Translations under genes and position numbers: made by a program
Shown here: piece by piece, positions 1 to 56,301 of the stretch
Numbering within the stretch: the first letter of the stretch is position 1
Layout: every line of letters starts with the position of its first letter
NCBI GenBank assembly: GCA_017437905.1
Contig: JAFRWY010000107.1
Coordinates: 1-56,301 of the forward strand
Direction: 5' to 3'
Source of the DNA: Eubacterium sp.
GTDB taxonomy: Bacteria; Bacillota; Clostridia; Lachnospirales; Lachnospiraceae
Length of the DNA: 56,301 nucleotides
The notes under the pieces: generated by a model
The model's input: only the letters and a program-made list of their open reading frames with translations
Databases searched by the model: none
Told to the model about the DNA's origin: nothing

Positions 1-675
1 ACCGGCGGGGCAAACGGAATAGGTAAATGCATCACAGAAGAGTTCAGGAAAGAAGGAGCTCTTGTAGAGGTCATAGACAAAGTTGAAGGAGATCATTATG
101 TCGGGGACATCTCTGACAAGATGACTTTGGAGGCTTTTGCAAAGCATGTCATAGAGAAGTACGGGCAGATTGATTATCTGATCAACAATGCACTTCCGTT
201 GATGAAGGGAATCAGTGATTGCAGTTATGAAGAGTTTCAGTACGCTCTTGCAGTGGGTGTGACCGCGCCGTTTTATCTTACGAAGCTGTTTATGACGCAC
301 TTTACTGAAGGAGGAGCTGTTGTGAATATCTCATCCTCCAGAGACCGGATGAGCCAGGCGCAGACTGAGAGTTATACTGCAGCCAAAGGCGGGATATCAG
401 CTCTTACCCATGCGCTCATGATGAGTCTTTCCGGGAAGGTGAGGGTTAATTCTGTCTCACCGGGATGGATTGATACAGATTATACGGTCTATGAAGGACC
501 GGACGCATACCAGCAGCCATCCGGAAGGGTCGGGAATCCTTTGGATATAGCTAATGCGGTTTTATATCTGTGTTCTGATAAAGCAGGATTCATAAACGGG
601 GAAAATATCTGCATAGACGGTGGCATGACACATCAGATGATCTATCATGCTGATAATGGCTGGACTTTATCATGA
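1..675 (+). CDS. Short-chain dehydrogenase/reductase (SDR), 5' end cut by window
   Basis: The reading frame is open from base 1, so the true start lies outside the window. The first residues read TGGANGIGK, the glycine-rich NAD(P)-binding motif near the N-terminus of SDR enzymes, so only a few residues are missing. Further on are an INNA motif (the NNAG equivalent), a catalytic serine in VNISSS, and the catalytic YxxxK pair in SYTAAKGG. The C-terminus ENICIDGGMT is the usual SDR substrate-loop end. The family carries out NAD(P)-dependent alcohol/ketone redox chemistry in the cytoplasm. The substrate cannot be told from sequence. The downstream neighbour is a broken YciI-like gene. Confidence 0.9.
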   Translation, partial: TGGANGIGKCITEEFRKEGALVEVIDKVEGDHYVGDISDKMTLEAFAKHVIEKYGQIDYLINNALPLMKGISDCSYEEFQYALAVGVTAPFYLTKLFMTHFTEGGAVVNISSSRDRMSQAQTESYTAAKGGISALTHALMMSLSGKVRVNSVSPGWIDTDYTVYEGPDAYQQPSGRVGNPLDIANAVLYLCSDKAGFINGENICIDGGMTHQMIYHADNGWTLS

Positions 676-708
676 AAGATTAATAGATAACAGAAGGGAG
701 ACAGTATC

Positions 709-834
709 ATGCAATTTCTGATCAGAGCATATGATGGCGAAGGAAAACTGAATAAGCGTATGGAAGTACGTCCTCGTCATCTGGAAGGAATGAAGAAACT
801 TAGCGAGCACATCATCAGCGCCGGAGGTTTTTAA
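709..834 (+). pseudogene. Truncated YciI-like (YCII-related) protein
   Basis: A 41-codon frame starts MQFLIRAYDGEGKL and continues with KRMEVRPRHLEGMKKL. This resembles the N-terminal half of YCII-related proteins, small ferredoxin-like-fold domains that usually run about 90-100 residues. It stops at TAA right after ISAGGF, where the family normally enters its second half. An AGGGAG ribosome site precedes the ATG. The following 70 bases are AT-rich and no continuation was recognised in another frame, so this looks like a deletion remnant. A short real protein is not excluded. Confidence 0.6.
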
Positions 835-909
835 ACAGAGTGAGCTGATGGAGTACATGAAATGGTATTATAATAATATATAATCGAAAAATAATGGAGC
901 AGGAAATAA

Positions 910-1392
910 ATGATCAGAGAAGTAAAAAGGGAAGAAATTCCGGAATGTGTAAGCCTTATAAAGAAGGCATTTTTGACCGTGGCAGATGAATTTGGATTTA
1001 CGGAAGAGAATGCACCGAGATTTACTGCATTTGCAACAACCGACGAGAGATTAATGTGGCATATGGACGGAGAACATCGTCCCATGTATGTCTTTGAGGA
1101 TGACGGAGTTCTTTGCGGGTATTATTCTTTGCAGATTCAGGAGAATAACGAGTGTGAATTGAATAATGTTGCGGTCTTACCGGATTATCGGCATAAAGGT
1201 ATAGGGAAAAAGCTGATTGACCATGCTTTTAGTATGGCGAAAGAGCGTGGTTGCAATGTGATGAATATTGGTATTGTTGAGGAAAATGTCAGGCTGCGTG
1301 AATGGTATGAAAAAGCAGGGGCAGTACATGTTGGAACTCATAAATTTGACTTTTTCCCATTCACATGCGGTTATATGAAAAAGGAGCTTTAA
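910..1392 (+). CDS. GNAT family N-acetyltransferase
   Basis: A 160-residue protein with the GNAT fold. The acetyl-CoA-binding motif A is visible as VLPDYRHKGIGKKLIDHAF (about residues 95-113), preceded by the beta strand ELNNVAV. The C-terminal part REWYEKAGAVHVG is the usual motif B region. Such enzymes move an acetyl group from acetyl-CoA to an amine. The substrate is unknown. The start follows an AGGA ribosome site by six bases. A strong hairpin terminator follows the gene. Base composition is more AT-rich than most of the window, as in the preceding SDR gene. Confidence 0.88.
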   Translation: MIREVKREEIPECVSLIKKAFLTVADEFGFTEENAPRFTAFATTDERLMWHMDGEHRPMYVFEDDGVLCGYYSLQIQENNECELNNVAVLPDYRHKGIGKKLIDHAFSMAKERGCNVMNIGIVEENVRLREWYEKAGAVHVGTHKFDFFPFTCGYMKKEL

Positions 1393-1428
1393 GCTTTTTA
1401 TATTTGAATAATCAAAAAAATATTTTTT

Positions 1429-1466
1429 CAGGCCTGGAGGACAAGATCCGCCAGGCCTGTTTTTTT
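1429..1466 (+). terminator. Rho-independent terminator
   Basis: A perfect 9-bp inverted repeat (CAGGCCTGG / CCAGGCCTG) with a 13-base loop is followed by seven T. It lies about 37 bases after the stop codon of the GNAT gene at 910-1392. Confidence 0.9.
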
Positions 1467-1652
1467 ATAGAATGCAGAAACTGCACCTTCGATAAGAATC
1501 GGGGTACCTTCGGCGGAGCGATCAGATCATGGCAGTTAAGAATCTATAACTGCACCTTTAAGAACAACTATGCCAGCGAATTGGGCGGCGCGCTGTATAC
1601 GATCAACGGTGAGTCGGGAGAAGGGTTCATCGAAGGAAACCGTTCGGTGATG
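1467..1652 (+). pseudogene. Fragment of a parallel beta-helix repeat protein
   Basis: One frame encodes two repeats of the type IxNCTFxxNxAxxxGGAIY: residues IECRNCTFDKNRGTFGGAI, then IYNCTFKNNYASELGGALY. This pattern is typical of right-handed beta-helix (pectin-lyase-like or adhesin-like) surface proteins. There is no start codon with a ribosome site, it begins inside the T-run of the preceding terminator, and similarity is lost after GEGFIEGNRS. It is therefore a short leftover of a larger gene rather than a working gene. The exact ends are approximate. Confidence 0.55.
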
Positions 1653-1923
1653 AACCACACATTGCTGTTGCAGTACGATTTCGATTTCGTGCTGCTTTTT
1701 GTTTATGTGATCGTAGAACTAAATTGTAAACGATTTTTGCAGATTTGGATGGTGGAGATGTTCTCCACCGGAATAAAAGACAGACTCTACTTTTCGTAGG
1801 TAACATTTTTTGAGGAGATGGATTACAATATATGTACGAGGTGCAATTCTGCAGATATTTTTACACCGATTGAAATGCTTACGAACGAATGTGAGGGAAT
1901 ATATTTAGGAGGAGAGAACGAAA
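1653..1923. other. Intergenic stretch without recognised features
   Basis: This AT-rich stretch lies between the beta-helix remnant and the XRE regulator. A frame continues through its first 145 bases but matches nothing recognised. The last bases carry the AGGAGG-type ribosome site of the gene at 1924. No clear promoter was identified. Confidence 0.5.
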
Positions 1924-2595
1924 ATGAACCAATATGTAACAGGCGCAGTGATTAAGGAACTGCGGGAAAAGAACAAGATGACACAACTTCAGCTGGCGGA
2001 AAAACTGGGTGTGAGTGACAAATGTATTTCCAAATGGGAGACCGGGAAGGGGTATCCGGACATTACCCTGCTGGAGCCCATAGCGGATGCATTCCGGATC
2101 TCCGTCACGGAACTGATCTCAGGAAATACCATTCATAACGAAAATGTATCGGCGAACATGCTCCGGTCGAAATTCTATGTCTGTCCGGTCTGCGGAAATG
2201 TGATCCACAGCATGGGAGAAGCAGTGATCCAGTGCCACGGAGTCACCCTGCTGCCGGCAGAAGCAGAGCCCACGGATGAGAAGCATGTGACCATGATCGA
2301 ACGGATCGAAGATGAATACTATGTCCGGGTGGATCACGAGATGACGAAGGAACACTACATCTCCTTTATTGCGGCGGTCTCCGCTGACGGCAATCAAATG
2401 GTCAAGTTGTATCCGGAAGGAAATACGGAGGCACGGTTCAAGATTCGGGGCGTACGGAAGATCTTCGTCTTCTGCAACCGGGACGGTCTATTTACCATTG
2501 ATGTGGTGAAGGGCATCGACGATAAGGAAAGCGGATACGATGATTCTGCGGAACGCCGGGAGCTGGAGAAAACGGCGGATATGCTGTTCGGATAA
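1924..2595 (+). CDS. XRE-type HTH regulator fused to desulfoferrodoxin/superoxide-reductase-like domain
   Basis: A 223-residue, two-domain protein. Residues 8-65 form an HTH_3 DNA-binding domain (KMTQLQLAEKLGVSDKCISKWETG). From about residue 85 the sequence follows desulfoferrodoxin/superoxide reductase: CPVCGN (C87, C90), C104-H105, EKH (H121), the HxMTxEHYI block (H138, H144), and C184 in CNRDGLF. In canonical enzymes the last motif is CNxHGLW, so here the second ligand of that pair is Asp187, and the N-terminal CC pair is reduced to one Cys. This suggests a metal site kept for sensing rather than full superoxide reduction (inference). It is cytoplasmic, with an AGGAGG ribosome site. It could control the nearby aldo/keto reductase or glutathione peroxidase. 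Confidence 0.85.
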   Translation: MNQYVTGAVIKELREKNKMTQLQLAEKLGVSDKCISKWETGKGYPDITLLEPIADAFRISVTELISGNTIHNENVSANMLRSKFYVCPVCGNVIHSMGEAVIQCHGVTLLPAEAEPTDEKHVTMIERIEDEYYVRVDHEMTKEHYISFIAAVSADGNQMVKLYPEGNTEARFKIRGVRKIFVFCNRDGLFTIDVVKGIDDKESGYDDSAERRELEKTADMLFG

Positions 2596-2640
2596 TGCTT
2601 GGGTAATGTCGATAAATGAATACCGTAAAGAATTGCCATA

Positions 2641-2677
2641 AACTTGTTTGTACAGACTGCACAAACAAGTTTTTCTG
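2641..2677 (+). terminator. Rho-independent terminator
   Basis: A perfect 11-bp inverted repeat (AACTTGTTTGT / ACAAACAAGTT) with a 9-base loop leads into a short T-rich tail. It lies 45 bases after the stop of the XRE-fusion gene. Confidence 0.8.
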
Positions 2678-2757
2678 TTATAATATTCAACAGAATCAAA
2701 GCAGTTTGTTCTGATTATATAAATGTGGTAGGATGAGATAGTAAGGGGGTGCGGATT

Positions 2758-3795
2758 ATGAAATATATCACTCTTGGAAAAACCGGGATCACGGTTCCGC
2801 AGAACGGCTTCGGAGCGCTTCCGATCCAGCGGATCTCTTTGGAGGGATCGGTGAAACTGCTGCGCATGGCTTACGATGGCGGTATGCGATTTTTTGATAC
2901 GGCAAGAGCCTACAGCGACAGTGAAATGAAGGTCGGTGAAGCCTTCGGGACCGGATATGTAAAACGGGAGGATATCGTGATCGCCACGAAGACACCCGCA
3001 AAAACGCCGGAGGATTTCCGGAAGGATCTGGACTGCTCCCTGATGAATCTGAAAACGGATCATGTGGATATATACCAGTTCCATCTGATGAATACCTGCT
3101 GGAAGCCGGGGGACGGCTCCGGAATGTATGAGTGCATGCTGGAGGCGAAGAAGCAGGGGAAGATCCTGCACATCGGAGGCACTGCGCATAAGATCAGCGT
3201 GGCCAGGGAACTGGCGGAGTGCGGACTCTATGAGACGATCCAGTATCCCATCAGTTATCTTGCGGATGAGAAGGAACTGGAACTGATTCGGATGTGTAAT
3301 GAAAAGAATATCGGTGTGATCTGCATGAAGGGTCTGGCCGGTGGCCTTATCACAAATGCAAAGGCCGCCATGGCATTCATCAGTCAGTTCGACGGTGCCG
3401 TTCCGATCTGGGGCGTCCAGAGGGAAGAAGAGCTAAGGCAGTGGCTCGCTTTTATGGAGGATACTCCGGAGATGGATGATGAAATGCGGGCCTTTATAGA
3501 GAAGGAAAAGACCGAACTGAGCGGTGAGTTCTGCCGGGGCTGCGGTTACTGTATGCCCTGTACCGTGGATATCGAGATCGCCCAGTGCAACCGGATGTCT
3601 CTGATGCTGCGCCGTGCACCGGCCGGGAACTGGCTCAGTGAGTACTGGCAGCAGGAGATGGCAAAGGTGGAAAAATGCATTCATTGCGGGGCCTGCATCC
3701 CCAAATGTCCCTACGGGCTGAATATCCCGGAGCTTCTGGCGAAGAACCTTGAAGATTATAAAAAGGTGCTTGCAGGGGAGCGGGACGTATTCTGA
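2758..3795 (+). CDS. Aldo/keto reductase with C-terminal 4Fe-4S ferredoxin domain
   Basis: A 345-residue protein. The N-terminal 250 residues form an AKR barrel with FFDTARAY (catalytic Asp and Tyr), ATKT (Lys) and YQFHLM (His). The C-terminus carries cysteine clusters CRGCGYCMPC and CIHCGACIPKCPYG, the second a classical 4Fe-4S motif. This fused form is a known clostridial AKR subfamily. It probably passes electrons between an iron-sulfur partner and a carbonyl substrate, but the substrate is unknown. ATG 2758 was chosen over an upstream GTG at 2749 because the AGGGGG ribosome site lies nine bases before it. Confidence 0.9.
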   Translation: MKYITLGKTGITVPQNGFGALPIQRISLEGSVKLLRMAYDGGMRFFDTARAYSDSEMKVGEAFGTGYVKREDIVIATKTPAKTPEDFRKDLDCSLMNLKTDHVDIYQFHLMNTCWKPGDGSGMYECMLEAKKQGKILHIGGTAHKISVARELAECGLYETIQYPISYLADEKELELIRMCNEKNIGVICMKGLAGGLITNAKAAMAFISQFDGAVPIWGVQREEELRQWLAFMEDTPEMDDEMRAFIEKEKTELSGEFCRGCGYCMPCTVDIEIAQCNRMSLMLRRAPAGNWLSEYWQQEMAKVEKCIHCGACIPKCPYGLNIPELLAKNLEDYKKVLAGERDVF

Positions 3796-3969
3796 CAGGT
3801 GAAGATTATTTTCTTTACGGGCATGTGGGAAGTTTTAGTCATTTACTTTAATTAACACGCAAAAATGGTATTATATATGTAGTTTGAAACACGACGGATA
3901 CGTGTCTTTGACGTGAGCTTATGGTCAAGGCCGGACAAGGGACGGAACCGGGTGTACAGGGGGGCTCCT

Positions 3970-4122
3970 ATGATTCAATATATCATTGTAGGACTCATAA
4001 TCTTCGGAAGCGCATTGATGGTAATCAACATCATTGGCTTTGTTCGGTATGCCCGTTTTATCAGAAGCAGAGAGAACTGGAGCAGAGGACACGGAATCCT
4101 TTACATTCCGAGTCGAAACTGA
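3970..4122 (+). CDS. Small single-pass membrane protein, unknown function
   Basis: A 50-residue frame beginning MIQYIIVGLIIFG, with one hydrophobic segment at about residues 3-27 followed by a basic tail (RYARFIRSRENWSRG). A purine-rich AGGGGGG lies just upstream and a strong terminator follows 15 bases after the stop. That makes a stand-alone small transcript likely. No family was recognised. Longer overlapping frames in other phases have no ribosome site. Confidence 0.55.
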   Translation: MIQYIIVGLIIFGSALMVINIIGFVRYARFIRSRENWSRGHGILYIPSRN

Positions 4123-4137
4123 TCCGGGAGAAGGAGT

Positions 4138-4166
4138 AGGGACAGGTCCGAAAGGCCTGTCCCTTT
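4138..4166 (+). terminator. Rho-independent terminator
   Basis: A 9-bp perfect inverted repeat (AGGGACAGG / CCTGTCCCT) with a 9-base loop, ending in TTTATT. It closes the small membrane protein transcript. Confidence 0.85.
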
Positions 4167-4195
4167 ATTGTGGAATTAAGAACTTCATTTTATGC

Positions 4196-4251
4196 TTGAC
4201 AAAAGGAAATACTTTTGTTATATTAAGATTGCACACAATCGAATAGTGCAA
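4196..4251 (+). promoter_or_regulatory. Sigma-A promoter of glutathione peroxidase with candidate operator
   Basis: A consensus -35 TTGACA (4196-4201), a 17-base spacer and -10 TATATT (4219-4224) precede the peroxidase gene. Two inverted repeats overlap it: CAAAAG...CTTTTG in the spacer region, and TTGCAC...GTGCAA (4229-4251, 11 bases between arms) across the likely start of transcription. The second could be a repressor site. The regulator is not identified. Confidence 0.7.
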
Positions 4252-4298
4252 AATGCATATAGACATGATAGTATGATAGAGGTTAGGAGGAACATACC

Positions 4299-4844
4299 AT
4301 GGCAACGGTTTATGATTTTAAAGTAAAGGACAGAGCAGGAAATGAAGTAAGTCTCGGTGATTATGCGGGAAAGGTGCTGCTTATCGTGAATACGGCAACC
4401 GGATGCGGATTTACACCTCATTATGATCCGATGGAGGCCATGTACCGGGAGTTCCGGGAGAAGGGCTTTGAGATCCTGGATTTTCCCAGCAATCAGTTTG
4501 CCAACCAGGCGCCCGGAGATGATGCCGAGATCCATGAATTCTGCACCATGAAGTTCGGTACGGAATTCCCCAGATTTGCGAAGATCGATGTGAACGGTGA
4601 TACCGCGGATCCGCTCTTTGCCTATCTTGCCACCGAGAAACCCTTTGAGGGCTTCGGTAAGGGGCTGAAGAGTGTGGCACTGAACAAGTTCGCAGGCATG
4701 AACAACAAAAAGTTCGGAGAGAAGGCATATATCAAGTGGAATTTCACCAAGTTCCTCGTTGACCGGGAAGGACATGTGGTTGCCAGATTTGAGCCCACGA
4801 TGGATATGGACGAGGTGAAGAAGGAAGTGGAGAAGCTTCTGTAG
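4299..4844 (+). CDS. Glutathione peroxidase family protein
   Basis: A 181-residue thioredoxin-fold peroxidase. The peroxidatic cysteine is C36 in NTATGCGFTPHY. The catalytic-tetrad neighbours appear as FPSNQF (about residues 62-67) and KWNFTKFLVD. A second conserved Cys lies in EFCTMKFG, as in the thioredoxin-dependent monomeric members. The family reduces hydrogen peroxide and organic hydroperoxides. In Clostridia the electron donor is usually thioredoxin rather than glutathione. The start follows GGAGG. It has its own strong promoter and terminator, so it is a single-gene unit, in keeping with an oxygen-defence role. Confidence 0.93.
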   Translation: MATVYDFKVKDRAGNEVSLGDYAGKVLLIVNTATGCGFTPHYDPMEAMYREFREKGFEILDFPSNQFANQAPGDDAEIHEFCTMKFGTEFPRFAKIDVNGDTADPLFAYLATEKPFEGFGKGLKSVALNKFAGMNNKKFGEKAYIKWNFTKFLVDREGHVVARFEPTMDMDEVKKEVEKLL

Positions 4845-4901
4845 AATACGGGGATGGGATGTGCCATTCCGAAGGATGAAATAAGGCAGAGCCAAGGGAA
4901 G

Positions 4902-4939
4902 GCCCGCGGGTTTCAGGATGCATGAAACCGCGGGCTTTT
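4902..4939 (+). terminator. Rho-independent terminator
   Basis: A GC-rich hairpin (GCCCGCGGTTTCA-like arm with its complement, 13-14 bp, short loop) followed by TTTT. It ends the glutathione peroxidase transcript. Confidence 0.85.
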
Positions 4940-4992
4940 CCGATTGCGAAAGCCGCCGGGAACACATATAATGAGGCTTGGGAGGAGAGACT

Positions 4993-5940
4993 ATGAGCAG
5001 TACTATTGTGATCCAGCAGATGTGTATGATCGCAATCCTTGTATCCGTTGGAGTCTATCTCTATAAGAGACGGGTGATCGATCAGACCGTATCACAGAAA
5101 ATCTCCGTGATCATCATCGATATCTGTAATCCGGCCATGATCCTGTCATCGGCGCTTTCCGGAAATGTGGAAGCCAGTCATGAGGATCTGCTGAAGGCAT
5201 TTCTGGTGGGATTTCTGTTTTATGTGGGACTGGTTCTTCTGGGAGTGGTCATTCCCCGGATCCTCAGATGTGACAGGGCAACCCGCAGATTCTATACCAT
5301 GATGACCGTATATACCAACGTGGGTTTTATCGGGATCCCCGTGACGAAGGCACTTCTGCCGGAGAAGGCCATGATCTATGTCGTGATCTGCAATGTGCTT
5401 TACGCACTGCTTTTCTATACCCACGGGATCACGGTTCTCAGTGAAGGCCGGTCGAAGATGAGGCTGAGAAGCCTTCTCAGTCCCGGTACGGTCTCGGCCG
5501 TTCTCAGTCTACTGATCATCTGGTTTCAGTTGAAACCGCCGGTCATTATCAGCAGCAGTGTCACCTATATCGGAAATGCGACTACATTTCTCTCCATGGC
5601 ACTTCTCGGCGTCTCCATCGCAAGATCAAAGGTGGGAGACGGGTTCCGGGACGGAAGGCTGTGGTGCTTTACGGTGCTTCGTCTGGCTCTGCTGCCGACG
5701 GGCGTATTCTTCCTGCTCCGCAGTGTGGGCTGCGACCCGGTCATGGTGCTGGGATTCTCTCTTATGGCGATGATGCCGGTGGGGAACCTGCCTCTGATCC
5801 AGTCGGAGAAGATGGGAGAGGATACACAGCTTTTATCAAAGGGGATCGCCATGACGACCATTGTATCCATGGTCACGATCACATTTCTGATGATCCTCTT
5901 TACAAGTGAAGGCTTCGGAGTGGGAAACATTTTAACCTGA
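4993..5940 (+). CDS. AEC family transporter (auxin efflux carrier type)
   Basis: A 315-residue integral membrane protein with about ten hydrophobic segments and the AEC family layout. These are five N-terminal helices with NPAMILSSAL, a central loop (EGRSKMRLRSLLSPGTVSA) and five C-terminal helices ending with a GNLPLIQSEKMGED motif. Bacterial members export or import small organic acids such as malate or malonate. The substrate is unknown here. ATG 4993 follows GGAGGAG at good spacing. An upstream in-frame TTG was rejected. The next gene, an aldo/keto reductase, begins 50 bases later and could be co-transcribed. Confidence 0.88.
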   Translation: MSSTIVIQQMCMIAILVSVGVYLYKRRVIDQTVSQKISVIIIDICNPAMILSSALSGNVEASHEDLLKAFLVGFLFYVGLVLLGVVIPRILRCDRATRRFYTMMTVYTNVGFIGIPVTKALLPEKAMIYVVICNVLYALLFYTHGITVLSEGRSKMRLRSLLSPGTVSAVLSLLIIWFQLKPPVIISSSVTYIGNATTFLSMALLGVSIARSKVGDGFRDGRLWCFTVLRLALLPTGVFFLLRSVGCDPVMVLGFSLMAMMPVGNLPLIQSEKMGEDTQLLSKGIAMTTIVSMVTITFLMILFTSEGFGVGNILT

Positions 5941-5990
5941 GAGGGACGTAACATAGATAACCCGGTTTAAAGAAGGAGGTATGGGGTGCT

Positions 5991-6917
5991 ATGAAGAAGT
6001 ATGATATTGTGAATGGGCCGAAGGGCGTCTCGGCAATCATTCAGGGGTGCATGCGGATGCCGGGTCTTTCGAAGGAGGCTGCAGCAAAAGCAATCCGCAC
6101 CGCAGTGGATGCCGGCGTGAATTTCTTTGACCACGCAACCTGCTACGGCATGGGCGAGGCGGAGGTAAGGTTCGCCGAAGCATTTCCGCTGACGGGACTG
6201 AAACGGGAGGATATCTATATCCAGAGCAAATGCGGTATCTGTCCCGACCGGCAGGAATTCGACTGGACGAAGGAGAACATCCTTTCCAGTGTGGACGGGA
6301 TCCTGAAAAGGCTGAAGGTGGATTATCTGGATACGCTGCTTTTGCACCGGCCGGATATGCTGTTTGATCCGGAGGAGGTGGCGGAGGCCTTTGATCTTCT
6401 GGAACAGGCAGGAAAGGTGAAATGGTTCGGTGTCAGCAATCTGGTGCCCATGCAGACGGAGCTTCTGAAGAAATATGTGAAGCAGCCGCTGGTCATCAAT
6501 CAGGTGCAGCTGTCCCTGGAACAGTCCCAGCTGATCGATCAGGCTCTTTATATGAATAACAAGACCACGGACATGTCCGTGAACCGGGACGGAAATCTGC
6601 TGGATTACTGCCGGCTGAATGATATCACGATCCAGGCCTGGTCACCGCTGCAGATCGGGATGTTCGGCGGTTCCTTTATCGATAATCAGGACTTCCCGGA
6701 ACTGAACAAAGTGCTGGGTGAACTGGCGGAGCGGGAAGGCGTTACCAAGGCGGCCATCGCCATCGCCTGGATCCTCCGGCATCCGGCGAAGATGCAGGCC
6801 ATTATAGGCACCATGAATCCGGAGCATATCCGGGAGGCCTGTGCGGCAGCGGATGTGAAACTTTCTCATCATGACTGGTATCAGCTGTATCTGGCTGCGG
6901 GAAAGTTCCTGCCCTGA
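5991..6917 (+). CDS. Aldo/keto reductase, YdhF-like
   Basis: A 308-residue AKR barrel without a ferredoxin tail. The catalytic positions are visible as FFDHATCYGMGEAE (Asp, Tyr), IQSKCG (Lys) and LLLHRPD (His). The C-terminal PAKMQAIIGTMNPEHIREA is the NADPH-binding end. The layout matches the E. coli YdhF subfamily. It reduces aldehydes or ketones with NADPH in the cytoplasm, and the natural substrate is not evident. AAGGAGG lies about 11 bases before the start. Confidence 0.92.
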   Translation: MKKYDIVNGPKGVSAIIQGCMRMPGLSKEAAAKAIRTAVDAGVNFFDHATCYGMGEAEVRFAEAFPLTGLKREDIYIQSKCGICPDRQEFDWTKENILSSVDGILKRLKVDYLDTLLLHRPDMLFDPEEVAEAFDLLEQAGKVKWFGVSNLVPMQTELLKKYVKQPLVINQVQLSLEQSQLIDQALYMNNKTTDMSVNRDGNLLDYCRLNDITIQAWSPLQIGMFGGSFIDNQDFPELNKVLGELAEREGVTKAAIAIAWILRHPAKMQAIIGTMNPEHIREACAAADVKLSHHDWYQLYLAAGKFLP

Positions 6918-6940
6918 TCCGATCCATGCAGAGAATCTGA

Positions 6941-6968
6941 TTGACTTTTCCTACGCTTCATTTATAAT
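6941..6968 (+). promoter_or_regulatory. Sigma-A promoter
   Basis: TTGACT (6941-6946), a 16-base spacer and a perfect TATAAT (6963-6968) lie 62 bases upstream of the membrane protein gene at 7031. Confidence 0.75.
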
Positions 6969-7030
6969 GGGATTGTTAAGTATTATTCATATTCCGGCCC
7001 GGGGCCGGTGCCAATGGTAAGGGGGTAAAA

Positions 7031-7738
7031 ATGAAACTTCAAAAAGGAACATTATTCATCGGTGGAGCAGTGTTGTTTATGCTGATCTCCCTTCTTCTTC
7101 CCTTCGTCGGACTGAGTGAGGATTTTGAAAACACTCTCTCAATGTTCTACAAGGTGGAATACCACAGTATGGGAATCTCGATCCCGATGGCGATCATCGC
7201 ATTGCTTGTGGGAATCGGAGCGGTTGTATGCTCTGTGATCGGGCAGCATAAGGTTGTGACGATCCTCGGATGCGTCTCCGCCGGCCTGCTTCTGATCGTT
7301 TGTCTCGTGAACATCAGCGGTGAGAAACTCGGAGGAGAGTCTGTTTTTGTTCACAAGATCGGATATTTCTTCTGCTGGCTCAGTGTATTCGCAGTTGCGG
7401 GAGCAGCCGTATATTACAGGATGATTACACCGGAAGCCGGTGGAAGTCTTACCGGCGGCAAGACCTTCGGACAGCTCTTTAATCAGCAGAATCAGCAGTT
7501 CCAGGGCCAGCAGCCGTATCAGCAGCAGTTCCAGGGCCAGCAGCCGTACCAGCAGCAGTTCCAGGGTCAGCAGCAGTATCAGGATCCGTCCCAGATGCAG
7601 CAGTACCAGCAGTATCAGGATCCGTCCCAGATGCAGCAGTACCAGCAGTATCAGGATCCGTCCCAGATGCAGCAGTATCAACAGTATCAGGATCCGTCTC
7701 AGGCTCAGCAGTATCAGGATCCGAACAATCAGCAGTAG
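7031..7738 (+). CDS. Four-helix membrane protein with glutamine-rich repeat tail
   Basis: A 235-residue protein. The first 130 residues contain four likely membrane helices (about 8-28, 50-70, 75-95, 110-130). From residue 150 the sequence is low-complexity: units of QQFQGQQPYQ followed by units of YQDPSQMQQYQQ, built from exact tandem DNA repeats. Start ATG 7031 follows AAGGGGG. Function is unknown. The topology suggests the Q/Y/P-rich tail projects into the cytoplasm, though this depends on the helix count. Similar tails occur in unrelated membrane proteins that bind or cluster partners. It has its own promoter and terminator. Confidence 0.85.
   Translation: MKLQKGTLFIGGAVLFMLISLLLPFVGLSEDFENTLSMFYKVEYHSMGISIPMAIIALLVGIGAVVCSVIGQHKVVTILGCVSAGLLLIVCLVNISGEKLGGESVFVHKIGYFFCWLSVFAVAGAAVYYRMITPEAGGSLTGGKTFGQLFNQQNQQFQGQQPYQQQFQGQQPYQQQFQGQQQYQDPSQMQQYQQYQDPSQMQQYQQYQDPSQMQQYQQYQDPSQAQQYQDPNNQQ
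7499..7720 (+). repeat. In-frame tandem repeats (30 bp and 36 bp units)
   Basis: A 30-bp unit starts at 7499, 7529 and 7559 (encoding FQGQQPYQQQ). A 36-bp unit starts at 7577, 7613, 7649 and 7685 (encoding YQDPSQMQQYQQ), with a shortened last copy at 7712. Copies differ by one to three bases, so they are recent or actively homogenised. Copy number changes would keep the frame. Confidence 0.9.
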
Positions 7739-7789
7739 ATCCATGGTTCCGCCGGGTAACAGGGCGGACAGAATAAAGAAAGGTTCAGG

Positions 7790-7818
7790 AATGCCGGTCC
7801 GTGTGGGCCGGCATTTTT
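7790..7818 (+). terminator. Rho-independent terminator
   Basis: An 8-bp inverted repeat (AATGCCGG / CCGGCATT) is followed by a T-run. It ends the transcript of the Q-rich membrane protein. Confidence 0.85.
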
Positions 7819-7958
7819 CAGTTAAAGCTGACCCGGGTCTCGCGCAGGGTCTCACGATCAGGAATCAGATTAATAGACATTTCATTCCCGGTTAAGAACT
7901 TTTTAATAATTTCTGCCTATAATAGCAGATAGTGAAAGCAATCGGGAGGAAATATGCT

Positions 7959-9227
7959 ATGAACGATCAGAGCAAAAGCAATTACAGAAAGTTCATGCTT
8001 TTATGGGCCGGAGAGCTGGTATCCTCCATTGGGGGAGGTCTCACCAGCTTCGGCCTGGGGATCTATATCTTTCAGAAGACCGGAAATGCGTCCGGCATGG
8101 CACTGATGACGCTGCTCGCATTTCTGCCGGGGCTGCTGCTGAAGGTGCCTGCAGGGGTTCTTGCGGACCGGTATGACCGGAGACTTCTTATGATGATCGG
8201 AGACGGGTGCTCGGGTCTTGGGGTTCTCTTTATCCTGCTCTGCATGCTGGGCGGGGAAGCGGAACTCTGGCAGATCTATCTCGGTGTGATCATAAGTTCT
8301 GTATTCTCGGCCCTTCTGGAGCCTGCATTTACCGCAACCATCACGGATCTTCTGACGAAGGAGCAGTTCTCCAGGGCAAACGGACTTGTCTCCATGGCAG
8401 GAAGTGCAAGATATCTCTTCTCACCAATCCTGGCCGGGTTTATCCTGGCGTTCAGTGATATCAAGGTGATCCTGATCATCGATATCTGCACCTTCTTCCT
8501 GACGATCGTTTCTGCGGCAGTCGTAAGAAAGAACATCGCGGTGAATACCATGCCGGAGAGAAAGTCCTTCCTCCGTAGCATGAAGGAAGGCTGGGAGGTG
8601 ATCACAAAGACGAAGGGCCTGTTCCTTCTCATCCTTATTTCCTCGGCAGTGACCATGTTTATGGGTGTTTTTCAGGTCCTGGGTGAGCCCTTCGTCCTGT
8701 CCTTCGCGGATTCCAAGAGTCTTGGGATCATCGAATCCGTAGCTGCCTCCGGTATGCTCTTCACGGGTGTGATCCTGGGGATCAAAGGTATCCGAAGGAA
8801 TTTCGTGAAAATGCTGAGTATCGGACTTTTCTTCTCCGGTATCGGAATGGCCTTCTTCGGGGTCTTCAACAATACCGTGGTGATAGCCCTCTTCGGATTC
8901 CTGTTCTTTGCATCCCTTCCTATCGCAAATAACAGTCTGGACTATCTGGCGAGGACCAACATTCCGGAAGAAGTGCAGGGAAGAGCCTGGGGATTTATCG
9001 GGTTTATCTCACAGCTGGGCTATGTCATCGCCTACGCTCTCTCCGGGATCACGGCGGATGCGGTCGGAGCGGTCACCGGCGGAGGCGTCGGGAAAGGTGC
9101 TGCGCTTACCATCACGGTATCGGGGATCGGCCTGGCACTGATCGCCACCCTGATCTGCAGAGTGAGAAGCATCAACGAACTGGAGAAAACGACACCGGAA
9201 CCGATCCGTGTACCGAAAACGGAATAA
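7959..9227 (+). CDS. MFS transporter, probable drug/metabolite exporter
   Basis: A 422-residue major facilitator with about 12 hydrophobic helices. The cytoplasmic motif A between helices 2 and 3 reads LADRYDRRLLMMIGD. The layout, with a long central loop (residues 185-210) and GRAWGFIGFISQLGY in the second half, fits the MFS_3/EntS-MefA group, which contains macrolide and siderophore exporters. Substrate is unknown. ATG 7959 is preceded by GGGAGGA. A TATAAT at 7918-7923 may be its -10 box, but no good -35 was found. Confidence 0.88.
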   Translation: MNDQSKSNYRKFMLLWAGELVSSIGGGLTSFGLGIYIFQKTGNASGMALMTLLAFLPGLLLKVPAGVLADRYDRRLLMMIGDGCSGLGVLFILLCMLGGEAELWQIYLGVIISSVFSALLEPAFTATITDLLTKEQFSRANGLVSMAGSARYLFSPILAGFILAFSDIKVILIIDICTFFLTIVSAAVVRKNIAVNTMPERKSFLRSMKEGWEVITKTKGLFLLILISSAVTMFMGVFQVLGEPFVLSFADSKSLGIIESVAASGMLFTGVILGIKGIRRNFVKMLSIGLFFSGIGMAFFGVFNNTVVIALFGFLFFASLPIANNSLDYLARTNIPEEVQGRAWGFIGFISQLGYVIAYALSGITADAVGAVTGGGVGKGAALTITVSGIGLALIATLICRVRSINELEKTTPEPIRVPKTE

Positions 9228-9231
9228 TCGA

Positions 9232-9304
9232 TTGGTGGTCCGGTCATAAACGTGCTATAATAGCTACTGTGCCTCATTTCCGAAGAATATGAGGTACGGT
9301 AGCT
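9232..9304 (+). promoter_or_regulatory. Promoter followed by 16-bp palindrome (operator or leader hairpin)
   Basis: TTGGTG (9232-9237), an 18-base spacer and TATAAT (9256-9261) are followed at once by an inverted repeat. Its arms are 9262-9277 and 9289-9304, with two G-T type differences and an 11-base loop. The palindrome starts at the -10 edge and covers the likely transcription start, so it may be a repressor site or a 5' leader hairpin of the gene at 9339. Confidence 0.6.
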
Positions 9305-9338
9305 GACTTTGTATAGACGGAAGAAGGATGGGTTTGAC

Positions 9339-9944
9339 ATGGAAACGCTGAGTGAAAAAAGAAAGAAAAACAGAAGGAAGATCATCCTGATCGTGGTGAT
9401 CGCGGATCTGATCCTGGTGGCAGGCGGCGCACTTTGTTTCTTTCTGTTGATGAAAGGACCGAATACTCCGGAGAAGGTCGCGCAGGATATCATGGATGCA
9501 TCCGTGCGGAAGGACTGGAAGATGATCATAGAAAGTACGCCAAATGAAGTGATGGAGCTTCTGTTCACCACAGATGCGGAAATCCTGCAGAAGAAGGGCA
9601 TCAATTCGGGGGAGGAGCTTCGGACCTGGGCGATGGAGCATGCATCGGAGGTTCCGGATCCCATGAACGGAAAAGGGATCAAGAATTATAAGGTGGGAGA
9701 AGTCAGTGCCATGTCTCCGGAGGAGTATATCAAACTCTTCCTTGACGGGGATACGGAGGATACGTTCGGTAAGTTCCTGAAGGAGAAGGACGAAGTCGCC
9801 GTAGTTAAGATCAGTTATATCATGGTGGACGGAGAACAGGAAGTGGATCGTACGGATTCGGTTTTAGAGTACAGAGACGGAAGAGGCTGGTACCCGCTGA
9901 CCGGAGTTCAGGTGATCTACAGTATGCTCCAAACCATCGGATAA
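9339..9944 (+). CDS. Membrane-anchored protein of unknown function
   Basis: A 201-residue protein with a basic N-terminus (SEKRKKNRRK), one hydrophobic anchor at about residues 18-41, and an extracytoplasmic domain. The domain opens with GPNTPEKVAQDIMDASVRKDWKMIIES. That opening resembles small DUF4878/NTF2-like modules, in which a helix pair precedes a curved sheet, but the match is by eye only. ATG 9339 was chosen because GAAGAAGGA precedes it. An upstream TTG was rejected. It has a promoter with a large palindrome and its own terminator. Confidence 0.75.
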   Translation: METLSEKRKKNRRKIILIVVIADLILVAGGALCFFLLMKGPNTPEKVAQDIMDASVRKDWKMIIESTPNEVMELLFTTDAEILQKKGINSGEELRTWAMEHASEVPDPMNGKGIKNYKVGEVSAMSPEEYIKLFLDGDTEDTFGKFLKEKDEVAVVKISYIMVDGEQEVDRTDSVLEYRDGRGWYPLTGVQVIYSMLQTIG

Positions 9945-9962
9945 CAGGCGTGGAAAAGAAAG

Positions 9963-10025
9963 ATCTCTCCGGAAGAAACCGCGAAAGAATGGGCGTGGTT
10001 TCTTGCATTCCGGGGAGATATTTTG
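9963..10025 (+). terminator. Long-hairpin terminator
   Basis: A 12-bp outer stem (ATCTCTCCGGAA / TTCCGGGGAGAT, one wobble) with an inner AGAAACC/GGTTTCT stem is followed by ATTTTG. It lies 18 bases after the preceding stop. Confidence 0.75.
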
Positions 10026-10081
10026 AAGACGAAAGAGGAGCATGCGAAACCAGGAACAGAAGATAAGGGGACGGATGGAAT

Positions 10082-11125
10082 ATGAACCGGCGTGTGTATT
10101 ACATAGACAATCTGCGGTGGATCACGGTATCCCTGCTGATCGTCTATCATGCGGGAATTGCATATAACACCTGGGGCGAAGCGAATTACATCTTCTTCGA
10201 ACCGGTCCGGCCCATCGCCGGGATCGTGTCCTGGATCAGCCCCTGGTTTATGCCACTCATGTTCCTGCTGGCAGGGGTTTCCGCGAGGTTTTCCCTGCAG
10301 AAGAGAAGCATGGGGGAGTTCCTCCGTGAACGGTTCCTCAGGCTGGGGATCCCGCTGTTACCCGGGATGCTTCTGATCAATCCGATCCTCAGCTATGTGG
10401 CGGACGTGACCCATAACGGATATGAGGGGAACTTCTTTACACACTACGGAGTCTTCTTCAGCAATTTCACGGATCTGACCGGCTATGACGGAGGCTTTAC
10501 GCTGGGGCATCTCTGGTTTATCGCCGTGCTGATCCTCATTTCCCTGCTGGCCTGTCCCGTGATCAGGGGGCTGGAAGCCCTGCGGGAAAGCTCCGGTGAA
10601 AATGCGATCCGGATCGTGGGGATCCTGCTGGCGGTCCTGGCGGTTGCCACATTCGATATCCGGTTCTTCGGAAAACAGGTGATCCTGTATTTCTGTGTAT
10701 ATCTTCTTGGATATTTCTTCTTCAGTGACCGGAACTATACCGCAAAGCTGTCGAAAGGAAAATGGATCTTTGTTATTCTTTTCCTGATTACGGCCACACT
10801 GAATGTGATATTATTTATCTATGCAGGCGACTACGAAACGCTGAATACGATCTGTAACTATGCAGCATTTGTGTTCGGGATTCCCGCACTGGTCTGTCTC
10901 GGACATGACCATCTGGACAGGGCAGATGCTTTTACAAAACTGAATTCAAAGATTTCATATATGTTCTACATTCTCCATTTTCCGGTGGTGGTACTTTGCC
11001 AGTATTTCCTCAGTCTGACCGGCATGAGCAGTATACTGAACTACCTGATGACATTGGTGATCACCTATCCGCTGGTATATGGACTCTGTTATCTGATCGG
11101 GAGGATGAAACCGGTGCGGAAGTAA
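10082..11125 (+). CDS. Acyltransferase 3 family membrane protein
   Basis: A 347-residue protein with about ten membrane helices. The N-terminus RRVYYIDNLRWITVSLLIVYHAG is the hallmark of acyltransferase-3 proteins, with the catalytic-type His at residue 23. A loop with RERFLRLGIPLL follows helix 2. These proteins acylate sugars or glycans at the membrane (for example OpgC-like or O-acetylating enzymes). The acceptor is unknown. AAGGGGA precedes the ATG. A dispersed hairpin repeat follows the gene. Confidence 0.9.
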   Translation: MNRRVYYIDNLRWITVSLLIVYHAGIAYNTWGEANYIFFEPVRPIAGIVSWISPWFMPLMFLLAGVSARFSLQKRSMGEFLRERFLRLGIPLLPGMLLINPILSYVADVTHNGYEGNFFTHYGVFFSNFTDLTGYDGGFTLGHLWFIAVLILISLLACPVIRGLEALRESSGENAIRIVGILLAVLAVATFDIRFFGKQVILYFCVYLLGYFFFSDRNYTAKLSKGKWIFVILFLITATLNVILFIYAGDYETLNTICNYAAFVFGIPALVCLGHDHLDRADAFTKLNSKISYMFYILHFPVVVLCQYFLSLTGMSSILNYLMTLVITYPLVYGLCYLIGRMKPVRK

Positions 11126-11155
11126 CTCCGGCGCAGCAGGTGTCATCCCGTAATA

Positions 11156-11182
11156 TGTCATTCTGAGCGAAGCGAAGAATCT
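11156..11182 (+). repeat. Dispersed hairpin repeat, copy 1
   Basis: The core is TGTCATTCTGAG then CGAAGCGAAGAATCT. The arms ATTCT (11160-11164) and AGAAT (11176-11180) can pair. It lies 24 bases before the GNAT start at 11207. Confidence 0.85.
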
Positions 11183-11206
11183 TTATGATAGAAGGCGGTA
11201 AAAAAC

Positions 11207-11686
11207 ATGAAAGAAGTAATTTATGACACAGCCGGAAAGGACGACATCGACGAGCTGATCCGCCTCAGGATCGCCTATATGATCGACGATTTCGGCTCCA
11301 TCACCGATTACCAGCGGGAGTGTATGGAGAAGCAGCTTCCGGATTATTTCCGGCGGAAGCTGGGCACGGAACTGGTGGCCTTTGTGGCCAGGGCGGAGGG
11401 CCGGCTGGTGGCGGCAGCCTATCTTTTCATCATGGAAAAGCCTGCCAGCGCGATCCTTACCAACGGCCTGGACGGGGAGGTGCTCTCGGTCTATACGGAG
11501 CCGGCTTACCGGGGGCAGGGGATCTGCACGCAGCTGATGAAGAATCTGGTGGAATACGGAAGAGAGCATGAACTCAGCCGCATCGACCTGATGGCGACGG
11601 ATGAGGGCTACCCGGTCTACAAAAAGGTGGGCTTTGAGGATAAGGTACAGAAATGGAAGGATATGCGGTTGAAGTTTGACAGATAG
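11207..11686 (+). CDS. GNAT family N-acetyltransferase
   Basis: A 159-residue GNAT. Motif A is VLSVYTEPAYRGQGICTQLMKNLVEYG (about residues 90-116), carrying the RGQGI acetyl-CoA loop. The end DEGYPVYKKVGFED is the usual C-terminal strand. The N-terminal part (DDIDELIRLRIAYM) resembles the subgroup often annotated as acetyltransferases of unknown substrate in Clostridia. The start follows AAGGCGG. The next gene, a sugar O-acetyltransferase, begins 12 bases after the stop, so the two are probably one transcript. Confidence 0.9.
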   Translation: MKEVIYDTAGKDDIDELIRLRIAYMIDDFGSITDYQRECMEKQLPDYFRRKLGTELVAFVARAEGRLVAAAYLFIMEKPASAILTNGLDGEVLSVYTEPAYRGQGICTQLMKNLVEYGREHELSRIDLMATDEGYPVYKKVGFEDKVQKWKDMRLKFDR

Positions 11687-11698
11687 ACAGGAGGAACC

Positions 11699-12334
11699 AT
11701 GATTTCAGAACATGAATGGAACCGTATGATCGACGGGAAGATCTACGCACCCTGGAAGGTGGGGGGAGATTCCTGGGCAAAGGTACACGTAGCCCAGAAG
11801 AAGTTTAACGAATCTGAGTTCTGGCATGATAAGTCGGCGCTGCAGGAATTGAAGAAATGCTTCGGCAAGGCGCCGGATGATATGGTGCTGACTCCGCCGG
11901 TCTATTTCGACCACGGGAACCGGACATATTTCGGGGAGCATTTCTATGCCAACACGGGGCTGACGATCCTCGATGAGAACTATGTGCGGTTCGGGGACAA
12001 CGTATATCTGGCACCCCATGTCAGCATTTACACTGCGGGACACCCCATCGCAGCGGAGGTTCGCAACACGGACCTGGAATATGCGAAACCGGTAACCATC
12101 GGCTCGGATGTATGGATCGGAGGAAATGTAGTCATCAATCCGGGGGTGACCATCGGAGATGATGTGGTGATCGGCTCCGGTTCGGTGGTGACGAAGGATA
12201 TTCCCAGTCACGTGATCGCAGCGGGAAATCCCTGCCGGGTGATCCGTCCGATCACGGAGGAGGACCGGACATACTGGAAGCAGCAGGAGCAGGAGTATAT
12301 GGAGGCGAGCGGGGAAGCGGACCGGGAGCAGTAA
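11699..12334 (+). CDS. Sugar O-acetyltransferase (maltose/galactoside acetyltransferase type)
   Basis: A 211-residue left-handed beta-helix acetyltransferase. The N-terminal Mac domain is at residues 3-55. The hexapeptide repeats run through VTIGSDVWIGGNVVINPGVTIGD, and the C-terminal AGNPCRVIRPI is diagnostic of LacA/Maa/NodL enzymes. The catalytic His lies in TAGHPI. It transfers acetyl from acetyl-CoA to sugars, in the cytoplasm as a trimer. The start follows AGGAGG. The C-terminus carries an acidic, glutamine-rich extension. Confidence 0.93.
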   Translation: MISEHEWNRMIDGKIYAPWKVGGDSWAKVHVAQKKFNESEFWHDKSALQELKKCFGKAPDDMVLTPPVYFDHGNRTYFGEHFYANTGLTILDENYVRFGDNVYLAPHVSIYTAGHPIAAEVRNTDLEYAKPVTIGSDVWIGGNVVINPGVTIGDDVVIGSGSVVTKDIPSHVIAAGNPCRVIRPITEEDRTYWKQQEQEYMEASGEADREQ

Positions 12335-12352
12335 CATCATGCGGATCCCGAC

Positions 12353-12377
12353 TGTCGTCCTGAGCATGCGAAGGATC
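12353..12377 (+). repeat. Dispersed hairpin repeat, copy 2
   Basis: TGTCGTCCTGAG then CATGCGAAGGATC. Arms GTCCT (12357-12361) and AGGAT (12372-12376) pair with one wobble. It lies directly upstream of two reverse-oriented copies. Confidence 0.75.
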
Positions 12378-12391
12378 CTATAAACGGATGG

Positions 12392-12501
12392 AAAGGATGC
12401 TTCGGCTGCACCTCAGAATGACAAGCGGAGTGAAGGAACTGATGATTGGACGAAAAGGATGCTTCGGCTGCACCTCAGAATGACAAGCGAAGTGAAGGAA
12501 C
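12392..12501 (-). repeat. Two reverse-oriented 48-bp copies of the dispersed repeat
   Basis: Two 48-bp copies (12392-12439 and 12454-12501) differ at one base. Read on the minus strand they begin TGTCATTCTGAGG and then GTGCAGCCGAAG, the same family as the other copies, although the outer arms no longer pair. The second copy ends 16 bases before the hydrolase start at 12518. Two near-identical neighbours indicate a local duplication. Confidence 0.85.
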
Positions 12502-12517
12502 ATATGGGGAGGAAACC

Positions 12518-13642
12518 ATGGCGAAAGAAGAGAAAAAGAAATGTCCGAAGAAATACATTTTCGGAGAATATGCGGTAGGAACAGAATGCTTCTCCATCGT
12601 GGATGAAGGAAGGGCAGAGATTCTCGGGGACGCGGAGGGAGACCGGAAGATCGCGGTCCGGATGTATTATCCGGTTGAGAAGGGTGCGGTGGAAGGGAAG
12701 GAACGTGCACCTATTTTCTCCGAACAGAAGGCAGCGGCGATCAAAAAAGAGTATCGTATGAAAGAGATTCCGGAGGATATGGCCTACGCCGATTATTACG
12801 AGGGCGTACCCTTCCCGGAGGGTGAGAAGTTTCCCCTCATCATGTTCAGCATGGGCTACTATTCCTACGTGGAATCCAACACCTGGCTGCTGTGTGCCCT
12901 TGCCAGTTACGGCTATATCGTGGCCTCTGTGGGACACGCATATGAAGCGGTGGAAAATGATTACGAGGACGGCAGCTTCGATCTCTATGACAGGAAGATC
13001 AATAAAATGCAGTTCAACGGCAAATTCCGTGCGATCCTTGCTGAGAAAGGAATCATGGGAAAGAACCGGAGCCATGAGGAATCCCTGGAAATGCTGGAAG
13101 CCTTCCAGGATAAATACGTTCCCTATATCAAGGGAAGGGTTCCCGAGTGGGAGAAGGATATCCTGAAGGCACTGGAGGCGGTGAAGGAAAGATACGGAGA
13201 GCATATCGATGCAGCCTCAGGGATCGGTGCCTCCGGACATTCCCTGGGCGGATGTCTGGCGTACTACCTCTGCAGATACAATGATGAATTTGCGTGCGGG
13301 ATCAACATGGACGGCGGTCTCTTCGGAGACTACCCGGAGAAGACCATGGAGAAACCCTTCTGTCAGATCAGTTGTTATGAAAATATCAATCTGACCACCA
13401 GAGCGTTTCTGAATACAAATGCGGATACCTATCAGGTGGTCTTCCGGAACATGAAGCATATGGGCTTTACGGATGCGAAGTTCTACATCGCACCGGTCTT
13501 ATCGGGAAAACTGGATTCGGACGAGGTGTTAAGGCACCTGATCTACATTCATGTCCGATTCTTTGACAAGTACCTGAAGGGGCTGGACCTGCCCTTCAAC
13601 GGGATGAAGTCCGACCATATCAAGTACAGGAAGATTCATTAG
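12518..13642 (+). CDS. Alpha/beta hydrolase, PAF-acetylhydrolase/dienelactone hydrolase-like
   Basis: A 374-residue protein. The nucleophile elbow is GASGHSLGGC (Ser242), with a likely acid at Asp266 in INMDGG and a His in NMKHMGFTD. A cap insertion of about 70 residues (about 150-220) precedes the elbow. The arrangement of FPLIMFSMGYYSY followed later by GHSLGG matches bacterial relatives of PAF acetylhydrolase isoform II. It probably hydrolyses small esters. Substrate is unknown and there is no signal peptide. ATG 12518 follows GGGGAGGAAA. Longer upstream in-frame starts run into the dispersed repeats and were rejected. Confidence 0.85.
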   Translation: MAKEEKKKCPKKYIFGEYAVGTECFSIVDEGRAEILGDAEGDRKIAVRMYYPVEKGAVEGKERAPIFSEQKAAAIKKEYRMKEIPEDMAYADYYEGVPFPEGEKFPLIMFSMGYYSYVESNTWLLCALASYGYIVASVGHAYEAVENDYEDGSFDLYDRKINKMQFNGKFRAILAEKGIMGKNRSHEESLEMLEAFQDKYVPYIKGRVPEWEKDILKALEAVKERYGEHIDAASGIGASGHSLGGCLAYYLCRYNDEFACGINMDGGLFGDYPEKTMEKPFCQISCYENINLTTRAFLNTNADTYQVVFRNMKHMGFTDAKFYIAPVLSGKLDSDEVLRHLIYIHVRFFDKYLKGLDLPFNGMKSDHIKYRKIH

Positions 13643-13696
13643 ATATGAATCATATCCGGGATACGAAATACACAGGAGGACAGGAGTAAAGTCAGC

Positions 13697-14155
13697 ATGA
13701 AAGAAGAGTTCATAGTATTGGGAGAAGAGGACCTGCCGGTGATGGCAGAACTTTACAAGGCTGCCTTCGGAGGTGAACCCTGGCACGATGACTGGAGTGA
13801 CCGGGAACAGTTGATGGAGTATATAAGAGAGATCTCCGGTTCCTATCATGCGCTGCACTTCGGCCTCCGGATCGACGGGAAACTGGTGGCGGTGTCCATC
13901 GGTATGATCCGTCACTGGTGGGAAGGAACCAACTACAATATAGAGGAACTCTTTGTGGATCCGGAGTATCAGGGACAGGGCCTGGGAAGCCGCTTTATGC
14001 AGATGATCGTGGATGAGATCAAAGGACGCGGACTGGCCGGCATCTTCCTTCAGACGGACAACGACAAGCCCTCCTACCGGTTCTATCACAAGAACGGATT
14101 CAATGATCTGGATGCCCATGTGAGTCTGTACAAAAATATCAAAGAAAAAGAATAA
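13697..14155 (+). CDS. GNAT family N-acetyltransferase
   Basis: A 152-residue GNAT with motif A VDPEYQGQGLGSRFMQMIVDEI (about residues 93-114) and the C-terminal SYRFYHKNGFNDLD. The N-terminus DLPVMAELYKAAFGGEPWHDDW resembles the aminoglycoside 6'-N-acetyltransferase-like GNAT group, including the acidic patch, but resistance activity is only a possibility. It follows the hydrolase by 54 bases. The gene ends at a very strong bidirectional terminator. Confidence 0.9.
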   Translation: MKEEFIVLGEEDLPVMAELYKAAFGGEPWHDDWSDREQLMEYIREISGSYHALHFGLRIDGKLVAVSIGMIRHWWEGTNYNIEELFVDPEYQGQGLGSRFMQMIVDEIKGRGLAGIFLQTDNDKPSYRFYHKNGFNDLDAHVSLYKNIKEKE

Positions 14156-14183
14156 AACCAAAGAATCACAGGTACAGAAGAAG

Positions 14184-14241
14184 AACGGGGAAGGTTCCGG
14201 ATGGATACATGACAGCGTGTCCATCCGGAACCTTCCCCGTT
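14184..14241. terminator. Bidirectional terminator between convergent genes
   Basis: A perfect 22-bp stem (AACGGGGAAGGTTCC... and its complement) with a 14-base loop lies between the plus-strand GNAT gene and the minus-strand beta-glucuronidase. T-rich sequence follows on the plus side and the complementary A-rich sequence precedes it, so it can serve both strands. Confidence 0.88.
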
Positions 14242-14268
14242 TCTTACTATGTTGCGCTATGCCTGAAT

Positions 14269-16011
14269 TTATTCCTCTGCCAGCTCCTGATAGAATTTCT
14301 GCAGTACATAGAACGCAGGCTTGATATACTTTTTATCCGCTGAAAGAAGACCTTTGGTATTGTAATACTTCTGCAGTACGGAGGTACGCCTGGGACAGCG
14401 GAAATCATACAGGATCCAGGGAGTCATACCTTTGATGTAAGGGATCTTCCGGATCTGTTCCGTCTGCTTCCTGTATACGTAGGCCTGGCAGTCCTCGGTT
14501 CCTTTATCCGTTACGGTACCCCGTAAATGCGGCTGGGCATCTGCGCCGAATTCCGTTACGATCACGGGCTTTGCAGGATGGCTGTTTTCAAAGAAATCCG
14601 GAAGCTTGTTCCAGTCAGCGGTGTACCAGCCGATATATTCATTGACACCGATAATATCAAGGGATGCTTCCAGCCGGTCCTCGATCCGGTTCTTTTCGAA
14701 ATTCACAAGGCAGGCTGCGGAAACCGGACGGGTAGCATCCAGGCCATGGGCGCAGTTCACCAGACGGCTCATAAACCGGAAACGTTCATCCGTATCGGGA
14801 TTCTCATTTCCTACGGACCAGATGATGACACTTGCCCGGTTGTAATCCCTTCTGATCAGCTCGGTCAGCTGATTCTCCGCATCGATATAGCTTTCCTCCA
14901 GGTCAAAACGGATATCCCAGTAAACGGGAACCTCTTCCCAGAGAAGAAGCCCCAGCTCGTCGGCCAGCTGCGCCATCCGCTCACTGTGGGGATAGTGGGC
15001 GATCCGCATGAAGTTGCAGTTCAGCTGTTTTGCGATGCGGATATTTTCCATCCGTTCATCATCCGTAAGCAGCTTCCCTCCGCGAATGCTTTCCTCGTGG
15101 GCGCTGACACCCCGGAGGAAGAGCGGTTTTCCGTTCAGAAGGATATCCATGCCGCTGACCCGGATCTCGCGGAAACCGACCCTGTCCCGGATGCAGTCCC
15201 CGCCACAGGTCAGGGTCACATCATAAAGCTTCGGATCCTCCGGGGACCAGAGCACCGGAGAAGCATCGAAGAGAAGTTCTCCCTGCCCATGATCTACTGC
15301 GATGTCCAGGGCGATATCCAGCTCCGGTATCTCCAGCCGTGCCGGGCCGGTATAGTCCTCCGACATGGTGACGGACGTACGGATCTTCTGAAAGCCGCTG
15401 TCAGGTTCCAGGGCGATCCTGAAATCTTTGATATGATCCTTCGGTACACGGAAGATGTCGATATCCCGGTAAACGCCGCCATAGTTGTACCAGTCCGTAT
15501 TCATGGCCGGAACCTGTGTGGTACGCCGGGTATTATCCACCTGAAGGATGATCCGGTTCTCCTTCCGGAGGTAGTCGGTGATATCCAGATAACAGGATGT
15601 GGAACCACCCAGATGCATTCCGACAAACTGTTTGTTCAGGAAGACACGGCAGAGGTAATTGGCCGCTCCGATCTTCAGGATCACCCGTTCCTCCGGATCC
15701 TCACTCACATAGGAGAACTTCCGCGTAAAGATCATGCTGCCTTCATACAGCAGATACATCCGGTCCTTCAGATTCCAGCAGCAGGGAAGCTCCATCAGCT
15801 CCCATTCGTCAAAAGAGTAATCCAGAGGAAGGGTATTTCCTTCCTCGTCATACCGGAGTTCTTCAAACCAGCGCTGGCGGATACAGGTATCATACGGATC
15901 AACGGCATAATGCCATTTGCCGTTCAGGGATTCCTTCTTACGGAAACGGTCATGGATCATGGCCTTCGCACCGGTGATCTTATCATGCATATCGGATCTT
16001 ACAGGTTCCAT
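14269..16011 (-). CDS. uidA: Beta-glucuronidase (GH2)
   Basis: A 580-residue glycoside hydrolase family 2 enzyme with a sugar-binding jelly-roll (about 30-190), immunoglobulin-like domain (190-285) and TIM barrel (285-575). The acid/base is Glu403 in VGNENP and the nucleophile Glu487 in VTEFGAD. The C-terminal NTKG (N551, K553) matches the Asn-x-Lys motif that recognises the glucuronate carboxylate, which separates beta-glucuronidases from beta-galactosidases. There is no signal peptide, so it acts in the cytoplasm on imported glucuronides. AAGGAAG precedes the start. No transporter or glucuronate-pathway gene is adjacent. Length is slightly under the E. coli enzyme (603). Confidence 0.88.
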
Positions 16012-16052
16012 ACAGAAACTTCCTTTCTGATCATTTTCGGAGTATTATGGTG

Positions 16053-16096
16053 AATGATACTGACATCATTATAGCATTCGGATGCCGGTATATAAA
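16053..16096 (-). promoter_or_regulatory. Promoter and candidate operator of beta-glucuronidase
   Basis: On the minus strand, TTTATA (16091-16096), a 17-base spacer and TATAAT (16068-16073) precede the gene. The palindrome AATGAT-ACTGAC-ATCATT (16053-16070) overlaps the -10 box and the start of transcription, as expected for a repressor site. No matching regulator gene is adjacent. Confidence 0.6.
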
Positions 16097-16151
16097 ACAA
16101 CAGAAATGCGGAGATTTGACTGTTTTTTGTCCGCATTGAAAGGAGAGCAGC

Positions 16152-16631
16152 ATGTTGGAACTGAGACCTTATGAAAGAGAAGATGCGGCAACGATCCTGT
16201 CCTGGTCGAAGGGAGAAGAGGCTTTCTACAAATGGACCGCCGGTGTGCTGGGAGACTATCCGCTGCCGCCGGAGCAGTTTGAACAGATGAACAGCCTGAA
16301 GCCCTTTACCATGGTGGATGAGGGGGAGATCGTGGGCTTTTTTACCCTGAGAAAACCGGCGGACACCGAGGGTGTGCTGCGGTTTGGATTTGTTGTGGTG
16401 GATCCGGAAAAGAGAGGGAAGGGCTATGGAAAGAGGATGCTCCTTCTGGGGATCGATGCGGCAAAGAAACTGGGAGCAAAAAAGGTCTCCCTGGGGGTTT
16501 TTGAGAATAACCAGCCGGCCTATTACTGTTATAAGGCAGCGGGATTTCAGGATGTTTTGCAGGAGACTCCTGAGCTCTATCATGTGCTGGGACAGGAGTG
16601 GAGCTGCCTGGAACTGGAAAGAGATATTTGA
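16152..16631 (+). CDS. GNAT family N-acetyltransferase (RimI-like)
   Basis: A 159-residue GNAT of the RimJ/RimI type. The N-terminus MLELRPYEREDAATILSW is typical, motif A reads VVDPEKRGKGYGKRMLLLGIDAA, and the C-terminal half contains GVFENNQPAYYCYKAAGF. The family acetylates protein N-termini or small amines, and the target is unknown. GAAAGGAG precedes the ATG. It is divergent from the beta-glucuronidase and its 3' end faces the fumarate reductase operon. Confidence 0.9.
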   Translation: MLELRPYEREDAATILSWSKGEEAFYKWTAGVLGDYPLPPEQFEQMNSLKPFTMVDEGEIVGFFTLRKPADTEGVLRFGFVVVDPEKRGKGYGKRMLLLGIDAAKKLGAKKVSLGVFENNQPAYYCYKAAGFQDVLQETPELYHVLGQEWSCLELERDI

Positions 16632-16660
16632 GGATCATCCGGTCGGAGGATCCGGTAACG

Positions 16661-16720
16661 AAAAAAAGGATCCGGTATCCATAATGTCGGACAGGGACAA
16701 AATACGGGACCGGATCCTTT
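16661..16720 (-). terminator. Terminator of the fumarate reductase operon
   Basis: A 12-bp inverted repeat (AAAGGATCCGGT at 16665-16676, complement at 16709-16720) lies just past the end of the Fe-S subunit gene. On the minus strand the stem runs into a T-run (A7 on the plus strand at 16661-16667). The loop is long, 32 bases. Confidence 0.7.
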
Positions 16721-16724
16721 ATGA

Positions 16725-17408
16725 TCAGAATTTCTTCCTGCGGTTCAGTTTTGCCATGGAAGCAAGCGTCGGGATCTTCATGGGACAGATGTCCTCGCAG
16801 GCCAGGGATTTGGAGCAGCCCCCGGCAAAATGCTCCTCGTATTCCTTCTGTATCGCTTCTTTATGCTCTGCACTGCGGGATGCTATAAGATACGCATCAT
16901 TTGCGAATTCCGCACCGTAAAACTTCTGTCCTTCGGAATAATTCGGACAGATCTCCAGGCAGAGTCCGCATTTCAGACACCTGGCGGCGAGATACTGATG
17001 CTCGTGCTCCTTTGCATCCGTTGGCTGATAGGCTTCGATATAGGCGTTGGCACGCTTCAGGTTTTCGAAAATGATGCTCCGGTCCACCAGAAGATCGCTG
17101 ATGGTGGGAAATTTCCGGAGAGGCTCCAGGGTGATCTCCTCCTTCGGAAGATCCCGGAGAAAGGTCTGGCAGGCCAGGGCCGGATGTCCGCAGATCACCA
17201 TGGCACATGCTCCGCACATGCCCTGCAGACAGGAACTTTCCCAGGAGATGACATCTGTCCGGTTCCCGTCAATATCGATCAGATCATCGTTGTAGTTCAG
17301 GTCGTCCAGCATTGCCGCAACGGATTTATCCCGGGAACCGGTGTAGGAGAAGGTCTGCCAGTAGGGCTCCGAAACAGGGGATTGTTGTCGTAATATCTTA
17401 ACTTTCAT
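16725..17408 (-). CDS. frdB: Fumarate reductase/succinate dehydrogenase iron-sulfur subunit
   Basis: A 227-residue protein with the SdhB/FrdB cysteine sets. The 2Fe-2S site is in CLQGMCGACAMVICGHPALAC, then CLKCGLCLEICPN and CSKSLACEDICP hold the 4Fe-4S and 3Fe-4S clusters. It carries electrons between the flavin and membrane quinones. The start chosen, ATG at 17408 (MKVKILRQ), overlaps the end of frdA by 11 bases. Longer upstream frames would overlap much more. Last gene of a three-gene operon, followed by a terminator. Confidence 0.92.
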   Translation of the reverse strand: MKVKILRQQSPVSEPYWQTFSYTGSRDKSVAAMLDDLNYNDDLIDIDGNRTDVISWESSCLQGMCGACAMVICGHPALACQTFLRDLPKEEITLEPLRKFPTISDLLVDRSIIFENLKRANAYIEAYQPTDAKEHEHQYLAARCLKCGLCLEICPNYSEGQKFYGAEFANDAYLIASRSAEHKEAIQKEYEEHFAGGCSKSLACEDICPMKIPTLASMAKLNRRKKF

Positions 17409-19032
17409 ATGCACCCTCCCGATCCAGTCTTGTGTTGATCTTTCCATCCCTGCAGGAAATGATGGTTGCTGCCCGGTATTCCTCGTTGGTATCGGGGTAG
17501 TCCCTTCGGACATGTGCACCGCGGGTTTCCTTCCTGCTCTCCGCAGCGGTAAGAACAGCCCCGGCCAGCGTCAGAATGCCTTTGATACTGTAATTGAAAT
17601 ACGGCAGCTCCGAGGCATCGAACCGCAGTTTGTCCACGGTATCCAGCAGATGGGATACTTCACCGATCCCTTTTTTCAGTTCCGTCTCTTCACGGACGAT
17701 CCCCAGTTTTTCATGCATCAGCTCTGCAAGGATCTTTCTTACATGCATAACGGAGAAGCCGTTCTCTATCGCATATCCGGCTTTCAGTTTCTTCATATCC
17801 TCCGCAAGGGATGCCGAAAGATCCGGTGCGGGTCCGATGCCTTCCGTATCCGTTATGGCCCGGGCTGCGATCCGTCCGCTGTATACGGCGGCAAGAAGGG
17901 AATTTCCTCCCAGCCGGTTGGCTCCGTGGTACATGGAAGCGCATTCGCCGACGGCGTAGAGATTCCGTATATTTGTCTCGTGTCTCAGATTGACAGCCAG
18001 TCCGCCCATAAAGAAATGCACGGATGGTTCCACCGGGATGCTTTCCTTTGAGATGTCGATCCCCCGGTATTTCATGCAGAGATCATAGATCTCCGGGATC
18101 CGTTCCAGGATCTTTTTCTTTCCGAGGAAGGTGACGTCCAGGAAGACCGGCCGGTTCAGTTCATACATGGTTCTGGATACCACGTCGCGGGGCATAAGGT
18201 TTCCGTTTTCTCCGTAGAGATCCTCCATGAAATAGACCCGTTTCCCGTTGTCCTCGTAATACAGTCGTCCGCCTTCCCCCCGGGCCGCTTCCGAGATCAG
18301 CATCATCTTCTGGCCCGTGTGGATCGTGGTGGGGTGGTACTGGATGAATTCCAGGTTCTTCAATTCCGCGCCCTGAAGGAAGAGCATCCCTGCTGTATAA
18401 CCGTCGCACTGGGTGGATCCCGTGGTTTTTCCGAAAAGAGCATTCTGCCCGCCGGTGGCGATCACCGTGGCATCTGCCGTAATATCCTCCAGCTGACGTG
18501 TTCCTTCGTTGAACAGTCTTGCGCCGTAGCAGATACCGTCACGGATCAGGCCGGAATGGAAATCTGTCCAGAGCAGCCGTTTGATCAGTCCCAGACCTTC
18601 ATACCGCCGGGCCTCCATGACAAGGGCGGTAACGATCTGCTTTCCCGTGGAGGCGCCGCAAAAACAGGTGCGCCGGTGGGACTGGCCGCCGAAAGCCCGC
18701 TGATCGATCCTTCCCTCTTTCGTCCGGGAGAATACCGTACCCAGATGCTCCAGCCATTCCAGAATTTCGGGTGCAGTTTCGCAAAGACCGGTCACTGACC
18801 GTCTTCCGGCCAGGAAACATCCGCCCTTCAGCGTATCTTCAATATGGGATTCTACGGAATCCTGTTCATTCTTATGATCCAGCGCGGCGTTGATCCCGCC
18901 TGCCGCCAGAACGGACTGTGCCCGTTCCGAGGGGAAGGGGGAAACCAGAAGTACCTCGATTCCTTTGGAAGCGCATTCGATGGCCGTAGTCAGGCCGGAG
19001 ATCCCGCTTCCGATTACCAAAACCTTTTTCAT
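17398..19032 (-). CDS. frdA: Fumarate reductase/succinate dehydrogenase flavoprotein subunit
   Basis: A 544-residue flavoprotein. The FAD-binding GSGISGL lies at residues 8-14. Substrate and FAD residues appear in HPTTIHTG, ISEAARGEGG, PRDVVSR and SVHFFMGGL. In E. coli FrdA and Bacillus SdhA a His in RSHxV carries FAD covalently. Here the segment reads SERAQSVLAAGG, with Gln39 at that place, so FAD should be bound without a covalent link. His-to-other changes at this site in E. coli FrdA keep fumarate reduction but lose succinate oxidation, which favours fumarate reductase here (inference). Its start overlaps the anchor gene by four bases. Confidence 0.92.
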   Translation of the reverse strand: MKKVLVIGSGISGLTTAIECASKGIEVLLVSPFPSERAQSVLAAGGINAALDHKNEQDSVESHIEDTLKGGCFLAGRRSVTGLCETAPEILEWLEHLGTVFSRTKEGRIDQRAFGGQSHRRTCFCGASTGKQIVTALVMEARRYEGLGLIKRLLWTDFHSGLIRDGICYGARLFNEGTRQLEDITADATVIATGGQNALFGKTTGSTQCDGYTAGMLFLQGAELKNLEFIQYHPTTIHTGQKMMLISEAARGEGGRLYYEDNGKRVYFMEDLYGENGNLMPRDVVSRTMYELNRPVFLDVTFLGKKKILERIPEIYDLCMKYRGIDISKESIPVEPSVHFFMGGLAVNLRHETNIRNLYAVGECASMYHGANRLGGNSLLAAVYSGRIAARAITDTEGIGPAPDLSASLAEDMKKLKAGYAIENGFSVMHVRKILAELMHEKLGIVREETELKKGIGEVSHLLDTVDKLRFDASELPYFNYSIKGILTLAGAVLTAAESRKETRGAHVRRDYPDTNEEYRAATIISCRDGKINTRLDREGAYES

Positions 19033-19598
19033 GCTCTTCCTCCGTTAAAATAAAATGTGGCATATGAATACGTGATCAGGACGGATGCGGCGATGAAGCC
19101 GAGGCCCAGGATCACCCACAGGATCCGGTCCAGCCGCCGCTTGGTTTCCCGTGATGAGAGGATGCCCAGAGTGATCAGTGCCCGCGAGAAGGACAGGCTG
19201 ATATGCAGAAATACGGTTCCATAGAAAAGAACCGCAGTAGCAGTGCGAAGGACAAAGAACCCGGCGTCGCGTCCCTCGTGGCCGGCCAGAGCATTGAAGA
19301 CACCGACATGAAAGGCAAGAAAAATGATCATCAGGATCCCGCTGATCCTCTGGAGCAGTGTGGAAGCATTTTCCCGGGGATACTGATTCATGTGTTTTCC
19401 TTCATGGGAGATGAAGAGCATGTAACAACTAATCAGAACATGAAGGATGGCGATGGTACCGCAGATCCTTGCGATGATCTGATTCTGACTCTGAAGAGCA
19501 CCGTGGGTGATTCCGTTCCCGACCTCTGCCACCACATGCGTAAGACAGACCGCGGAAAGCAGAAGCCCCAGAACGGCATTTGTTTTTTTCAGTCTCAT
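19029..19598 (-). CDS. frdC: Fumarate reductase/succinate dehydrogenase membrane anchor (cytochrome b type)
   Basis: A 189-residue protein with five membrane helices, the layout of the single-anchor type B cytochrome b558 family (Bacillus SdhC, Wolinella FrdC). Histidines that could bind two hemes lie in CLTHVVAEV, ILHVLISCY, LAFHVGVF and FLHISLSF. It holds the complex in the membrane and links it to menaquinone. ATG 19598 follows AAAGGAGG. A longer upstream frame was rejected. First gene of the operon, with its promoter at 19640-19669. Confidence 0.82.
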   Translation of the reverse strand: MRLKKTNAVLGLLLSAVCLTHVVAEVGNGITHGALQSQNQIIARICGTIAILHVLISCYMLFISHEGKHMNQYPRENASTLLQRISGILMIIFLAFHVGVFNALAGHEGRDAGFFVLRTATAVLFYGTVFLHISLSFSRALITLGILSSRETKRRLDRILWVILGLGFIAASVLITYSYATFYFNGGRA

Positions 19599-19639
19599 AC
19601 GCTTCCTGTCCTCCTTTGGAACCCGAAGGGTATATGTCA

Positions 19640-19669
19640 ATTATACGAGATTTACCGGGGGATCAGCAA
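19640..19669 (-). promoter_or_regulatory. Promoter of the fumarate reductase operon
   Basis: On the minus strand, TTGCTG (19664-19669), an 18-base spacer and a perfect TATAAT (19640-19645) lie about 40 bases upstream of the anchor gene start. Confidence 0.6.
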
Positions 19670-19727
19670 GCAGAAAACCCAAATGATCATGTATTATCAT
19701 GAATGCAGGAGCGGAGTTATTTCTTTG

Positions 19728-19787
19728 TTGACAAATGGGGGTCATGGTGCTAAAATGACGCCAAGTCACAAAATGACGCAGAGTCAT
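19728..19787 (+). promoter_or_regulatory. TetR gene promoter with two tandem operators
   Basis: TTGACA (19728-19733), a 17-base spacer and TAAAAT (19751-19756) form a near-consensus promoter. Two palindromes of the same design overlap the -10 box and start site: ATGAC-GCCAA-GTCAC (19755-19769, one arm mismatch) and ATGAC-GCAGA-GTCAT (19773-19787, perfect). Their centres are 18 bp apart. This is what an autoregulating TetR protein binding as two dimers would need. Confidence 0.8.
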
Positions 19788-19808
19788 TTTTGGTTGAGAG
19801 GATGTGCC

Positions 19809-20474
19809 ATGCCTAAGGTAAGTGAAGAATACTATGAAAAGAAGCGGCGGGAGATCATAGACGCGGCGTACCGGGTGTGTGTCCGAAAACCCATTTCTTC
19901 CGTGGAAATGAAGGACATCATCGCGGAGACCGGTTACTCCCATGGTGCCATTTACCGGTATTATAAGGATCTGGATGAGGTACTGCATGACCTGGTGATC
20001 ACGGTGAATTCCGAGAACCGGATCGATGAGAAGCTGGATACGATCCTTCGGGAAGCCGGTACGGAGCATTGGGAGTCTGCGGTGCGAAAGTCCTGCGAGA
20101 TGTTTGCCGGACATATTCGGGAAATGGGCACGGATCTTCTGAAGCTTTCCATTTACAGTGACATGCTGGCCATGAGCGATCCGGAAAGGGTGGGCCGGCT
20201 TATGGAGAAGCTGGGAGCGGAGGAGAAGAGTCCGCTGATTACCCTGGCCGGGGCGATGGGAGCATATCTAATGAGGGTGACCGCGGAACGGAAACTGAAA
20301 CCGATGAAATCGGTGGAGGAGATACTTCAGTTTATGATCGCGACATATCACGGTATCATTAACGGATATGTGCTTTCGGAGTGTTTTCAGGGAGAAACGG
20401 TAAAGGGGAAGTACGATCCGGACAGGATGTTTTCCTGTCTTGCGGAGTCCGTGATCCTGATGATGAAAGGGTAG
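19809..20474 (+). CDS. TetR/AcrR family transcriptional regulator
   Basis: A 221-residue TetR protein. The HTH is at about residues 10-55 (KRREIIDAAYRVCVRKPISSVEMKDI, then SHGAIYRYYKDLDEVL). The C-terminal ligand-binding part is helical and unrelated to known sensors by eye. ATG 19809 was chosen because it gives the standard TetR N-terminus. The frame stays open far upstream but that region holds the promoter. It probably represses itself, the hydrolase six bases downstream and, given the layout, possibly the divergent fumarate reductase operon. Confidence 0.92.
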   Translation: MPKVSEEYYEKKRREIIDAAYRVCVRKPISSVEMKDIIAETGYSHGAIYRYYKDLDEVLHDLVITVNSENRIDEKLDTILREAGTEHWESAVRKSCEMFAGHIREMGTDLLKLSIYSDMLAMSDPERVGRLMEKLGAEEKSPLITLAGAMGAYLMRVTAERKLKPMKSVEEILQFMIATYHGIINGYVLSECFQGETVKGKYDPDRMFSCLAESVILMMKG

Positions 20475-20480
20475 GTGGGC

Positions 20481-21251
20481 ATGAAATTTCATACATTCGG
20501 AGATAAGACGAAGAAACCGGTGATGCTGATCCACGGCATGCTGAATCCCTGGCAGATCTGGGAGACTGCGATCGAAGCGCTCTCCGGAGATTACTATGTG
20601 ATCGTTCCGGAACTGGATGCACATACGGAGGAAGAACCCACCTCCTTCCGGTCCGTGGAGAGCGAAGCGGCGGAGATCCTGGATTTCCTTCTTACGGTTA
20701 CCGGAGGGCATCTCTACCTGCTCTGCGGACTTTCCATGGGCGGCCGGATCGCGGCGACGCTGGCAGGTTTTCCGGAAATGCATGTGGAGAATCTGGTGCT
20801 GGACGGGGCGCCGCTTCTCAAAGTGTCGAAGCTGCTGGTGGGGATCATGAAGAAAAGCTACATTGGTATTATCAGGAAATCCAGGGCCAGAGACCCCAAG
20901 GTGCTGGAATCGGCGAAACGGGATTTTCTTCCGGAGAAGTATATTCCGTATTATTTAAAGATCGCGGATCATATGGAGGAAGAGTCGGTTAAGAACATTC
21001 TTAACAGCGTGTTCAGTGCATTTACATACAAGAAATACAGCGATGACTGCAGGATCCTTTTCATGCACGGAACGAAGGGAAATGAATCCGTATCAAAGAA
21101 GGCGGCGATGAAAATGAAAAGCGTGAACCCTCAGACCGAGATCATGTGTTTTGACGGGTATGCACACGCGTACCTTGCCAGCTTTGAACCGGAGAAATGG
21201 GTTGAAACAGTAAAGGACTGGGCTGTAAAACAGAAAAAAACAGGAGACTGA
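20481..21251 (+). CDS. Alpha/beta hydrolase
   Basis: A 256-residue hydrolase. The oxyanion segment MLIHGML, the nucleophile elbow LCGLSMGGR (Ser at about residue 90), and a C-terminal FDGYAHAYL supplying the catalytic His are visible. ATG 20481 lies six bases after the TetR stop, with the ribosome site AAAGGG inside the end of tetR, so the two genes are co-transcribed. Its likely job is to process the ligand that the TetR protein senses (inference from pairing). Confidence 0.88.
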   Translation: MKFHTFGDKTKKPVMLIHGMLNPWQIWETAIEALSGDYYVIVPELDAHTEEEPTSFRSVESEAAEILDFLLTVTGGHLYLLCGLSMGGRIAATLAGFPEMHVENLVLDGAPLLKVSKLLVGIMKKSYIGIIRKSRARDPKVLESAKRDFLPEKYIPYYLKIADHMEEESVKNILNSVFSAFTYKKYSDDCRILFMHGTKGNESVSKKAAMKMKSVNPQTEIMCFDGYAHAYLASFEPEKWVETVKDWAVKQKKTGD

Positions 21252-21255
21252 GAAA

Positions 21256-21714
21256 ATGATCGAGATTGTAAAAGACGCAGAAACAAAGAAGAAGATCGCA
21301 CGTACCATTCTGGAAGCCCTTCCGGAGTGGTTTGAGGTGGAAGAAAGCCGGGAGCAGTATATCGCAGACAGTCCCCACAGGATCATGGTAGCCTCCCGGG
21401 AGGGAGATGAGCCCACGGGATTTCTCTGTCTGAAGGAGACAGGGAAGGAGACGGTGGAGATCGCGGTGATGGGAGTCCGGAAGGAGTATCACCGTCAGGG
21501 TCTGGGAAGACAGCTTTTCGAAAAGGCGAAGGAGATCGCAAAGGATGAGGGTTATTCCTTTATCCAGGTGAAGACTGTAAAGATGGGAATGTATGAGGAT
21601 TATGACCGGACCAACCGGTTTTATCTGGGCCTCGGCTTCAAGGAATTTGAGGTGTTCCCGGAGCTCTGGGACGAAGCCAACCCCTGCCAGATCTACGTGA
21701 TGACCACGGACTGA
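21256..21714 (+). CDS. GNAT family N-acetyltransferase
   Basis: A 152-residue GNAT with motif A VRKEYHRQGLGRQLFEKAKEIA (about residues 76-97). The C-terminal portion TNRFYLGLGFKEFEVFPELWDEANPCQIYV is characteristic of a group common in Firmicutes whose members often carry this ELWDxxNPC ending. It starts four bases after the hydrolase stop and follows AGGAGA, so it completes a tetR-hydrolase-GNAT operon closed by a terminator. Confidence 0.92.
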   Translation: MIEIVKDAETKKKIARTILEALPEWFEVEESREQYIADSPHRIMVASREGDEPTGFLCLKETGKETVEIAVMGVRKEYHRQGLGRQLFEKAKEIAKDEGYSFIQVKTVKMGMYEDYDRTNRFYLGLGFKEFEVFPELWDEANPCQIYVMTTD

Positions 21715-21734
21715 GCACCGCAGGAAAGATTACT

Positions 21735-21764
21735 AAAACCGCTTTACTTGTAAGGCGGTTTTTT
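21735..21764 (+). terminator. Rho-independent terminator
   Basis: A 13-bp stem (AAAACCGCTTTAC / GTAAGGCGGTTTT, one wobble) with a two-base gap and six T. It ends the tetR operon. Confidence 0.88.
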
Positions 21765-21858
21765 CTTTGTGGAAGAATCTCCCCCACCTCCTGAGTGGCG
21801 GGGAATCTGATATCTGTTTCAGTGAGGACCGGGTAATTCGGAAATGTAAAGAAAGCAC

Positions 21859-21905
21859 TTGCAATCTCCTTCTTCATGTTATATGATATATCAAAATGAT
21901 ATATC
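21859..21905 (+). promoter_or_regulatory. Promoter with 21-bp perfect palindrome, probable PadR operator
   Basis: TTGCAA (21859-21864), a 17-base spacer and TATGAT (21882-21887) are overlapped by GATATATCA-AAA-TGATATATC (21885-21905), a perfect 9-3-9 palindrome. Another GATATAT follows at 21911. Palindromes with ATATATC/GATATAT arms are the typical target of small PadR repressors. A padR gene is the second gene of this unit. Confidence 0.75.
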
Positions 21906-21931
21906 GGCGAGATATATAAAGGCGGTGCAGC

Positions 21932-22732
21932 ATGAAGAAGAAGGAGACGGTAAAAGTGAGTGTATGGTACATTATTCTGAAAATCCTGATGATCGTTCTG
22001 ATCGTGTATTTTCTTACGGATGCGATCATGCAGTTCATCACCTTCAGGTTCTATAAGGGAAACTGGAAGAAGGATGAGGTGGCTTATAAGCCGGAGGAGA
22101 TACGGGTGAATGAGGATCTCTCCGGGTATGGATATGATCTGGAGAAGGAATCGGACAGGATCGTTCTTTTCTTCGGCGGATCCATGTATATAGCCTATAA
22201 TACCGTGGGGACATACGGCGGGAAATTCGACTGTCCCTTCCTTTCCGTGGATTACTATGGTTCCCAGAACAGCAATGGGAAGATGAATGTAAAGACCATG
22301 CAGCAGTCCGCGGAGGATCTCTATGATTATGCGGTGGCGAAGTATCCCGGAAAGGATGTCTGCATCATCGGGCACAGCTACGGCTGCGGCATGGCGGCCT
22401 ATCTGGCCAGTGTGAGGGAGTGTAAGCATCTCTTTCTTGCTTCCGGTTACCGGACAAGTGCGGATATGTACAATAAGATCATACCCATTTTCTGGGGACC
22501 GCTTACGGTATTCATTAAAAACAATGTCCGGGTGGATCTCTATGCCGGGAATACTACATGCCCCGTGACGGTGATCGGATCGGATGCGGATACAACCCTG
22601 GACGCGAAGCTCCAGCAGAAGCTGGCAGACTGCTATAAGGACGCGGAGTGTAAGATATTTCACGGTATTTCCCATGAAGATTATTTTACCACGGAGGAAG
22701 TGGTAGAATATGTGAGAGATATCATGGACTGA
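21932..22732 (+). CDS. Membrane-anchored alpha/beta hydrolase-fold protein
   Basis: A 266-residue protein with an N-terminal membrane anchor at about residues 12-38 and an extracytoplasmic or membrane-surface hydrolase domain. The nucleophile elbow is IIGHSYGCGMAA (Ser at about residue 148), the acid is in VIGSDADTTL and the His in FHGISHEDYF. The family includes uncharacterised small lipases/esterases. It is the first gene after a promoter with a PadR-type palindrome and is followed by padR. Substrate is unknown. Confidence 0.82.
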   Translation: MKKKETVKVSVWYIILKILMIVLIVYFLTDAIMQFITFRFYKGNWKKDEVAYKPEEIRVNEDLSGYGYDLEKESDRIVLFFGGSMYIAYNTVGTYGGKFDCPFLSVDYYGSQNSNGKMNVKTMQQSAEDLYDYAVAKYPGKDVCIIGHSYGCGMAAYLASVRECKHLFLASGYRTSADMYNKIIPIFWGPLTVFIKNNVRVDLYAGNTTCPVTVIGSDADTTLDAKLQQKLADCYKDAECKIFHGISHEDYFTTEEVVEYVRDIMD

Positions 22733-22776
22733 GGCGGGAGATGATCCTATACCATTTCTTCTCAGAGGGAGAAGAT

Positions 22777-22837
22777 CCCGCCTCTTTGGTGGCGGGTAAC
22801 AGTGTTTGGCTAAGCGGAGGTTCAATCCCCCGCTTAG
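22777..22837 (+). other. Two GC-rich hairpins in the hydrolase-padR gap
   Basis: CCCGCC...GGCGGG (22777-22796) and CTAAGCGG...CCGCTTAG (22810-22837) form adjacent stems. Neither is followed by a T-run, so they are not classical terminators. A related GTGGCGGGG hairpin lies at 21781-21803. They could attenuate read-through into padR or be remains of a mobile element. Neither is shown. Confidence 0.45.
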
Positions 22838-22896
22838 ATAAACGCTCAGCAAGGATGCGAAGAGATTCTGGGCATTTGACAGGAAAGGGGTGCGTT

Positions 22897-23439
22897 ATGG
22901 CAAGGGAACGAAAGATCGATATGGTGATCCTGGGACTGCTCAGTCATGAGGATCTGACCGGATATGATATAAAGAAGCGGATCGACGGTGCCATCCGTTT
23001 TTTCTGGAAAGGGAGTTTCGGAAATATCTACCCGGCGCTTAAGGATATGGAAAACCAGGGGCTGATCGTGAAAAGCGATACCTCGGTGGGGGGCCGGGAG
23101 CGGATCACCTATGGCATCACAAAGGAGGGCAAAGAAGTCCTGAAGAAATGGATCGCGGACGGGCAGGCGGGAAATGAACTCCGGTACGAAACCCTGCTGA
23201 AACTCTTTTTCGGCGGAGCAGAGAAGAAGGAAGTTACCATCCGAAATATTGAATTGTTTGAGGCAGAGATCCGGCAGGAGTTGAAACTTCTGAGGAGTTA
23301 CGGGGAGGCGCTGCAGCAGCACCTGGAAGCGGAGGATCACATTTACTATTATCTTACGGTTTCCTTCGGGATCGATACCTATGAGGCCTACCTGAAGTGG
23401 TGCATAAAGGCAAAGAACATGCTGAGGGAAATGCTGTAG
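22897..23439 (+). CDS. PadR family transcriptional regulator
   Basis: A 180-residue PadR protein. The winged helix occupies residues 1-80 (MVILGLLSHEDLTGYDIKK, FWKGSFGNIYPALKDMENQGLI, GRERITYGITKEGKEVL). A C-terminal helical dimerisation domain of the Vir_act_alpha_C type follows. ATG 22897 is preceded by AAAGGGG. A longer frame covers the hairpins upstream and was rejected. It likely represses the hydrolase-padR unit through the palindrome at 21885-21905. Confidence 0.92.
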   Translation: MARERKIDMVILGLLSHEDLTGYDIKKRIDGAIRFFWKGSFGNIYPALKDMENQGLIVKSDTSVGGRERITYGITKEGKEVLKKWIADGQAGNELRYETLLKLFFGGAEKKEVTIRNIELFEAEIRQELKLLRSYGEALQQHLEAEDHIYYYLTVSFGIDTYEAYLKWCIKAKNMLREML

Positions 23440-23568
23440 GATGATCTCTAAGAGAAAAGGAAGGCCGATCCGCCGGTACCCGGGATGACATTTTTTTTGT
23501 TCCGTGATACAATGATCGGGTATTGACAGAGGAATCACCATTACCGGCCGGAGGATGACACGCAGGTC

Positions 23569-23623
23569 TGTCAAACTGAGCATAGTGAAGCAGGCATGTC
23601 ATCCTGAGCGAAGCGAAGGATCT
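23569..23623 (+). repeat. Dispersed hairpin repeat, copy 3, with a degenerate tandem copy
   Basis: A degenerate copy TGTCAAACTGAGC... (23569-23590) is followed by a good one at 23597-23623: TGTCATCCTGAG then CGAAGCGAAGGATCT. Its arms ATCCT (23601-23605) and AGGAT (23617-23621) pair. Compared with copy 1, a T-A pair is changed to C-G on both sides. Confidence 0.85.
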
Positions 23624-23683
23624 AATGGACACGTATCATACATACACGATACGTTGAGAAGGGCAGACGGGAATAAAAGTAAG

Positions 23684-24151
23684 ATGGGAATCACATTGGC
23701 AGAAGTCAGAAAAGAAGAACTGGAGAAGGTTTGGAGGATGCAGACGGAAGCATTTGCCGGCCTTCTTGAGAAGTATCGGGATTATGACATGAGTCCCGGC
23801 GCGGAGCCCTTCGAGAAGGTGCAAAGCCGCTATGACCCGCCCCGGAGCACCTATTATTTCATCCTTTCCGGAGATGAGAAGGTGGGAGTCATCCGGGTGA
23901 TCGATCAGAAGGACGGAAGCCGTAAGCGGATATCGCCCCTCTGGATCATGCCGGAGTATAGAGGCAGGGGCTATGCGCAGCAGGCTATCGAAGCGGTGGA
24001 ACGGTTATACGGGCCGGAGCACTGGAGCCTGGACACGATCCTTCAGGAGAAGGGAAATCTCCATCTTTATGAGAAAATGGGTTACCATCGTGTCGGCGAG
24101 ACAGAGCATATCAATGAGCGGATGGATATCGTCTTTTATGAGAAGAACTGA
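23684..24151 (+). CDS. GNAT family N-acetyltransferase
   Basis: A 155-residue GNAT with motif A ISPLWIMPEYRGRGYAQQAIEAVE (about residues 82-105) and the C-terminal GNLHLYEKMGYHRVGETEHI. The chosen start gives MGITLAEVRKEELEKVWRMQ, the normal N-terminus. The frame continues upstream through the dispersed repeat (giving the spurious peptide CHPERSEGS), which was rejected. The ribosome site is weak. Confidence 0.85.
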   Translation: MGITLAEVRKEELEKVWRMQTEAFAGLLEKYRDYDMSPGAEPFEKVQSRYDPPRSTYYFILSGDEKVGVIRVIDQKDGSRKRISPLWIMPEYRGRGYAQQAIEAVERLYGPEHWSLDTILQEKGNLHLYEKMGYHRVGETEHINERMDIVFYEKN

Positions 24152-24181
24152 GTCCGTCAGGAGTTACGAAAGCGGGTGGGT

Positions 24182-24681
24182 ATGATGTTTTATGGAGTAT
24201 CCAGGACCTTCTCGACGAAAAATGAGGCGCAGTACGAAACCATCGGTGCCTTCTGGGATGAGATGTCAAAGAAATACGGGATGGAGAATCTGAGAGGACT
24301 GGGTTACGGCTGGACGAAAGATTCCATCGAGTATGCCATCGGTCTGAAGGACGGATTCGTTGAGGAAGACTATATCGGTATCTGTCTGCCGGACGGGAAC
24401 TGGACCACGGTGAAGGGAAGAACCCGGCCTCCTTCTATCTGCTTTCGAATCTCTCACGGGTCGGAAATTCATCCATAGAATGGATGGATGAAGCCAGCCA
24501 TGGGATGTGTACCCACCGTTGTACCAAAGAAGAGATCGCTGCAGTGTGCGCGTTGTTGCAGGATGCTGCTCCGGACCGGTGGAAATATATAGGCGGGCTG
24601 AAGGATGTGGCGGTGACGGAGGAAGCGAAGACCGGGGTTCTGAAGATGCTCCGGGAATATCTGGAAACCGATCAAATATGA
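24182..24681 (+). pseudogene. Chimeric remnant: GyrI-like domain joined to an unrelated C-terminal fragment
   Basis: Codons 24182-24420 give a good N-terminal half of a GyrI-like effector-binding protein (TKNEAQYETIGAFWDEMSKKYG, then LGYGWTKDSIEYAIGLKDG and GNWTTVKGRT). Beyond that the frame degenerates and stops at 24478. From about 24421 a different frame encodes a protein-like stretch (NPASFYLLSNLSRVGNSSIE, then RCTKEEIAAVCALLQDAAPD) to a stop at 24681. That part is not GyrI-like. A deletion fusing two genes out of frame explains this best. Confidence 0.65.
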
Positions 24682-24753
24682 CAGATGGAAAAAGTTACAT
24701 GGAAAATGATGCGCGGATAGCGATACGTGACAAAAAAGTCGGGAGGTAACACT

Positions 24754-25704
24754 ATGAAGATCTTCGCATATGCATTACGCGAATATGATGAGAAGGATCT
24801 TTTTATCGCTGCCTGTGAGGAGGCGGGGGTGGAATACGGATATACCGCTGAATATCCATCACTGGAAAATGCGGCACTGGCGGAGGGCTATGAAGGCATC
24901 TCCATTATCACGAACCCCGTGAAACCGGAACTGGCACAGGCTTTCTATGATCTGGGGGTTCGTCACATATCAACACGAACCATCGGGATGGATCATATCG
25001 ATATGGACTACTGCAAGAAGATCGGCATGAAGGTATCCAATATCAGTTATACGCCGAGTACGGTGGCGGACTATACGGTCATGCTGATCCTGATGGCACT
25101 TCGGAAGATGCCACTTCTTATGAAGAAGGCAGAACTTCAGGACTTCACCCTGGAGGGAAAGATCGGATGTGAGTTAAGAACCTGTACCGTCGGGATCATC
25201 GGAACGGGGCGGATCGGAAAGACCGTGATCCGCGACCTGTCCGGTTTCGGCTGCCGGATCCTCTGTTATGATGTGAATCCGGAGCCGGAGGCAGCGGCCC
25301 CCGGTACCTATGTGTCCCTGGATACGCTGATCGCGGAATCGGATATCATTTCCCTGCATGCACCGGGGATCCCGGAGACCTTCCATATGATCGGAGCGGA
25401 AGAGATCAGCAGGATGAAGCCGGGCGTGATCCTGGTGAACTGCGGCCGGGGAATGCTGATCGATACGGATGCCATGATCGATGCGCTGATCAGCGGGCAG
25501 ATCGGATATGCGGCGCTGGATACCATCGAACATGAGGAGAACCTTTACTACCGGAATCTTTGCGGGGTTCCGCTGGACCGGCCCCAGCGCGCGAAGCTGC
25601 TCAGCCTGCCGAACGTGCTGCTGTCATCCCATATGGCGTTTTACACGGAGCAGGCAGTGGGGGATATGGTACGGAACTCCATCCGTTCACTGCTTTCCGA
25701 ATGA
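24754..25704 (+). CDS. D-isomer 2-hydroxyacid dehydrogenase (D-lactate dehydrogenase-like)
   Basis: A 316-residue dehydrogenase. The NAD-binding motif GIIGTGRIGKTV is at about residues 149-160. The catalytic Arg lies in VNCGRGMLID, Glu in DTIEHEEN and His in LSSHMAFYT. The order and spacing match D-lactate dehydrogenase/VanH relatives. It interconverts 2-oxoacids and D-2-hydroxyacids with NADH, so pyruvate to D-lactate is plausible in a fermenter. ATG 24754 follows GGGAGG. An upstream GTG was rejected. The next gene begins 30 bases later. Confidence 0.9.
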   Translation: MKIFAYALREYDEKDLFIAACEEAGVEYGYTAEYPSLENAALAEGYEGISIITNPVKPELAQAFYDLGVRHISTRTIGMDHIDMDYCKKIGMKVSNISYTPSTVADYTVMLILMALRKMPLLMKKAELQDFTLEGKIGCELRTCTVGIIGTGRIGKTVIRDLSGFGCRILCYDVNPEPEAAAPGTYVSLDTLIAESDIISLHAPGIPETFHMIGAEEISRMKPGVILVNCGRGMLIDTDAMIDALISGQIGYAALDTIEHEENLYYRNLCGVPLDRPQRAKLLSLPNVLLSSHMAFYTEQAVGDMVRNSIRSLLSE

Positions 25705-25734
25705 GAGATGCAGATTCCGGGAGGGAGACACAAG

Positions 25735-26202
25735 ATGATCGAGTACAGAATTGCAACGGAAAAAGATATCGGGCTTATGATGAGCAGCCGGCTGGAAATG
25801 CTCCGGGAAGTGAATGACCTTTCGGAGGATTATGCGTATTCGGAAGAGTTCGTAGCGGAGAGCCGGAAATATTTCCTGGAAGGGGACCAGACCACGGTCC
25901 TGGTTCTGGACGGAGACCGGGTCATCGGTTGCGGCACGATCTGCTATATCGTGATCATGCCCACATTTTCTCATCCCACAGGGAAGAGAGCACATTTAAT
26001 GAATGTGTACACCGCTAAGGACTACCGCAGGCAGGGGATCGGACAGAAGATAGTGGATCTGCTGATCGGGGATGCCCGGAAGAAGGGTGCGACGGAGATC
26101 AGCCTGGACGCAACGGAGGCGGGAAGACCGCTTTACAGAAATTGCGGATTTACCGATTCCGAAGAATGCATGGTGCTTACCTGTCTCATGGACGAAAGGT
26201 AG
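25735..26202 (+). CDS. GNAT family N-acetyltransferase
   Basis: A 155-residue GNAT. The motif A region is MNVYTAKDYRRQGIGQKIVDLLIGDARKKG (about residues 86-115), and LDATEAGRPLYRNCGFTDSEECM forms the C-terminal end. The N-terminus EYRIATEKDIGLMMSSRLEMLREVN is typical of a Firmicutes subgroup. ATG 25735 follows GGGAGGGAG. A strong terminator follows. Confidence 0.92.
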   Translation: MIEYRIATEKDIGLMMSSRLEMLREVNDLSEDYAYSEEFVAESRKYFLEGDQTTVLVLDGDRVIGCGTICYIVIMPTFSHPTGKRAHLMNVYTAKDYRRQGIGQKIVDLLIGDARKKGATEISLDATEAGRPLYRNCGFTDSEECMVLTCLMDER

Positions 26203-26239
26203 TCTGAATTGCCTGTAAAGACGGGACGGATAGGATATT

Positions 26240-26275
26240 AAAATGCCACAGAGAGAATCACTCTGCGGCATTTTG
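26240..26275 (+). terminator. Rho-independent terminator
   Basis: AAAATGCC-A-CAGAG pairs with CTCTG-C-GGCATTTT, one mismatch and a 7-base loop, followed by T-rich sequence. Placed after the GNAT at 25735-26202. A second TG-rich stretch of about 60 bases follows with nothing recognised. Confidence 0.85.
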
Positions 26276-26349
26276 TTCTTTCCGGCGAAAATGATGTGGC
26301 TTATGCTTTTTGACGTGATTTCTGTGCTTCTTCGGTGCTTTATAAAGGC

Positions 26350-26398
26350 TTGACAGGGGGATTTCTGTTGGATATACTATGGCTAATAAGTATTAGCC
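26350..26398 (+). promoter_or_regulatory. Promoter with 18-bp palindromic operator
   Basis: TTGACA (26350-26355), a 17-base spacer and TATACT (26373-26378) are followed at once by GGCTAATA-AG-TATTAGCC (26381-26398), a perfect palindrome over the start of transcription. It controls the adenylyltransferase-like gene at 26438. No candidate regulator gene is adjacent. Confidence 0.78.
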
Positions 26399-26437
26399 GA
26401 AGGCGGATTTGTATGCAGGTTAAGGAGGAGGGGTTGT

Positions 26438-27265
26438 ATGGACCGGTTTGCAGAGATAAAACAGACGATTCAGGGTTATGCTGCGAAGGATGAGGATATC
26501 CGTGCGGTGGTGGCCATCGGATCATCAACCAGAACAACCGTAAAGGCAGATGAATTTTCCGACCTGGATCTCTTCATCGTAACAACGGACCCGGACCGCT
26601 GGTATTCGGGAGAGTATCCGGCGAAGATCGGAAATGTAAGCATCGCCTTCATCGAACCGACCCTGGGGGGAGGTAAAGAATACAGATGCATCTATGAGGC
26701 GGATCTGGATGTGGATATGATCGTCCTTTCACCGGAGCAAATGGAGGCAGCGGCGAAGGAAGGAGTCCTGGAGTGGGTCATGAACCGGGGCTATCAGGTG
26801 TTGTATGATGCACAGGGGTATTCGGAGCTGCTGGCACAATATGTGACACATGGGAACTCCAAACCGGAGATGCCGGAAATCGAGTTTAAGAACATCGTTA
26901 ATGATTTCTATTTCCATAATATCTGGGCGTATAAGAAGCTGAAACGGGGAGAACTCTGGTCAGCCAAGATGTGTGTGGATGCCTATCTGAAGCAAAGGCT
27001 GCTCCGCATGATCGAATTCTACTGCTACAGGGTGGAGGGCAAGGATGTATGGCATGACGGCCGGTTTATCGACCGGTGGGCGGATAACTGGATTCTGAAG
27101 GACATGAAAAAATGTTTTGCCCATTATGAGGCAGAAGATGTAAAATCAGCGTTAGATGCAACACATCTGTTGTTTGAAAAGGTAACCGGACGCATCGCGG
27201 AGGCAGAAGGCTATGCATATCCGGAGCGGGCGAAGAATTGCGCGTATGAATATCTGAAATCATAA
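26438..27265 (+). CDS. Aminoglycoside 6-adenylyltransferase-like protein (ANT(6)/AadE family)
   Basis: A 275-residue nucleotidyltransferase of the streptomycin adenylyltransferase family. The active site reads AIGSSTRTTVKADEFSDLDL, with GSSTR at residues 28-32 and metal-binding Asp42 and Asp44. DLDVDMIVLS supplies the third acidic position. The C-terminal helical domain contains NDFYFHNIWAYKKLKRGELWSAK. Family members modify streptomycin with AMP. Many chromosomal homologues in Clostridia are uncharacterised, so resistance is possible but not shown. AAGGAGGAGG precedes the start, and a promoter with a palindrome suggests control by a signal. Confidence 0.85.
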   Translation: MDRFAEIKQTIQGYAAKDEDIRAVVAIGSSTRTTVKADEFSDLDLFIVTTDPDRWYSGEYPAKIGNVSIAFIEPTLGGGKEYRCIYEADLDVDMIVLSPEQMEAAAKEGVLEWVMNRGYQVLYDAQGYSELLAQYVTHGNSKPEMPEIEFKNIVNDFYFHNIWAYKKLKRGELWSAKMCVDAYLKQRLLRMIEFYCYRVEGKDVWHDGRFIDRWADNWILKDMKKCFAHYEAEDVKSALDATHLLFEKVTGRIAEAEGYAYPERAKNCAYEYLKS

Positions 27266-27269
27266 AGCC

Positions 27270-27314
27270 TGTCATTCCGAGGAGCAAGGTGCTTCGCACC
27301 GGCGACGAAGAATC
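27270..27314 (+). repeat. Dispersed hairpin repeat, copy 4, with long centre
   Basis: TGTCATTCCGAGG opens and GAAGAATC closes the element. The centre contains its own hairpin GGTGC-TTC-GCACC (27288-27300). The outer ATTC/GAAT arms pair. It lies 28 bases before the gene at 27342. Confidence 0.75.
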
Positions 27315-27341
27315 CCGTCACTCAGTCAAAGGAGGTTCCAC

Positions 27342-28397
27342 ATGAATAAAGACTGGTCGGATAAGAATAAGCAAATGCAGAAGCTGATCGGGAAGGAAGC
27401 AACCTTCCGGGAAGGGATCGAAGTCCTTCTGGATCTTCGAAATGATCTCTTCGGGCAGATCACATCCATCGTGAATACATTTCCGGCGGATGCTTTCTGG
27501 CAGATGCCCTTCGGCGGAACGGAAGGGTATCACAGCAAAACACTGGCGTACTCCATGTGGCATATCTTCCGGATCGAGGATATCGTGGCCCATACCCAGA
27601 TCCTGCAGGATGAACAGGTGCTGTTCTCCGGGGATTGGATGAAGAAAACAAAGAGCACCATCACGACTACCGGTAATGAACTGAAGGGCGAGGAGATTAT
27701 GGAGTTCTCCAAAGCATTGGATGTGAAGGCAGTCTATGAATACTGCAAGGCTGTTATGGAGTCCACAAATGAACTTCTGAAGAACCTGGAATATAAGGAA
27801 CTGAAGCGGAAATTCACAGACGAGGATAAGGAAAGACTGGCGGAAAGCAAATGTGTCAGCACCGATGAAGAGGCTGTCTGGCTCATCGATTACTGGTGCG
27901 GGAAGGATGTGAAGGGACTGGTTCAGATGCCCTTCAGCCGACACTGGATCATGCATATCGAGGCCATGTGCCGGATCAAGAACAAGCTGTGTCAGAAGGC
28001 GAAAAAAGGAGTGGAGCCCATCGCCTACTGCGGACTTTCCTGCGATCACTGCTTCCTGAAGGACTGGTGCGGTTCCTGCAGGACGGATTACAATACCTGT
28101 TCCTATGCGACCTGTTCACCCAACGGCGTATGCCCCAACGCTGTATGCTGCAGGACAAAGGGGGATGAAGGCTGCTACGAATGTGAGGAACTGGATGACT
28201 GCCGCACAGGCTTCTACGGAAACGGAAATGACGGAAATGCCATTAAAGCCATGGCGCAGTTTATCCGGAAGTATGATAAGAAAGAATTGGCGAAGGTGCT
28301 GGACACTCTGCATGAGAAATATGATTTTCAAATGATTCAGGAGATCATCGGATATGACACGGCGGAAGGACTGAAGATTCTGGAGGAAAACCGATAG
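27342..28397 (+). CDS. DinB-like domain fused to DUF3795-type cysteine-rich domain
   Basis: A 351-residue protein. Residues 15-225 are helical with histidines spaced as in DinB/YfiT-like metal-binding bundles (SMWHIFRIED at about residue 68, FSRHWIMHIEA at about 205). Residues 228-285 are rich in cysteine (YCGLSCDHCFLKDWCGSC, then CSYATC, CPNAVCC, CYECEELDDC), as in DUF3795 proteins, which probably bind zinc or iron-sulfur. The C-terminal 60 residues are helical. Function is unknown. DinB-fold proteins often act as thiol-dependent S-transferases. AAAGGAGG precedes the start. Confidence 0.78.
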   Translation: MNKDWSDKNKQMQKLIGKEATFREGIEVLLDLRNDLFGQITSIVNTFPADAFWQMPFGGTEGYHSKTLAYSMWHIFRIEDIVAHTQILQDEQVLFSGDWMKKTKSTITTTGNELKGEEIMEFSKALDVKAVYEYCKAVMESTNELLKNLEYKELKRKFTDEDKERLAESKCVSTDEEAVWLIDYWCGKDVKGLVQMPFSRHWIMHIEAMCRIKNKLCQKAKKGVEPIAYCGLSCDHCFLKDWCGSCRTDYNTCSYATCSPNGVCPNAVCCRTKGDEGCYECEELDDCRTGFYGNGNDGNAIKAMAQFIRKYDKKELAKVLDTLHEKYDFQMIQEIIGYDTAEGLKILEENR

Positions 28398-28498
28398 GTT
28401 TTCAGTGGAAAAAAAGGCAATGAGACATATTAACGCTTTATCTGCCAAAGATGGATGAGGAAAAAATTACTGCGATGCTTAAAGGAGATATGGCGGAT

Positions 28499-29512
28499 AT
28501 GAGGATAAAAGAAATCTTTGGAAAAGTAAAGATATATAAGCTTCATTCGCGTGTTGATAACCGTGGATCTCTGGAATATGTTTTTGATGAAAACACCGCT
28601 CACTTCAAAGCCCGGGAGACAAGGATTTACAGCATGCCCAAAGAAGGAACTTTTTTTGGAATACACTACAGAGAAGAAAGTGACCCGATGACGAAGTTTG
28701 TGACAGTCATAAAGGGCAGAGGGCTGGATTACGTTATTGATCTGAGAAAAGAATCGCCGACCTATCTGGAGTGGGAGTCGTTTGAACTGTCAGAAGAAAA
28801 TGCCCTTGCTGTGCTGATTCCCGCAGGTTTTGGGCACGCTTTTATTTCATTGCAGAATGATACGATACAGCTTTATTCCGTGGACAGAAGCGGAAATGAT
28901 GCTCATTCAAAACAGATAAATTACAGGGATTCAAAAATCGGTCTTAAACTGCCCGTACCCATTTCCGAAATTTCGGATTATGATCTAAACGCTCCTTTTG
29001 TTTCGGAAAGCGGCGAAGAAACCGGTGAAGAGCGTAAGAGGAAAAAGGATATACATATTCAACTTGCAGATATGAAATATATGGATAGCTGCATAGACAT
29101 TTTGCAAAATTCCGATTTGGGACAAGCGTATTTTAGTGATCATGAAAAAGCAACGAATATGCTTACATATGCAGTGGGACAGGATAACGTATATGTTGCA
29201 TTGGATGAAAATGAGAGATGTCTGGGGTTTATTTATTACATGACAAATGGTGTTTTCGGAAGCTCCCCGTATCTCCATATTGTTGCAGTAAAGGAAGAAT
29301 ACAGGAATTATGGTATCGGTAAACAGCTGATTGAATTTTTTGAGGAGAATGCTTCCGATTCTTCTTCAGCAAAATACTTTTTAACTGTAGATGATTTTAA
29401 CCCGGGAGCAAAGAAATTATATGAAAATCTGGGATATACGTGTGTTGGAGAACTGACTGATTTTTATAAAAAGGGGATCAACTGCTATCTGATGATGAAA
29501 AGAAGAGGGTAA
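28499..29512 (+). CDS. RmlC-like cupin fused to GNAT acetyltransferase
   Basis: A 337-residue, two-domain protein. The N-terminal 160 residues resemble dTDP-4-dehydrorhamnose 3,5-epimerase (RmlC) cupins: IYSMPKEGTFFGIHYREE, VTVIKGRGLDYVIDLR and IPAGFGHAFISL. After a charged linker (about residues 175-195) a GNAT domain follows (HIVAVKEEYRNYGIGKQLIEFF, then GAKKLYENLGYTCVGE). Fused sugar-nucleotide isomerase/N-acetyltransferases are known in surface-sugar synthesis, so an amino-sugar nucleotide substrate is possible. The start at 28499 has AAAGGAG upstream. ATG 28451 in frame is the alternative, without a good site. The gene is clearly more AT-rich than its neighbours. Confidence 0.78.
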   Translation: MRIKEIFGKVKIYKLHSRVDNRGSLEYVFDENTAHFKARETRIYSMPKEGTFFGIHYREESDPMTKFVTVIKGRGLDYVIDLRKESPTYLEWESFELSEENALAVLIPAGFGHAFISLQNDTIQLYSVDRSGNDAHSKQINYRDSKIGLKLPVPISEISDYDLNAPFVSESGEETGEERKRKKDIHIQLADMKYMDSCIDILQNSDLGQAYFSDHEKATNMLTYAVGQDNVYVALDENERCLGFIYYMTNGVFGSSPYLHIVAVKEEYRNYGIGKQLIEFFEENASDSSSAKYFLTVDDFNPGAKKLYENLGYTCVGELTDFYKKGINCYLMMKRRG

Positions 29513-29516
29513 TCTT

Positions 29517-30167
29517 ATGAACTACAGAGTTATTGATAAGGAAACATATTACAGAAAGGGTGTTTACCGGCATTTTACAGAAGACTGTAAGTGCTCCACC
29601 TCCATGACGGCGAGGATCGATGTAACGGAGCTTGTGGCATACTCCAAGGCTAAGGGGACGAAGTTCTACATCAATTTCCTCTACATACTATCAAAGGTGA
29701 TAAATTCCAGAGACGATTATAAAATGGGATACCTCTGGCAGACAGACGAGCTGATCTGCTATGACGTGATGAACCCCATGCAGTATATCTTCCATGAGGA
29801 TACGGAGACCTGCACACCGGTTTATACAAACTATGATCCGGATTATGAGACCTTCTACCGGAATGCCACAGAGGATGTGGAGAAGGCGAAGGAGACCCGG
29901 GAATACGGATTGGATATGGCAAACCATCCCAACTGGTTTGATGCGTCCTATATCTCCTGGCTTTCCTATGATTCTCTGAATATCGAACTGCCGGACGGTT
30001 ACCTGCATTTCCCTCCCATCATCAACTGGGGGAGATACAGGGAGGAAAGCGGAAGGCTGATGATGCCAGTCTCCGTAAGACTAAACCATGCAGTGGCGGA
30101 CGGATATCTGGTGGCAAATGTGTTCCGGCTGCTGGAGAAAGAGATGGCGGAGTTCTGTCAGCATTGA
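29517..30167 (+). CDS. Chloramphenicol acetyltransferase-like (CatA type)
   Basis: A 216-residue CAT-fold protein, the usual length. The catalytic motif reads LNHAVADGY (His191, Asp195) in place of HHxxxDG, keeping the catalytic His and the structural Asp. NPNWFDASYISWLSYDSLN-type sequence and HFPPIINWGRY near the C-terminus follow the family pattern. Real CatA enzymes acetylate chloramphenicol, but many clostridial relatives have other acceptors, and the first His being Asn leaves this open. It begins four bases after the RmlC-GNAT gene, so the two are co-transcribed, which hints at sugar or small-molecule acetylation. Confidence 0.85.
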   Translation: MNYRVIDKETYYRKGVYRHFTEDCKCSTSMTARIDVTELVAYSKAKGTKFYINFLYILSKVINSRDDYKMGYLWQTDELICYDVMNPMQYIFHEDTETCTPVYTNYDPDYETFYRNATEDVEKAKETREYGLDMANHPNWFDASYISWLSYDSLNIELPDGYLHFPPIINWGRYREESGRLMMPVSVRLNHAVADGYLVANVFRLLEKEMAEFCQH

Positions 30168-30174
30168 AGCACCA

Positions 30175-30207
30175 TTTCATCCTGAACCCCGAAAGGGGTG
30201 AAGGATC
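30175..30207 (+). repeat. Dispersed hairpin repeat, copy 5
   Basis: TTTCATCCTGA opens and GAAGGATC closes. The centre is ACCCC-GAAA-GGGGT (30186-30199), a perfect stem capped by a GNRA-type tetraloop. Outer arms ATCCT (30179-30183) and AGGAT (30202-30206) pair. It lies 30 bases before the GNAT start at 30238. Confidence 0.82.
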
Positions 30208-30237
30208 TTATAACAGTGAAAGGCGAGGTGACAAACT

Positions 30238-30657
30238 ATGATCGAATACGGAAATGAGATCACGGCAGAAGAATACATGGAACTCCGCAGGCTGGTGGGC
30301 TGGATGGTATTTCCGCTGGAGGAAGCCCGGGCCGGACTGGATAACGCGTACATGGTTGTTTCGGTAAGAGATGAGGGAAGGGCCATCGGCGTATTGCGGC
30401 TACTCTGGGACGGTGGCTATATCGCATTCATTTCGGATGTGATCGTGGCTCCGGAATACCAGGGGCAGGGCATCGGCCGGAAACTGGTGGAGGCTTGTAT
30501 CGATAGGGTGAAGGCAGATATGAAGCCCGGATACAAGGTGAAGATCAATCTGATGGCAGCAAAAGGGAAAGAACCGTTTTATGAGAAGTTCGGATTCCTG
30601 GAGCGACCGAATGAGAAGACCGGCGCAGGCATGGATCAGTGGTTTTTCGCTGAGTGA
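30238..30657 (+). CDS. GNAT family N-acetyltransferase
   Basis: A 139-residue GNAT with motif A SDVIVAPEYQGQGIGRKLVEACIDRV (about residues 64-89) and LMAAKGKEPFYEKFGFLERPNEKTGAGM at the C-terminus, a pattern shared with small GNATs of the YhbS/ElaA-like type. The start follows GAGGTGACAA. It overlaps nothing. The VOC gene begins 91 bases after its stop. Confidence 0.92.
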   Translation: MIEYGNEITAEEYMELRRLVGWMVFPLEEARAGLDNAYMVVSVRDEGRAIGVLRLLWDGGYIAFISDVIVAPEYQGQGIGRKLVEACIDRVKADMKPGYKVKINLMAAKGKEPFYEKFGFLERPNEKTGAGMDQWFFAE

Positions 30658-30748
30658 AACGGGAGTGTTGATAAAGGACAACAAGAGGGAATTAGAAGAT
30701 ACTGCAAAGGTGATCAGACGCATACCTGAAAAACGGAAGAGGAATATA

Positions 30749-31132
30749 ATGAGAATCGAACATGTTGCCATGTATGTGAATCAGGTGGAAGAAGCGAGGG
30801 ATTTCTTCGTCAGGTATTTCAATGGGCGTTCTAACGATGGCTATCATAATCAAAATACCGGATTTCGCTCTTACTTCATCAGTTTTGATGATGGATCAAG
30901 ACTTGAAGTTATGAGTAAACCTGACATGACAGACAGCAGGAAGGATCTGAACCGTACGGGCTTTGCCCATATCGCATTCAGTGTCGGCAGTATGGAACAG
31001 GTCGATCTATTAACATCCAGACTGAGGGATGACGGATATGAGGTTATAAGCGGGCCGCGAACCACAGGGGACGGATATTATGAAAGTTGTATCATCGCAA
31101 TAGAGGGAAATCAGATTGAGATTACCGTGTGA
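30749..31132 (+). CDS. VOC superfamily protein (glyoxalase-like)
   Basis: A 127-residue VOC protein with two beta-alpha-beta-beta-beta modules. It opens RIEHVAMYVNQVEEARDFFVRYF and has the second module at GFAHIAFSVGSMEQVDLLTSRL. Potential metal ligands are His4, Glu49 in RLEVMSK, His in FAHIAF and Glu in IEGNQIEITV. Members include glyoxalases, dioxygenases and antibiotic-binding proteins. The function here is not assigned. The start follows GAAGAGGAA. Confidence 0.88.
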   Translation: MRIEHVAMYVNQVEEARDFFVRYFNGRSNDGYHNQNTGFRSYFISFDDGSRLEVMSKPDMTDSRKDLNRTGFAHIAFSVGSMEQVDLLTSRLRDDGYEVISGPRTTGDGYYESCIIAIEGNQIEITV

Positions 31133-31133
31133 T

Positions 31134-31292
31134 AATTATTATCACGGAGAGAGAAATGAGGGGCTGAAGCGGGAAGCACATTTCAGGCAGAATATCTTCT
31201 TCCACAAGGATGAGAACGGACAACCGATATGGAAGGATACTTTTGTTTACGCCATACTGGCGGAGGATCTTATGAGTGAGGGACATGGTTAA
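31134..31292 (+). pseudogene. C-terminal fragment of a RimJ-type GNAT acetyltransferase
   Basis: Starting right after the VOC stop, one frame encodes NYYHGERNEGLKREAHFRQN then IFFHKDENGQPIWKDTFVYA to a stop at 31292. This is the recognisable C-terminal end of ribosomal-protein-alanine acetyltransferases (KREAHFRQNIFF...DTxxYAIL). There is no start codon and motif A is missing, so it is a remnant. It is further evidence of GNAT gain and loss here. Confidence 0.72.
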
Positions 31293-31306
31293 ATTGGGAG
31301 TTGAAA

Positions 31307-31930
31307 ATGGGAATCGAACTATTCACAAACAAAATTGTTGAATATCTGAAATGTGATGATATCATTGATTACAAAAATGAGTCAGTTGCAAAACTCGCGG
31401 ACACCCTGTATGAAGGCTCCGACGGCGAACCGGATTTTATCCGGAAAGCCTATGAATATGTGAGGGATCACTTCCCTCACTCTGCAGATGCGAATGAAGA
31501 TCTGATCACCATCCGTGCTTCGGAGGTGCTGGCAGCGGGACACGGGATCTGCTTTGCCAAGGCGCATCTTCTGGCGGCAATCCTTCGGGCGAAGGGAATT
31601 CCCACGGGCTTTTGCTATCAGAAGCTGATCCTGGACGATGAGAATGCGCCGGTGCTGATCTATCACGGACTGAACGGTGTCTATATCCGGGAACTGGACA
31701 GGTGGATCCGGCTGGACGCCAGAGGGAATAAAGAGGGCGTTGATGCACAGTTCTCCTTGGAAAAGGAGCAGTTGGCATTTCCGATCCGTCCGGAGTGGGG
31801 CGAGGAAGACGGTCTGATCATATATCCGGATCCGGATGAACTGGTGATTCAGTCTATGAGAGAAGCCGGGTCCAGAACGGAGCTCTGGGATAATCTCCCG
31901 ACGGAATTGGGCTATCAGAAGATGAAATAG
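31307..31930 (+). CDS. Transglutaminase-like domain protein
   Basis: A 207-residue protein with the Cys-His-Asp triad of the transglutaminase-like (papain-related) fold: Cys in GHGICFAKAHLLAAILRAKGIP, His in IYHGLNGVYI and Asp in RLDARGNK. Without a signal peptide it is cytoplasmic. Bacterial members are mostly peptidases or amidases rather than crosslinking enzymes. ATG 31307 was preferred to an upstream TTG. The GNAT gene starts 11 bases after the stop. Confidence 0.87.
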   Translation: MGIELFTNKIVEYLKCDDIIDYKNESVAKLADTLYEGSDGEPDFIRKAYEYVRDHFPHSADANEDLITIRASEVLAAGHGICFAKAHLLAAILRAKGIPTGFCYQKLILDDENAPVLIYHGLNGVYIRELDRWIRLDARGNKEGVDAQFSLEKEQLAFPIRPEWGEEDGLIIYPDPDELVIQSMREAGSRTELWDNLPTELGYQKMK

Positions 31931-31941
31931 GAGGTTCAGCC

Positions 31942-32376
31942 ATGGTAAGAGAAGCGAGGAAAGAAGAACTGCAGGAGCTGCTGGAGCTGTATCTGAATCT
32001 GCACGAGGATAGTATTCCGGAGCAGAATGAGCATCTGGAGAAAACCTGGAACACCATCATCGGGGATGAGAATCATCACCTGATCGTGAAGGAGGTGGAC
32101 GGAAAAATCGTATCCTCCTGTGTCTGTGTGATCATTCCGAATCTCACCAGAAATGTTCGTCCTTACGCTTTCGTGGAAAATGTGGTAACTCATGCGGATT
32201 ACCGTGGACACGGTTACGCCGGTGAGTGCCTGGCCTATGCAAAGACCATTGCAGAGAAAGAAAACTGCTACAAAATGATGCTGCTCACCGGCTCGAAGAA
32301 ACCGGAGACGTTACATTTCTACGAGAAGGCCGGCTATAACAGCAGCGACAAAACAGCATTTATACAGTGGTTGTAA
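31942..32376 (+). CDS. GNAT family N-acetyltransferase
   Basis: A 144-residue GNAT. FVENVVTHADYRGHGYAGECLAYAKTIAEKENCYKMMLLTGS contains motif A and the following strand, then LHFYEKAGYNSSDKTAFIQWL closes it. This is a well-populated Firmicutes subfamily, substrate unknown. The start follows AGGAGGTTCAGCC. It is likely co-transcribed with the transglutaminase-like gene. Confidence 0.93.
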   Translation: MVREARKEELQELLELYLNLHEDSIPEQNEHLEKTWNTIIGDENHHLIVKEVDGKIVSSCVCVIIPNLTRNVRPYAFVENVVTHADYRGHGYAGECLAYAKTIAEKENCYKMMLLTGSKKPETLHFYEKAGYNSSDKTAFIQWL

Positions 32377-32452
32377 AATGTTCTGCACCCGCGGACGCAC
32401 AACATCCGGAAACATAGGGTGCTGACTAAAATTTAGCGAAGATAAAAACGCA

Positions 32453-32556
32453 ACGTATGTCTAAGACATGCCAGAGCCGGTAGGTAGCCCGGCCGTCCTG
32501 TGAATACAGGGTAAGTAACCTGCCCCTCCGGGTTGTCCGTTCTTTGCTCATACATC
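32453..32556 (+). ncRNA. yjdF RNA motif (azaaromatic-responsive riboswitch)
   Basis: The leader of yjdF contains several short stems: GCCGG...CCGGC (about 32475-32493), CCTG-TGAATA-CAGG (about 32497-32510) and AACC...GGTT (about 32517-32534). All are enclosed by GTATG (32455-32459) pairing with CATAC (32549-32553). The ribosome site AAGGAGG follows at once. Position, size and the directly downstream YjdF protein match the published yjdF RNA motif, which binds diverse azaaromatic compounds and switches on translation. Assignment is from recall of the motif; a covariance-model search would settle it. Confidence 0.82.
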
Positions 32557-32574
32557 TTTAAGGAGGGATTTGAA

Positions 32575-32991
32575 ATGAGCAAAGCAGGAATCAGACTGAC
32601 AGTGTATTTTGAGGATCCGTTCTGGGTGGGAGTTTTCGAAAGGATTGAAGCCGGAAAACTCTCGGCAGCGAAGGTTACCTTCGGTGCCGAACCCAAAGAC
32701 TACGAGGTGAACGAGTTCGTCAAAAGACACTTTTTTGGCGTTCCATTCAGTCCGGCAGTTATGGCGGAGGTGAAGACGGACAGGAAGAATCCGAAGCGGC
32801 TGCTCCGTGAAGCAAAACGGCAGACTGCGGATCAGGGGATCGGGACCAAATCCCGGCAGGCCCTGAAACTGCAGCAGGAAGAACACAAGCTGGAACGTAA
32901 GAAAGTCAGCAGGGAGGAACGGGAAGCCGAGAAAGTGCGGCAGTTCGAACGGAAACAGGAAAAGAAGAAGGAGAAGCACAGAGGGCACTAA
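32575..32991 (+). CDS. yjdF: YjdF family protein (DUF2992)
   Basis: A 138-residue protein. The N-terminal part (SKAGIRLTVYFEDPFWVGVFER, then AAKVTFGAEPKDYEVNEFV) is the diagnostic YjdF domain. The C-terminal half is very basic and charged (KRLLREAKRQ through KRKQEKKKEK), as in relatives. Biochemical function is unknown. Its riboswitch suggests a role in coping with toxic aromatic heterocycles. ATG 32575 follows AAGGAGGGATTTGAA. The next gene overlaps its stop codon by one base. Confidence 0.93.
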   Translation: MSKAGIRLTVYFEDPFWVGVFERIEAGKLSAAKVTFGAEPKDYEVNEFVKRHFFGVPFSPAVMAEVKTDRKNPKRLLREAKRQTADQGIGTKSRQALKLQQEEHKLERKKVSREEREAEKVRQFERKQEKKKEKHRGH

Positions 32992-33536
32992 TGATGAAAG
33001 CACTGATCATGAATTGCAGTCCGGTCAGAACAGGAGCCACTGCGGAAATCGTAAATATCATTGCGAAGGAGATCTCTGCAAGATATGATACAAGGTGTAT
33101 CTGTATCGATGACTATGAATTTGCATTCTGCAAAGGATGTCGTTCCTGTCATGCTACCGCTGAGTGCGTTTTGCAGGGGGATGACACTTTAAAGATCATG
33201 AATGAGTATGATGCGGCTGATATCATAATATCGGTAGCACCATCCTACTGGGCGGATATACCGGGTCAGTTCAAGGCGTTCATCGACAGATGCACACCCT
33301 GGTGCGATACCCATGAACCCCATGCGTCCATAAAGGAAGGGAAGAAGGGTTATGCCGTAGCGCTGCGAACCGGTCCGGGAATGCATGAATGCGAGAGGAT
33401 CATTCAGAGCATCGAGCATTTCTATGGGCATCTTCATATCGAGGCCTCCGGGCATCTGGGCCTTACATCCATCGAATATAAAGAAAATGTTGCCGCGAGA
33501 AAGCAGGAGATCGTTGATTTCTGCAAGGGGATCTGA
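32991..33536 (+). CDS. Flavodoxin-family NAD(P)H-dependent oxidoreductase
   Basis: A 181-residue flavodoxin-like protein. The FMN phosphate loop is NCSPVRTGATAEI (residues 9-21). CKGCRSC follows at about residues 48-54, a cysteine set seen in iron-sulfur flavoprotein relatives. APSYWADIPGQFKAFIDR is the family's conserved FMN-side loop. It reduces quinones, azo dyes or nitroaromatics with NAD(P)H. Start overlaps the yjdF stop (TAATG), so both lie under the yjdF riboswitch and may detoxify the same aromatic compounds. Confidence 0.88.
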   Translation: MMKALIMNCSPVRTGATAEIVNIIAKEISARYDTRCICIDDYEFAFCKGCRSCHATAECVLQGDDTLKIMNEYDAADIIISVAPSYWADIPGQFKAFIDRCTPWCDTHEPHASIKEGKKGYAVALRTGPGMHECERIIQSIEHFYGHLHIEASGHLGLTSIEYKENVAARKQEIVDFCKGI

Positions 33537-33651
33537 GTATTCGCCAGGAAGCCCCGGATTAGGGGCCCGGATGGAATGATATACCATGGATGAAGGATGC
33601 ATGGAAGCGCAGGCAATCTCATGATCCTTCGGGACAGGATGGAGACGGAAT

Positions 33652-34761
33652 ATGGAACTTGGTTTACGGCGTGGAATGGTTGCGGTGGAACCCCATGATC
33701 CACAGTGGGAAGTGATCGCGGAACAAACCATTGAAGAATTGAAAGAACTTCTGCAGGGAGTTGCAATTGATATACAGCATATCGGAAGCACGGCCATCCG
33801 GGGCATTGCGGCCAAGCCAATCATCGATATTGTGGTGGGTGTTTTGGAATTTGAAAAGATCCTCAGGAAGAATCCGGAACTGGAAAAGCACGGATTTATC
33901 TTCCGCGGGCAGGATCTTCCGAACCAGTATCTGTATGTGTGCGGGGATGCGGATTCCAGAACCCATCATATCCATGTGGTGCTCCAGAACTCCATTTACT
34001 GGAATAATTACGTGAATATGCGGGATTACCTGAACTGCCATGAGGAGGATGCAAGGGCTTATTCCGAATTGAAGGAGCGTCTGGCCGGGGAATATCCGGA
34101 AGACCGAAATACATACACGGAAAAGAAGAGTGCACTGATCGATGAGATCCTGCAGAAGGCAAGTGAGTGGAGGAGAGGGTTAAACGCTTCGCTGCTCCCG
34201 TCAACACTGAACACAAGGGCTCTTCCCACAGGAGATTATCGCTATATCAGGAGCGATGTTCCGGGAAGTCTTACCGATGAGGAAGTGAAATGGCTGCTTC
34301 AGAACGGTATCACCACAGTTGTTGACTTACGGTCAGAGAGCGAACACAAAAGAAAGCCCTGCAGACTGGAACAGGAAGAAGGGTTTACCTGCTTTCATCT
34401 GCCGGTAACCGGAGACGGAGCTGTGCCGGATTCTCCCGATGCAGTTCCGGCAAGCTATGTGGAAATGATCGATGAACAGATGGAGAAGATCATCCGAACC
34501 ATCATGGGTGCCGACAGTAACGTGCTTTATTTCTGCAATGCGGGGAAAGACAGGACCGGGGTGGTGTCGGCCATCATCCTGTATCGTCTGGGATTCGATG
34601 ACCGGACCATCATCGATGATTATATGAAAACAAGAGAGAACCTGATGGATATTCTGAGCGCCTATGTAAAGGAACATCCGGAAGTGGATCATTTCACGGT
34701 TGTTCCGAAGGAAGAGAATATAGCAGCGGTTCTCGACTATCTGAAGAAAGAATCGTCGTAA
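33652..34761 (+). CDS. GrpB/UPF0157 nucleotidyltransferase-fold domain fused to tyrosine phosphatase
   Basis: A 369-residue fusion. Residues 1-172 are a complete GrpB (UPF0157) domain: IQHIGSTAIRGIAAKPIIDI (41-60), HHIHVVL and NYVNMRDYLN. Residues 175-365 are a protein tyrosine/phosphoinositide phosphatase of the Y_phosphatase3 type, with TRALPTGDYRYIRSD, VVDLRSESE and the CX5R active site CNAGKDR (Cys295-Arg301). Both domains normally occur as separate proteins. The first is probably a nucleotidyltransferase-fold enzyme of unclear substrate, the second removes phosphate. The two may act on one nucleotidylated or phosphorylated target (inference). Confidence 0.88.
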   Translation: MELGLRRGMVAVEPHDPQWEVIAEQTIEELKELLQGVAIDIQHIGSTAIRGIAAKPIIDIVVGVLEFEKILRKNPELEKHGFIFRGQDLPNQYLYVCGDADSRTHHIHVVLQNSIYWNNYVNMRDYLNCHEEDARAYSELKERLAGEYPEDRNTYTEKKSALIDEILQKASEWRRGLNASLLPSTLNTRALPTGDYRYIRSDVPGSLTDEEVKWLLQNGITTVVDLRSESEHKRKPCRLEQEEGFTCFHLPVTGDGAVPDSPDAVPASYVEMIDEQMEKIIRTIMGADSNVLYFCNAGKDRTGVVSAIILYRLGFDDRTIIDDYMKTRENLMDILSAYVKEHPEVDHFTVVPKEENIAAVLDYLKKESS

Positions 34762-34836
34762 TCCTGTGTTGAATGATGTTGTACAAAGCGCGTCAGCGCG
34801 AAGTATGGAATAGGAGTCTAATATGATGAGTGATAA

Positions 34837-34980
34837 GCGTGCCCTGATGTGGCATATTATGAAAATGAAACAGGAGCAGATCAGAAAATATACCGGCTCG
34901 GTGAACGGTTTCATCAGGAATCGGTGCTGGTAACCGAGAATCAGATCGAGGGACGATTCTTTTATGGAAAAGGGAAATAG
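34837..34980 (+). pseudogene. C-terminal remnant of an unidentified gene
   Basis: One frame reads DVAYYENETGADQKIYRLG then ERFHQESVLVTENQIEGRFF to a stop at 34980, clearly protein-like. Upstream in the same frame are TGA and TAA, and no start codon is present. A second frame starting ATG at about 34825 with AGGAG upstream gives only 36 residues of less protein-like sequence. It is best read as the decayed end of a lost gene. The family was not recognised. Confidence 0.5.
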
Positions 34981-35000
34981 GATGTGTGAGGAGGAAACGG

Positions 35001-35780
35001 ATGAACTGGTTTGTTGAGGGCTTGCAGGGAAGCGGGAAAAGTACACTGGTAGGCAGACTGGCAGAAAAGTATCCGGATCACCGGGTGTTTCGTGAAGGCG
35101 ATTATTCTCCGGTGGAGCTTGCCTGGTGCGCATATGTGACCGGGCAGCAATATGAGGAGATTCTGGAGAAGTATCCGGAACTCCGGCAGGAGATAGAAGC
35201 AAAGAACTACAAAGAGGGCGACCGGAGAGTGATCTGCTATTCGAAGATACTCACGGATGTTCCGGGATTTCACAGGGATCTGGAACAGTATGAGATCTAC
35301 AACGGACGGATAGCAGATGATACGTTTCAGGAAATTGTTCTTCGGCGGTACAGAAACTGGAACGGGGATCGGATGATCTTTGAATGTGCTCTGTTCCAGA
35401 ATACAGTTGAGGACATGATCCTGTACAAAAATAAATCGGATGAGGAGCTCCTTTCCTTCTACAGGGAGCTTGGCAGGGTGCTGGCGGATAAGTCACTACA
35501 CATCCTGTATCTGAAGACGGAGGATGTGGCGGCAAACATCAGTGTGATCCGGAAAGAACGGTCGGATGATCAGGGAAATGAAATGTGGTTCCCGCTGATG
35601 CTCCGGTATTTTAATGAATCACCCTATGCGAAGGCACACGGAATCTCCGGAGAAGAGGAGATGTATGCACATTTCCGATACCGGCAGGAACTGGAGCTTC
35701 GGATCCTCCGGGAGATCTTCCCGGGACGGTATACGGTGCTGGAGTCGAAGAAATATGAAGACAGCACTTTAGCATTCTGA
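35001..35780 (+). CDS. P-loop NTPase/kinase-like protein
   Basis: A 259-residue protein with a Walker A motif at the N-terminus (FVEGLQGSGKSTLVGRLAEKYP, GSGKST about residues 8-13). MIFECALFQNTV at about residue 130 may supply Walker B, and HILYLKTEDVAANI resembles the lid region of small-molecule kinases. The overall pattern suggests a phosphotransferase related to deoxynucleoside or antibiotic kinases, but no family was named with certainty. ATG 35001 follows GAGGAGGAAACGG, and GTG 34986 was rejected. Confidence 0.72.
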   Translation: MNWFVEGLQGSGKSTLVGRLAEKYPDHRVFREGDYSPVELAWCAYVTGQQYEEILEKYPELRQEIEAKNYKEGDRRVICYSKILTDVPGFHRDLEQYEIYNGRIADDTFQEIVLRRYRNWNGDRMIFECALFQNTVEDMILYKNKSDEELLSFYRELGRVLADKSLHILYLKTEDVAANISVIRKERSDDQGNEMWFPLMLRYFNESPYAKAHGISGEEEMYAHFRYRQELELRILREIFPGRYTVLESKKYEDSTLAF

Positions 35781-35806
35781 GTCCGCATAGGATGTGCGAT
35801 ACAGAC

Positions 35807-35880
35807 GCTTGCCTCCTGGGCCGAAGAAGCATAATTTGCAGAGCGCTTGTCTCGTGGGCCGAAGAAGTTTAATTTGCAGA
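35807..35880 (+). repeat. Tandem 36-bp direct repeat
   Basis: Two 36-bp copies (35807-35842 and 35845-35880), each built as GCTTG-CTC-TGGGCCGAAGAAG-TAATTTGCAGA with five differences, lie between the P-loop gene and the TfoX-like gene. The function is unknown. They may be regulatory or a local duplication. Confidence 0.8.
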
Positions 35881-35930
35881 AACTCGTACGGTATACGGAA
35901 AAGATACTGATCATTTGGAGGAGATGAACC

Positions 35931-36245
35931 ATGGCATCAAGTAAAGAATATCTGGATTATGTACTGGAACAGCTGTCGGAGCTGGATGATATTACCTATA
36001 AAGCCATGATGGGGGAATACATCCTCTATTACAGGGGTAAGATCTTCGGCGGCGTCTATGACGACCGATTCCTTGTAAAGAATACAAAATCCGCCGCGAC
36101 GAAAATGCCGGAAGCAGAGCTGCAGCTGCCCTATGAAGGCGCAAAGGAAATGCTGTTGGTGGATGATATCGAGAATAAAGAATTCCTTTCGGAACTGGTG
36201 GAAGCCATGTACGAGGAGTTACCGGCTCCCGGAAAAAAGAAGTAA
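35931..36245 (+). CDS. TfoX/Sxy N-terminal domain protein
   Basis: A 104-residue protein spanning a TfoX N-terminal domain: SKEYLDYVLEQLSELDDITY then KAMMGEYILYYRGKIFGGVY and DDRFLVKNT. TfoX/Sxy regulates competence in gamma-proteobacteria through its two domains. Stand-alone N-domain proteins in Firmicutes have no known role and no competence genes are nearby. The start follows GGAGGAGATGAACC. Confidence 0.9.
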   Translation: MASSKEYLDYVLEQLSELDDITYKAMMGEYILYYRGKIFGGVYDDRFLVKNTKSAATKMPEAELQLPYEGAKEMLLVDDIENKEFLSELVEAMYEELPAPGKKK

Positions 36246-36278
36246 CCGAAAATATCTCTATTTGGAGGATGAAAATAT

Positions 36279-36719
36279 ATGAATATCCGTAAAATGACAA
36301 TCGATGATTATGACAAGGTGTACGCGCTCTGGATGTCCTGTAAAAATATGGGATTTAACAATGTGGATGACTCAAGGGAGGGAATCGATAAGTTCCTCAG
36401 GCGGAATCCCGGCTGCTCCTTTATTGCGGAAGAAGATGACAGGATCACGGGAATCGTCCTTGCGGGGCATGACGGACGCAGAGGTTACATCTATCATGCC
36501 GCGGTAGCGGAAGATATGAGAGGCGGCGGTATCGGGTCGAAGCTTGTTGCAAAAAGCCTGGAGGCACTGAAGAACGAAGGGATCGTGAAGGTCGCGCTGC
36601 TTGTATTTAACAGAAATGAAGTGGGAAATGCATTCTGGGAGAAGCAGGGATTTAAACTGAGAACAGATGTGGCATACAGGAATAAGGAACTGGCAGAGAT
36701 CATACGGATCGATACGTAA
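36279..36719 (+). CDS. GNAT family N-acetyltransferase, YpeA-like
   Basis: A 146-residue GNAT. It opens MNIRKMTIDDYDKVYALWMSC, motif A is AVAEDMRGGGIGSKLVAKSLEALK, and NEVGNAFWEKQGFKLRTDVAYRNK ends the domain. This is close in pattern to E. coli YpeA and its Gram-positive relatives. The start follows TTGGAGGATGAAA, 33 bases after the TfoX-like gene. Confidence 0.93.
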   Translation: MNIRKMTIDDYDKVYALWMSCKNMGFNNVDDSREGIDKFLRRNPGCSFIAEEDDRITGIVLAGHDGRRGYIYHAAVAEDMRGGGIGSKLVAKSLEALKNEGIVKVALLVFNRNEVGNAFWEKQGFKLRTDVAYRNKELAEIIRIDT

Positions 36720-36749
36720 GGAAATTGTTTTGGAACGGGGGATGAATCT

Positions 36750-37523
36750 ATGTTTGTAAGTGAATTTGCGAAAACAGAATACATCGAAAAGGATAATGTG
36801 GTTTTCCATGTGTGGAAGAAGGAAGCACATTTTGATGATTACAGGAATCCGGTGAATGCATCCCTTGAAATGCTGCGGGAGCATGAGAGAAGCCTCTTTA
36901 TCGTGGATGCGAGAAACGGTTTTGAGGATGTGAAGGAGGATGTGGATTGGGGATTCAGCTATTTCCTGCCCGAACTGAAAAAAACCGGTTGTACCATATG
37001 GGGATTCATCCTTCCGGAGGTATCCGAAATTGAAGGAGAGATCGATCTCTGGACAAAGGAGATCGAGAAGAATTTCCGTGTCATCCGGGCAACCTCCTAT
37101 GAGGAGATCCTGAAACAGGCACGGATCACGTATAAGGACATCCATGATTTTTCACCGGAGGATCTGCAGGCGCTGTTCCTCTCCGTGGAATGGTCCTCAG
37201 GACATTTTCCGGACAGGCTGGTCATCGCCATGAAGAATTATGAAACGGTGTATACCGCATGGGACGGAGACAAGCTGGTCGGCCTCATCTGTGCCATGGA
37301 TGACGGCAGCATGAACGCCTATGTGCATTATCTGCTGGTTCATCCGGATTATCATAAGATGAAGATCGGAAGAACCCTGGTGCAGATGGTGAAGGATCAC
37401 TACAAAGATTACTTACGTCTCGTGGTGATCGCCTACGATAAGGAGATTCATTTTTACGAGGACTGCGGATTTGAGAAGAGTACGGTGTCCACGCCGATGT
37501 TCATCACTTCATTGTGGACCTGA
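36750..37523 (+). CDS. STAS/SpoIIAA-like domain fused to GNAT acetyltransferase
   Basis: A 257-residue protein. The first 120 residues (HVWKKEAHFDDYRNPVNASLEM, LFIVDARNGFEDVKEDVDWG and EIDLWTKEIEKNFRVIRA) resemble stand-alone STAS/SpoIIAA-like proteins of Bacteroidetes and Firmicutes. From about residue 125 a GNAT domain follows, with VHYLLVHPDYHKMKIGRTLVQMVKDHYKD as motif A and FYEDCGFEKSTVSTPMFI at the end. STAS-type domains often sense small ligands, so it may control the acetyltransferase (inference). GGGGGATG lies close upstream of the start. Confidence 0.8.
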   Translation: MFVSEFAKTEYIEKDNVVFHVWKKEAHFDDYRNPVNASLEMLREHERSLFIVDARNGFEDVKEDVDWGFSYFLPELKKTGCTIWGFILPEVSEIEGEIDLWTKEIEKNFRVIRATSYEEILKQARITYKDIHDFSPEDLQALFLSVEWSSGHFPDRLVIAMKNYETVYTAWDGDKLVGLICAMDDGSMNAYVHYLLVHPDYHKMKIGRTLVQMVKDHYKDYLRLVVIAYDKEIHFYEDCGFEKSTVSTPMFITSLWT

Positions 37524-37620
37524 CCGGGTGAGTCGGTTTGATCAGGATCAATGAGAGATCAGCGGGAACAACTGCTGGTTCATGAAGTGCGGAAGCGTGA
37601 AGCTTGGGACAGGAGCATAT

Positions 37621-38067
37621 ATGAAGCTTGCGTATGAGATGAAATATACAAATCCGGTGACGGAGCATTCTGCGGTTACACTGGTGCCGTATTCCGCCGG
37701 ATATCAGGAAGCATACAGAAAGATGTACAACGCCTGTTACCATGAAATGCGGGAGGCACTGGATATCAAACCCTATGATTTCATACAGGACGATTCCTTC
37801 TTCGATGAAGGAATGGATGCGGTATATCTTCTCCTGGATGAGGAGCATCTCATCGGGAGCGTTGCTTTAAAGGGCGAGGAACTGGATGACCTGATCGTGG
37901 CACCGGAATACCAGGGGCAGGGATACGGAAAGCAGATACTGCTTTGGGCATTGGAGCAGATGCACGGGGAGCAGATCCTGCTGCATGTGGCGGAGTGGAA
38001 TGAGCGGGCGGTCCGTCTGTATAAGAAATGCGGATTTGAGATCACGGAAACTATCAATATCGGATGA
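37621..38067 (+). CDS. GNAT family N-acetyltransferase
   Basis: A 148-residue GNAT with motif A LDDLIVAPEYQGQGYGKQILLWALEQM (about residues 96-122) and LHVAEWNERAVRLYKKCGFEITETINIG. ATG 37621 was chosen for the GGAG six bases upstream. An in-frame ATG at 37582 lacks a site. It ends the long accessory run of acetyltransferases, 41 bases before the ProC-like gene. Confidence 0.9.
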   Translation: MKLAYEMKYTNPVTEHSAVTLVPYSAGYQEAYRKMYNACYHEMREALDIKPYDFIQDDSFFDEGMDAVYLLLDEEHLIGSVALKGEELDDLIVAPEYQGQGYGKQILLWALEQMHGEQILLHVAEWNERAVRLYKKCGFEITETINIG

Positions 38068-38108
38068 CAGTTCAGGTCCGGGTATCCTGATCAGTGGAGG
38101 AGTAAGTC

Positions 38109-38966
38109 ATGAATGTGGGAATTATCGGATATGGCAGTATGGGAAAGATGCTGGCGGATAAATTCGCAGTATCGGGAATCCGGGATCTGGAGCAGGTGTT
38201 TGTCACCAACCGGAGTAAGGAGAAGCTTGGAACTGCTCCTGCCGGTGTGACGGTATGCGGGGAGAATCGGGAGCTTGCTGCAAAGTCGGATGTGGTATTC
38301 GTCTGCGTGCGACCGGTGGATCTTCTGGCTATCATCAAAGAGATCACTCCGTCACTGAAGCAGGATACGCTGCTGGTATCCCTGAACGGAAACATTTCCT
38401 TTGAAATGATCGGACAGATCGCGGAGCGAAAGACCGCAAAAGTAATCCCCGGTCTGACTGCAGAAATTAACCGTTCCCAGTCACTTGTGTGTTATAATGA
38501 GAGTGTTACGGATGAGGATAAGACATGCCTGAAAAAACTTCTCGGCTGCATCGGAAATGTGATCGAACTTCCGGAGAAGGAGATGGGTATGGGATCCGAA
38601 CTGGTAAGTTGCATGCCGGGCTTTATCGCATCCATATTCGATGTGATCTGCAAGGCGGCAAAGAAGCATACGGAGATACCGGATGAGCAGATCGTGTGGA
38701 TGGTTCTCTCTACCTTAAGTGCCACCGGTGATCTGATGCTGCAGAAGGATATGACCTTCGAAGAGGTGGTGACCAGGGTCGCCACCAGGGGAGGGATCAC
38801 ACAGGAAGGAACCGCGGTGGTCTATGAGAAACTGCCGGAAGTGGCGGACGAACTGTTTGAGAAGACGCTGGCGAAGCGCCGCATGGTGGCGGAAGAAACG
38901 AAGAAGGCCCTTGGTTGCAACATGGAAGCAACAGACCCTTCCGTCATTCTTACGAAAGGAAAATAA
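38109..38966 (+). CDS. Pyrroline-5-carboxylate reductase family protein (ProC/ComER-like)
   Basis: A 285-residue protein with the N-terminal Rossmann motif VGIIGYGSMGKMLADKF, the central VIPGLTAEIN (equivalent of RxMPN in ProC) and the C-terminal dimerisation segment VATRGGITQEGTAVVYEKLP, a variant of the ProC signature. The MPN change suggests a ComER-like paralogue rather than housekeeping proline synthesis. NAD(P)H-dependent reduction is likely and the substrate unsure. GGAGGAG precedes the start. It lies 49 bases upstream of cstA. Confidence 0.85.
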   Translation: MNVGIIGYGSMGKMLADKFAVSGIRDLEQVFVTNRSKEKLGTAPAGVTVCGENRELAAKSDVVFVCVRPVDLLAIIKEITPSLKQDTLLVSLNGNISFEMIGQIAERKTAKVIPGLTAEINRSQSLVCYNESVTDEDKTCLKKLLGCIGNVIELPEKEMGMGSELVSCMPGFIASIFDVICKAAKKHTEIPDEQIVWMVLSTLSATGDLMLQKDMTFEEVVTRVATRGGITQEGTAVVYEKLPEVADELFEKTLAKRRMVAEETKKALGCNMEATDPSVILTKGK

Positions 38967-39015
38967 TACGAGACGACACGGCGACACAGTATGGATATGA
39001 GGATGGAGGCGGAAT

Positions 39016-40467
39016 ATGAGATCATTGTTTTTATCATTTGCGGTATTGATTTTAGGATATTTTGTTTATGGCAGGATCGTTGAGCGGGTGTTTCACCCGG
39101 ATGACCGGGAGACGCCCGCATTTACAAAACAGGACGGTGTGGACTTTATCCCGCTTCCTCCCTGGAAAGAATTCCTGGTACAGCTTCTGAATATCGCAGG
39201 TACCGGGCCGATCTTCGGCGCCCTGATGGGGGCCTGCTTCGGACCGGTGGTATTCCTTTGGATCATTCTCGGATCCGTTCTGGCCGGCGGTGTACATGAT
39301 TATATGTGCGGTATGATCTCGGAACGGCATGACGGAGCTTCCATCGCGGAGCTTAGCGGAATCTATCTGGGAAGCGGTGCCAAATGGGGGATGCGCGTTT
39401 TTTCCATCCTGCTGCTTGTGCTCACGGGAACGGTGTTTGTGACGTCTCCGGCAGCGCTTCTGGCCCGCCTCACTCCGGACTGGATGAATAGTACCTTCTG
39501 GATCGTTGTGATCCTGATCTATTATGTTCTGGCAACGCTTCTTCCCATTGATAAGATCATCGGAAAACTGTATCCGCTGTTTGGTATCATTCTGATCATG
39601 ATGGCGGGATGTATTCTCGGCGGGGTGATCTTCGGAGGCTACAACGTTCCGGAGATCACGCTTCAGGATCAGAATCCTTCCGGACTTCCGATCTGGCCCT
39701 TCATGTTTGTTACGGTTGCCTGCGGTGCCATTTCCGGATTTCACGCGACGCAGTCCCCGCTGGTGGCAAAATGCATCAAGTCGGAGAAACTGGGACGTAA
39801 GGTCTTCTACGGAGCCATGCTGACGGAATCCGTGATCGCGCTGGTATGGGCAGCGGGCGGTGTGGCATTTTACGGCGCTACGGGCGGACTTGCCAATGCT
39901 ATCACGGAACTGGGGCAGTCCGGCGTAGTTTATGAAATCTGCACGGGAATGCTGGGAACAGTCGGCGGAGCGCTTGCCATCGTGGGTGTGGTTGCATGTC
40001 CGATCACTTCGGGAGATACGGCATTTCGTTCAGCCAGACTGATCCTGGCGGAGATCACGGGGCTGAATCAGAAACAGATCCGCAACCGTCTGGTCCTTAC
40101 GATCCCGCTTCTGGTTGTGGGATCGGTGCTGACACAGCTGGACTTCAATATCCTCTGGCGGTATTTTGCATGGAGCAATCAGACCCTGGCCATGATCGCG
40201 CTTTGGGTTGCGACCATGTATCTGCTGAAGACACATCCGAAGAAGCTGAGGAGTCTGATCACGGCCATCCCCGCCACATTTATGGGAGCCGTCAGTCTGA
40301 CCTATATCCTTATGGCAGATGAGGGATTCCGGCTCAATTCCTCGATCGCATATCCCATCGGACTGATCTTTGCCGCTACGCTGTTTATCATTTACTGCGT
40401 GGTCATGAGAAAACTCTCGCAGAAAGATATGATGGAAAATATTGCGGAACCCGGGAAAACGAGATGA
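39016..40467 (+). CDS. cstA: Carbon starvation protein A family transporter
   Basis: A 483-residue membrane protein of the CstA family with about 13 helices. Family hallmarks include LNIAGTGPIFGALMGACFGP, GGVHDYMCGMISERHDGASIAEL, SGFHATQSPLVAKCI and CPITSGDTAFRSARLI. It is the shorter Gram-positive form (E. coli CstA is about 700). CstA proteins take up pyruvate or peptides under carbon limitation. The start follows GGAGGCGGAAT. The FAR-17a-like gene follows after nine bases and is probably co-transcribed. Confidence 0.94.
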   Translation: MRSLFLSFAVLILGYFVYGRIVERVFHPDDRETPAFTKQDGVDFIPLPPWKEFLVQLLNIAGTGPIFGALMGACFGPVVFLWIILGSVLAGGVHDYMCGMISERHDGASIAELSGIYLGSGAKWGMRVFSILLLVLTGTVFVTSPAALLARLTPDWMNSTFWIVVILIYYVLATLLPIDKIIGKLYPLFGIILIMMAGCILGGVIFGGYNVPEITLQDQNPSGLPIWPFMFVTVACGAISGFHATQSPLVAKCIKSEKLGRKVFYGAMLTESVIALVWAAGGVAFYGATGGLANAITELGQSGVVYEICTGMLGTVGGALAIVGVVACPITSGDTAFRSARLILAEITGLNQKQIRNRLVLTIPLLVVGSVLTQLDFNILWRYFAWSNQTLAMIALWVATMYLLKTHPKKLRSLITAIPATFMGAVSLTYILMADEGFRLNSSIAYPIGLIFAATLFIIYCVVMRKLSQKDMMENIAEPGKTR

Positions 40468-40476
40468 GAGGTTGAA

Positions 40477-41139
40477 ATGATATCAAAGAGGTATGTTATA
40501 CTCATCCTGTTAAATCTTCTGATCATAGCCTTTGTGGTGGTCGGAACGGTTGTTATGCTGACGCCGAGGCGAACGGAAGACGGAATGGTACTGGCTTCCA
40601 GAGGGTTGGGGAACCTTCGGTATTTCACGGTTCTCTCCAATGAATTCTGCGGGATCGTATCCGTGCTCTGGATCGTCACCGAGATCAGGGGAAAGCATTT
40701 CTCTGCCCTTTTGAAGTTAATGTCGGTAGCTTCCGTGGGTTTGACCTTTGCAATCGTCGCCTTCTTCCTTGCGCCGATGAATCCGCATCTTAATCTGTAT
40801 ATGGGAGGCAATTTCTGGTTTCATCTGGTGGTACCCGTTACCGCCATGATCGAATATCTGATCCTGGATACAGACCGGGTGCCGTTAAAAAAGACATTGA
40901 TCGCAGCGCTGCCATCGCTGGTGTACGGTCTCGGATATCTTGTGAATATCCTGATCAACGGGATCGGAAAGGGGCCGGATACCAACGACTGGTACGGCTT
41001 CCTCAGCTGGGGGTATGGCACCGGCTTTCTGATATTTGCATTTGTTGTACTGATGAACTGGGGGATTGCCTGTCTTATGCAGTTCCTGAATAAATGGGGT
41101 CAGCGGCTCGTGGCTTTGTTTGCCATCGCTCGGAAATGA
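40477..41139 (+). CDS. Six-helix membrane protein, Pr6Pr/FAR-17a-like
   Basis: A 220-residue protein with six likely membrane helices and the Pr6Pr family layout: LRYFTVLSNEFCGI after helix 1, FWFHLVVPVTAMIEYLIL around helix 4 and LSWGYGTGFLIFA before the last helix. Bacterial members are uncharacterised, while eukaryotic relatives (AIG1/ADTRP) hydrolyse fatty-acid esters using Thr and His, matching T in YFT and H in FWFHL. Activity here is inference. It sits nine bases after cstA with GAGAGGT upstream. Confidence 0.8.
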   Translation: MISKRYVILILLNLLIIAFVVVGTVVMLTPRRTEDGMVLASRGLGNLRYFTVLSNEFCGIVSVLWIVTEIRGKHFSALLKLMSVASVGLTFAIVAFFLAPMNPHLNLYMGGNFWFHLVVPVTAMIEYLILDTDRVPLKKTLIAALPSLVYGLGYLVNILINGIGKGPDTNDWYGFLSWGYGTGFLIFAFVVLMNWGIACLMQFLNKWGQRLVALFAIARK

Positions 41140-41198
41140 TCCTGCACGGATAACGGAGAAAAACGCTCCTGTCTCTTATTGGAAAGGAGAACTGACAC

Positions 41199-41564
41199 AT
41201 GAAAAAATGGTATGATGAGGAATATGAATTTACGGTTGAAGTGACCGGTTTCCTGCACGGAGATAGCACGGAGCGGTACTGCCGTAACGGGGAAGAGATC
41301 GGGGATACCTATAAATGTACCTACGGGTGTCCGGTCAATCAGGAGGGTTACGGGATCTGCTCCAAGACCATGATGATGCTCTATCCCCTGATGGAAGCCA
41401 TCCGAAGCGGCGGAGATCTGGAGAATCTGGGAGGAGACGGAAAGTATTCCAAGACCGTCGTCTGCCCGGACGGCTGCGTGATCTTTAAACTGACGGCAAA
41501 GCCGCTTGGAAATGAGGATTTCCATAAGGGCGGCTTCTGGAGTTATCCGGACGAGACGGTTTAA
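41199..41564 (+). CDS. TIGR04076 family protein, unknown function
   Basis: A 121-residue protein rich in cysteine: YKCTYGCPVNQEGYGICSKTMMMLYPLMEAIRSGG and VVCPDGCVIFKL. The pattern of C-x3-CP, C and CPDGxVxF matches the TIGR04076 family, common in anaerobes and of unknown role. The cysteines may bind a metal. The start follows GGAAAGGAG. The gene stands alone in the plus-strand run. Confidence 0.8.
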   Translation: MKKWYDEEYEFTVEVTGFLHGDSTERYCRNGEEIGDTYKCTYGCPVNQEGYGICSKTMMMLYPLMEAIRSGGDLENLGGDGKYSKTVVCPDGCVIFKLTAKPLGNEDFHKGGFWSYPDETV

Positions 41565-41686
41565 GATTTCAGGAATTGAACCGTATATCAGCTTTGAAGA
41601 ATTGAAATTCGGATATAAGTGTAAGAACAATTACTGTTTTAACATGGTTGTATAAAGTATTTTAAACCGGTGAAGGAGGGTATGAA

Positions 41687-42394
41687 ATGGAAGAGACCAT
41701 GAAGGACTTTGAGGAAATGCTGGAACAGTCGTACAGTCTGATGGGGGACGGTGTCCATGACACGGATGAGCTTCTGGCATGGAGAAAAGCGGGAGAGATG
41801 AAGGAATCCCGGGAGAATCTTACCGTCACGGTCAGCGAGGTGGTGAAAGGGGGAGTGGTTGCCGATTTCGAAGGCATACGGGCATTTATTCCCATTTCAA
41901 AGCTGTCCCTGGAGAGAGTGGAAGACTTAAATCCTTTCCTGGGAAAGGAGCTGGAGGTCCGGGTTTTCGAAGCGAATATGGATGAGGATAAGCTGATCCT
42001 GTCTGCAAAGGAGATTCTGAGGGAACGGCAGGAGATCAGCAGAAAGAAGAAACTTTCGGACGTTCGGGAGGGACAGGTATTCCACGGTACCGTTGCCACC
42101 ATCAAGGATTACGGTGCATTTATCGACCTTGGAGACGGTCTGTCGGGACTGGTCCATATCTCCCAGATCGCACATAACAGGATCAAGCATCCGGGAGTCG
42201 TGCTGCAGGAAGGACAGGAGGTGGATGTGAAGGTCATCGGTATCAAGGATGGCAAGATATCTCTCTCCATAAAAGCACTTCTGGAGGCGCCGGAAGAGGA
42301 AACCCGGGCGGAAGAGGAGATCGTGATCCCCGAGGCCGGAGAGATCGGCACCTCTCTGGCGGACCTTCTGAAGGACTTTAAATTCGGAGAATAG
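41687..42394 (+). CDS. S1 RNA-binding domain protein
   Basis: A 235-residue protein with two S1 domains: residues 43-112 (LTVTVSEVVKGGVVADFEGIRAFIPISKL) and residues 125-200 (GQVFHGTVATIKDYGAFIDLGDGLSGLVHISQIA). The charged C-terminus is acidic. Short S1-like proteins of this kind in Firmicutes resemble ribosomal protein S1 pieces and probably bind mRNA. AAGGAGG precedes the start. Twelve bases separate it from the HAD gene, so S1-HAD-PfkB form a likely operon. Confidence 0.92.
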   Translation: MEETMKDFEEMLEQSYSLMGDGVHDTDELLAWRKAGEMKESRENLTVTVSEVVKGGVVADFEGIRAFIPISKLSLERVEDLNPFLGKELEVRVFEANMDEDKLILSAKEILRERQEISRKKKLSDVREGQVFHGTVATIKDYGAFIDLGDGLSGLVHISQIAHNRIKHPGVVLQEGQEVDVKVIGIKDGKISLSIKALLEAPEEETRAEEEIVIPEAGEIGTSLADLLKDFKFGE

Positions 42395-42406
42395 AGGGAG
42401 AAATCT

Positions 42407-43138
42407 TTGAGTAAGAATTTTCTATTTGATCTGGATCAGACATTGCTGGATTTTCATGCGTCAGAGAAAATCGCATTGGGAAAGGTGCTGCAGGCAAACG
42501 GACTGTCCTTTTCCGATGAGATCTATCATGCGTTCAAAACCTGCAACAAGTCTCTTTGGGGAGAACTTGAGAAGGGAAGGATCAACCGGAACGAATTATT
42601 TGAACAAAGGTTCCGTTATATCTTCGGATTCTGTGACGGAGACTCCTCTGACATTGATCCGCTTCGTGTCAATTCCGACTTCATCAGAACCATGTCGGAA
42701 AACGGGGTTCTGCTGGAGGGGGCGCTGGAGCTGTTGGAAAGGATGAGGAGCGGGATCGAAGATGCCCGGATCTATATCGTGTCCAACGGAGCCACCATCA
42801 ATGCCAAAGGAAGGATCGCCTCTACAGGGCTGGACCGGTATATCGACGGTCTTTTCATCAGTGAAGACATGAAGGTGAACAAGCCGGATCCGGAATTCTT
42901 TGAGATCGTACTCCGGACCATCCGGGAACCCCGGGAATCCTGTATCGTGATCGGGGATTCCCTTACCTCCGATATGGAAGGCGCTAATAATGCGTCCATG
43001 ACTTCCGTCTGGTTCATGCCGGAGGGGGATACGGAGGCTGCCGTACGGACCTACGGGATCGACTACTGTGCCTCTTCCTATGATGAATTGTATCAGATCC
43101 TGAAGACCTGGGCAGACAGTTTTGATCATATGGAATAG
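42407..43138 (+). CDS. HAD hydrolase, YjjG-like pyrimidine 5'-nucleotidase
   Basis: A 243-residue HAD enzyme. Motif I is FLFDLDQTLLDF (nucleophile Asp8), motif II IVSNG, motif III Lys in VNKPDPEFF and motif IV IVIGDSLTSDMEGANN. Length and motifs fit the YjjG/TIGR02254 group, which removes phosphate from noncanonical pyrimidine nucleotides. The start is TTG at 42407, preceded by AGGGAG. No ATG fits. It follows the S1 gene directly. Confidence 0.9.
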   Translation: MSKNFLFDLDQTLLDFHASEKIALGKVLQANGLSFSDEIYHAFKTCNKSLWGELEKGRINRNELFEQRFRYIFGFCDGDSSDIDPLRVNSDFIRTMSENGVLLEGALELLERMRSGIEDARIYIVSNGATINAKGRIASTGLDRYIDGLFISEDMKVNKPDPEFFEIVLRTIREPRESCIVIGDSLTSDMEGANNASMTSVWFMPEGDTEAAVRTYGIDYCASSYDELYQILKTWADSFDHME

Positions 43139-43179
43139 TGGTGGGTATTATGAGACTTGAATATCGGAGGTGACGGAAA

Positions 43180-44088
43180 ATGAAGCATGAAGCATATCTT
43201 TTCGGGCAGGTTCTGGGTACGCATTCCTTTCTACTGAGGGGAGGATTCTTAAAACCGGATGAGTATTCCGAGATTGATGAACACTACTTTCTGCCGGGTG
43301 GTGAGACAGGGACGGCAGCCACCGTACTGGCATCGCTCGGAGTATCGGTCATCATGGACGGAACCTGGATCGGTACGGAAGTGGGACCGCTGATGAAGGA
43401 ATTCTATAAAGGAAAAACCGTGGATCTTTCCGCACTGAATTTTGACTACGAGGATCCGGGAGTTATGGATTATGTGGTGATCGCCGGATTGGTACGGTCC
43501 CCCATGGGACGGTTCCAGACGCTTTTCTCCGACGGAAAGAAATGGTGGAATACCCCGAAGGAAGAGGATATTGCCGGCTGCAAGGCGGCGGCGATCGATC
43601 CTTATTTCGGTGAGGATTCCCTGAAGGGCGCCACGCTTTGCATGAAGCACAAAATTCCATATGTGACCATCGATACCATGCATGATAATTTCCTGCATCA
43701 GCATGCCGCGATCAATGTCATTTCCCATGAATGCACGGATCAGAGCTACCCCGGGATGGCACCGGAGGAGGTTATGGAACTGATGAAGCAGACAACGGAC
43801 GGACTTACGATCCTCACCCAGGGCGGCGGAGACATGCTGTTCGGGCGTAAGGGAGAAGAGACACACCGGATCCCGGCCTATGATGTGGAAGTAAAGAGCA
43901 CCCTTGGGGCAGGGGATACTTATAAGGCAGGCTGCGTCTATGCGCTGATGAAGGGAATGTCGGACGAAGAAACCGTTCGTTTTGCAGGAGCCTGTTCGGC
44001 GGTTGCGATCTCCCGATTCCCGCTTCCCCTTAACCCGCCGGTACTGGAGGAAGTAAAGTCGGTTATGGGGGAGGTGCATAGAGGTTGA
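43180..44088 (+). CDS. PfkB family carbohydrate/nucleoside kinase
   Basis: A 302-residue ribokinase-type enzyme. FLPGGETGTAATVLASLG is the N-terminal substrate-binding signature and STLGAGDTYKAG the C-terminal PfkB signature with catalytic Asp246. It phosphorylates a sugar or nucleoside with ATP. The substrate is unknown. The start follows GGAGGTGACGGAAA, 41 bases after the HAD gene. Pairing with a nucleotidase suggests nucleoside salvage, but sugar use is equally possible. Confidence 0.9.
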   Translation: MKHEAYLFGQVLGTHSFLLRGGFLKPDEYSEIDEHYFLPGGETGTAATVLASLGVSVIMDGTWIGTEVGPLMKEFYKGKTVDLSALNFDYEDPGVMDYVVIAGLVRSPMGRFQTLFSDGKKWWNTPKEEDIAGCKAAAIDPYFGEDSLKGATLCMKHKIPYVTIDTMHDNFLHQHAAINVISHECTDQSYPGMAPEEVMELMKQTTDGLTILTQGGGDMLFGRKGEETHRIPAYDVEVKSTLGAGDTYKAGCVYALMKGMSDEETVRFAGACSAVAISRFPLPLNPPVLEEVKSVMGEVHRG

Positions 44089-44137
44089 TGGTAAATGGAA
44101 CGGTTACTGCCATAAACCTGCGGAATGGAGGAAAAAC

Positions 44138-44221
44138 GTGACAACAAAGGAACGCATCCTGAATGAGGCGCTGAAGATCATAGAAAAGCATGTCCGGTAT
44201 TTCGTCGGACTCTATATGTGA
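44138..44221 (+). pseudogene. Truncated TetR regulator N-terminus
   Basis: A GTG start with GGAGG upstream gives TTKERILNEALKIIEKH, the classic first helix of a TetR protein, then HVRYFVGLYM and TGA after 27 codons. The HTH that should follow is missing. It is a deletion remnant. The surrounding 44,089-44,420 gap otherwise holds only the promoter at 44286 and some GC-rich sequence. Confidence 0.65.
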
Positions 44222-44285
44222 GGCGGCCCGGAAGCGGGAGCCGTCTGCTGATGGGTTACTCCTGTGAGGACGGGGCTCCGGAAGG

Positions 44286-44314
44286 TTGTGCTTTTCGGAG
44301 AATTATGTTAGAAT
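44286..44314 (+). promoter_or_regulatory. Candidate promoter of the lipoprotein gene
   Basis: TTGTGC (44286-44291), a 17-base spacer and TAGAAT (44309-44314) lie about 107 bases before the lipoprotein start at 44421. Confidence 0.5.
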
Positions 44315-44420
44315 GTACGATGTTTTGGAAATGGATGGTGCGGTCATGCTTTGCGGATCGTGCCGGTGGGCATGCCGCCGGGCCTGTCGGGGCAGAGCAT
44401 GATTCAGAGGAGGATATAAA

Positions 44421-44966
44421 ATGAAGAAGAGAGCGGCAGTACTTGTTTTTGCACTGGGACTTGCAATCTGCTTTGCGGGATGCGGAGATAAGAAGGATGA
44501 TACCTCTGCTTCCGGTGGAGGAGAACAGACAACGACCGAGGCGGTAACGGAAACTGCAAAGGGGACCACGGAGAGCTGGGGCGTTTATTCCGAGATCTTT
44601 GTTCCGGACGGAATGAAGCTGACCGGCGGATCCCAGATCGATAAGGAGGATCAGAACACCGTATGGGTGCAGGACAGCCGGAATCAACTGAATTATTATG
44701 TGTTCGGTATCTCCACATCGGAGGATCAGTGTAAGAAGGATGTTGAATCCACGAGGGAATTCAATAAGGATTCCGATCCGCAGGATATCTCGATCAGGTA
44801 CGGAGACAATGAGTGGAAGGGTGTTACCTATAAGTACAACGGAACCACGGACGTTGTTCAGATGTATTCCGTGATCGGAGGCAAGGCGGTTACCGTACGG
44901 ATCGGCGGATATGCATATGATGCCGCATCCACAAAACAGATCCTGGAATCCCTTAAGATAAAATAG
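44421..44966 (+). CDS. Predicted lipoprotein, unknown function
   Basis: A 181-residue protein with a signal peptide (KKRAAVLVFALGLAICFAGCG) ending in a lipobox, AGC with Cys21. A Thr/Ser/Glu-rich linker (22-50) and a C-terminal globular domain follow. The domain (WGVYSEIFVPDGMKLTGGSQ, VWVQDSRNQLNYYVFGIS) was not assigned to a family. It is anchored outside the cell membrane. AGAGGAGG precedes the start. Its 3' end faces the phosphatase gene with only seven bases between the stops. Confidence 0.85.
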   Translation: MKKRAAVLVFALGLAICFAGCGDKKDDTSASGGGEQTTTEAVTETAKGTTESWGVYSEIFVPDGMKLTGGSQIDKEDQNTVWVQDSRNQLNYYVFGISTSEDQCKKDVESTREFNKDSDPQDISIRYGDNEWKGVTYKYNGTTDVVQMYSVIGGKAVTVRIGGYAYDAASTKQILESLKIK

Positions 44967-44973
44967 GGCAGGT

Positions 44974-46809
44974 TTATTCCTCCCGGCCGTTGTAACGTAC
45001 GCAAAGCATGGTCAGGTCATCGAACTGCGGAGCGGTTCCCACGAATTCATTGATCGCATCTGTCAGATGTGCGATCACTTCTCTCGGATGATCCTCGGGA
45101 TGCTGATTTAAAGCTTCCAGCATACGGTCGGTTCCGAAGAGTTCATCATTTGCATTTGTGGCTTCGGCAGCACCGTCGGTATATACGAGAAGGGTTCCGC
45201 CGGGTTTCAGCTCCAGTTCGTATTCCCTGTATTTGCTCATATCCATACCGCCAAGGACAAAACCGTGGCGGTCCTTGATCAGCCGGAACTCGCCCTCCGG
45301 ATCCCGGAGAATCGGAAATTCATGTCCGGCACTGGAGGCAGTGATCTTGCCGGTGGTCCGGTCCATGATACCGAACCATGCGGTTACGAACATATCATTT
45401 TTGTTGTTTTCACAGAGCGTCTTGTTGGCCCTGGTAAGAACCGAGGCAGGCGAGGGCTCTGTTTTGCTGTATTCCTGGATCAGCAATTTGGCGATCATCA
45501 TAAAGAGAGAGGCGGGTACGCCCTTGCCGGATACATCGCCGATGACCAGACCCAGATGCGTTTCATCGATATCGAAGAAGTCATAGAGGTCGCCGCCGAC
45601 TTCCTTAGCCGGAGTCATGGTGGCATAGAGCTCATAATCCTTCTCATTCGGATAGTTTACCGGAAGCACGCCCATCTGGATACTTGAAGCCAGGGAAAGC
45701 TCTGTGGCGACACGCTCCCGTTCTCCCGTAAGCTTCGCAATCTCTGAGGTATGGCGGTCCATTTCCACGACCATATGGGATACGTCGTCTGCCAGAACAC
45801 CGAACTCATTTCGCTGTTTGATCCGGTCCATCTGTTCCACGATGGGAACGCTGTCCTTTGTTACCATATATTCTCGGACACCTTTCTGGACTTTGGCCAG
45901 GGGGCGGATCGCCGCCCGGTTGATGAAGAACAGAAGGAGCACGGAACCGGCAGCGATGGCAAGCGCGGTGATCGCTACGGTCGTGAACAGCTTGGTCATC
46001 AGTGTGGAATGGAACTCACTCCAGTCGTTGCTGAGGATAAGGACTGCCCGGACATCTCCCTCATCATTGAAGATCGGAGTGATGCAAAGATAATAATAAT
46101 TTCCGTCCTTCGGAGAGTCATACCGTTCAAACACAGTCGTTTTGGATGTCTTTACTTTCCGGATCCCGGACAGGGCATTCAGCAGTTCGCTTTCATCCGC
46201 GCCCAGATAGTTCTTCACCTGTTCAGGATCCATATCGCCGTGGATCGCTTCCGAATAATCCTTTGTATTGAAAATGCAGTGTCCCCAGTGCTCATCGCTT
46301 ACATCGATGATGGCGGCCGTTTCATTTTCCATCTGATAGGTACTGATGATCTGGTTTGTGGTGATGGTATCGTAGACGAAGATGGACAGAAGCATCTGCT
46401 GACGCCGGGTATAGTTTTCCAGCTGATCGGGATCGTATTTCGGAAGGGAAACATCCATAGACAGATCTACAACCGGGAAATCCTTTACCATTTCCGCATA
46501 GTATTCCGTATCCGGATCGATGGAAACGCTTCCGCTCTCCGGATGCCTGGCCCAGAAATCAAGGAACCAGTCCAGGTTATCCACATACTCGAAATAGTCC
46601 CTCATTTTCTCTGCCAGAGGTTTCATGAATTCCTGCTTGGCCTCAAGATAGGTCTGGGTACTTCCCCTTGTCTGGATCAGGGCTGAGACAACGATCAGAA
46701 GAGTAAAAATGATCGCAAAGATGGCGCCGACCTGGAAGAGGAGCCGAAGATCTCTATTCCGTTTTATTTTCTTTGTTTTTTCTTTCTTTATCTCTGAATC
46801 CTTGCCCAT
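44974..46809 (-). CDS. Membrane-bound HAMP-PP2C (SpoIIE/RsbU-type) serine phosphatase
   Basis: A 611-residue protein. A first helix at about 23-46, an extracellular sensor domain (50-265) and a second helix (268-292) are followed by a HAMP linker (293-345) and a SpoIIE-type PP2C domain (about 395-608). Metal-binding acids lie in EVGGDLYDFF, IGDVSGKGVPA, VYTDGAAEA and FDDLTMLC. Such phosphatases usually dephosphorylate an anti-sigma antagonist or STAS protein. No such partner is adjacent. It is the last gene of an operon with the histidine kinase (24-base gap) and LytTR regulator upstream. Confidence 0.92.
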   Translation of the reverse strand: MGKDSEIKKEKTKKIKRNRDLRLLFQVGAIFAIIFTLLIVVSALIQTRGSTQTYLEAKQEFMKPLAEKMRDYFEYVDNLDWFLDFWARHPESGSVSIDPDTEYYAEMVKDFPVVDLSMDVSLPKYDPDQLENYTRRQQMLLSIFVYDTITTNQIISTYQMENETAAIIDVSDEHWGHCIFNTKDYSEAIHGDMDPEQVKNYLGADESELLNALSGIRKVKTSKTTVFERYDSPKDGNYYYLCITPIFNDEGDVRAVLILSNDWSEFHSTLMTKLFTTVAITALAIAAGSVLLLFFINRAAIRPLAKVQKGVREYMVTKDSVPIVEQMDRIKQRNEFGVLADDVSHMVVEMDRHTSEIAKLTGERERVATELSLASSIQMGVLPVNYPNEKDYELYATMTPAKEVGGDLYDFFDIDETHLGLVIGDVSGKGVPASLFMMIAKLLIQEYSKTEPSPASVLTRANKTLCENNKNDMFVTAWFGIMDRTTGKITASSAGHEFPILRDPEGEFRLIKDRHGFVLGGMDMSKYREYELELKPGGTLLVYTDGAAEATNANDELFGTDRMLEALNQHPEDHPREVIAHLTDAINEFVGTAPQFDDLTMLCVRYNGREE

Positions 46810-46833
46810 ATGATCACCATATCCTGTAACAGC

Positions 46834-48192
46834 TTATTCTTTGGCTTCCTGGTCCGGAGGGAGCAGCGGGATCATGATATCCGTATAGAATTCGGTCCCT
46901 TCATGGTGGAAATTCGAGATACCGTCATGAAGCTCCACGATGGTAGCGATGGAACGGAGTCCGAGCCCGCTTTTCTTCTTTCTGGTTGAGAAATACAGTC
47001 CGTTGACCTGAAGCGGCTGTCCGTCAAATGAATTCACCGCCACAATATAAAACTGCCGGTTTCTTTCCACATGGGTCGTAAGACGGATATACCGATCCCC
47101 TTCTGGCTGTGCGGATGCGGCCCGGATGGCATTGTCCAGAATGTTTCCGATCATGCTGCAAAGCTCCGGGTTGTCCAGCTCCAGTCTTTTCGGGGAGGGA
47201 AGATCGATCCGGAAATCTGTCTCGACATTGTTAGCTATGGCCTGATTGCGGTAGTAGTTCAGTACGGCATTCAGTGCGCTGTTCTTGCAGAAGATCCGGA
47301 CTTCGTTCTCGGGCAGTTTTGAGATATATTCATCCAGATAGGCTTTGATCTCCGGGAGATTGCCGTCCTCTGCCAGTTGGTGAAGGCTTCGGATCGTATG
47401 TTTGAAATCGTGCCGGATCCGTGCGTTTTCTTCCATGTACCGCTGCTGTTTTTCAAATGTCTGCTCCTGCATTTCCAGCATGGATGTCCGGACACGAAGG
47501 TCCGCCAGGTTGAGCAGGCTTTTAACGATGTGGAAGAAGATGGTTCCGAGCAGAATCTCCAGAAACAGGATCATGAACTGGAGGATAAGATAAATACGGA
47601 AAACGTTATTTACGTAAAGGGTCTCATATTTCATGGGAGCCATGTAAAGATTGACGAACAGGAAGAGTCCGGAGATCGGAAGTGTGATCCACCAGATGGT
47701 GATCTCCTGCATGTGGTCGATCAGCAGACGGGCATATCGGCTCATTAAATAATAGAGGAGAAGGAAACTGATCGTACTGAGCGCGATGCTGGAGACCGCG
47801 AATTCCATACTGGAATCCAAAGCGCCTGAATCCGGGTTGCAGACAGCATCCACCGCGTAAGAAAGATTCACGGAAACGGACATGATCACGCAGATGAAAG
47901 AGAACACGGCTGCAGCCTGTGCCATGCTTGCGGTGACACAGCTCTTATAGATAAAAAAGAAAAGAATCATGATGGGAGCGATATAGAATAAAGGACGGGG
48001 TCTTACCAGACACCTGAAAAGAGCCCCGAGAGGAAGTATGACCAGGGCTGCAAGAAAGAACCGCAATACAGCCTGTTTGCGGCTGCACTTAAATTTATGC
48101 TTCATGGGAGCCATACAGAGAATTCCTGCGGGGATCACGAAGCAAAGGGATAAAGGAGTGAGAAAAAATTCCCGGATATCCATATCAGGCAT
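46834..48192 (-). CDS. Sensor histidine kinase, AgrC-like (HPK10/GHKL)
   Basis: A 452-residue kinase. The first 220 residues hold six to seven membrane helices. After a short coiled coil the phospho-acceptor is His261 in NARIRHDFKHTIRSL. The GHKL ATPase contains IGNILDNAIRAA (N box) and KKSGLGLRSIATIVELHDG (G box). This is the type that senses peptides with LytTR partners (AgrC, VirS). The regulator gene ends three bases before its start, so they are translated as a pair. No AgrB or signal-peptide gene was seen nearby, so the ligand is unknown. Confidence 0.92.
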   Translation of the reverse strand: MPDMDIREFFLTPLSLCFVIPAGILCMAPMKHKFKCSRKQAVLRFFLAALVILPLGALFRCLVRPRPLFYIAPIMILFFFIYKSCVTASMAQAAAVFSFICVIMSVSVNLSYAVDAVCNPDSGALDSSMEFAVSSIALSTISFLLLYYLMSRYARLLIDHMQEITIWWITLPISGLFLFVNLYMAPMKYETLYVNNVFRIYLILQFMILFLEILLGTIFFHIVKSLLNLADLRVRTSMLEMQEQTFEKQQRYMEENARIRHDFKHTIRSLHQLAEDGNLPEIKAYLDEYISKLPENEVRIFCKNSALNAVLNYYRNQAIANNVETDFRIDLPSPKRLELDNPELCSMIGNILDNAIRAASAQPEGDRYIRLTTHVERNRQFYIVAVNSFDGQPLQVNGLYFSTRKKKSGLGLRSIATIVELHDGISNFHHEGTEFYTDIMIPLLPPDQEAKE

Positions 48193-48194
48193 CC

Positions 48195-48926
48195 TTATTC
48201 ACGTGTATTGTTCCGGATCTTTGAGAACATGTAGTTCCGGTAGGTCTGTTCGAGTTCCTTCCGCTTCTTCACGTTATAAGGGAGGTACATGTTGTCATTC
48301 ACGATGCAGACACCGTTCCCGAATTCCGTAACATAATCCATATTTACAAGTGTTCCCCGGTTGATGAGGAGAAACCTGGTGTCTCCGCCCAGCTGTTCCT
48401 CCGCGTCCGCAAAGGTCATCCGGCTCACGTGCTCCGTCATATCCTTATCCGTGATATGCAGATAGTGTCCGTTGGAGCGGATCCCTATGATCTCGGAGAA
48501 GAGAAGACGGCATTCCAGTTTCTTATCCATAAACTCAAAGCTTTTTCCCGCCTGTGTGACCTGACGGGTGATGTCATCCATCAGTCGGTAGATCCTGTCC
48601 TGTTCCGCCGGTTTGATCACGTAATCAAAAGCATGCAAAGAAAAGGCGGACGGCATATGGTCCGTGCTGGTGGTCTGGAATACGATCAGGGCATCCGGAT
48701 CCTTCTCCCGGATCTGCCGGGCAATCTCAACCCCGTTCTCATGCTTCATATAAATATCGAGAAAAATGGTTGAATACCTGAAGGCAGCATAGGATTCAAG
48801 GAAATCCGCCGGATCCTGAAACTGTTCTATTTCTATCTCTGAATGATGATAGGCAGCATAACTCTTTAGGATCGTACTGAGTTGTTCGATATCTCTGGCA
48901 TCATCATCGACGATGGCGATATTCAT
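48195..48926 (-). CDS. LytTR-family response regulator (AgrA-like)
   Basis: A 243-residue regulator. The receiver domain (1-120) has acidic residues IVDDDA, phospho-acceptor Asp57 in IFLDIYM and the conserved Lys in DYVIKPA. The C-terminal LytTR DNA-binding domain (about 140-240) includes IIGIRSNGHYLHI and FLLINRGTLVNMDYV. LytTR proteins bind short direct repeats spaced by about two helical turns upstream of promoters. Four CGTGCCA repeats just upstream of this gene are candidate sites. GGGAGAGG precedes the start. First gene of the regulator-kinase-phosphatase operon. Confidence 0.94.
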   Translation of the reverse strand: MNIAIVDDDARDIEQLSTILKSYAAYHHSEIEIEQFQDPADFLESYAAFRYSTIFLDIYMKHENGVEIARQIREKDPDALIVFQTTSTDHMPSAFSLHAFDYVIKPAEQDRIYRLMDDITRQVTQAGKSFEFMDKKLECRLLFSEIIGIRSNGHYLHITDKDMTEHVSRMTFADAEEQLGGDTRFLLINRGTLVNMDYVTEFGNGVCIVNDNMYLPYNVKKRKELEQTYRNYMFSKIRNNTRE

Positions 48927-49002
48927 AGGCCTCTCCCGTTCTGGGTCTTTCGTTGGGGATTATGCCGTATGATGCGCGATAATCCCTGAAAAAAACGGTT
49001 TG

Positions 49003-49137
49003 ATTATACTATGAGGGTGGGAGGATGTAAACCCCATTCGTGCCAAAATGGCATCAAACGTGCCAATTTTACCTTTCGTGCCACGTTCGTGCCACATGTG
49101 GATAAGCTATTGAAATCATTTTTTTTTCGGATATAAT
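49003..49137. promoter_or_regulatory. Divergent promoters with four CGTGCCA direct repeats between them
   Basis: The minus-strand promoter for the LytTR operon is TTTACA (49026-49031), a 17-base spacer and TATAAT (49003-49008). The plus-strand promoter for the gene at 49185 is TTGAAA (49110-49115), a 16-base spacer and TATAAT (49132-49137). Between the -35 boxes, CGTGCCA occurs at 49039, 49059, 49077 and 49088 (spacing 20, 18, 11), with an inverted TGGCA at 49049 and a CCACATGTGG palindrome at 49092-49101. This is the expected place and style of LytTR regulator sites. Confidence 0.8.
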
Positions 49138-49184
49138 GAACGCATGCAAGGTTGAAACACCGAAGAAAACAGGAGGAAAGAACA

Positions 49185-49568
49185 ATGGCTTTCGGATTCA
49201 AATTAAAAAAACTCGAGACATCTAAGCCATATACGATCGAAGAGCTTTTCGAAGCGATCAAGGATCATGAGTTCACAGCCGGACAACCACAGCTGACCAA
49301 GCATGGACTTACAACGATCATCACATTTCCGCCCATCGACAGAAATAATCAGATCTGGGTATCACCGGGAGGAATGAAGTCACCGTACAGCAAGTTCACG
49401 GTCATGAAGAATGAAGTGGCAGGTCTGGACAACATGGCTAAGAACATAGGACTCGGAGCAGTCACGGGCAGCTGGTCAAGAATGTCGGGAACCTTCGGAA
49501 AAAAAGCGAAGACCTCGGAGGAACTGGTAGTAACCACCTTTGAAGAAATTCAGGCACTTGGGTTATAG
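49185..49568 (+). CDS. Protein of unknown function, likely LytTR target
   Basis: A 127-residue soluble protein without signal peptide or membrane helix. It starts MAFGFKLKKLETSKPYTIEEL and contains TIITFPPIDRNNQIWVSPGG and GLDNMAKNIGLGAVTGSWSRMSG. No family was recognised. ATG 49185 follows AGGAGGAAAGAACA. An upstream TTG was rejected. It is the first gene downstream of the repeat-bearing divergent promoter, so the LytTR regulator is its likely activator. Confidence 0.8.
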   Translation: MAFGFKLKKLETSKPYTIEELFEAIKDHEFTAGQPQLTKHGLTTIITFPPIDRNNQIWVSPGGMKSPYSKFTVMKNEVAGLDNMAKNIGLGAVTGSWSRMSGTFGKKAKTSEELVVTTFEEIQALGL

Positions 49569-49648
49569 GATAGCCTGAAGAGACAGATACAAAATAACCC
49601 CCCAACTAAGTTCATCATTTAAAAAATATAAATAAATGGAGGTAAAGG

Positions 49649-50146
49649 ATGATGAAAAAGATGAAGAAACTTGTAGTTGTAGTACTGGCAGTAGCTATGA
49701 TGACTATGTGCATGGTAGCGTGTGGCACCGTTCAGAAGGACGTAGATGGCGACTGGACAACTTCCACAATTAACGGACAGAGTCTTGAGGATTGGGCAGC
49801 ATCTACCGGCCAGACCGTAGGCGCATGCACAACCAACTGGACAGTAAAAGACGGCAAGCTCAATGCAGTAAGTGCACTTGGTAACGCAACCATGGATGTT
49901 GAGTACAAATCCAACGGATTTGAAGTTAAGGAAAACGGATCTATCGCATTCAGCGTAGCTTACAACAAGGATGCACAGACACTTTCTTACAAGGTGAATG
50001 TAGCCGGCACAGAGTATGACTACGTGATGAAGAAGGGTACAGGTACCGTAGGCGATGCAGCACCTGCTGATGGTGGCGAGGCTGCACCGGCAGAAGGTGG
50101 CGAAGAGGCACCGGCAGAAGGTGGCGAGGAAGCAGTTGAGGAGTAA
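49649..50146 (+). CDS. Predicted lipoprotein with Pro/Glu/Gly repeat tail
   Basis: A 165-residue protein. The basic start KKMKK and hydrophobic core end in a lipobox MVACG (Cys25). The folded part (DWTTSTINGQSLEDWAAS through YDYVMKKGTG) has a beta-rich pattern like small DUF4854-type lipoproteins, by eye only. The tail is made of APAEGGEE-type repeats (about residues 135-165). GGAGGTAAAGG precedes the start. It lies 80 bases after the previous gene and is probably co-expressed. Confidence 0.85.
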   Translation: MMKKMKKLVVVVLAVAMMTMCMVACGTVQKDVDGDWTTSTINGQSLEDWAASTGQTVGACTTNWTVKDGKLNAVSALGNATMDVEYKSNGFEVKENGSIAFSVAYNKDAQTLSYKVNVAGTEYDYVMKKGTGTVGDAAPADGGEAAPAEGGEEAPAEGGEEAVEE

Positions 50147-50183
50147 TCAGATCTTCATACGTAAGGCTTTAACGTGACCTAAT

Positions 50184-50222
50184 AACAGGCGTGGAGCCAG
50201 AGATGGTTCCATGCCTGTTTTT
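50184..50222 (+). terminator. Rho-independent terminator
   Basis: AACAGGCGTGGAGCC pairs with GGTTCCATGCCTGTT with two wobble pairs, followed by T5. It ends the lipoprotein transcript. Confidence 0.82.
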
Positions 50223-50311
50223 CTTTGAAACAAATGGCAGTCGGAAAGCATAGAGGCTGTCATGCTGCCCGGAATGACGGGCAGATATACCATATCTCGG
50301 GAGGCAAAGAG

Positions 50312-51052
50312 ATGGCAAATGAGGAAACAAAGGAAGTAAAAGAGGAAGTGGCAAAAACGGAAGAGACTCCGAAGAAGAAGTCTTTTATCAGTGAAGCAAA
50401 GCTGGAAATGCTGATCGCGATCTTCCTTGGACTTACTGCAGTGCTCACTGCATGGGCAACATGGATCGGATCCCTGCACGGCGGTAATCAGGCTACAAAC
50501 TATACGAAGAGTAACAATGTGGCATCAGATGCGAATTCCATGTACAACGAGGCATTTCAGAGTCTGGTACAGGATATGATGACATGGAACATGATCACCG
50601 ACTTTAAATTCGATATGGCACTGGCGGAACTGCGTGGTGATGCTACAGAGGTTGAACTGATCGATACGAAGGTTCAGCAGATCATTGATGATAACTGCAC
50701 AGAGGAATTCCAGGAGGCAATTAACTGGGCTTTTGAGCAGGAGGAGGAAGTTTCTCCGTTCATGAAGGATGGCTACATCGAGAGCTACTATGCTGAGGCA
50801 GATGCCATGTACAAGGAGTCGCAGGCACTCCTTGAAGAAGGTATGCAGGATAATAAGAATGGTGATACCTATAACCTGGTAACAGTTATTTACTCGCTGG
50901 TACTGTTCCTGCTTGGTATCATCGGTATCTTCAAGAATATCCCGAACCGGTTTGCGGTATTCGTAATCGCAGTGATCCTGCTGATCCTTGCAGTCATCTT
51001 TATGGTACGGATTCCGATGCCGACCGGCTTCAGTCTCGGAAGCTTCTTCTAG
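50312..51052 (+). CDS. Membrane protein with large central loop, unknown function
   Basis: A 246-residue protein. A charged cytoplasmic N-terminus (NEETKEVKEEVAKTEETPKKK) is followed by helix 1 (about 33-57). An acidic helical loop (58-180) contains NQATNYTKSNNVASDANSMY. Two C-terminal helices follow (about 188-208, 214-236). The pattern resembles DUF4337-like membrane proteins. ATG 50312 follows GGGAGGCAAAGAG, and the longer frame from 50225 was rejected. Function is unknown. It sits between the lipoprotein and the clostripain gene. Confidence 0.82.
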   Translation: MANEETKEVKEEVAKTEETPKKKSFISEAKLEMLIAIFLGLTAVLTAWATWIGSLHGGNQATNYTKSNNVASDANSMYNEAFQSLVQDMMTWNMITDFKFDMALAELRGDATEVELIDTKVQQIIDDNCTEEFQEAINWAFEQEEEVSPFMKDGYIESYYAEADAMYKESQALLEEGMQDNKNGDTYNLVTVIYSLVLFLLGIIGIFKNIPNRFAVFVIAVILLILAVIFMVRIPMPTGFSLGSFF

Positions 51053-51072
51053 GATAAAACGATGATTATAAT

Positions 51073-51127
51073 GGTTCTTCGCTTCGCTCAGTGATTCCGA
51101 ATACTATTCTGAGAGAAGCGGAGAATC
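51073..51127. repeat. Dispersed repeat, inverted pair forming a long hairpin
   Basis: A reverse half (GGTTCTTCGCTTCGCTCAG, 51073-51091) and a forward half (CTGAGAGAAGCGGAGAATC, 51109-51127) face each other and pair over about 19 bases with few mismatches. Both halves are members of the dispersed family. The element ends 21 bases before the clostripain gene start. Confidence 0.78.
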
Positions 51128-51148
51128 TGAAAATGAAGGAGAGAGAGT

Positions 51149-53584
51149 ATGAAAAAAACAGGGCTTTTAAAAAAGAGAGTGATCGCGGCGGTGATGGCAG
51201 GCGCCATGACCCTGGGTCTTGCTGCCTGCGGTTCGGAGGACAGTGCAACGACGACGGCGGACACAACTGCGGAGACAACCGCAGCAGCGGATACGGAAGC
51301 TGACACGGAGGAGGATACCGGGTCCCAGACCGTGACCAGAAATGTGACTCCCATGCAGATGTCCGTGAGTAAGGAAACCGGTGAGATGAACATCACCCGT
51401 CCCGAGCTGGAAGGCACACCCATGGGGGAAGAAGGAACATGGACGATCTTCATCTATCTCTGCGGTTCGGATCTGGAGTCCGGCAACGGAGCTGCCGTGA
51501 AGGATATTATTGAGATGGCACAGGCAACCCAGAACGAGAAGGTTCGTTTCGTAGTTCAGACCGGAGGATCAAACTCCTGGAACTATGAAAGCATCGATCC
51601 GAAGAAATCCCAGCGGTTTGTGGTTGAAAACGGAGATATCACAAATGTATATGAGAGTGAGGATGTCAGCATGGGCGATCCTGCTACGCTGACGGATTAT
51701 CTGACCTGGGGTGTTCAGACCTACCCGGCCGATAATATGGGCCTCATCCTCTGGAATCACGGAAACGGAGCCATTTACGGTGTCTGCTTCGACGAGCAGC
51801 ATGACAGTGATGCGCTGACACTGCGTGAGATTGACAGCGCGCTTCTCACTGCACAGCAGTATATGACGGAAAAATGGGAGTTTATCGGTTTTGATGCCTG
51901 CCTGATGGGCAACATCGAGGCGGCAAATGTCCTTGCAAACTACGGAAAGTACATGTACGGATCGGAAGAGGTTGAGCCGGGTGCCGGTTGGAATTACGTT
52001 GAGATCGGTAACTATCTTGCGGAGAATCCCACCGCCAGCGGTGCGGATCTCGGTCCCATCGTCTGCGATTCCTTCCTGCAGGGCTGCAAGGATGCCGGAG
52101 ACTATGAAGTATGTACTCTGGCCGTGATCGACCTTTCCAAACTGAATGATGTTATCACAAGCTTCAATACATTTGCGAAGGATATCTATGAGCAGGGCGA
52201 GAACGCGGATCACCTTTCAACCATGCTCCGCCAGATCAAGGGTACAGAGAACTTTGGTTCCAACAACGACAACGAAGGTTATTCCAACATGCTCGATATG
52301 GGCGGACTGGTAAATGCATGTGCGGAGTATTCTTCAAACTCCGATGCGGTGGTCAGTGCCATAAACGAGGCAGTTCTTTACAAGATCAACGGCGGAAATC
52401 ATCCGAATGCATGCGGACTGTCCATGTACTTCCCGTTGTCTGTACGGGGTTCCGAAGAGCTGAAGACCTTTAACGACATCTGTGTGAGCCCGTACTATAT
52501 GTCCTTTATCGACCGTCAGGATTACAGCGCTGCATATTACAGCAATGACGAGAACAACCAGCAGGCAGAGCAGCAGCAGGATTACTACAGGGACGAAGAG
52601 AACGGTGTATGCTACTTCGTAAAGGACGGCGTGCAGTACTGCTACCAGGAGGCTTCCCAGACCTATCTTAAGTACAATGCCGAGAGCGAGGAGTGGGAGC
52701 AGGTAGACGGCGGCGACCTGAACGCAGAGCAGTACGAGTACACATCCTCGAACCAGTGCGCAGGTGATTACTCCGACGCTGAGCTCTATGATTCCGATGG
52801 CAACTGGAACTATAACAGTGAGTACGATTACGATTCAACCACAAAGAGTTATCGCAGCAAGCCGACCCAGACAAAGCACTTTGATTATGCGGACAACTAT
52901 AAGAAGACCGGCGAGAGCAAGCATATCAAGTTCCTGAAGGCTCCGAAAATGGATAAGGAAGGAACATTTGGCTTCACACTCACCAAATACTCCCTGGACC
53001 ATACATCAGATGTATATGCAAATGTATTCCAGCTGATGAATGAAAATGAGATCCTGATCCTCGGCGACACCTATGATGTTGACGTGGACTGGGAGAAGGG
53101 ATCCTTTAAGGATATGTTCGACGGCTACTGGCTGTCACTGCCGGATGGACAGAACCTCTCCATGCTGATCGTTGACAAGACCCCCGAGTACGTGATCTTC
53201 ACGTCTCCGATCAAGCTGAACGGTGAGGAGACAAACCTCCGGATCCGTCAGAATCTTGAGGACGGAACCATCAAGATCGAGGGTGCATGGGACGGCTTCG
53301 CAGAGAGCGGTGCTGCATCCCGTGAGTACAAGAAGCTGAAGGACGGCGACAAGATCATCCCCATGTACAAGAGTATCAGTCTGGATGATAAGTTCAACGA
53401 GTATGATTATGAAGGACAGGAGTTTACAGTCAGCGGAGAGCTGAAATTGGAATATGGTCTGATGGATAAGGGCGATTTCATGTACGCATTCATCATCGAG
53501 GATATCTACTGTGATTATTACGAGACCGATTTAGTAGCTTTCAACGTAGATGAAGACGGACAGGTTTCGTTCTACGAAGAATAA
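51149..53584 (+). CDS. Clostripain-like cysteine protease (peptidase C11), lipoprotein
   Basis: An 811-residue secreted, lipid-anchored protease. The signal peptide ends in lipobox LAAC (Cys27), followed by a Thr/Glu/Asp-rich linker (28-65). The C11 catalytic domain (about 95-450) shows WTIFIYLCGSDLES, catalytic His204 in LILWNHGNGA and Cys251 in GFDACLMG. A low-complexity Gln/Tyr/Asp-rich region (about 465-590, QQAEQQQDYYRDEENG) leads to a beta-rich C-terminal domain. Clostripains cut after Arg and may process surface or gut proteins. AAGGAGAGAG precedes the start. Confidence 0.94.
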   Translation: MKKTGLLKKRVIAAVMAGAMTLGLAACGSEDSATTTADTTAETTAAADTEADTEEDTGSQTVTRNVTPMQMSVSKETGEMNITRPELEGTPMGEEGTWTIFIYLCGSDLESGNGAAVKDIIEMAQATQNEKVRFVVQTGGSNSWNYESIDPKKSQRFVVENGDITNVYESEDVSMGDPATLTDYLTWGVQTYPADNMGLILWNHGNGAIYGVCFDEQHDSDALTLREIDSALLTAQQYMTEKWEFIGFDACLMGNIEAANVLANYGKYMYGSEEVEPGAGWNYVEIGNYLAENPTASGADLGPIVCDSFLQGCKDAGDYEVCTLAVIDLSKLNDVITSFNTFAKDIYEQGENADHLSTMLRQIKGTENFGSNNDNEGYSNMLDMGGLVNACAEYSSNSDAVVSAINEAVLYKINGGNHPNACGLSMYFPLSVRGSEELKTFNDICVSPYYMSFIDRQDYSAAYYSNDENNQQAEQQQDYYRDEENGVCYFVKDGVQYCYQEASQTYLKYNAESEEWEQVDGGDLNAEQYEYTSSNQCAGDYSDAELYDSDGNWNYNSEYDYDSTTKSYRSKPTQTKHFDYADNYKKTGESKHIKFLKAPKMDKEGTFGFTLTKYSLDHTSDVYANVFQLMNENEILILGDTYDVDVDWEKGSFKDMFDGYWLSLPDGQNLSMLIVDKTPEYVIFTSPIKLNGEETNLRIRQNLEDGTIKIEGAWDGFAESGAASREYKKLKDGDKIIPMYKSISLDDKFNEYDYEGQEFTVSGELKLEYGLMDKGDFMYAFIIEDIYCDYYETDLVAFNVDEDGQVSFYEE

Positions 53585-53631
53585 TACCTCCTTTACCTCT
53601 CAGCACAGCATATGCAAAACGTATTTGCTGT

Positions 53632-53685
53632 AACGGGAAGGATGCCACCGCCGTGCACGGCGGTGGGACATCCCTCCCGTTTTTT
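53632..53685 (+). terminator. Long-hairpin terminator
   Basis: AACGGGA-AGGATG-CCACCGCC pairs with GGCGGTGG-GACATCC-CTCCCGTT around a GTGCAC apex, followed by T6. It ends the clostripain transcript. Confidence 0.88.
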
Positions 53686-53691
53686 GTTCTC

Positions 53692-53762
53692 TTGATTTGT
53701 TTCGTAACAGATGATACAGTGAAAAGGATGAAGGCAAAAAAGCGAACTTGTACATACAAGTT
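53692..53762 (+). promoter_or_regulatory. araR promoter and AraR operator 1
   Basis: TTGATT (53692-53697), a 17-base spacer and TACAGT (53715-53720) form the promoter. AACTTGTA-CA-TACAAGTT (53745-53762), a perfect palindrome, lies just downstream in the leader. It closely resembles the Bacillus AraR operator (ATTTGTACGTACAAAT), so AraR should repress its own gene here. Confidence 0.8.
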
Positions 53763-53771
53763 GGAGGGCTC

Positions 53772-54932
53772 ATGGAAGAGAACATAGAGACGAAATACAG
53801 CAGTATCGAGACGGAACTTAGGGATCTGGTCTTCTCCGATGCATATCAGCCGGGAGACAAGCTGCCCTCGGAGAATGCCCTTGCAAAGCAGTACGGGGTC
53901 AGCAGGCAGACGGTCCGTAAGGCACTGGAGGGGCTGGAACGAGAGGGCTATATCTACGCGGTTCACGGCAGCGGGCGGTACGTCTCCGAACGTACGCTCC
54001 ACCGGAAGCAGTCGAAGAATATCGCAGTGGTGATGACCTACCTTTCGGATTACATTTTCCCGAAGGTGATCAGCGGGATCGATCAGGTGCTTTCCGCGAA
54101 TGGTTATGACCTGATCCTGAAACATACAAACAACTCCCGGCACGGAGAGATTGCATGTCTGGAGGAGCTGATGGGGAAGGATATCGACGGGATCATCATA
54201 GAACCCAGCAAGAGCAACATGTATTGTAAGCATACGGATCTTTTTGGGCAGTTGGAAAGGTATGAGATCCCTTATGTTTTCATCCAGGGGGAGTACGAGG
54301 CCATGGCAGAGAAACCCCATGTGCTGCTGGATGATGAGAAGGGGAGCTTCCTTCTGACAAAGTATCTGATCGAAAACGGTCACCGGGAGATCTACGGCAT
54401 TTTCAAGAGTGATGACAGCCAGGGGCAGAAGCGGCACAATGGTTATGCACGTGCACTGGCCGGGGCGGGGATTCCCTATGATCCGTCCCATGTGATCTGG
54501 TTTTATACGGAGGACCGGAAGGTGCATCCTGTGACCAGTCTGCAGAATATCATCCGGAACGGGAAGAACGTGGATGCGGTGGTCTGCTACAACGACCAGA
54601 TCGCGCGGCATGTGATCCGTGCCATCCGGGAGGTGGGGAAGCATGTGCCGGAGGATATCTCCGTCACCGGATATGACAATTCAGACAGTGCGTCCATGGA
54701 CGGAAAACAGCTGACAACCGTGGTACATCCACAGGAGGAACTGGGACGGCTGGCGGCGGATATGCTCCTTCACCTGATCCGGGGAGAAGAGACCGAGCGG
54801 CGGATCGTGATCGAGCCTGTGCTGGTGGAGGGCGACACCGTACGGAAGAAGGATGCGGGAAAAAAGAAGGCGGATGCAGAGCCGGAGCAAAAACAGAGCA
54901 AAAAAACAGGGCATAAAGTCAGAAAAAAGTAG
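53772..54932 (+). CDS. araR: AraR-type GntR/LacI-hybrid repressor
   Basis: A 386-residue regulator. The N-terminal GntR winged helix is at residues 1-75 (KLPSENALAKQYGVSRQTVRKALEGLEREGYI). The LacI/GalR-type sensor domain is at residues 82-355 (IAVVMTYLSDYIFPKVISGID, VVCYNDQIARHVI, DISVTGYDNSD). This hybrid is the AraR architecture, which senses L-arabinose. Two operators of AraR type flank the gene. The C-terminus has an extra Lys-rich tail (residues 358-386, KKDAGKKKADAEPEQKQSKK) not typical of AraR. ATG 53772 follows TTGGAGGG, and a TTG upstream was rejected. Confidence 0.92.
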   Translation: MEENIETKYSSIETELRDLVFSDAYQPGDKLPSENALAKQYGVSRQTVRKALEGLEREGYIYAVHGSGRYVSERTLHRKQSKNIAVVMTYLSDYIFPKVISGIDQVLSANGYDLILKHTNNSRHGEIACLEELMGKDIDGIIIEPSKSNMYCKHTDLFGQLERYEIPYVFIQGEYEAMAEKPHVLLDDEKGSFLLTKYLIENGHREIYGIFKSDDSQGQKRHNGYARALAGAGIPYDPSHVIWFYTEDRKVHPVTSLQNIIRNGKNVDAVVCYNDQIARHVIRAIREVGKHVPEDISVTGYDNSDSASMDGKQLTTVVHPQEELGRLAADMLLHLIRGEETERRIVIEPVLVEGDTVRKKDAGKKKADAEPEQKQSKKTGHKVRKK

Positions 54933-54940
54933 GGTATAAA

Positions 54941-54968
54941 ACAACTTGCAAAGTTGTACATACAAGTT
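54941..54968 (+). promoter_or_regulatory. AraR operator 2
   Basis: AAGTTGTA-CA-TACAAGTT (54951-54968) matches operator 1 in all but one base. It overlaps a second perfect palindrome, ACAACTT-GCA-AAGTTGT (54941-54957). It lies between araR and the transaldolase gene, so the downstream genes are probably under AraR control. Confidence 0.75.
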
Positions 54969-55020
54969 CCATGATAAGACTATGGGGTTCTCCCGCGGTC
55001 TGTCATGGAGCTTTTCTTTT
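54969..55020 (+). terminator. Probable araR terminator or attenuator
   Basis: CCATGA...AGAC pairs with GTCT...TCATGG around a GC-rich loop, followed by CTTTTCTTTT. It directly follows operator 2. The remaining 120 bases up to the next repeat hold nothing recognised. Confidence 0.6.
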
Positions 55021-55146
55021 GCTCCGGATATTCCGGGGGTCGTATCGGGCAAAACGTCCGAAACAGTATCGCGCGTACTGCTCAATGAGGTGGTGTGGAA
55101 GCCAGGCGTGACCTGAAACCGGGAGAGGTATTCTTCAGATAACACA

Positions 55147-55180
55147 TGTCATTCTGAGCCGCTGAATGCGGTGAAGAATC
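55147..55180 (+). repeat. Dispersed hairpin repeat, copy 6
   Basis: TGTCATTCTGAG opens and GAAGAATC closes, with its own inner stem CCGC-TGAAT-GCGG (55159-55171). Outer arms ATTCT (55151-55155) and AGAAT (55175-55179) pair. It ends 26 bases before the transaldolase start at 55207. Confidence 0.85.
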
Positions 55181-55206
55181 TCTATAGAACGAAAGGAGTA
55201 TCGGAA

Positions 55207-55860
55207 ATGAAGTTTTTTATTGACACAGCACATGTGGAGGACATCCGGAAGGCAAATGACATGGGAGTGATCTGCGGCGTTACCACGAATCCGTCCCTGA
55301 TTGCCAAGGAAGGCCGCGATTTCACGGAGGTGATAAGGGAGATCGCCGAGATCGTGGACGGTCCCATCAGCGGGGAGGTGAAGGCCACCACCGTAGACGC
55401 AGAGGGCATGATCAGGGAAGGCCGCGAGATCGCAGCGATCCATCCGAACATGGTGGTGAAGATCCCCATGACCGTGGAAGGTCTGAAGGCAGTCAAGGTT
55501 CTCTCCAAGGAAGGGATCAAGACAAATGTAACGCTGATCTTCTCCGCAAATCAGGCTCTTCTTGCAGCAAGGGCAGGCGCAACCTATGTATCCCCGTTCC
55601 TGGGACGTCTGGATGATATCAGCTCTCCGGGTATCGAACTCGTGGAGAATATCGTAGACATTTTCCGGAACTATGACATCAACACCGAGATCATCGCAGC
55701 CAGCATCCGCAACACCGTACATGTTACGGAGTGTGCACTGGCAGGTGCGGATATCGCAACCGTACCCTATGCCGTGATCGAGCAGATGACCAAGCATCCG
55801 CTGACGGATCAGGGTATCGTAAAGTTCCAGGAAGATTATAGGAAAGTATTCGGAGATTAA
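55207..55860 (+). CDS. Transaldolase/fructose-6-phosphate aldolase family (TalC/FSA type)
   Basis: A 217-residue class I aldolase, the short FSA/TalC type. It opens [20 protein letters not shown] and has GVTTNPSLI. The Schiff-base Lys85 in MVVKIPMT falls at the same number as in E. coli FSA. The C-terminal region contains [20 protein letters not shown]. In an arabinose locus it most likely works as transaldolase in the pentose phosphate pathway. ATG 55207 follows AAAGGAG. A longer frame through the dispersed repeat was rejected. Confidence 0.93.
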
Positions 55861-55932
55861 TGGTTATTGCTGATGGAGAATAATAGGATCCCGTCACTTG
55901 TTTAGTAAAATACAATGGAGGTTACAAGAATT

Positions 55933-56301
55933 ATGGAAAATATGCCCATCGTAAAACTCGGAATCATCGCAGTCAGCCGTGACTGCTTCCCCATGAGCCT
56001 GTCCATTTCCAGAAGACAGGCAGTTGTTGCAGAGTACACAAAGACCTATGGTGAGATCTATGAGTGTGAGACCACGGTAGAGAATGAGGTTGATATGCGG
56101 AAGGCACTGGCTGAGGTAAATGCAGCCGGCTGCAACGCTCTGGTTGTCTTCCTCGGAAACTTCGGACCGGAGTCCAGCGAGATCCTTCTGGTGAAGGAAT
56201 TTGCGGGACCGTGCATGGTAGTGGCTGCGGCAGAGGAAGCCGGCGACCGTCTCTGCGATGACCGCGGCGACGCATACTGCGGTATGCTGAATGCAAGCTA
56301 C
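55933..56301 (+). CDS. L-fucose/L-arabinose isomerase family protein, 3' end cut by window
   Basis: The first 123 residues of a longer protein. IVKLGIIAVSRDCFPMSLSI, the RRQAVVAEY segment and ALVVFLGNFGPES match the N-terminal domain of the L-fucose/L-arabinose isomerase superfamily as found in Firmicutes. Together with AraR and the transaldolase this suggests conversion of L-arabinose to L-ribulose, though the sugar is not proven because the active-site part lies outside the window. The start follows GGAGGTTACAAGAATT. Confidence 0.85.
   Translation, partial: MENMPIVKLGIIAVSRDCFPMSLSISRRQAVVAEYTKTYGEIYECETTVENEVDMRKALAEVNAAGCNALVVFLGNFGPESSEILLVKEFAGPCMVVAAAEEAGDRLCDDRGDAYCGMLNASY

Follow-up and report, generated by a model that had tools for sequence, protein, structure and literature searches.

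A putative LytTR two-component system with its own direct-repeat operator and a recurrent divergent operon in a Eubacterium sp. genome

The window, by which we mean the whole analysed stretch of 56,301 nucleotides from a Eubacterium sp. genome (Lachnospiraceae), carries genes for a response regulator, a histidine kinase and a PP2C-type phosphatase in a row on the minus strand, next to a repeat-bearing intergenic region and a divergent operon. This arrangement raises the question of which genes belong together and which regulator the repeats serve. We favor, with a probability of about 0.78 and judging from sequence comparison, the view that the LytTR two-component system is autonomous and has an operator of its own, which would define a small regulon.

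The regulator-kinase pair and its neighbors

The response regulator (RR; 48195..48926, minus strand, 243 aa) has a receiver (Pfam Response_reg, 5e-16) and a LytTR domain (8.3e-7), both above the curated Pfam cut-off. Its D57 and K105, which we take from the family to be the phospho-acceptor aspartate and the conserved lysine, were unchanged in 12 aligned sequences. The kinase (HK; 46834..48192, minus strand) is an AgrC-like GHKL histidine kinase (HATPase_c_5, 2.4e-14) with seven hydrophobic segments by hydropathy and an H261-D262 pair unchanged in 10 sequences. Its match to the NCBIfam AgrC model (6e-9) reached 35.5 bits where the cut-off is 500, and the AgrC kinase module structure 6e52 was its sole PDB match at E 0.001 (E 1.6e-5). 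With these domains and a gap of 2 bases between RR and HK, the minus-strand AgrA/AgrC-like pair named in a preliminary description of this DNA was recovered. AgrB was rejected as part of the system, having no PF04647 match in the same genome; the sensitivity of this search is weakly controlled, because in 14 control genomes the one match, in C. glutamicum, fell below the cut-off.

The phosphatase gene (PP2C; 44974..46809, minus strand) follows HK after 24 bases and encodes a SpoIIE/RsbU-type protein with a full-length SpoIIE catalytic domain (1.6e-50), like the RsbU/SpoIIE-type membrane phosphatases, and a sensor half with its own predicted two-TM extracellular region. It had been called a HAMP-PP2C protein; the catalytic domain and the gap were found, but HAMP was not listed up to E 1, a difference from RsbU/SpoIIE-type proteins, although not every member needs to have HAMP. 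Other matches were weak (dCache_1, 0.02; DUF948, 0.003; PAS-type) and the rest were at chance level.

The preliminary description gave as the likely reading that the three genes form one functional circuit, in which a single membrane signal drives both LytTR-controlled transcription and serine dephosphorylation of a target, read here as a STAS-type partner, by the co-expressed PP2C. This is supported by the 24-bp gap between HK and PP2C with no terminator-like site listed in it, by the same gene order with a 51-bp gap in the relative G036, and by the seven STAS and eight HATPase_c_2 matches in the genome (three of the eight over the cut-off); these were looked for elsewhere in the genome as proposed, and all were located on contigs other than that of the window, none beside PP2C. 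Looser links are PP2C genes adjoining paralogues of the lipoprotein gene lipo165 (see below) in G002 and G010, and a homologue of its neighbor orf127 in G057 that faces four PP2C matches. However, PP2C directly follows HK at only 2 of the 11 RR loci whose intergenic DNA is complete, those of the window and G036, which are sister genomes on the RR tree. Close PP2C orthologues in other genomes stand apart, and at seven of their loci (6-14 kb each) no repeat array was found (best score 8.0), while G037 has PP2C (59%) and no RR above 31%. The genome of the window itself has nine PP2C-type matches, so that partners need not be specific. PP2C was thus rejected as a conserved third component on synteny, scattered orthologues and the seven scanned loci, and its proposed role as an integral arm of the circuit, against which its own sensor also counts, was not borne out. 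We consider a single circuit unlikely, and the PP2C gene is probably a local addition next to RR-HK.

The partner of RR that does recur is the divergent operon, which was left aside in the preliminary description. Its first gene, orf127 (49185..49568, plus strand), encodes a small soluble protein assigned to no family, with no Pfam match to E 0.01 and no NCBIfam match to E 0.05, and is the divergent neighbor of RR at 8 of the 11 loci. The lipoprotein gene lipo165 (49649..50146, plus strand) was found, at E 1e-6, in 11 of the 61 genomes, and 10 of these 11 also have RR or an RR stub. Among 14 lipo165 proteins read from 18 loci tried, a conserved Lys-Gly is followed by an acidic tail of 33-53 residues free of Lys and Arg, this Lys being the last basic residue in 13 of 14 (the protein of G019:C6 has one more Lys). 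In the window, orf127 and lipo165 are followed by mem250 (50300..51052, plus strand), a membrane protein with three hydrophobic segments by hydropathy that was found, at E 1e-15, in 16 of the 61 genomes, and by a C11 (clostripain-family) peptidase, a probable lipoprotein (51149..53584, plus strand; Peptidase_C11, 3.2e-41).

A direct-repeat array at a fixed distance from the divergent promoter

Two facing promoter-like sites with 11 of 12 matches each, TTGAAA-16-TATAAT for the divergent operon (49110..49137, plus strand) and TTTACA-17-TATAAT for RR-HK(-PP2C) (49003..49031, minus strand), flank four copies of CGTGCCA (49039, 49059, 49077, and 49088) on a single strand between the two -35 boxes, in agreement with the preliminary description. 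The heptamer as such is not rare, with 7 copies in the window against 4.94 expected; four on one strand within the 258-bp intergenic region gave P of about 7e-10 (Poisson), computed after the motif had been seen.

Aligned intergenic regions resolved these copies into plus-strand sites of unequal conservation. Site 1 (TTCGTGCCA, 49037..49045, offset 0) and site 2 (AACGTGCCA, 49057..49065, offset 20) were present in 11/11 regions, each with ten exact GTGCCA and one variant (GTGACA and GTGCCT, respectively). Site 3 (TTCGTGCCA, 49075..49083, offset 38, or 39 in G002) was present at 10 of 11 loci, exact at eight and with one base changed at two, and was lost at the RR locus of G035 (AGGACA). An extra copy (TTCGTGCCA, 49086..49094, offset 49) was strong only in the window and G036 among the 11 loci, and G018:C4 has a weaker one at offset 48. 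Matrix scores over 18 arrays pointed to a degenerate fourth site at offset 58 (about 49095..49103), adjoining the -35; this offset ranked fourth, with a mean score of -2.0 when anchored on site 1 and -4.4 when anchored on the -10 (all-offset mean -19.5, sd 6.5), the copy in the window itself being poor (-7.0). The degenerate site was not in the repeat list of the preliminary description.

The 51-bp array stretch was 61-76% identical to the window in nine relatives (G036 excluded), compared with 47-56% for the remaining intergenic DNA; in G036 the two were alike (78% and 75%). Conservation in relatives, proposed as a check, held for the repeats, while the three-gene order recurred in one relative only. 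With a period of 20 (9 + 11), tandem and upstream of the target -35, the repeats fit the form of a LytTR operator, taken as direct repeats of about 9 bp that are arranged in tandem in that position and separated by spacers of about 10-13 bp.

In the window the divergent -10 begins 92 bp from the G of site 1, and all 18 arrays had a target -10 at a distance of 92-94 bp from site 1. In 2000 mononucleotide shuffles the number of fitting arrays averaged 0.22 and never exceeded 3 of 18, the hexamer and the distance window having been picked once the data had been inspected. Of the two overlapping triplets in G034, only the second fits this spacing, the first giving 130. The distance from the RR promoter to site 1 falls into two classes, 35-36 or 42-45 bp, over the 11 loci.

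This geometry bears on whether RR would activate or repress the divergent operon. Repression has a precedent in CoxC, a LytTR regulator with three repeats, which represses according to the available part of its description (PMC11347149). In that text, however, the CoxC sites overlap the -35, whereas the conserved sites here stop upstream of the divergent -35, as is given there for most activators of the family, and the array-to-target -10 distance is fixed, as the accessible part of another report states for VirR boxes (PMC2838878). Repression by RR therefore appears improbable to us.

Occurrence of the array across genomes

A match to the pattern TCGTGCCAN{12,15}GTGCC was present in each of the 10 genomes that have a full RR, in G034, which has an RR stub, and in 1 of 50 others; RR-negative G007 had a single match. 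Fisher's test gave 2.9e-11 with G034 counted as RR-positive and about 7e-10 by hand with G034 as negative, values that overstate independence because the genomes are related. A looser pattern was unspecific (19 matches, against 32 for a reversed control), and its matches in G015, G051, G055, G000:C74, G036:C41 and two of three in G060 were discarded by eye as being without array context. No array was found in the intergenic region or locus of the G081 pair (RR 39%, HK 35%; best score 12.6), which was also set aside.

Arrays also occur at displaced targets in RR-bearing genomes, namely two in G035 and one each at G018:C4, G011:C2, G011:C3, and G018:C62, of which the last three came from the matrix search. 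Their targets are a lipoprotein, a C11 protease, a membrane protein and a LOR protein, with the C11 peptidase paired with lipo165. In RR-positive genomes a good array was present at 5 of the 8 testable lipo165/mem250 loci away from RR, against 0 of 8 loci of target-gene homologues in RR-negative genomes (p only 0.026). The three loci without a good array were those beside PP2C in G002 and G010 (none) and G019:C6 (15.4, one good site).

The array could instead be the operator of another, shared regulator, RR being merely one of its target genes. Arrays remain in G018 and G035, which have RR and where an HK orthologue was not found at E 1e-40 (completeness 85% and 97%), so that another kinase may serve there or the gene may be absent from the assembly. 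The array is also kept in G034, whose RR frame, broken or misassembled, has only about 45 matching residues and is interrupted 188 bp from the end of the contig. A different dimer could also be suited by the inverted TGGCA elements close to site 1. On the other side, the stricter pattern tracks RR, the homologues of the targets lack arrays in RR-negative genomes, and repeat length, period and a TTCnnGC-like motif agree with LytTR operators in the parts of the published accounts available. We regard another regulator as quite unlikely; the regulator of the AgrA/AgrC-like pair very probably acts on the repeats, as sites 1 and 2 at all RR loci and the arrays at displaced targets suggest. orf127 was likewise rejected as the array-binding factor, since arrays persist in G002, G010, UBA4314 and G034, where lipo165 faces RR instead; no orf127 is listed for G002, G010 or G034 in the 61-genome survey, outside which UBA4314 falls. 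A relationship of orf127 to the LOR-domain target of G018 was dismissed as well (profile comparison probability 2.6%).

Proposed circuit and related systems

In the autonomous two-component system that we favor, a membrane signal would act through the AgrC-like kinase to phosphorylate RR, as the families suggest, and RR dimers would occupy two tandem direct-repeat pairs, a strong one (offsets 0/20) and a weak one (38/58). The weak proximal pair abuts the divergent -35 at fixed geometry, and its filling would recruit RNA polymerase to orf127-lipo165(-mem250-C11), while the strong distal pair, near RR's own promoter, probably serves autoregulation. RR-HK would probably also switch on array-marked genes elsewhere, including lipoproteins and a protease. 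In this lineage the kinase gene has gained a SpoIIE-type phosphatase gene as its downstream neighbor, and the two are probably transcribed together; if so, the circuit would govern how much PP2C is made but not what PP2C itself senses. It is very improbable that the regulon forms a self-reporting protease loop, in which RR would induce lipo165 and the C11 peptidase, the peptidase would cut lipo165 at the Lys of Lys-Gly before the acidic tail, and the kinase would sense the freed tail or the stump; if true, this would be agr-like, with a lipoprotein and a clostripain-type protease in place of AgrD and AgrB.

VirR of Clostridium perfringens is a regulator of LytTR type. The VirR/VirS regulon is alike in being a two-component system whose direct repeats come in pairs immediately upstream of the -35, at the same promoter-relative position in every target, as far as the available text goes (PMC2838878). 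VirR boxes are described there as one pair with 7-8 nt between, whereas here there are two pairs with a period of 20, the motif and the targets differ, and the layout is divergent. In RcoM1/CoxC operators the direct repeat TTCNNGCA / TTNNNGCN occurs three times, at a spacing of 18-21 bp, in the accessible part of PMC11347149; compared by eye, TTCGTGCC here agrees with TTNNNGCN and differs from TTCNNGCA in the last base. Those regulators serve CO metabolism in aerobic bacteria, and in CoxC the membrane MHYT sensor is part of the regulator protein itself, according to that text, whereas the window has a two-component RR and a weak fourth site. The agr P2-P3 region of Staphylococcus aureus is similar in its LytTR regulator and its divergent promoters, both under AgrA in the part of the report available (PMC3861533), and the kinase module here is AgrC-like, but the genome has no AgrB match and, in place of RNAIII, the divergent side encodes an operon of proteins.

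Reading a single genome can mistake a lineage-specific neighbor such as PP2C for a part of the circuit. The sequence rule of two repeat pairs with a -10 at 92-94 bp names likely targets of this two-component system in uncultured bacteria, the RUG labels of the nearest named records presumably denoting rumen genomes, and the regulon may thus be tested without knowing the signal.

Gene order around the response regulator

The genes for a LytTR response regulator (RR), an AgrC-like kinase (HK) and a SpoIIE-type phosphatase (PP2C) lie on the minus strand with gaps of 2 and 24 bases, and a sequence check placed them, two promoter-like sites and four CGTGCCA copies where the preliminary description had put them. 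Pfam confirmed receiver and LytTR domains in RR, a GHKL kinase in HK and a SpoIIE phosphatase in PP2C, while the HAMP domain previously ascribed to PP2C was absent from the Pfam listing. In the window as a whole CGTGCCA is no rarity (7 copies against 4.94 expected); four same-strand copies in 258 bp have a P of about 7e-10, for a motif picked after being seen.

A search of 61 genomes from the genus, one of them the window's own, identified RR orthologues (58-86% identity) in 9 relatives. Together with the window and a UBA4314 locus added from a named collection, they gave 11 RR loci whose intergenic DNA is complete. An eleventh of the 61 genomes, G034, has an RR frame that matches over about 45 residues and breaks into unrelated sequence 188 bp short of the contig end; either the gene is broken or it was badly assembled. 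This broken frame (L159 1-323, G034:C14) adjoins an intact-looking double array.

HK follows RR in 9 of 11 loci (exceptions, G018 and G035), and PP2C follows HK in 2 of 11, the window and G036. The divergent plus-strand gene is orf127, encoding a small soluble protein, in 8 loci and the lipoprotein gene lipo165 in 3. Of the repeats and three-gene order that the preliminary description wanted sought in relatives, the first two repeats recurred at all 11 loci, and the order was limited to the window and G036. What recurs as a unit is therefore RR, in most loci HK, and divergent genes from the set orf127, lipo165, mem250 (membrane protein) and C11 (clostripain-family peptidase). A strong terminator-like hairpin of 16 pairs comes after lipo165 and ahead of mem250 (window 50184-50219, +), and similar hairpins were seen by eye 3′ of lipo165 copies in G034 and G035; the output of lipo165 may therefore exceed that of mem250 and C11. 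Elsewhere in the window (53748-54932, +), a GntR-type HTH is fused to a LacI-type sugar-binding domain, an AraR-like layout, and is followed by a transaldolase-family gene.

The repeat array and its distance to the promoters

In the 11 intergenic regions compared, site 1 reads GTGCCA in 10 and GTGACA in 1, and site 2, at offset 20, GTGCCA in 10 and GTGCCT in 1. Site 3 (offset 38; 39 in G002) is GTGCCA in 8, with ATGCCA, GTGCCG and AGGACA (G035) once each. Of these 11 loci, only the window and G036 have a strong form of the preliminary description's fourth copy, at +49. Relatives except G036 share 61-76% identity with the window over the array stretch and 47-56% over the remaining intergenic DNA; G036, with 78% and 75%, is too close for this comparison to be informative.

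For 18 arrays, namely the 11 RR loci, G034 and six displaced from RR, mean matrix scores were scanned between offsets -25 and +84. The top offsets were 20 (17.4), 0 (17.2), 38 (7.5), 58 (-2.0) and 49 (-5.2), where the first three peaks arise partly by construction, the matrix having been built from sites 0, 20 and 38 of the 11 loci, and those at 58 and 49 do not. Anchoring on the -10 left the order unchanged (8.7, 7.8, 4.9, -4.4 and -7.5; all-offset mean -19.5, sd 6.5). The array can be read as two pairs of period 20, the distal strong and the proximal weak.

In 18 of 18 arrays, 92-94 bp separate the G of site 1 from the first base of TA[ATG]AAT (in G034, the second of two overlapping triplets, the sole one fitting), compared with 0.22 fitting arrays on average, and at most 3, in mononucleotide shuffles of the stretch; the hexamer and the 91-94 window of this test were picked after inspection. 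The distance to RR's own -10 falls into two classes, 35-36 or 42-45 (for UBA4314 the pattern picked out another hexamer). Spacing is thus strict towards the divergent genes and looser towards RR, where it varies by about one helical turn. With the conserved sites ending upstream of the -35, the likeliest effect on the divergent operon would be activation. Phosphotransfer from HK to RR is expected from their families, since HK keeps its His-Asp and RR its Asp and Lys.

LytTR regulators are described as binding direct repeats of 9 bp separated by about 11-13 bp, often ~10 bp upstream of -35, and HdrR of S. mutans as activating its own operon through such repeats (PMC6193735). RcoM1 and CoxC have three repeats each, CoxC's at 18-21 bp (PMC11347149), and the boxes of VirR targets share a single position and a single phase with respect to the promoter (PMC2838878). 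The present array unites these features.

Arrays displaced from the RR locus

Pattern searches located arrays ahead of lipo165-mem250 and lipo165-C11 in G035 and ahead of a LURP-one-related (LOR) domain protein in G018 (G018:C4, L162 4984-5898; PF04525, 5e-8). The matrix found others ahead of mem250 in G011:C2 (29.7) and of lipo165-C11 in G011:C3 (29.1) and G018:C62 (37.4), where the best of 20 window shuffles scored 13.1. Against this, lipo165 has no array where it adjoins PP2C in G002 and G010, and the G019:C6 lipo165 locus scored 15.4, with one good site. The G024 and G060 clusters, which begin at a contig edge, were left out of this judgement. Eight RR-negative loci with mem250, lipo165 or orf127 homologues (three in G037, one each in G009, G051, G013, G054 and G057) scored at most 5.5. 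Overall, 5 of 8 lipo165/mem250 loci away from RR in RR-positive genomes carried an array, compared with 0 of 8 RR-negative loci (p 0.026).

The pattern TCGTGCCAN{12,15}GTGCC gave 22 matches in 12 of 61 genomes (the 10 that have a full RR, G034, which has the stub, and G007), and its reversed control 7 in 6 genomes. Its co-occurrence with RR has a Fisher value of 2.9e-11 with G034 counted as positive and about 7e-10, by hand, as negative, kinship being ignored. A looser first pattern gave 19 matches in 13 of 61 genomes, not including G011, and those in G015, G051 and G055 lack array context; it proves nothing alone, because its reversed control gave more matches (32 in 16 genomes).

The phosphatase and a possible function of the regulon

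Of the 61 genomes, 45 contain PP2C-like matches at E 1e-60 or lower, and the window's own contains 9 such matches. Close orthologues lie at other places in G019, G010, G035, G002, G037, G018 and G011, and no array was found at these seven loci (6-14 kb each; best score 8.0). A tree of 15 PP2C proteins groups the copies of the window, G019 and G036 together (85/84), and within this group G036 joins G019 (81/81) rather than the window; the RR tree makes the window and G036 sisters (100/99). A single relocation of PP2C behind HK is the simplest account by synteny, but the PP2C tree does not support it, since this pairing calls for two changes of the 'adjacent' label and one suffices in only 2% of 200 bootstrap trees; the deciding branches are not strong.

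Weak links connect the divergent genes with such phosphatases. A lipo165 paralogue is followed by PP2C in G002 and G010, and in RR-negative G057 an orf127 homologue (40%) faces four PP2C matches (L203 = G057:C1, 4590-12193), a layout hinting at a possible tie between orf127 proteins and these phosphatases. Upstream of the promoters of those lipo165 copies in G002 and G010 that adjoin PP2C and lack the array (L179, L183), a similar block, CGGCAG.TTTACCTAAGTTCA.GAAATTAGTTGATTTTTG, was noticed by eye and is perhaps a second regulator's site.

In 14 lipo165 proteins read of 18 loci tried, a C-terminal tail of 33-53 residues has no Lys or Arg, and in 13 of them the Lys of a conserved Lys-Gly immediately precedes it (G019:C6 has one further Lys). 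Clostripain-type enzymes cleave after Arg or Lys, so the tail may, speculatively, be a product of the co-regulated C11 protease. In the open-access papers searched we found no description of LytTR with a C11 peptidase and, by title, no LytTR-PP2C operon; combinations of clostripain, response regulator, lipoprotein and LytTR returned no such system among the matches listed. The parts are of known kinds, and their arrangement around four sites, together with its targets, seems to be a new variation on them. A lipoprotein (lipo165), C11 with its lipoprotein-like start, three-segment mem250 and soluble orf127 together suggest that the regulon serves an envelope or extracellular-protein task.
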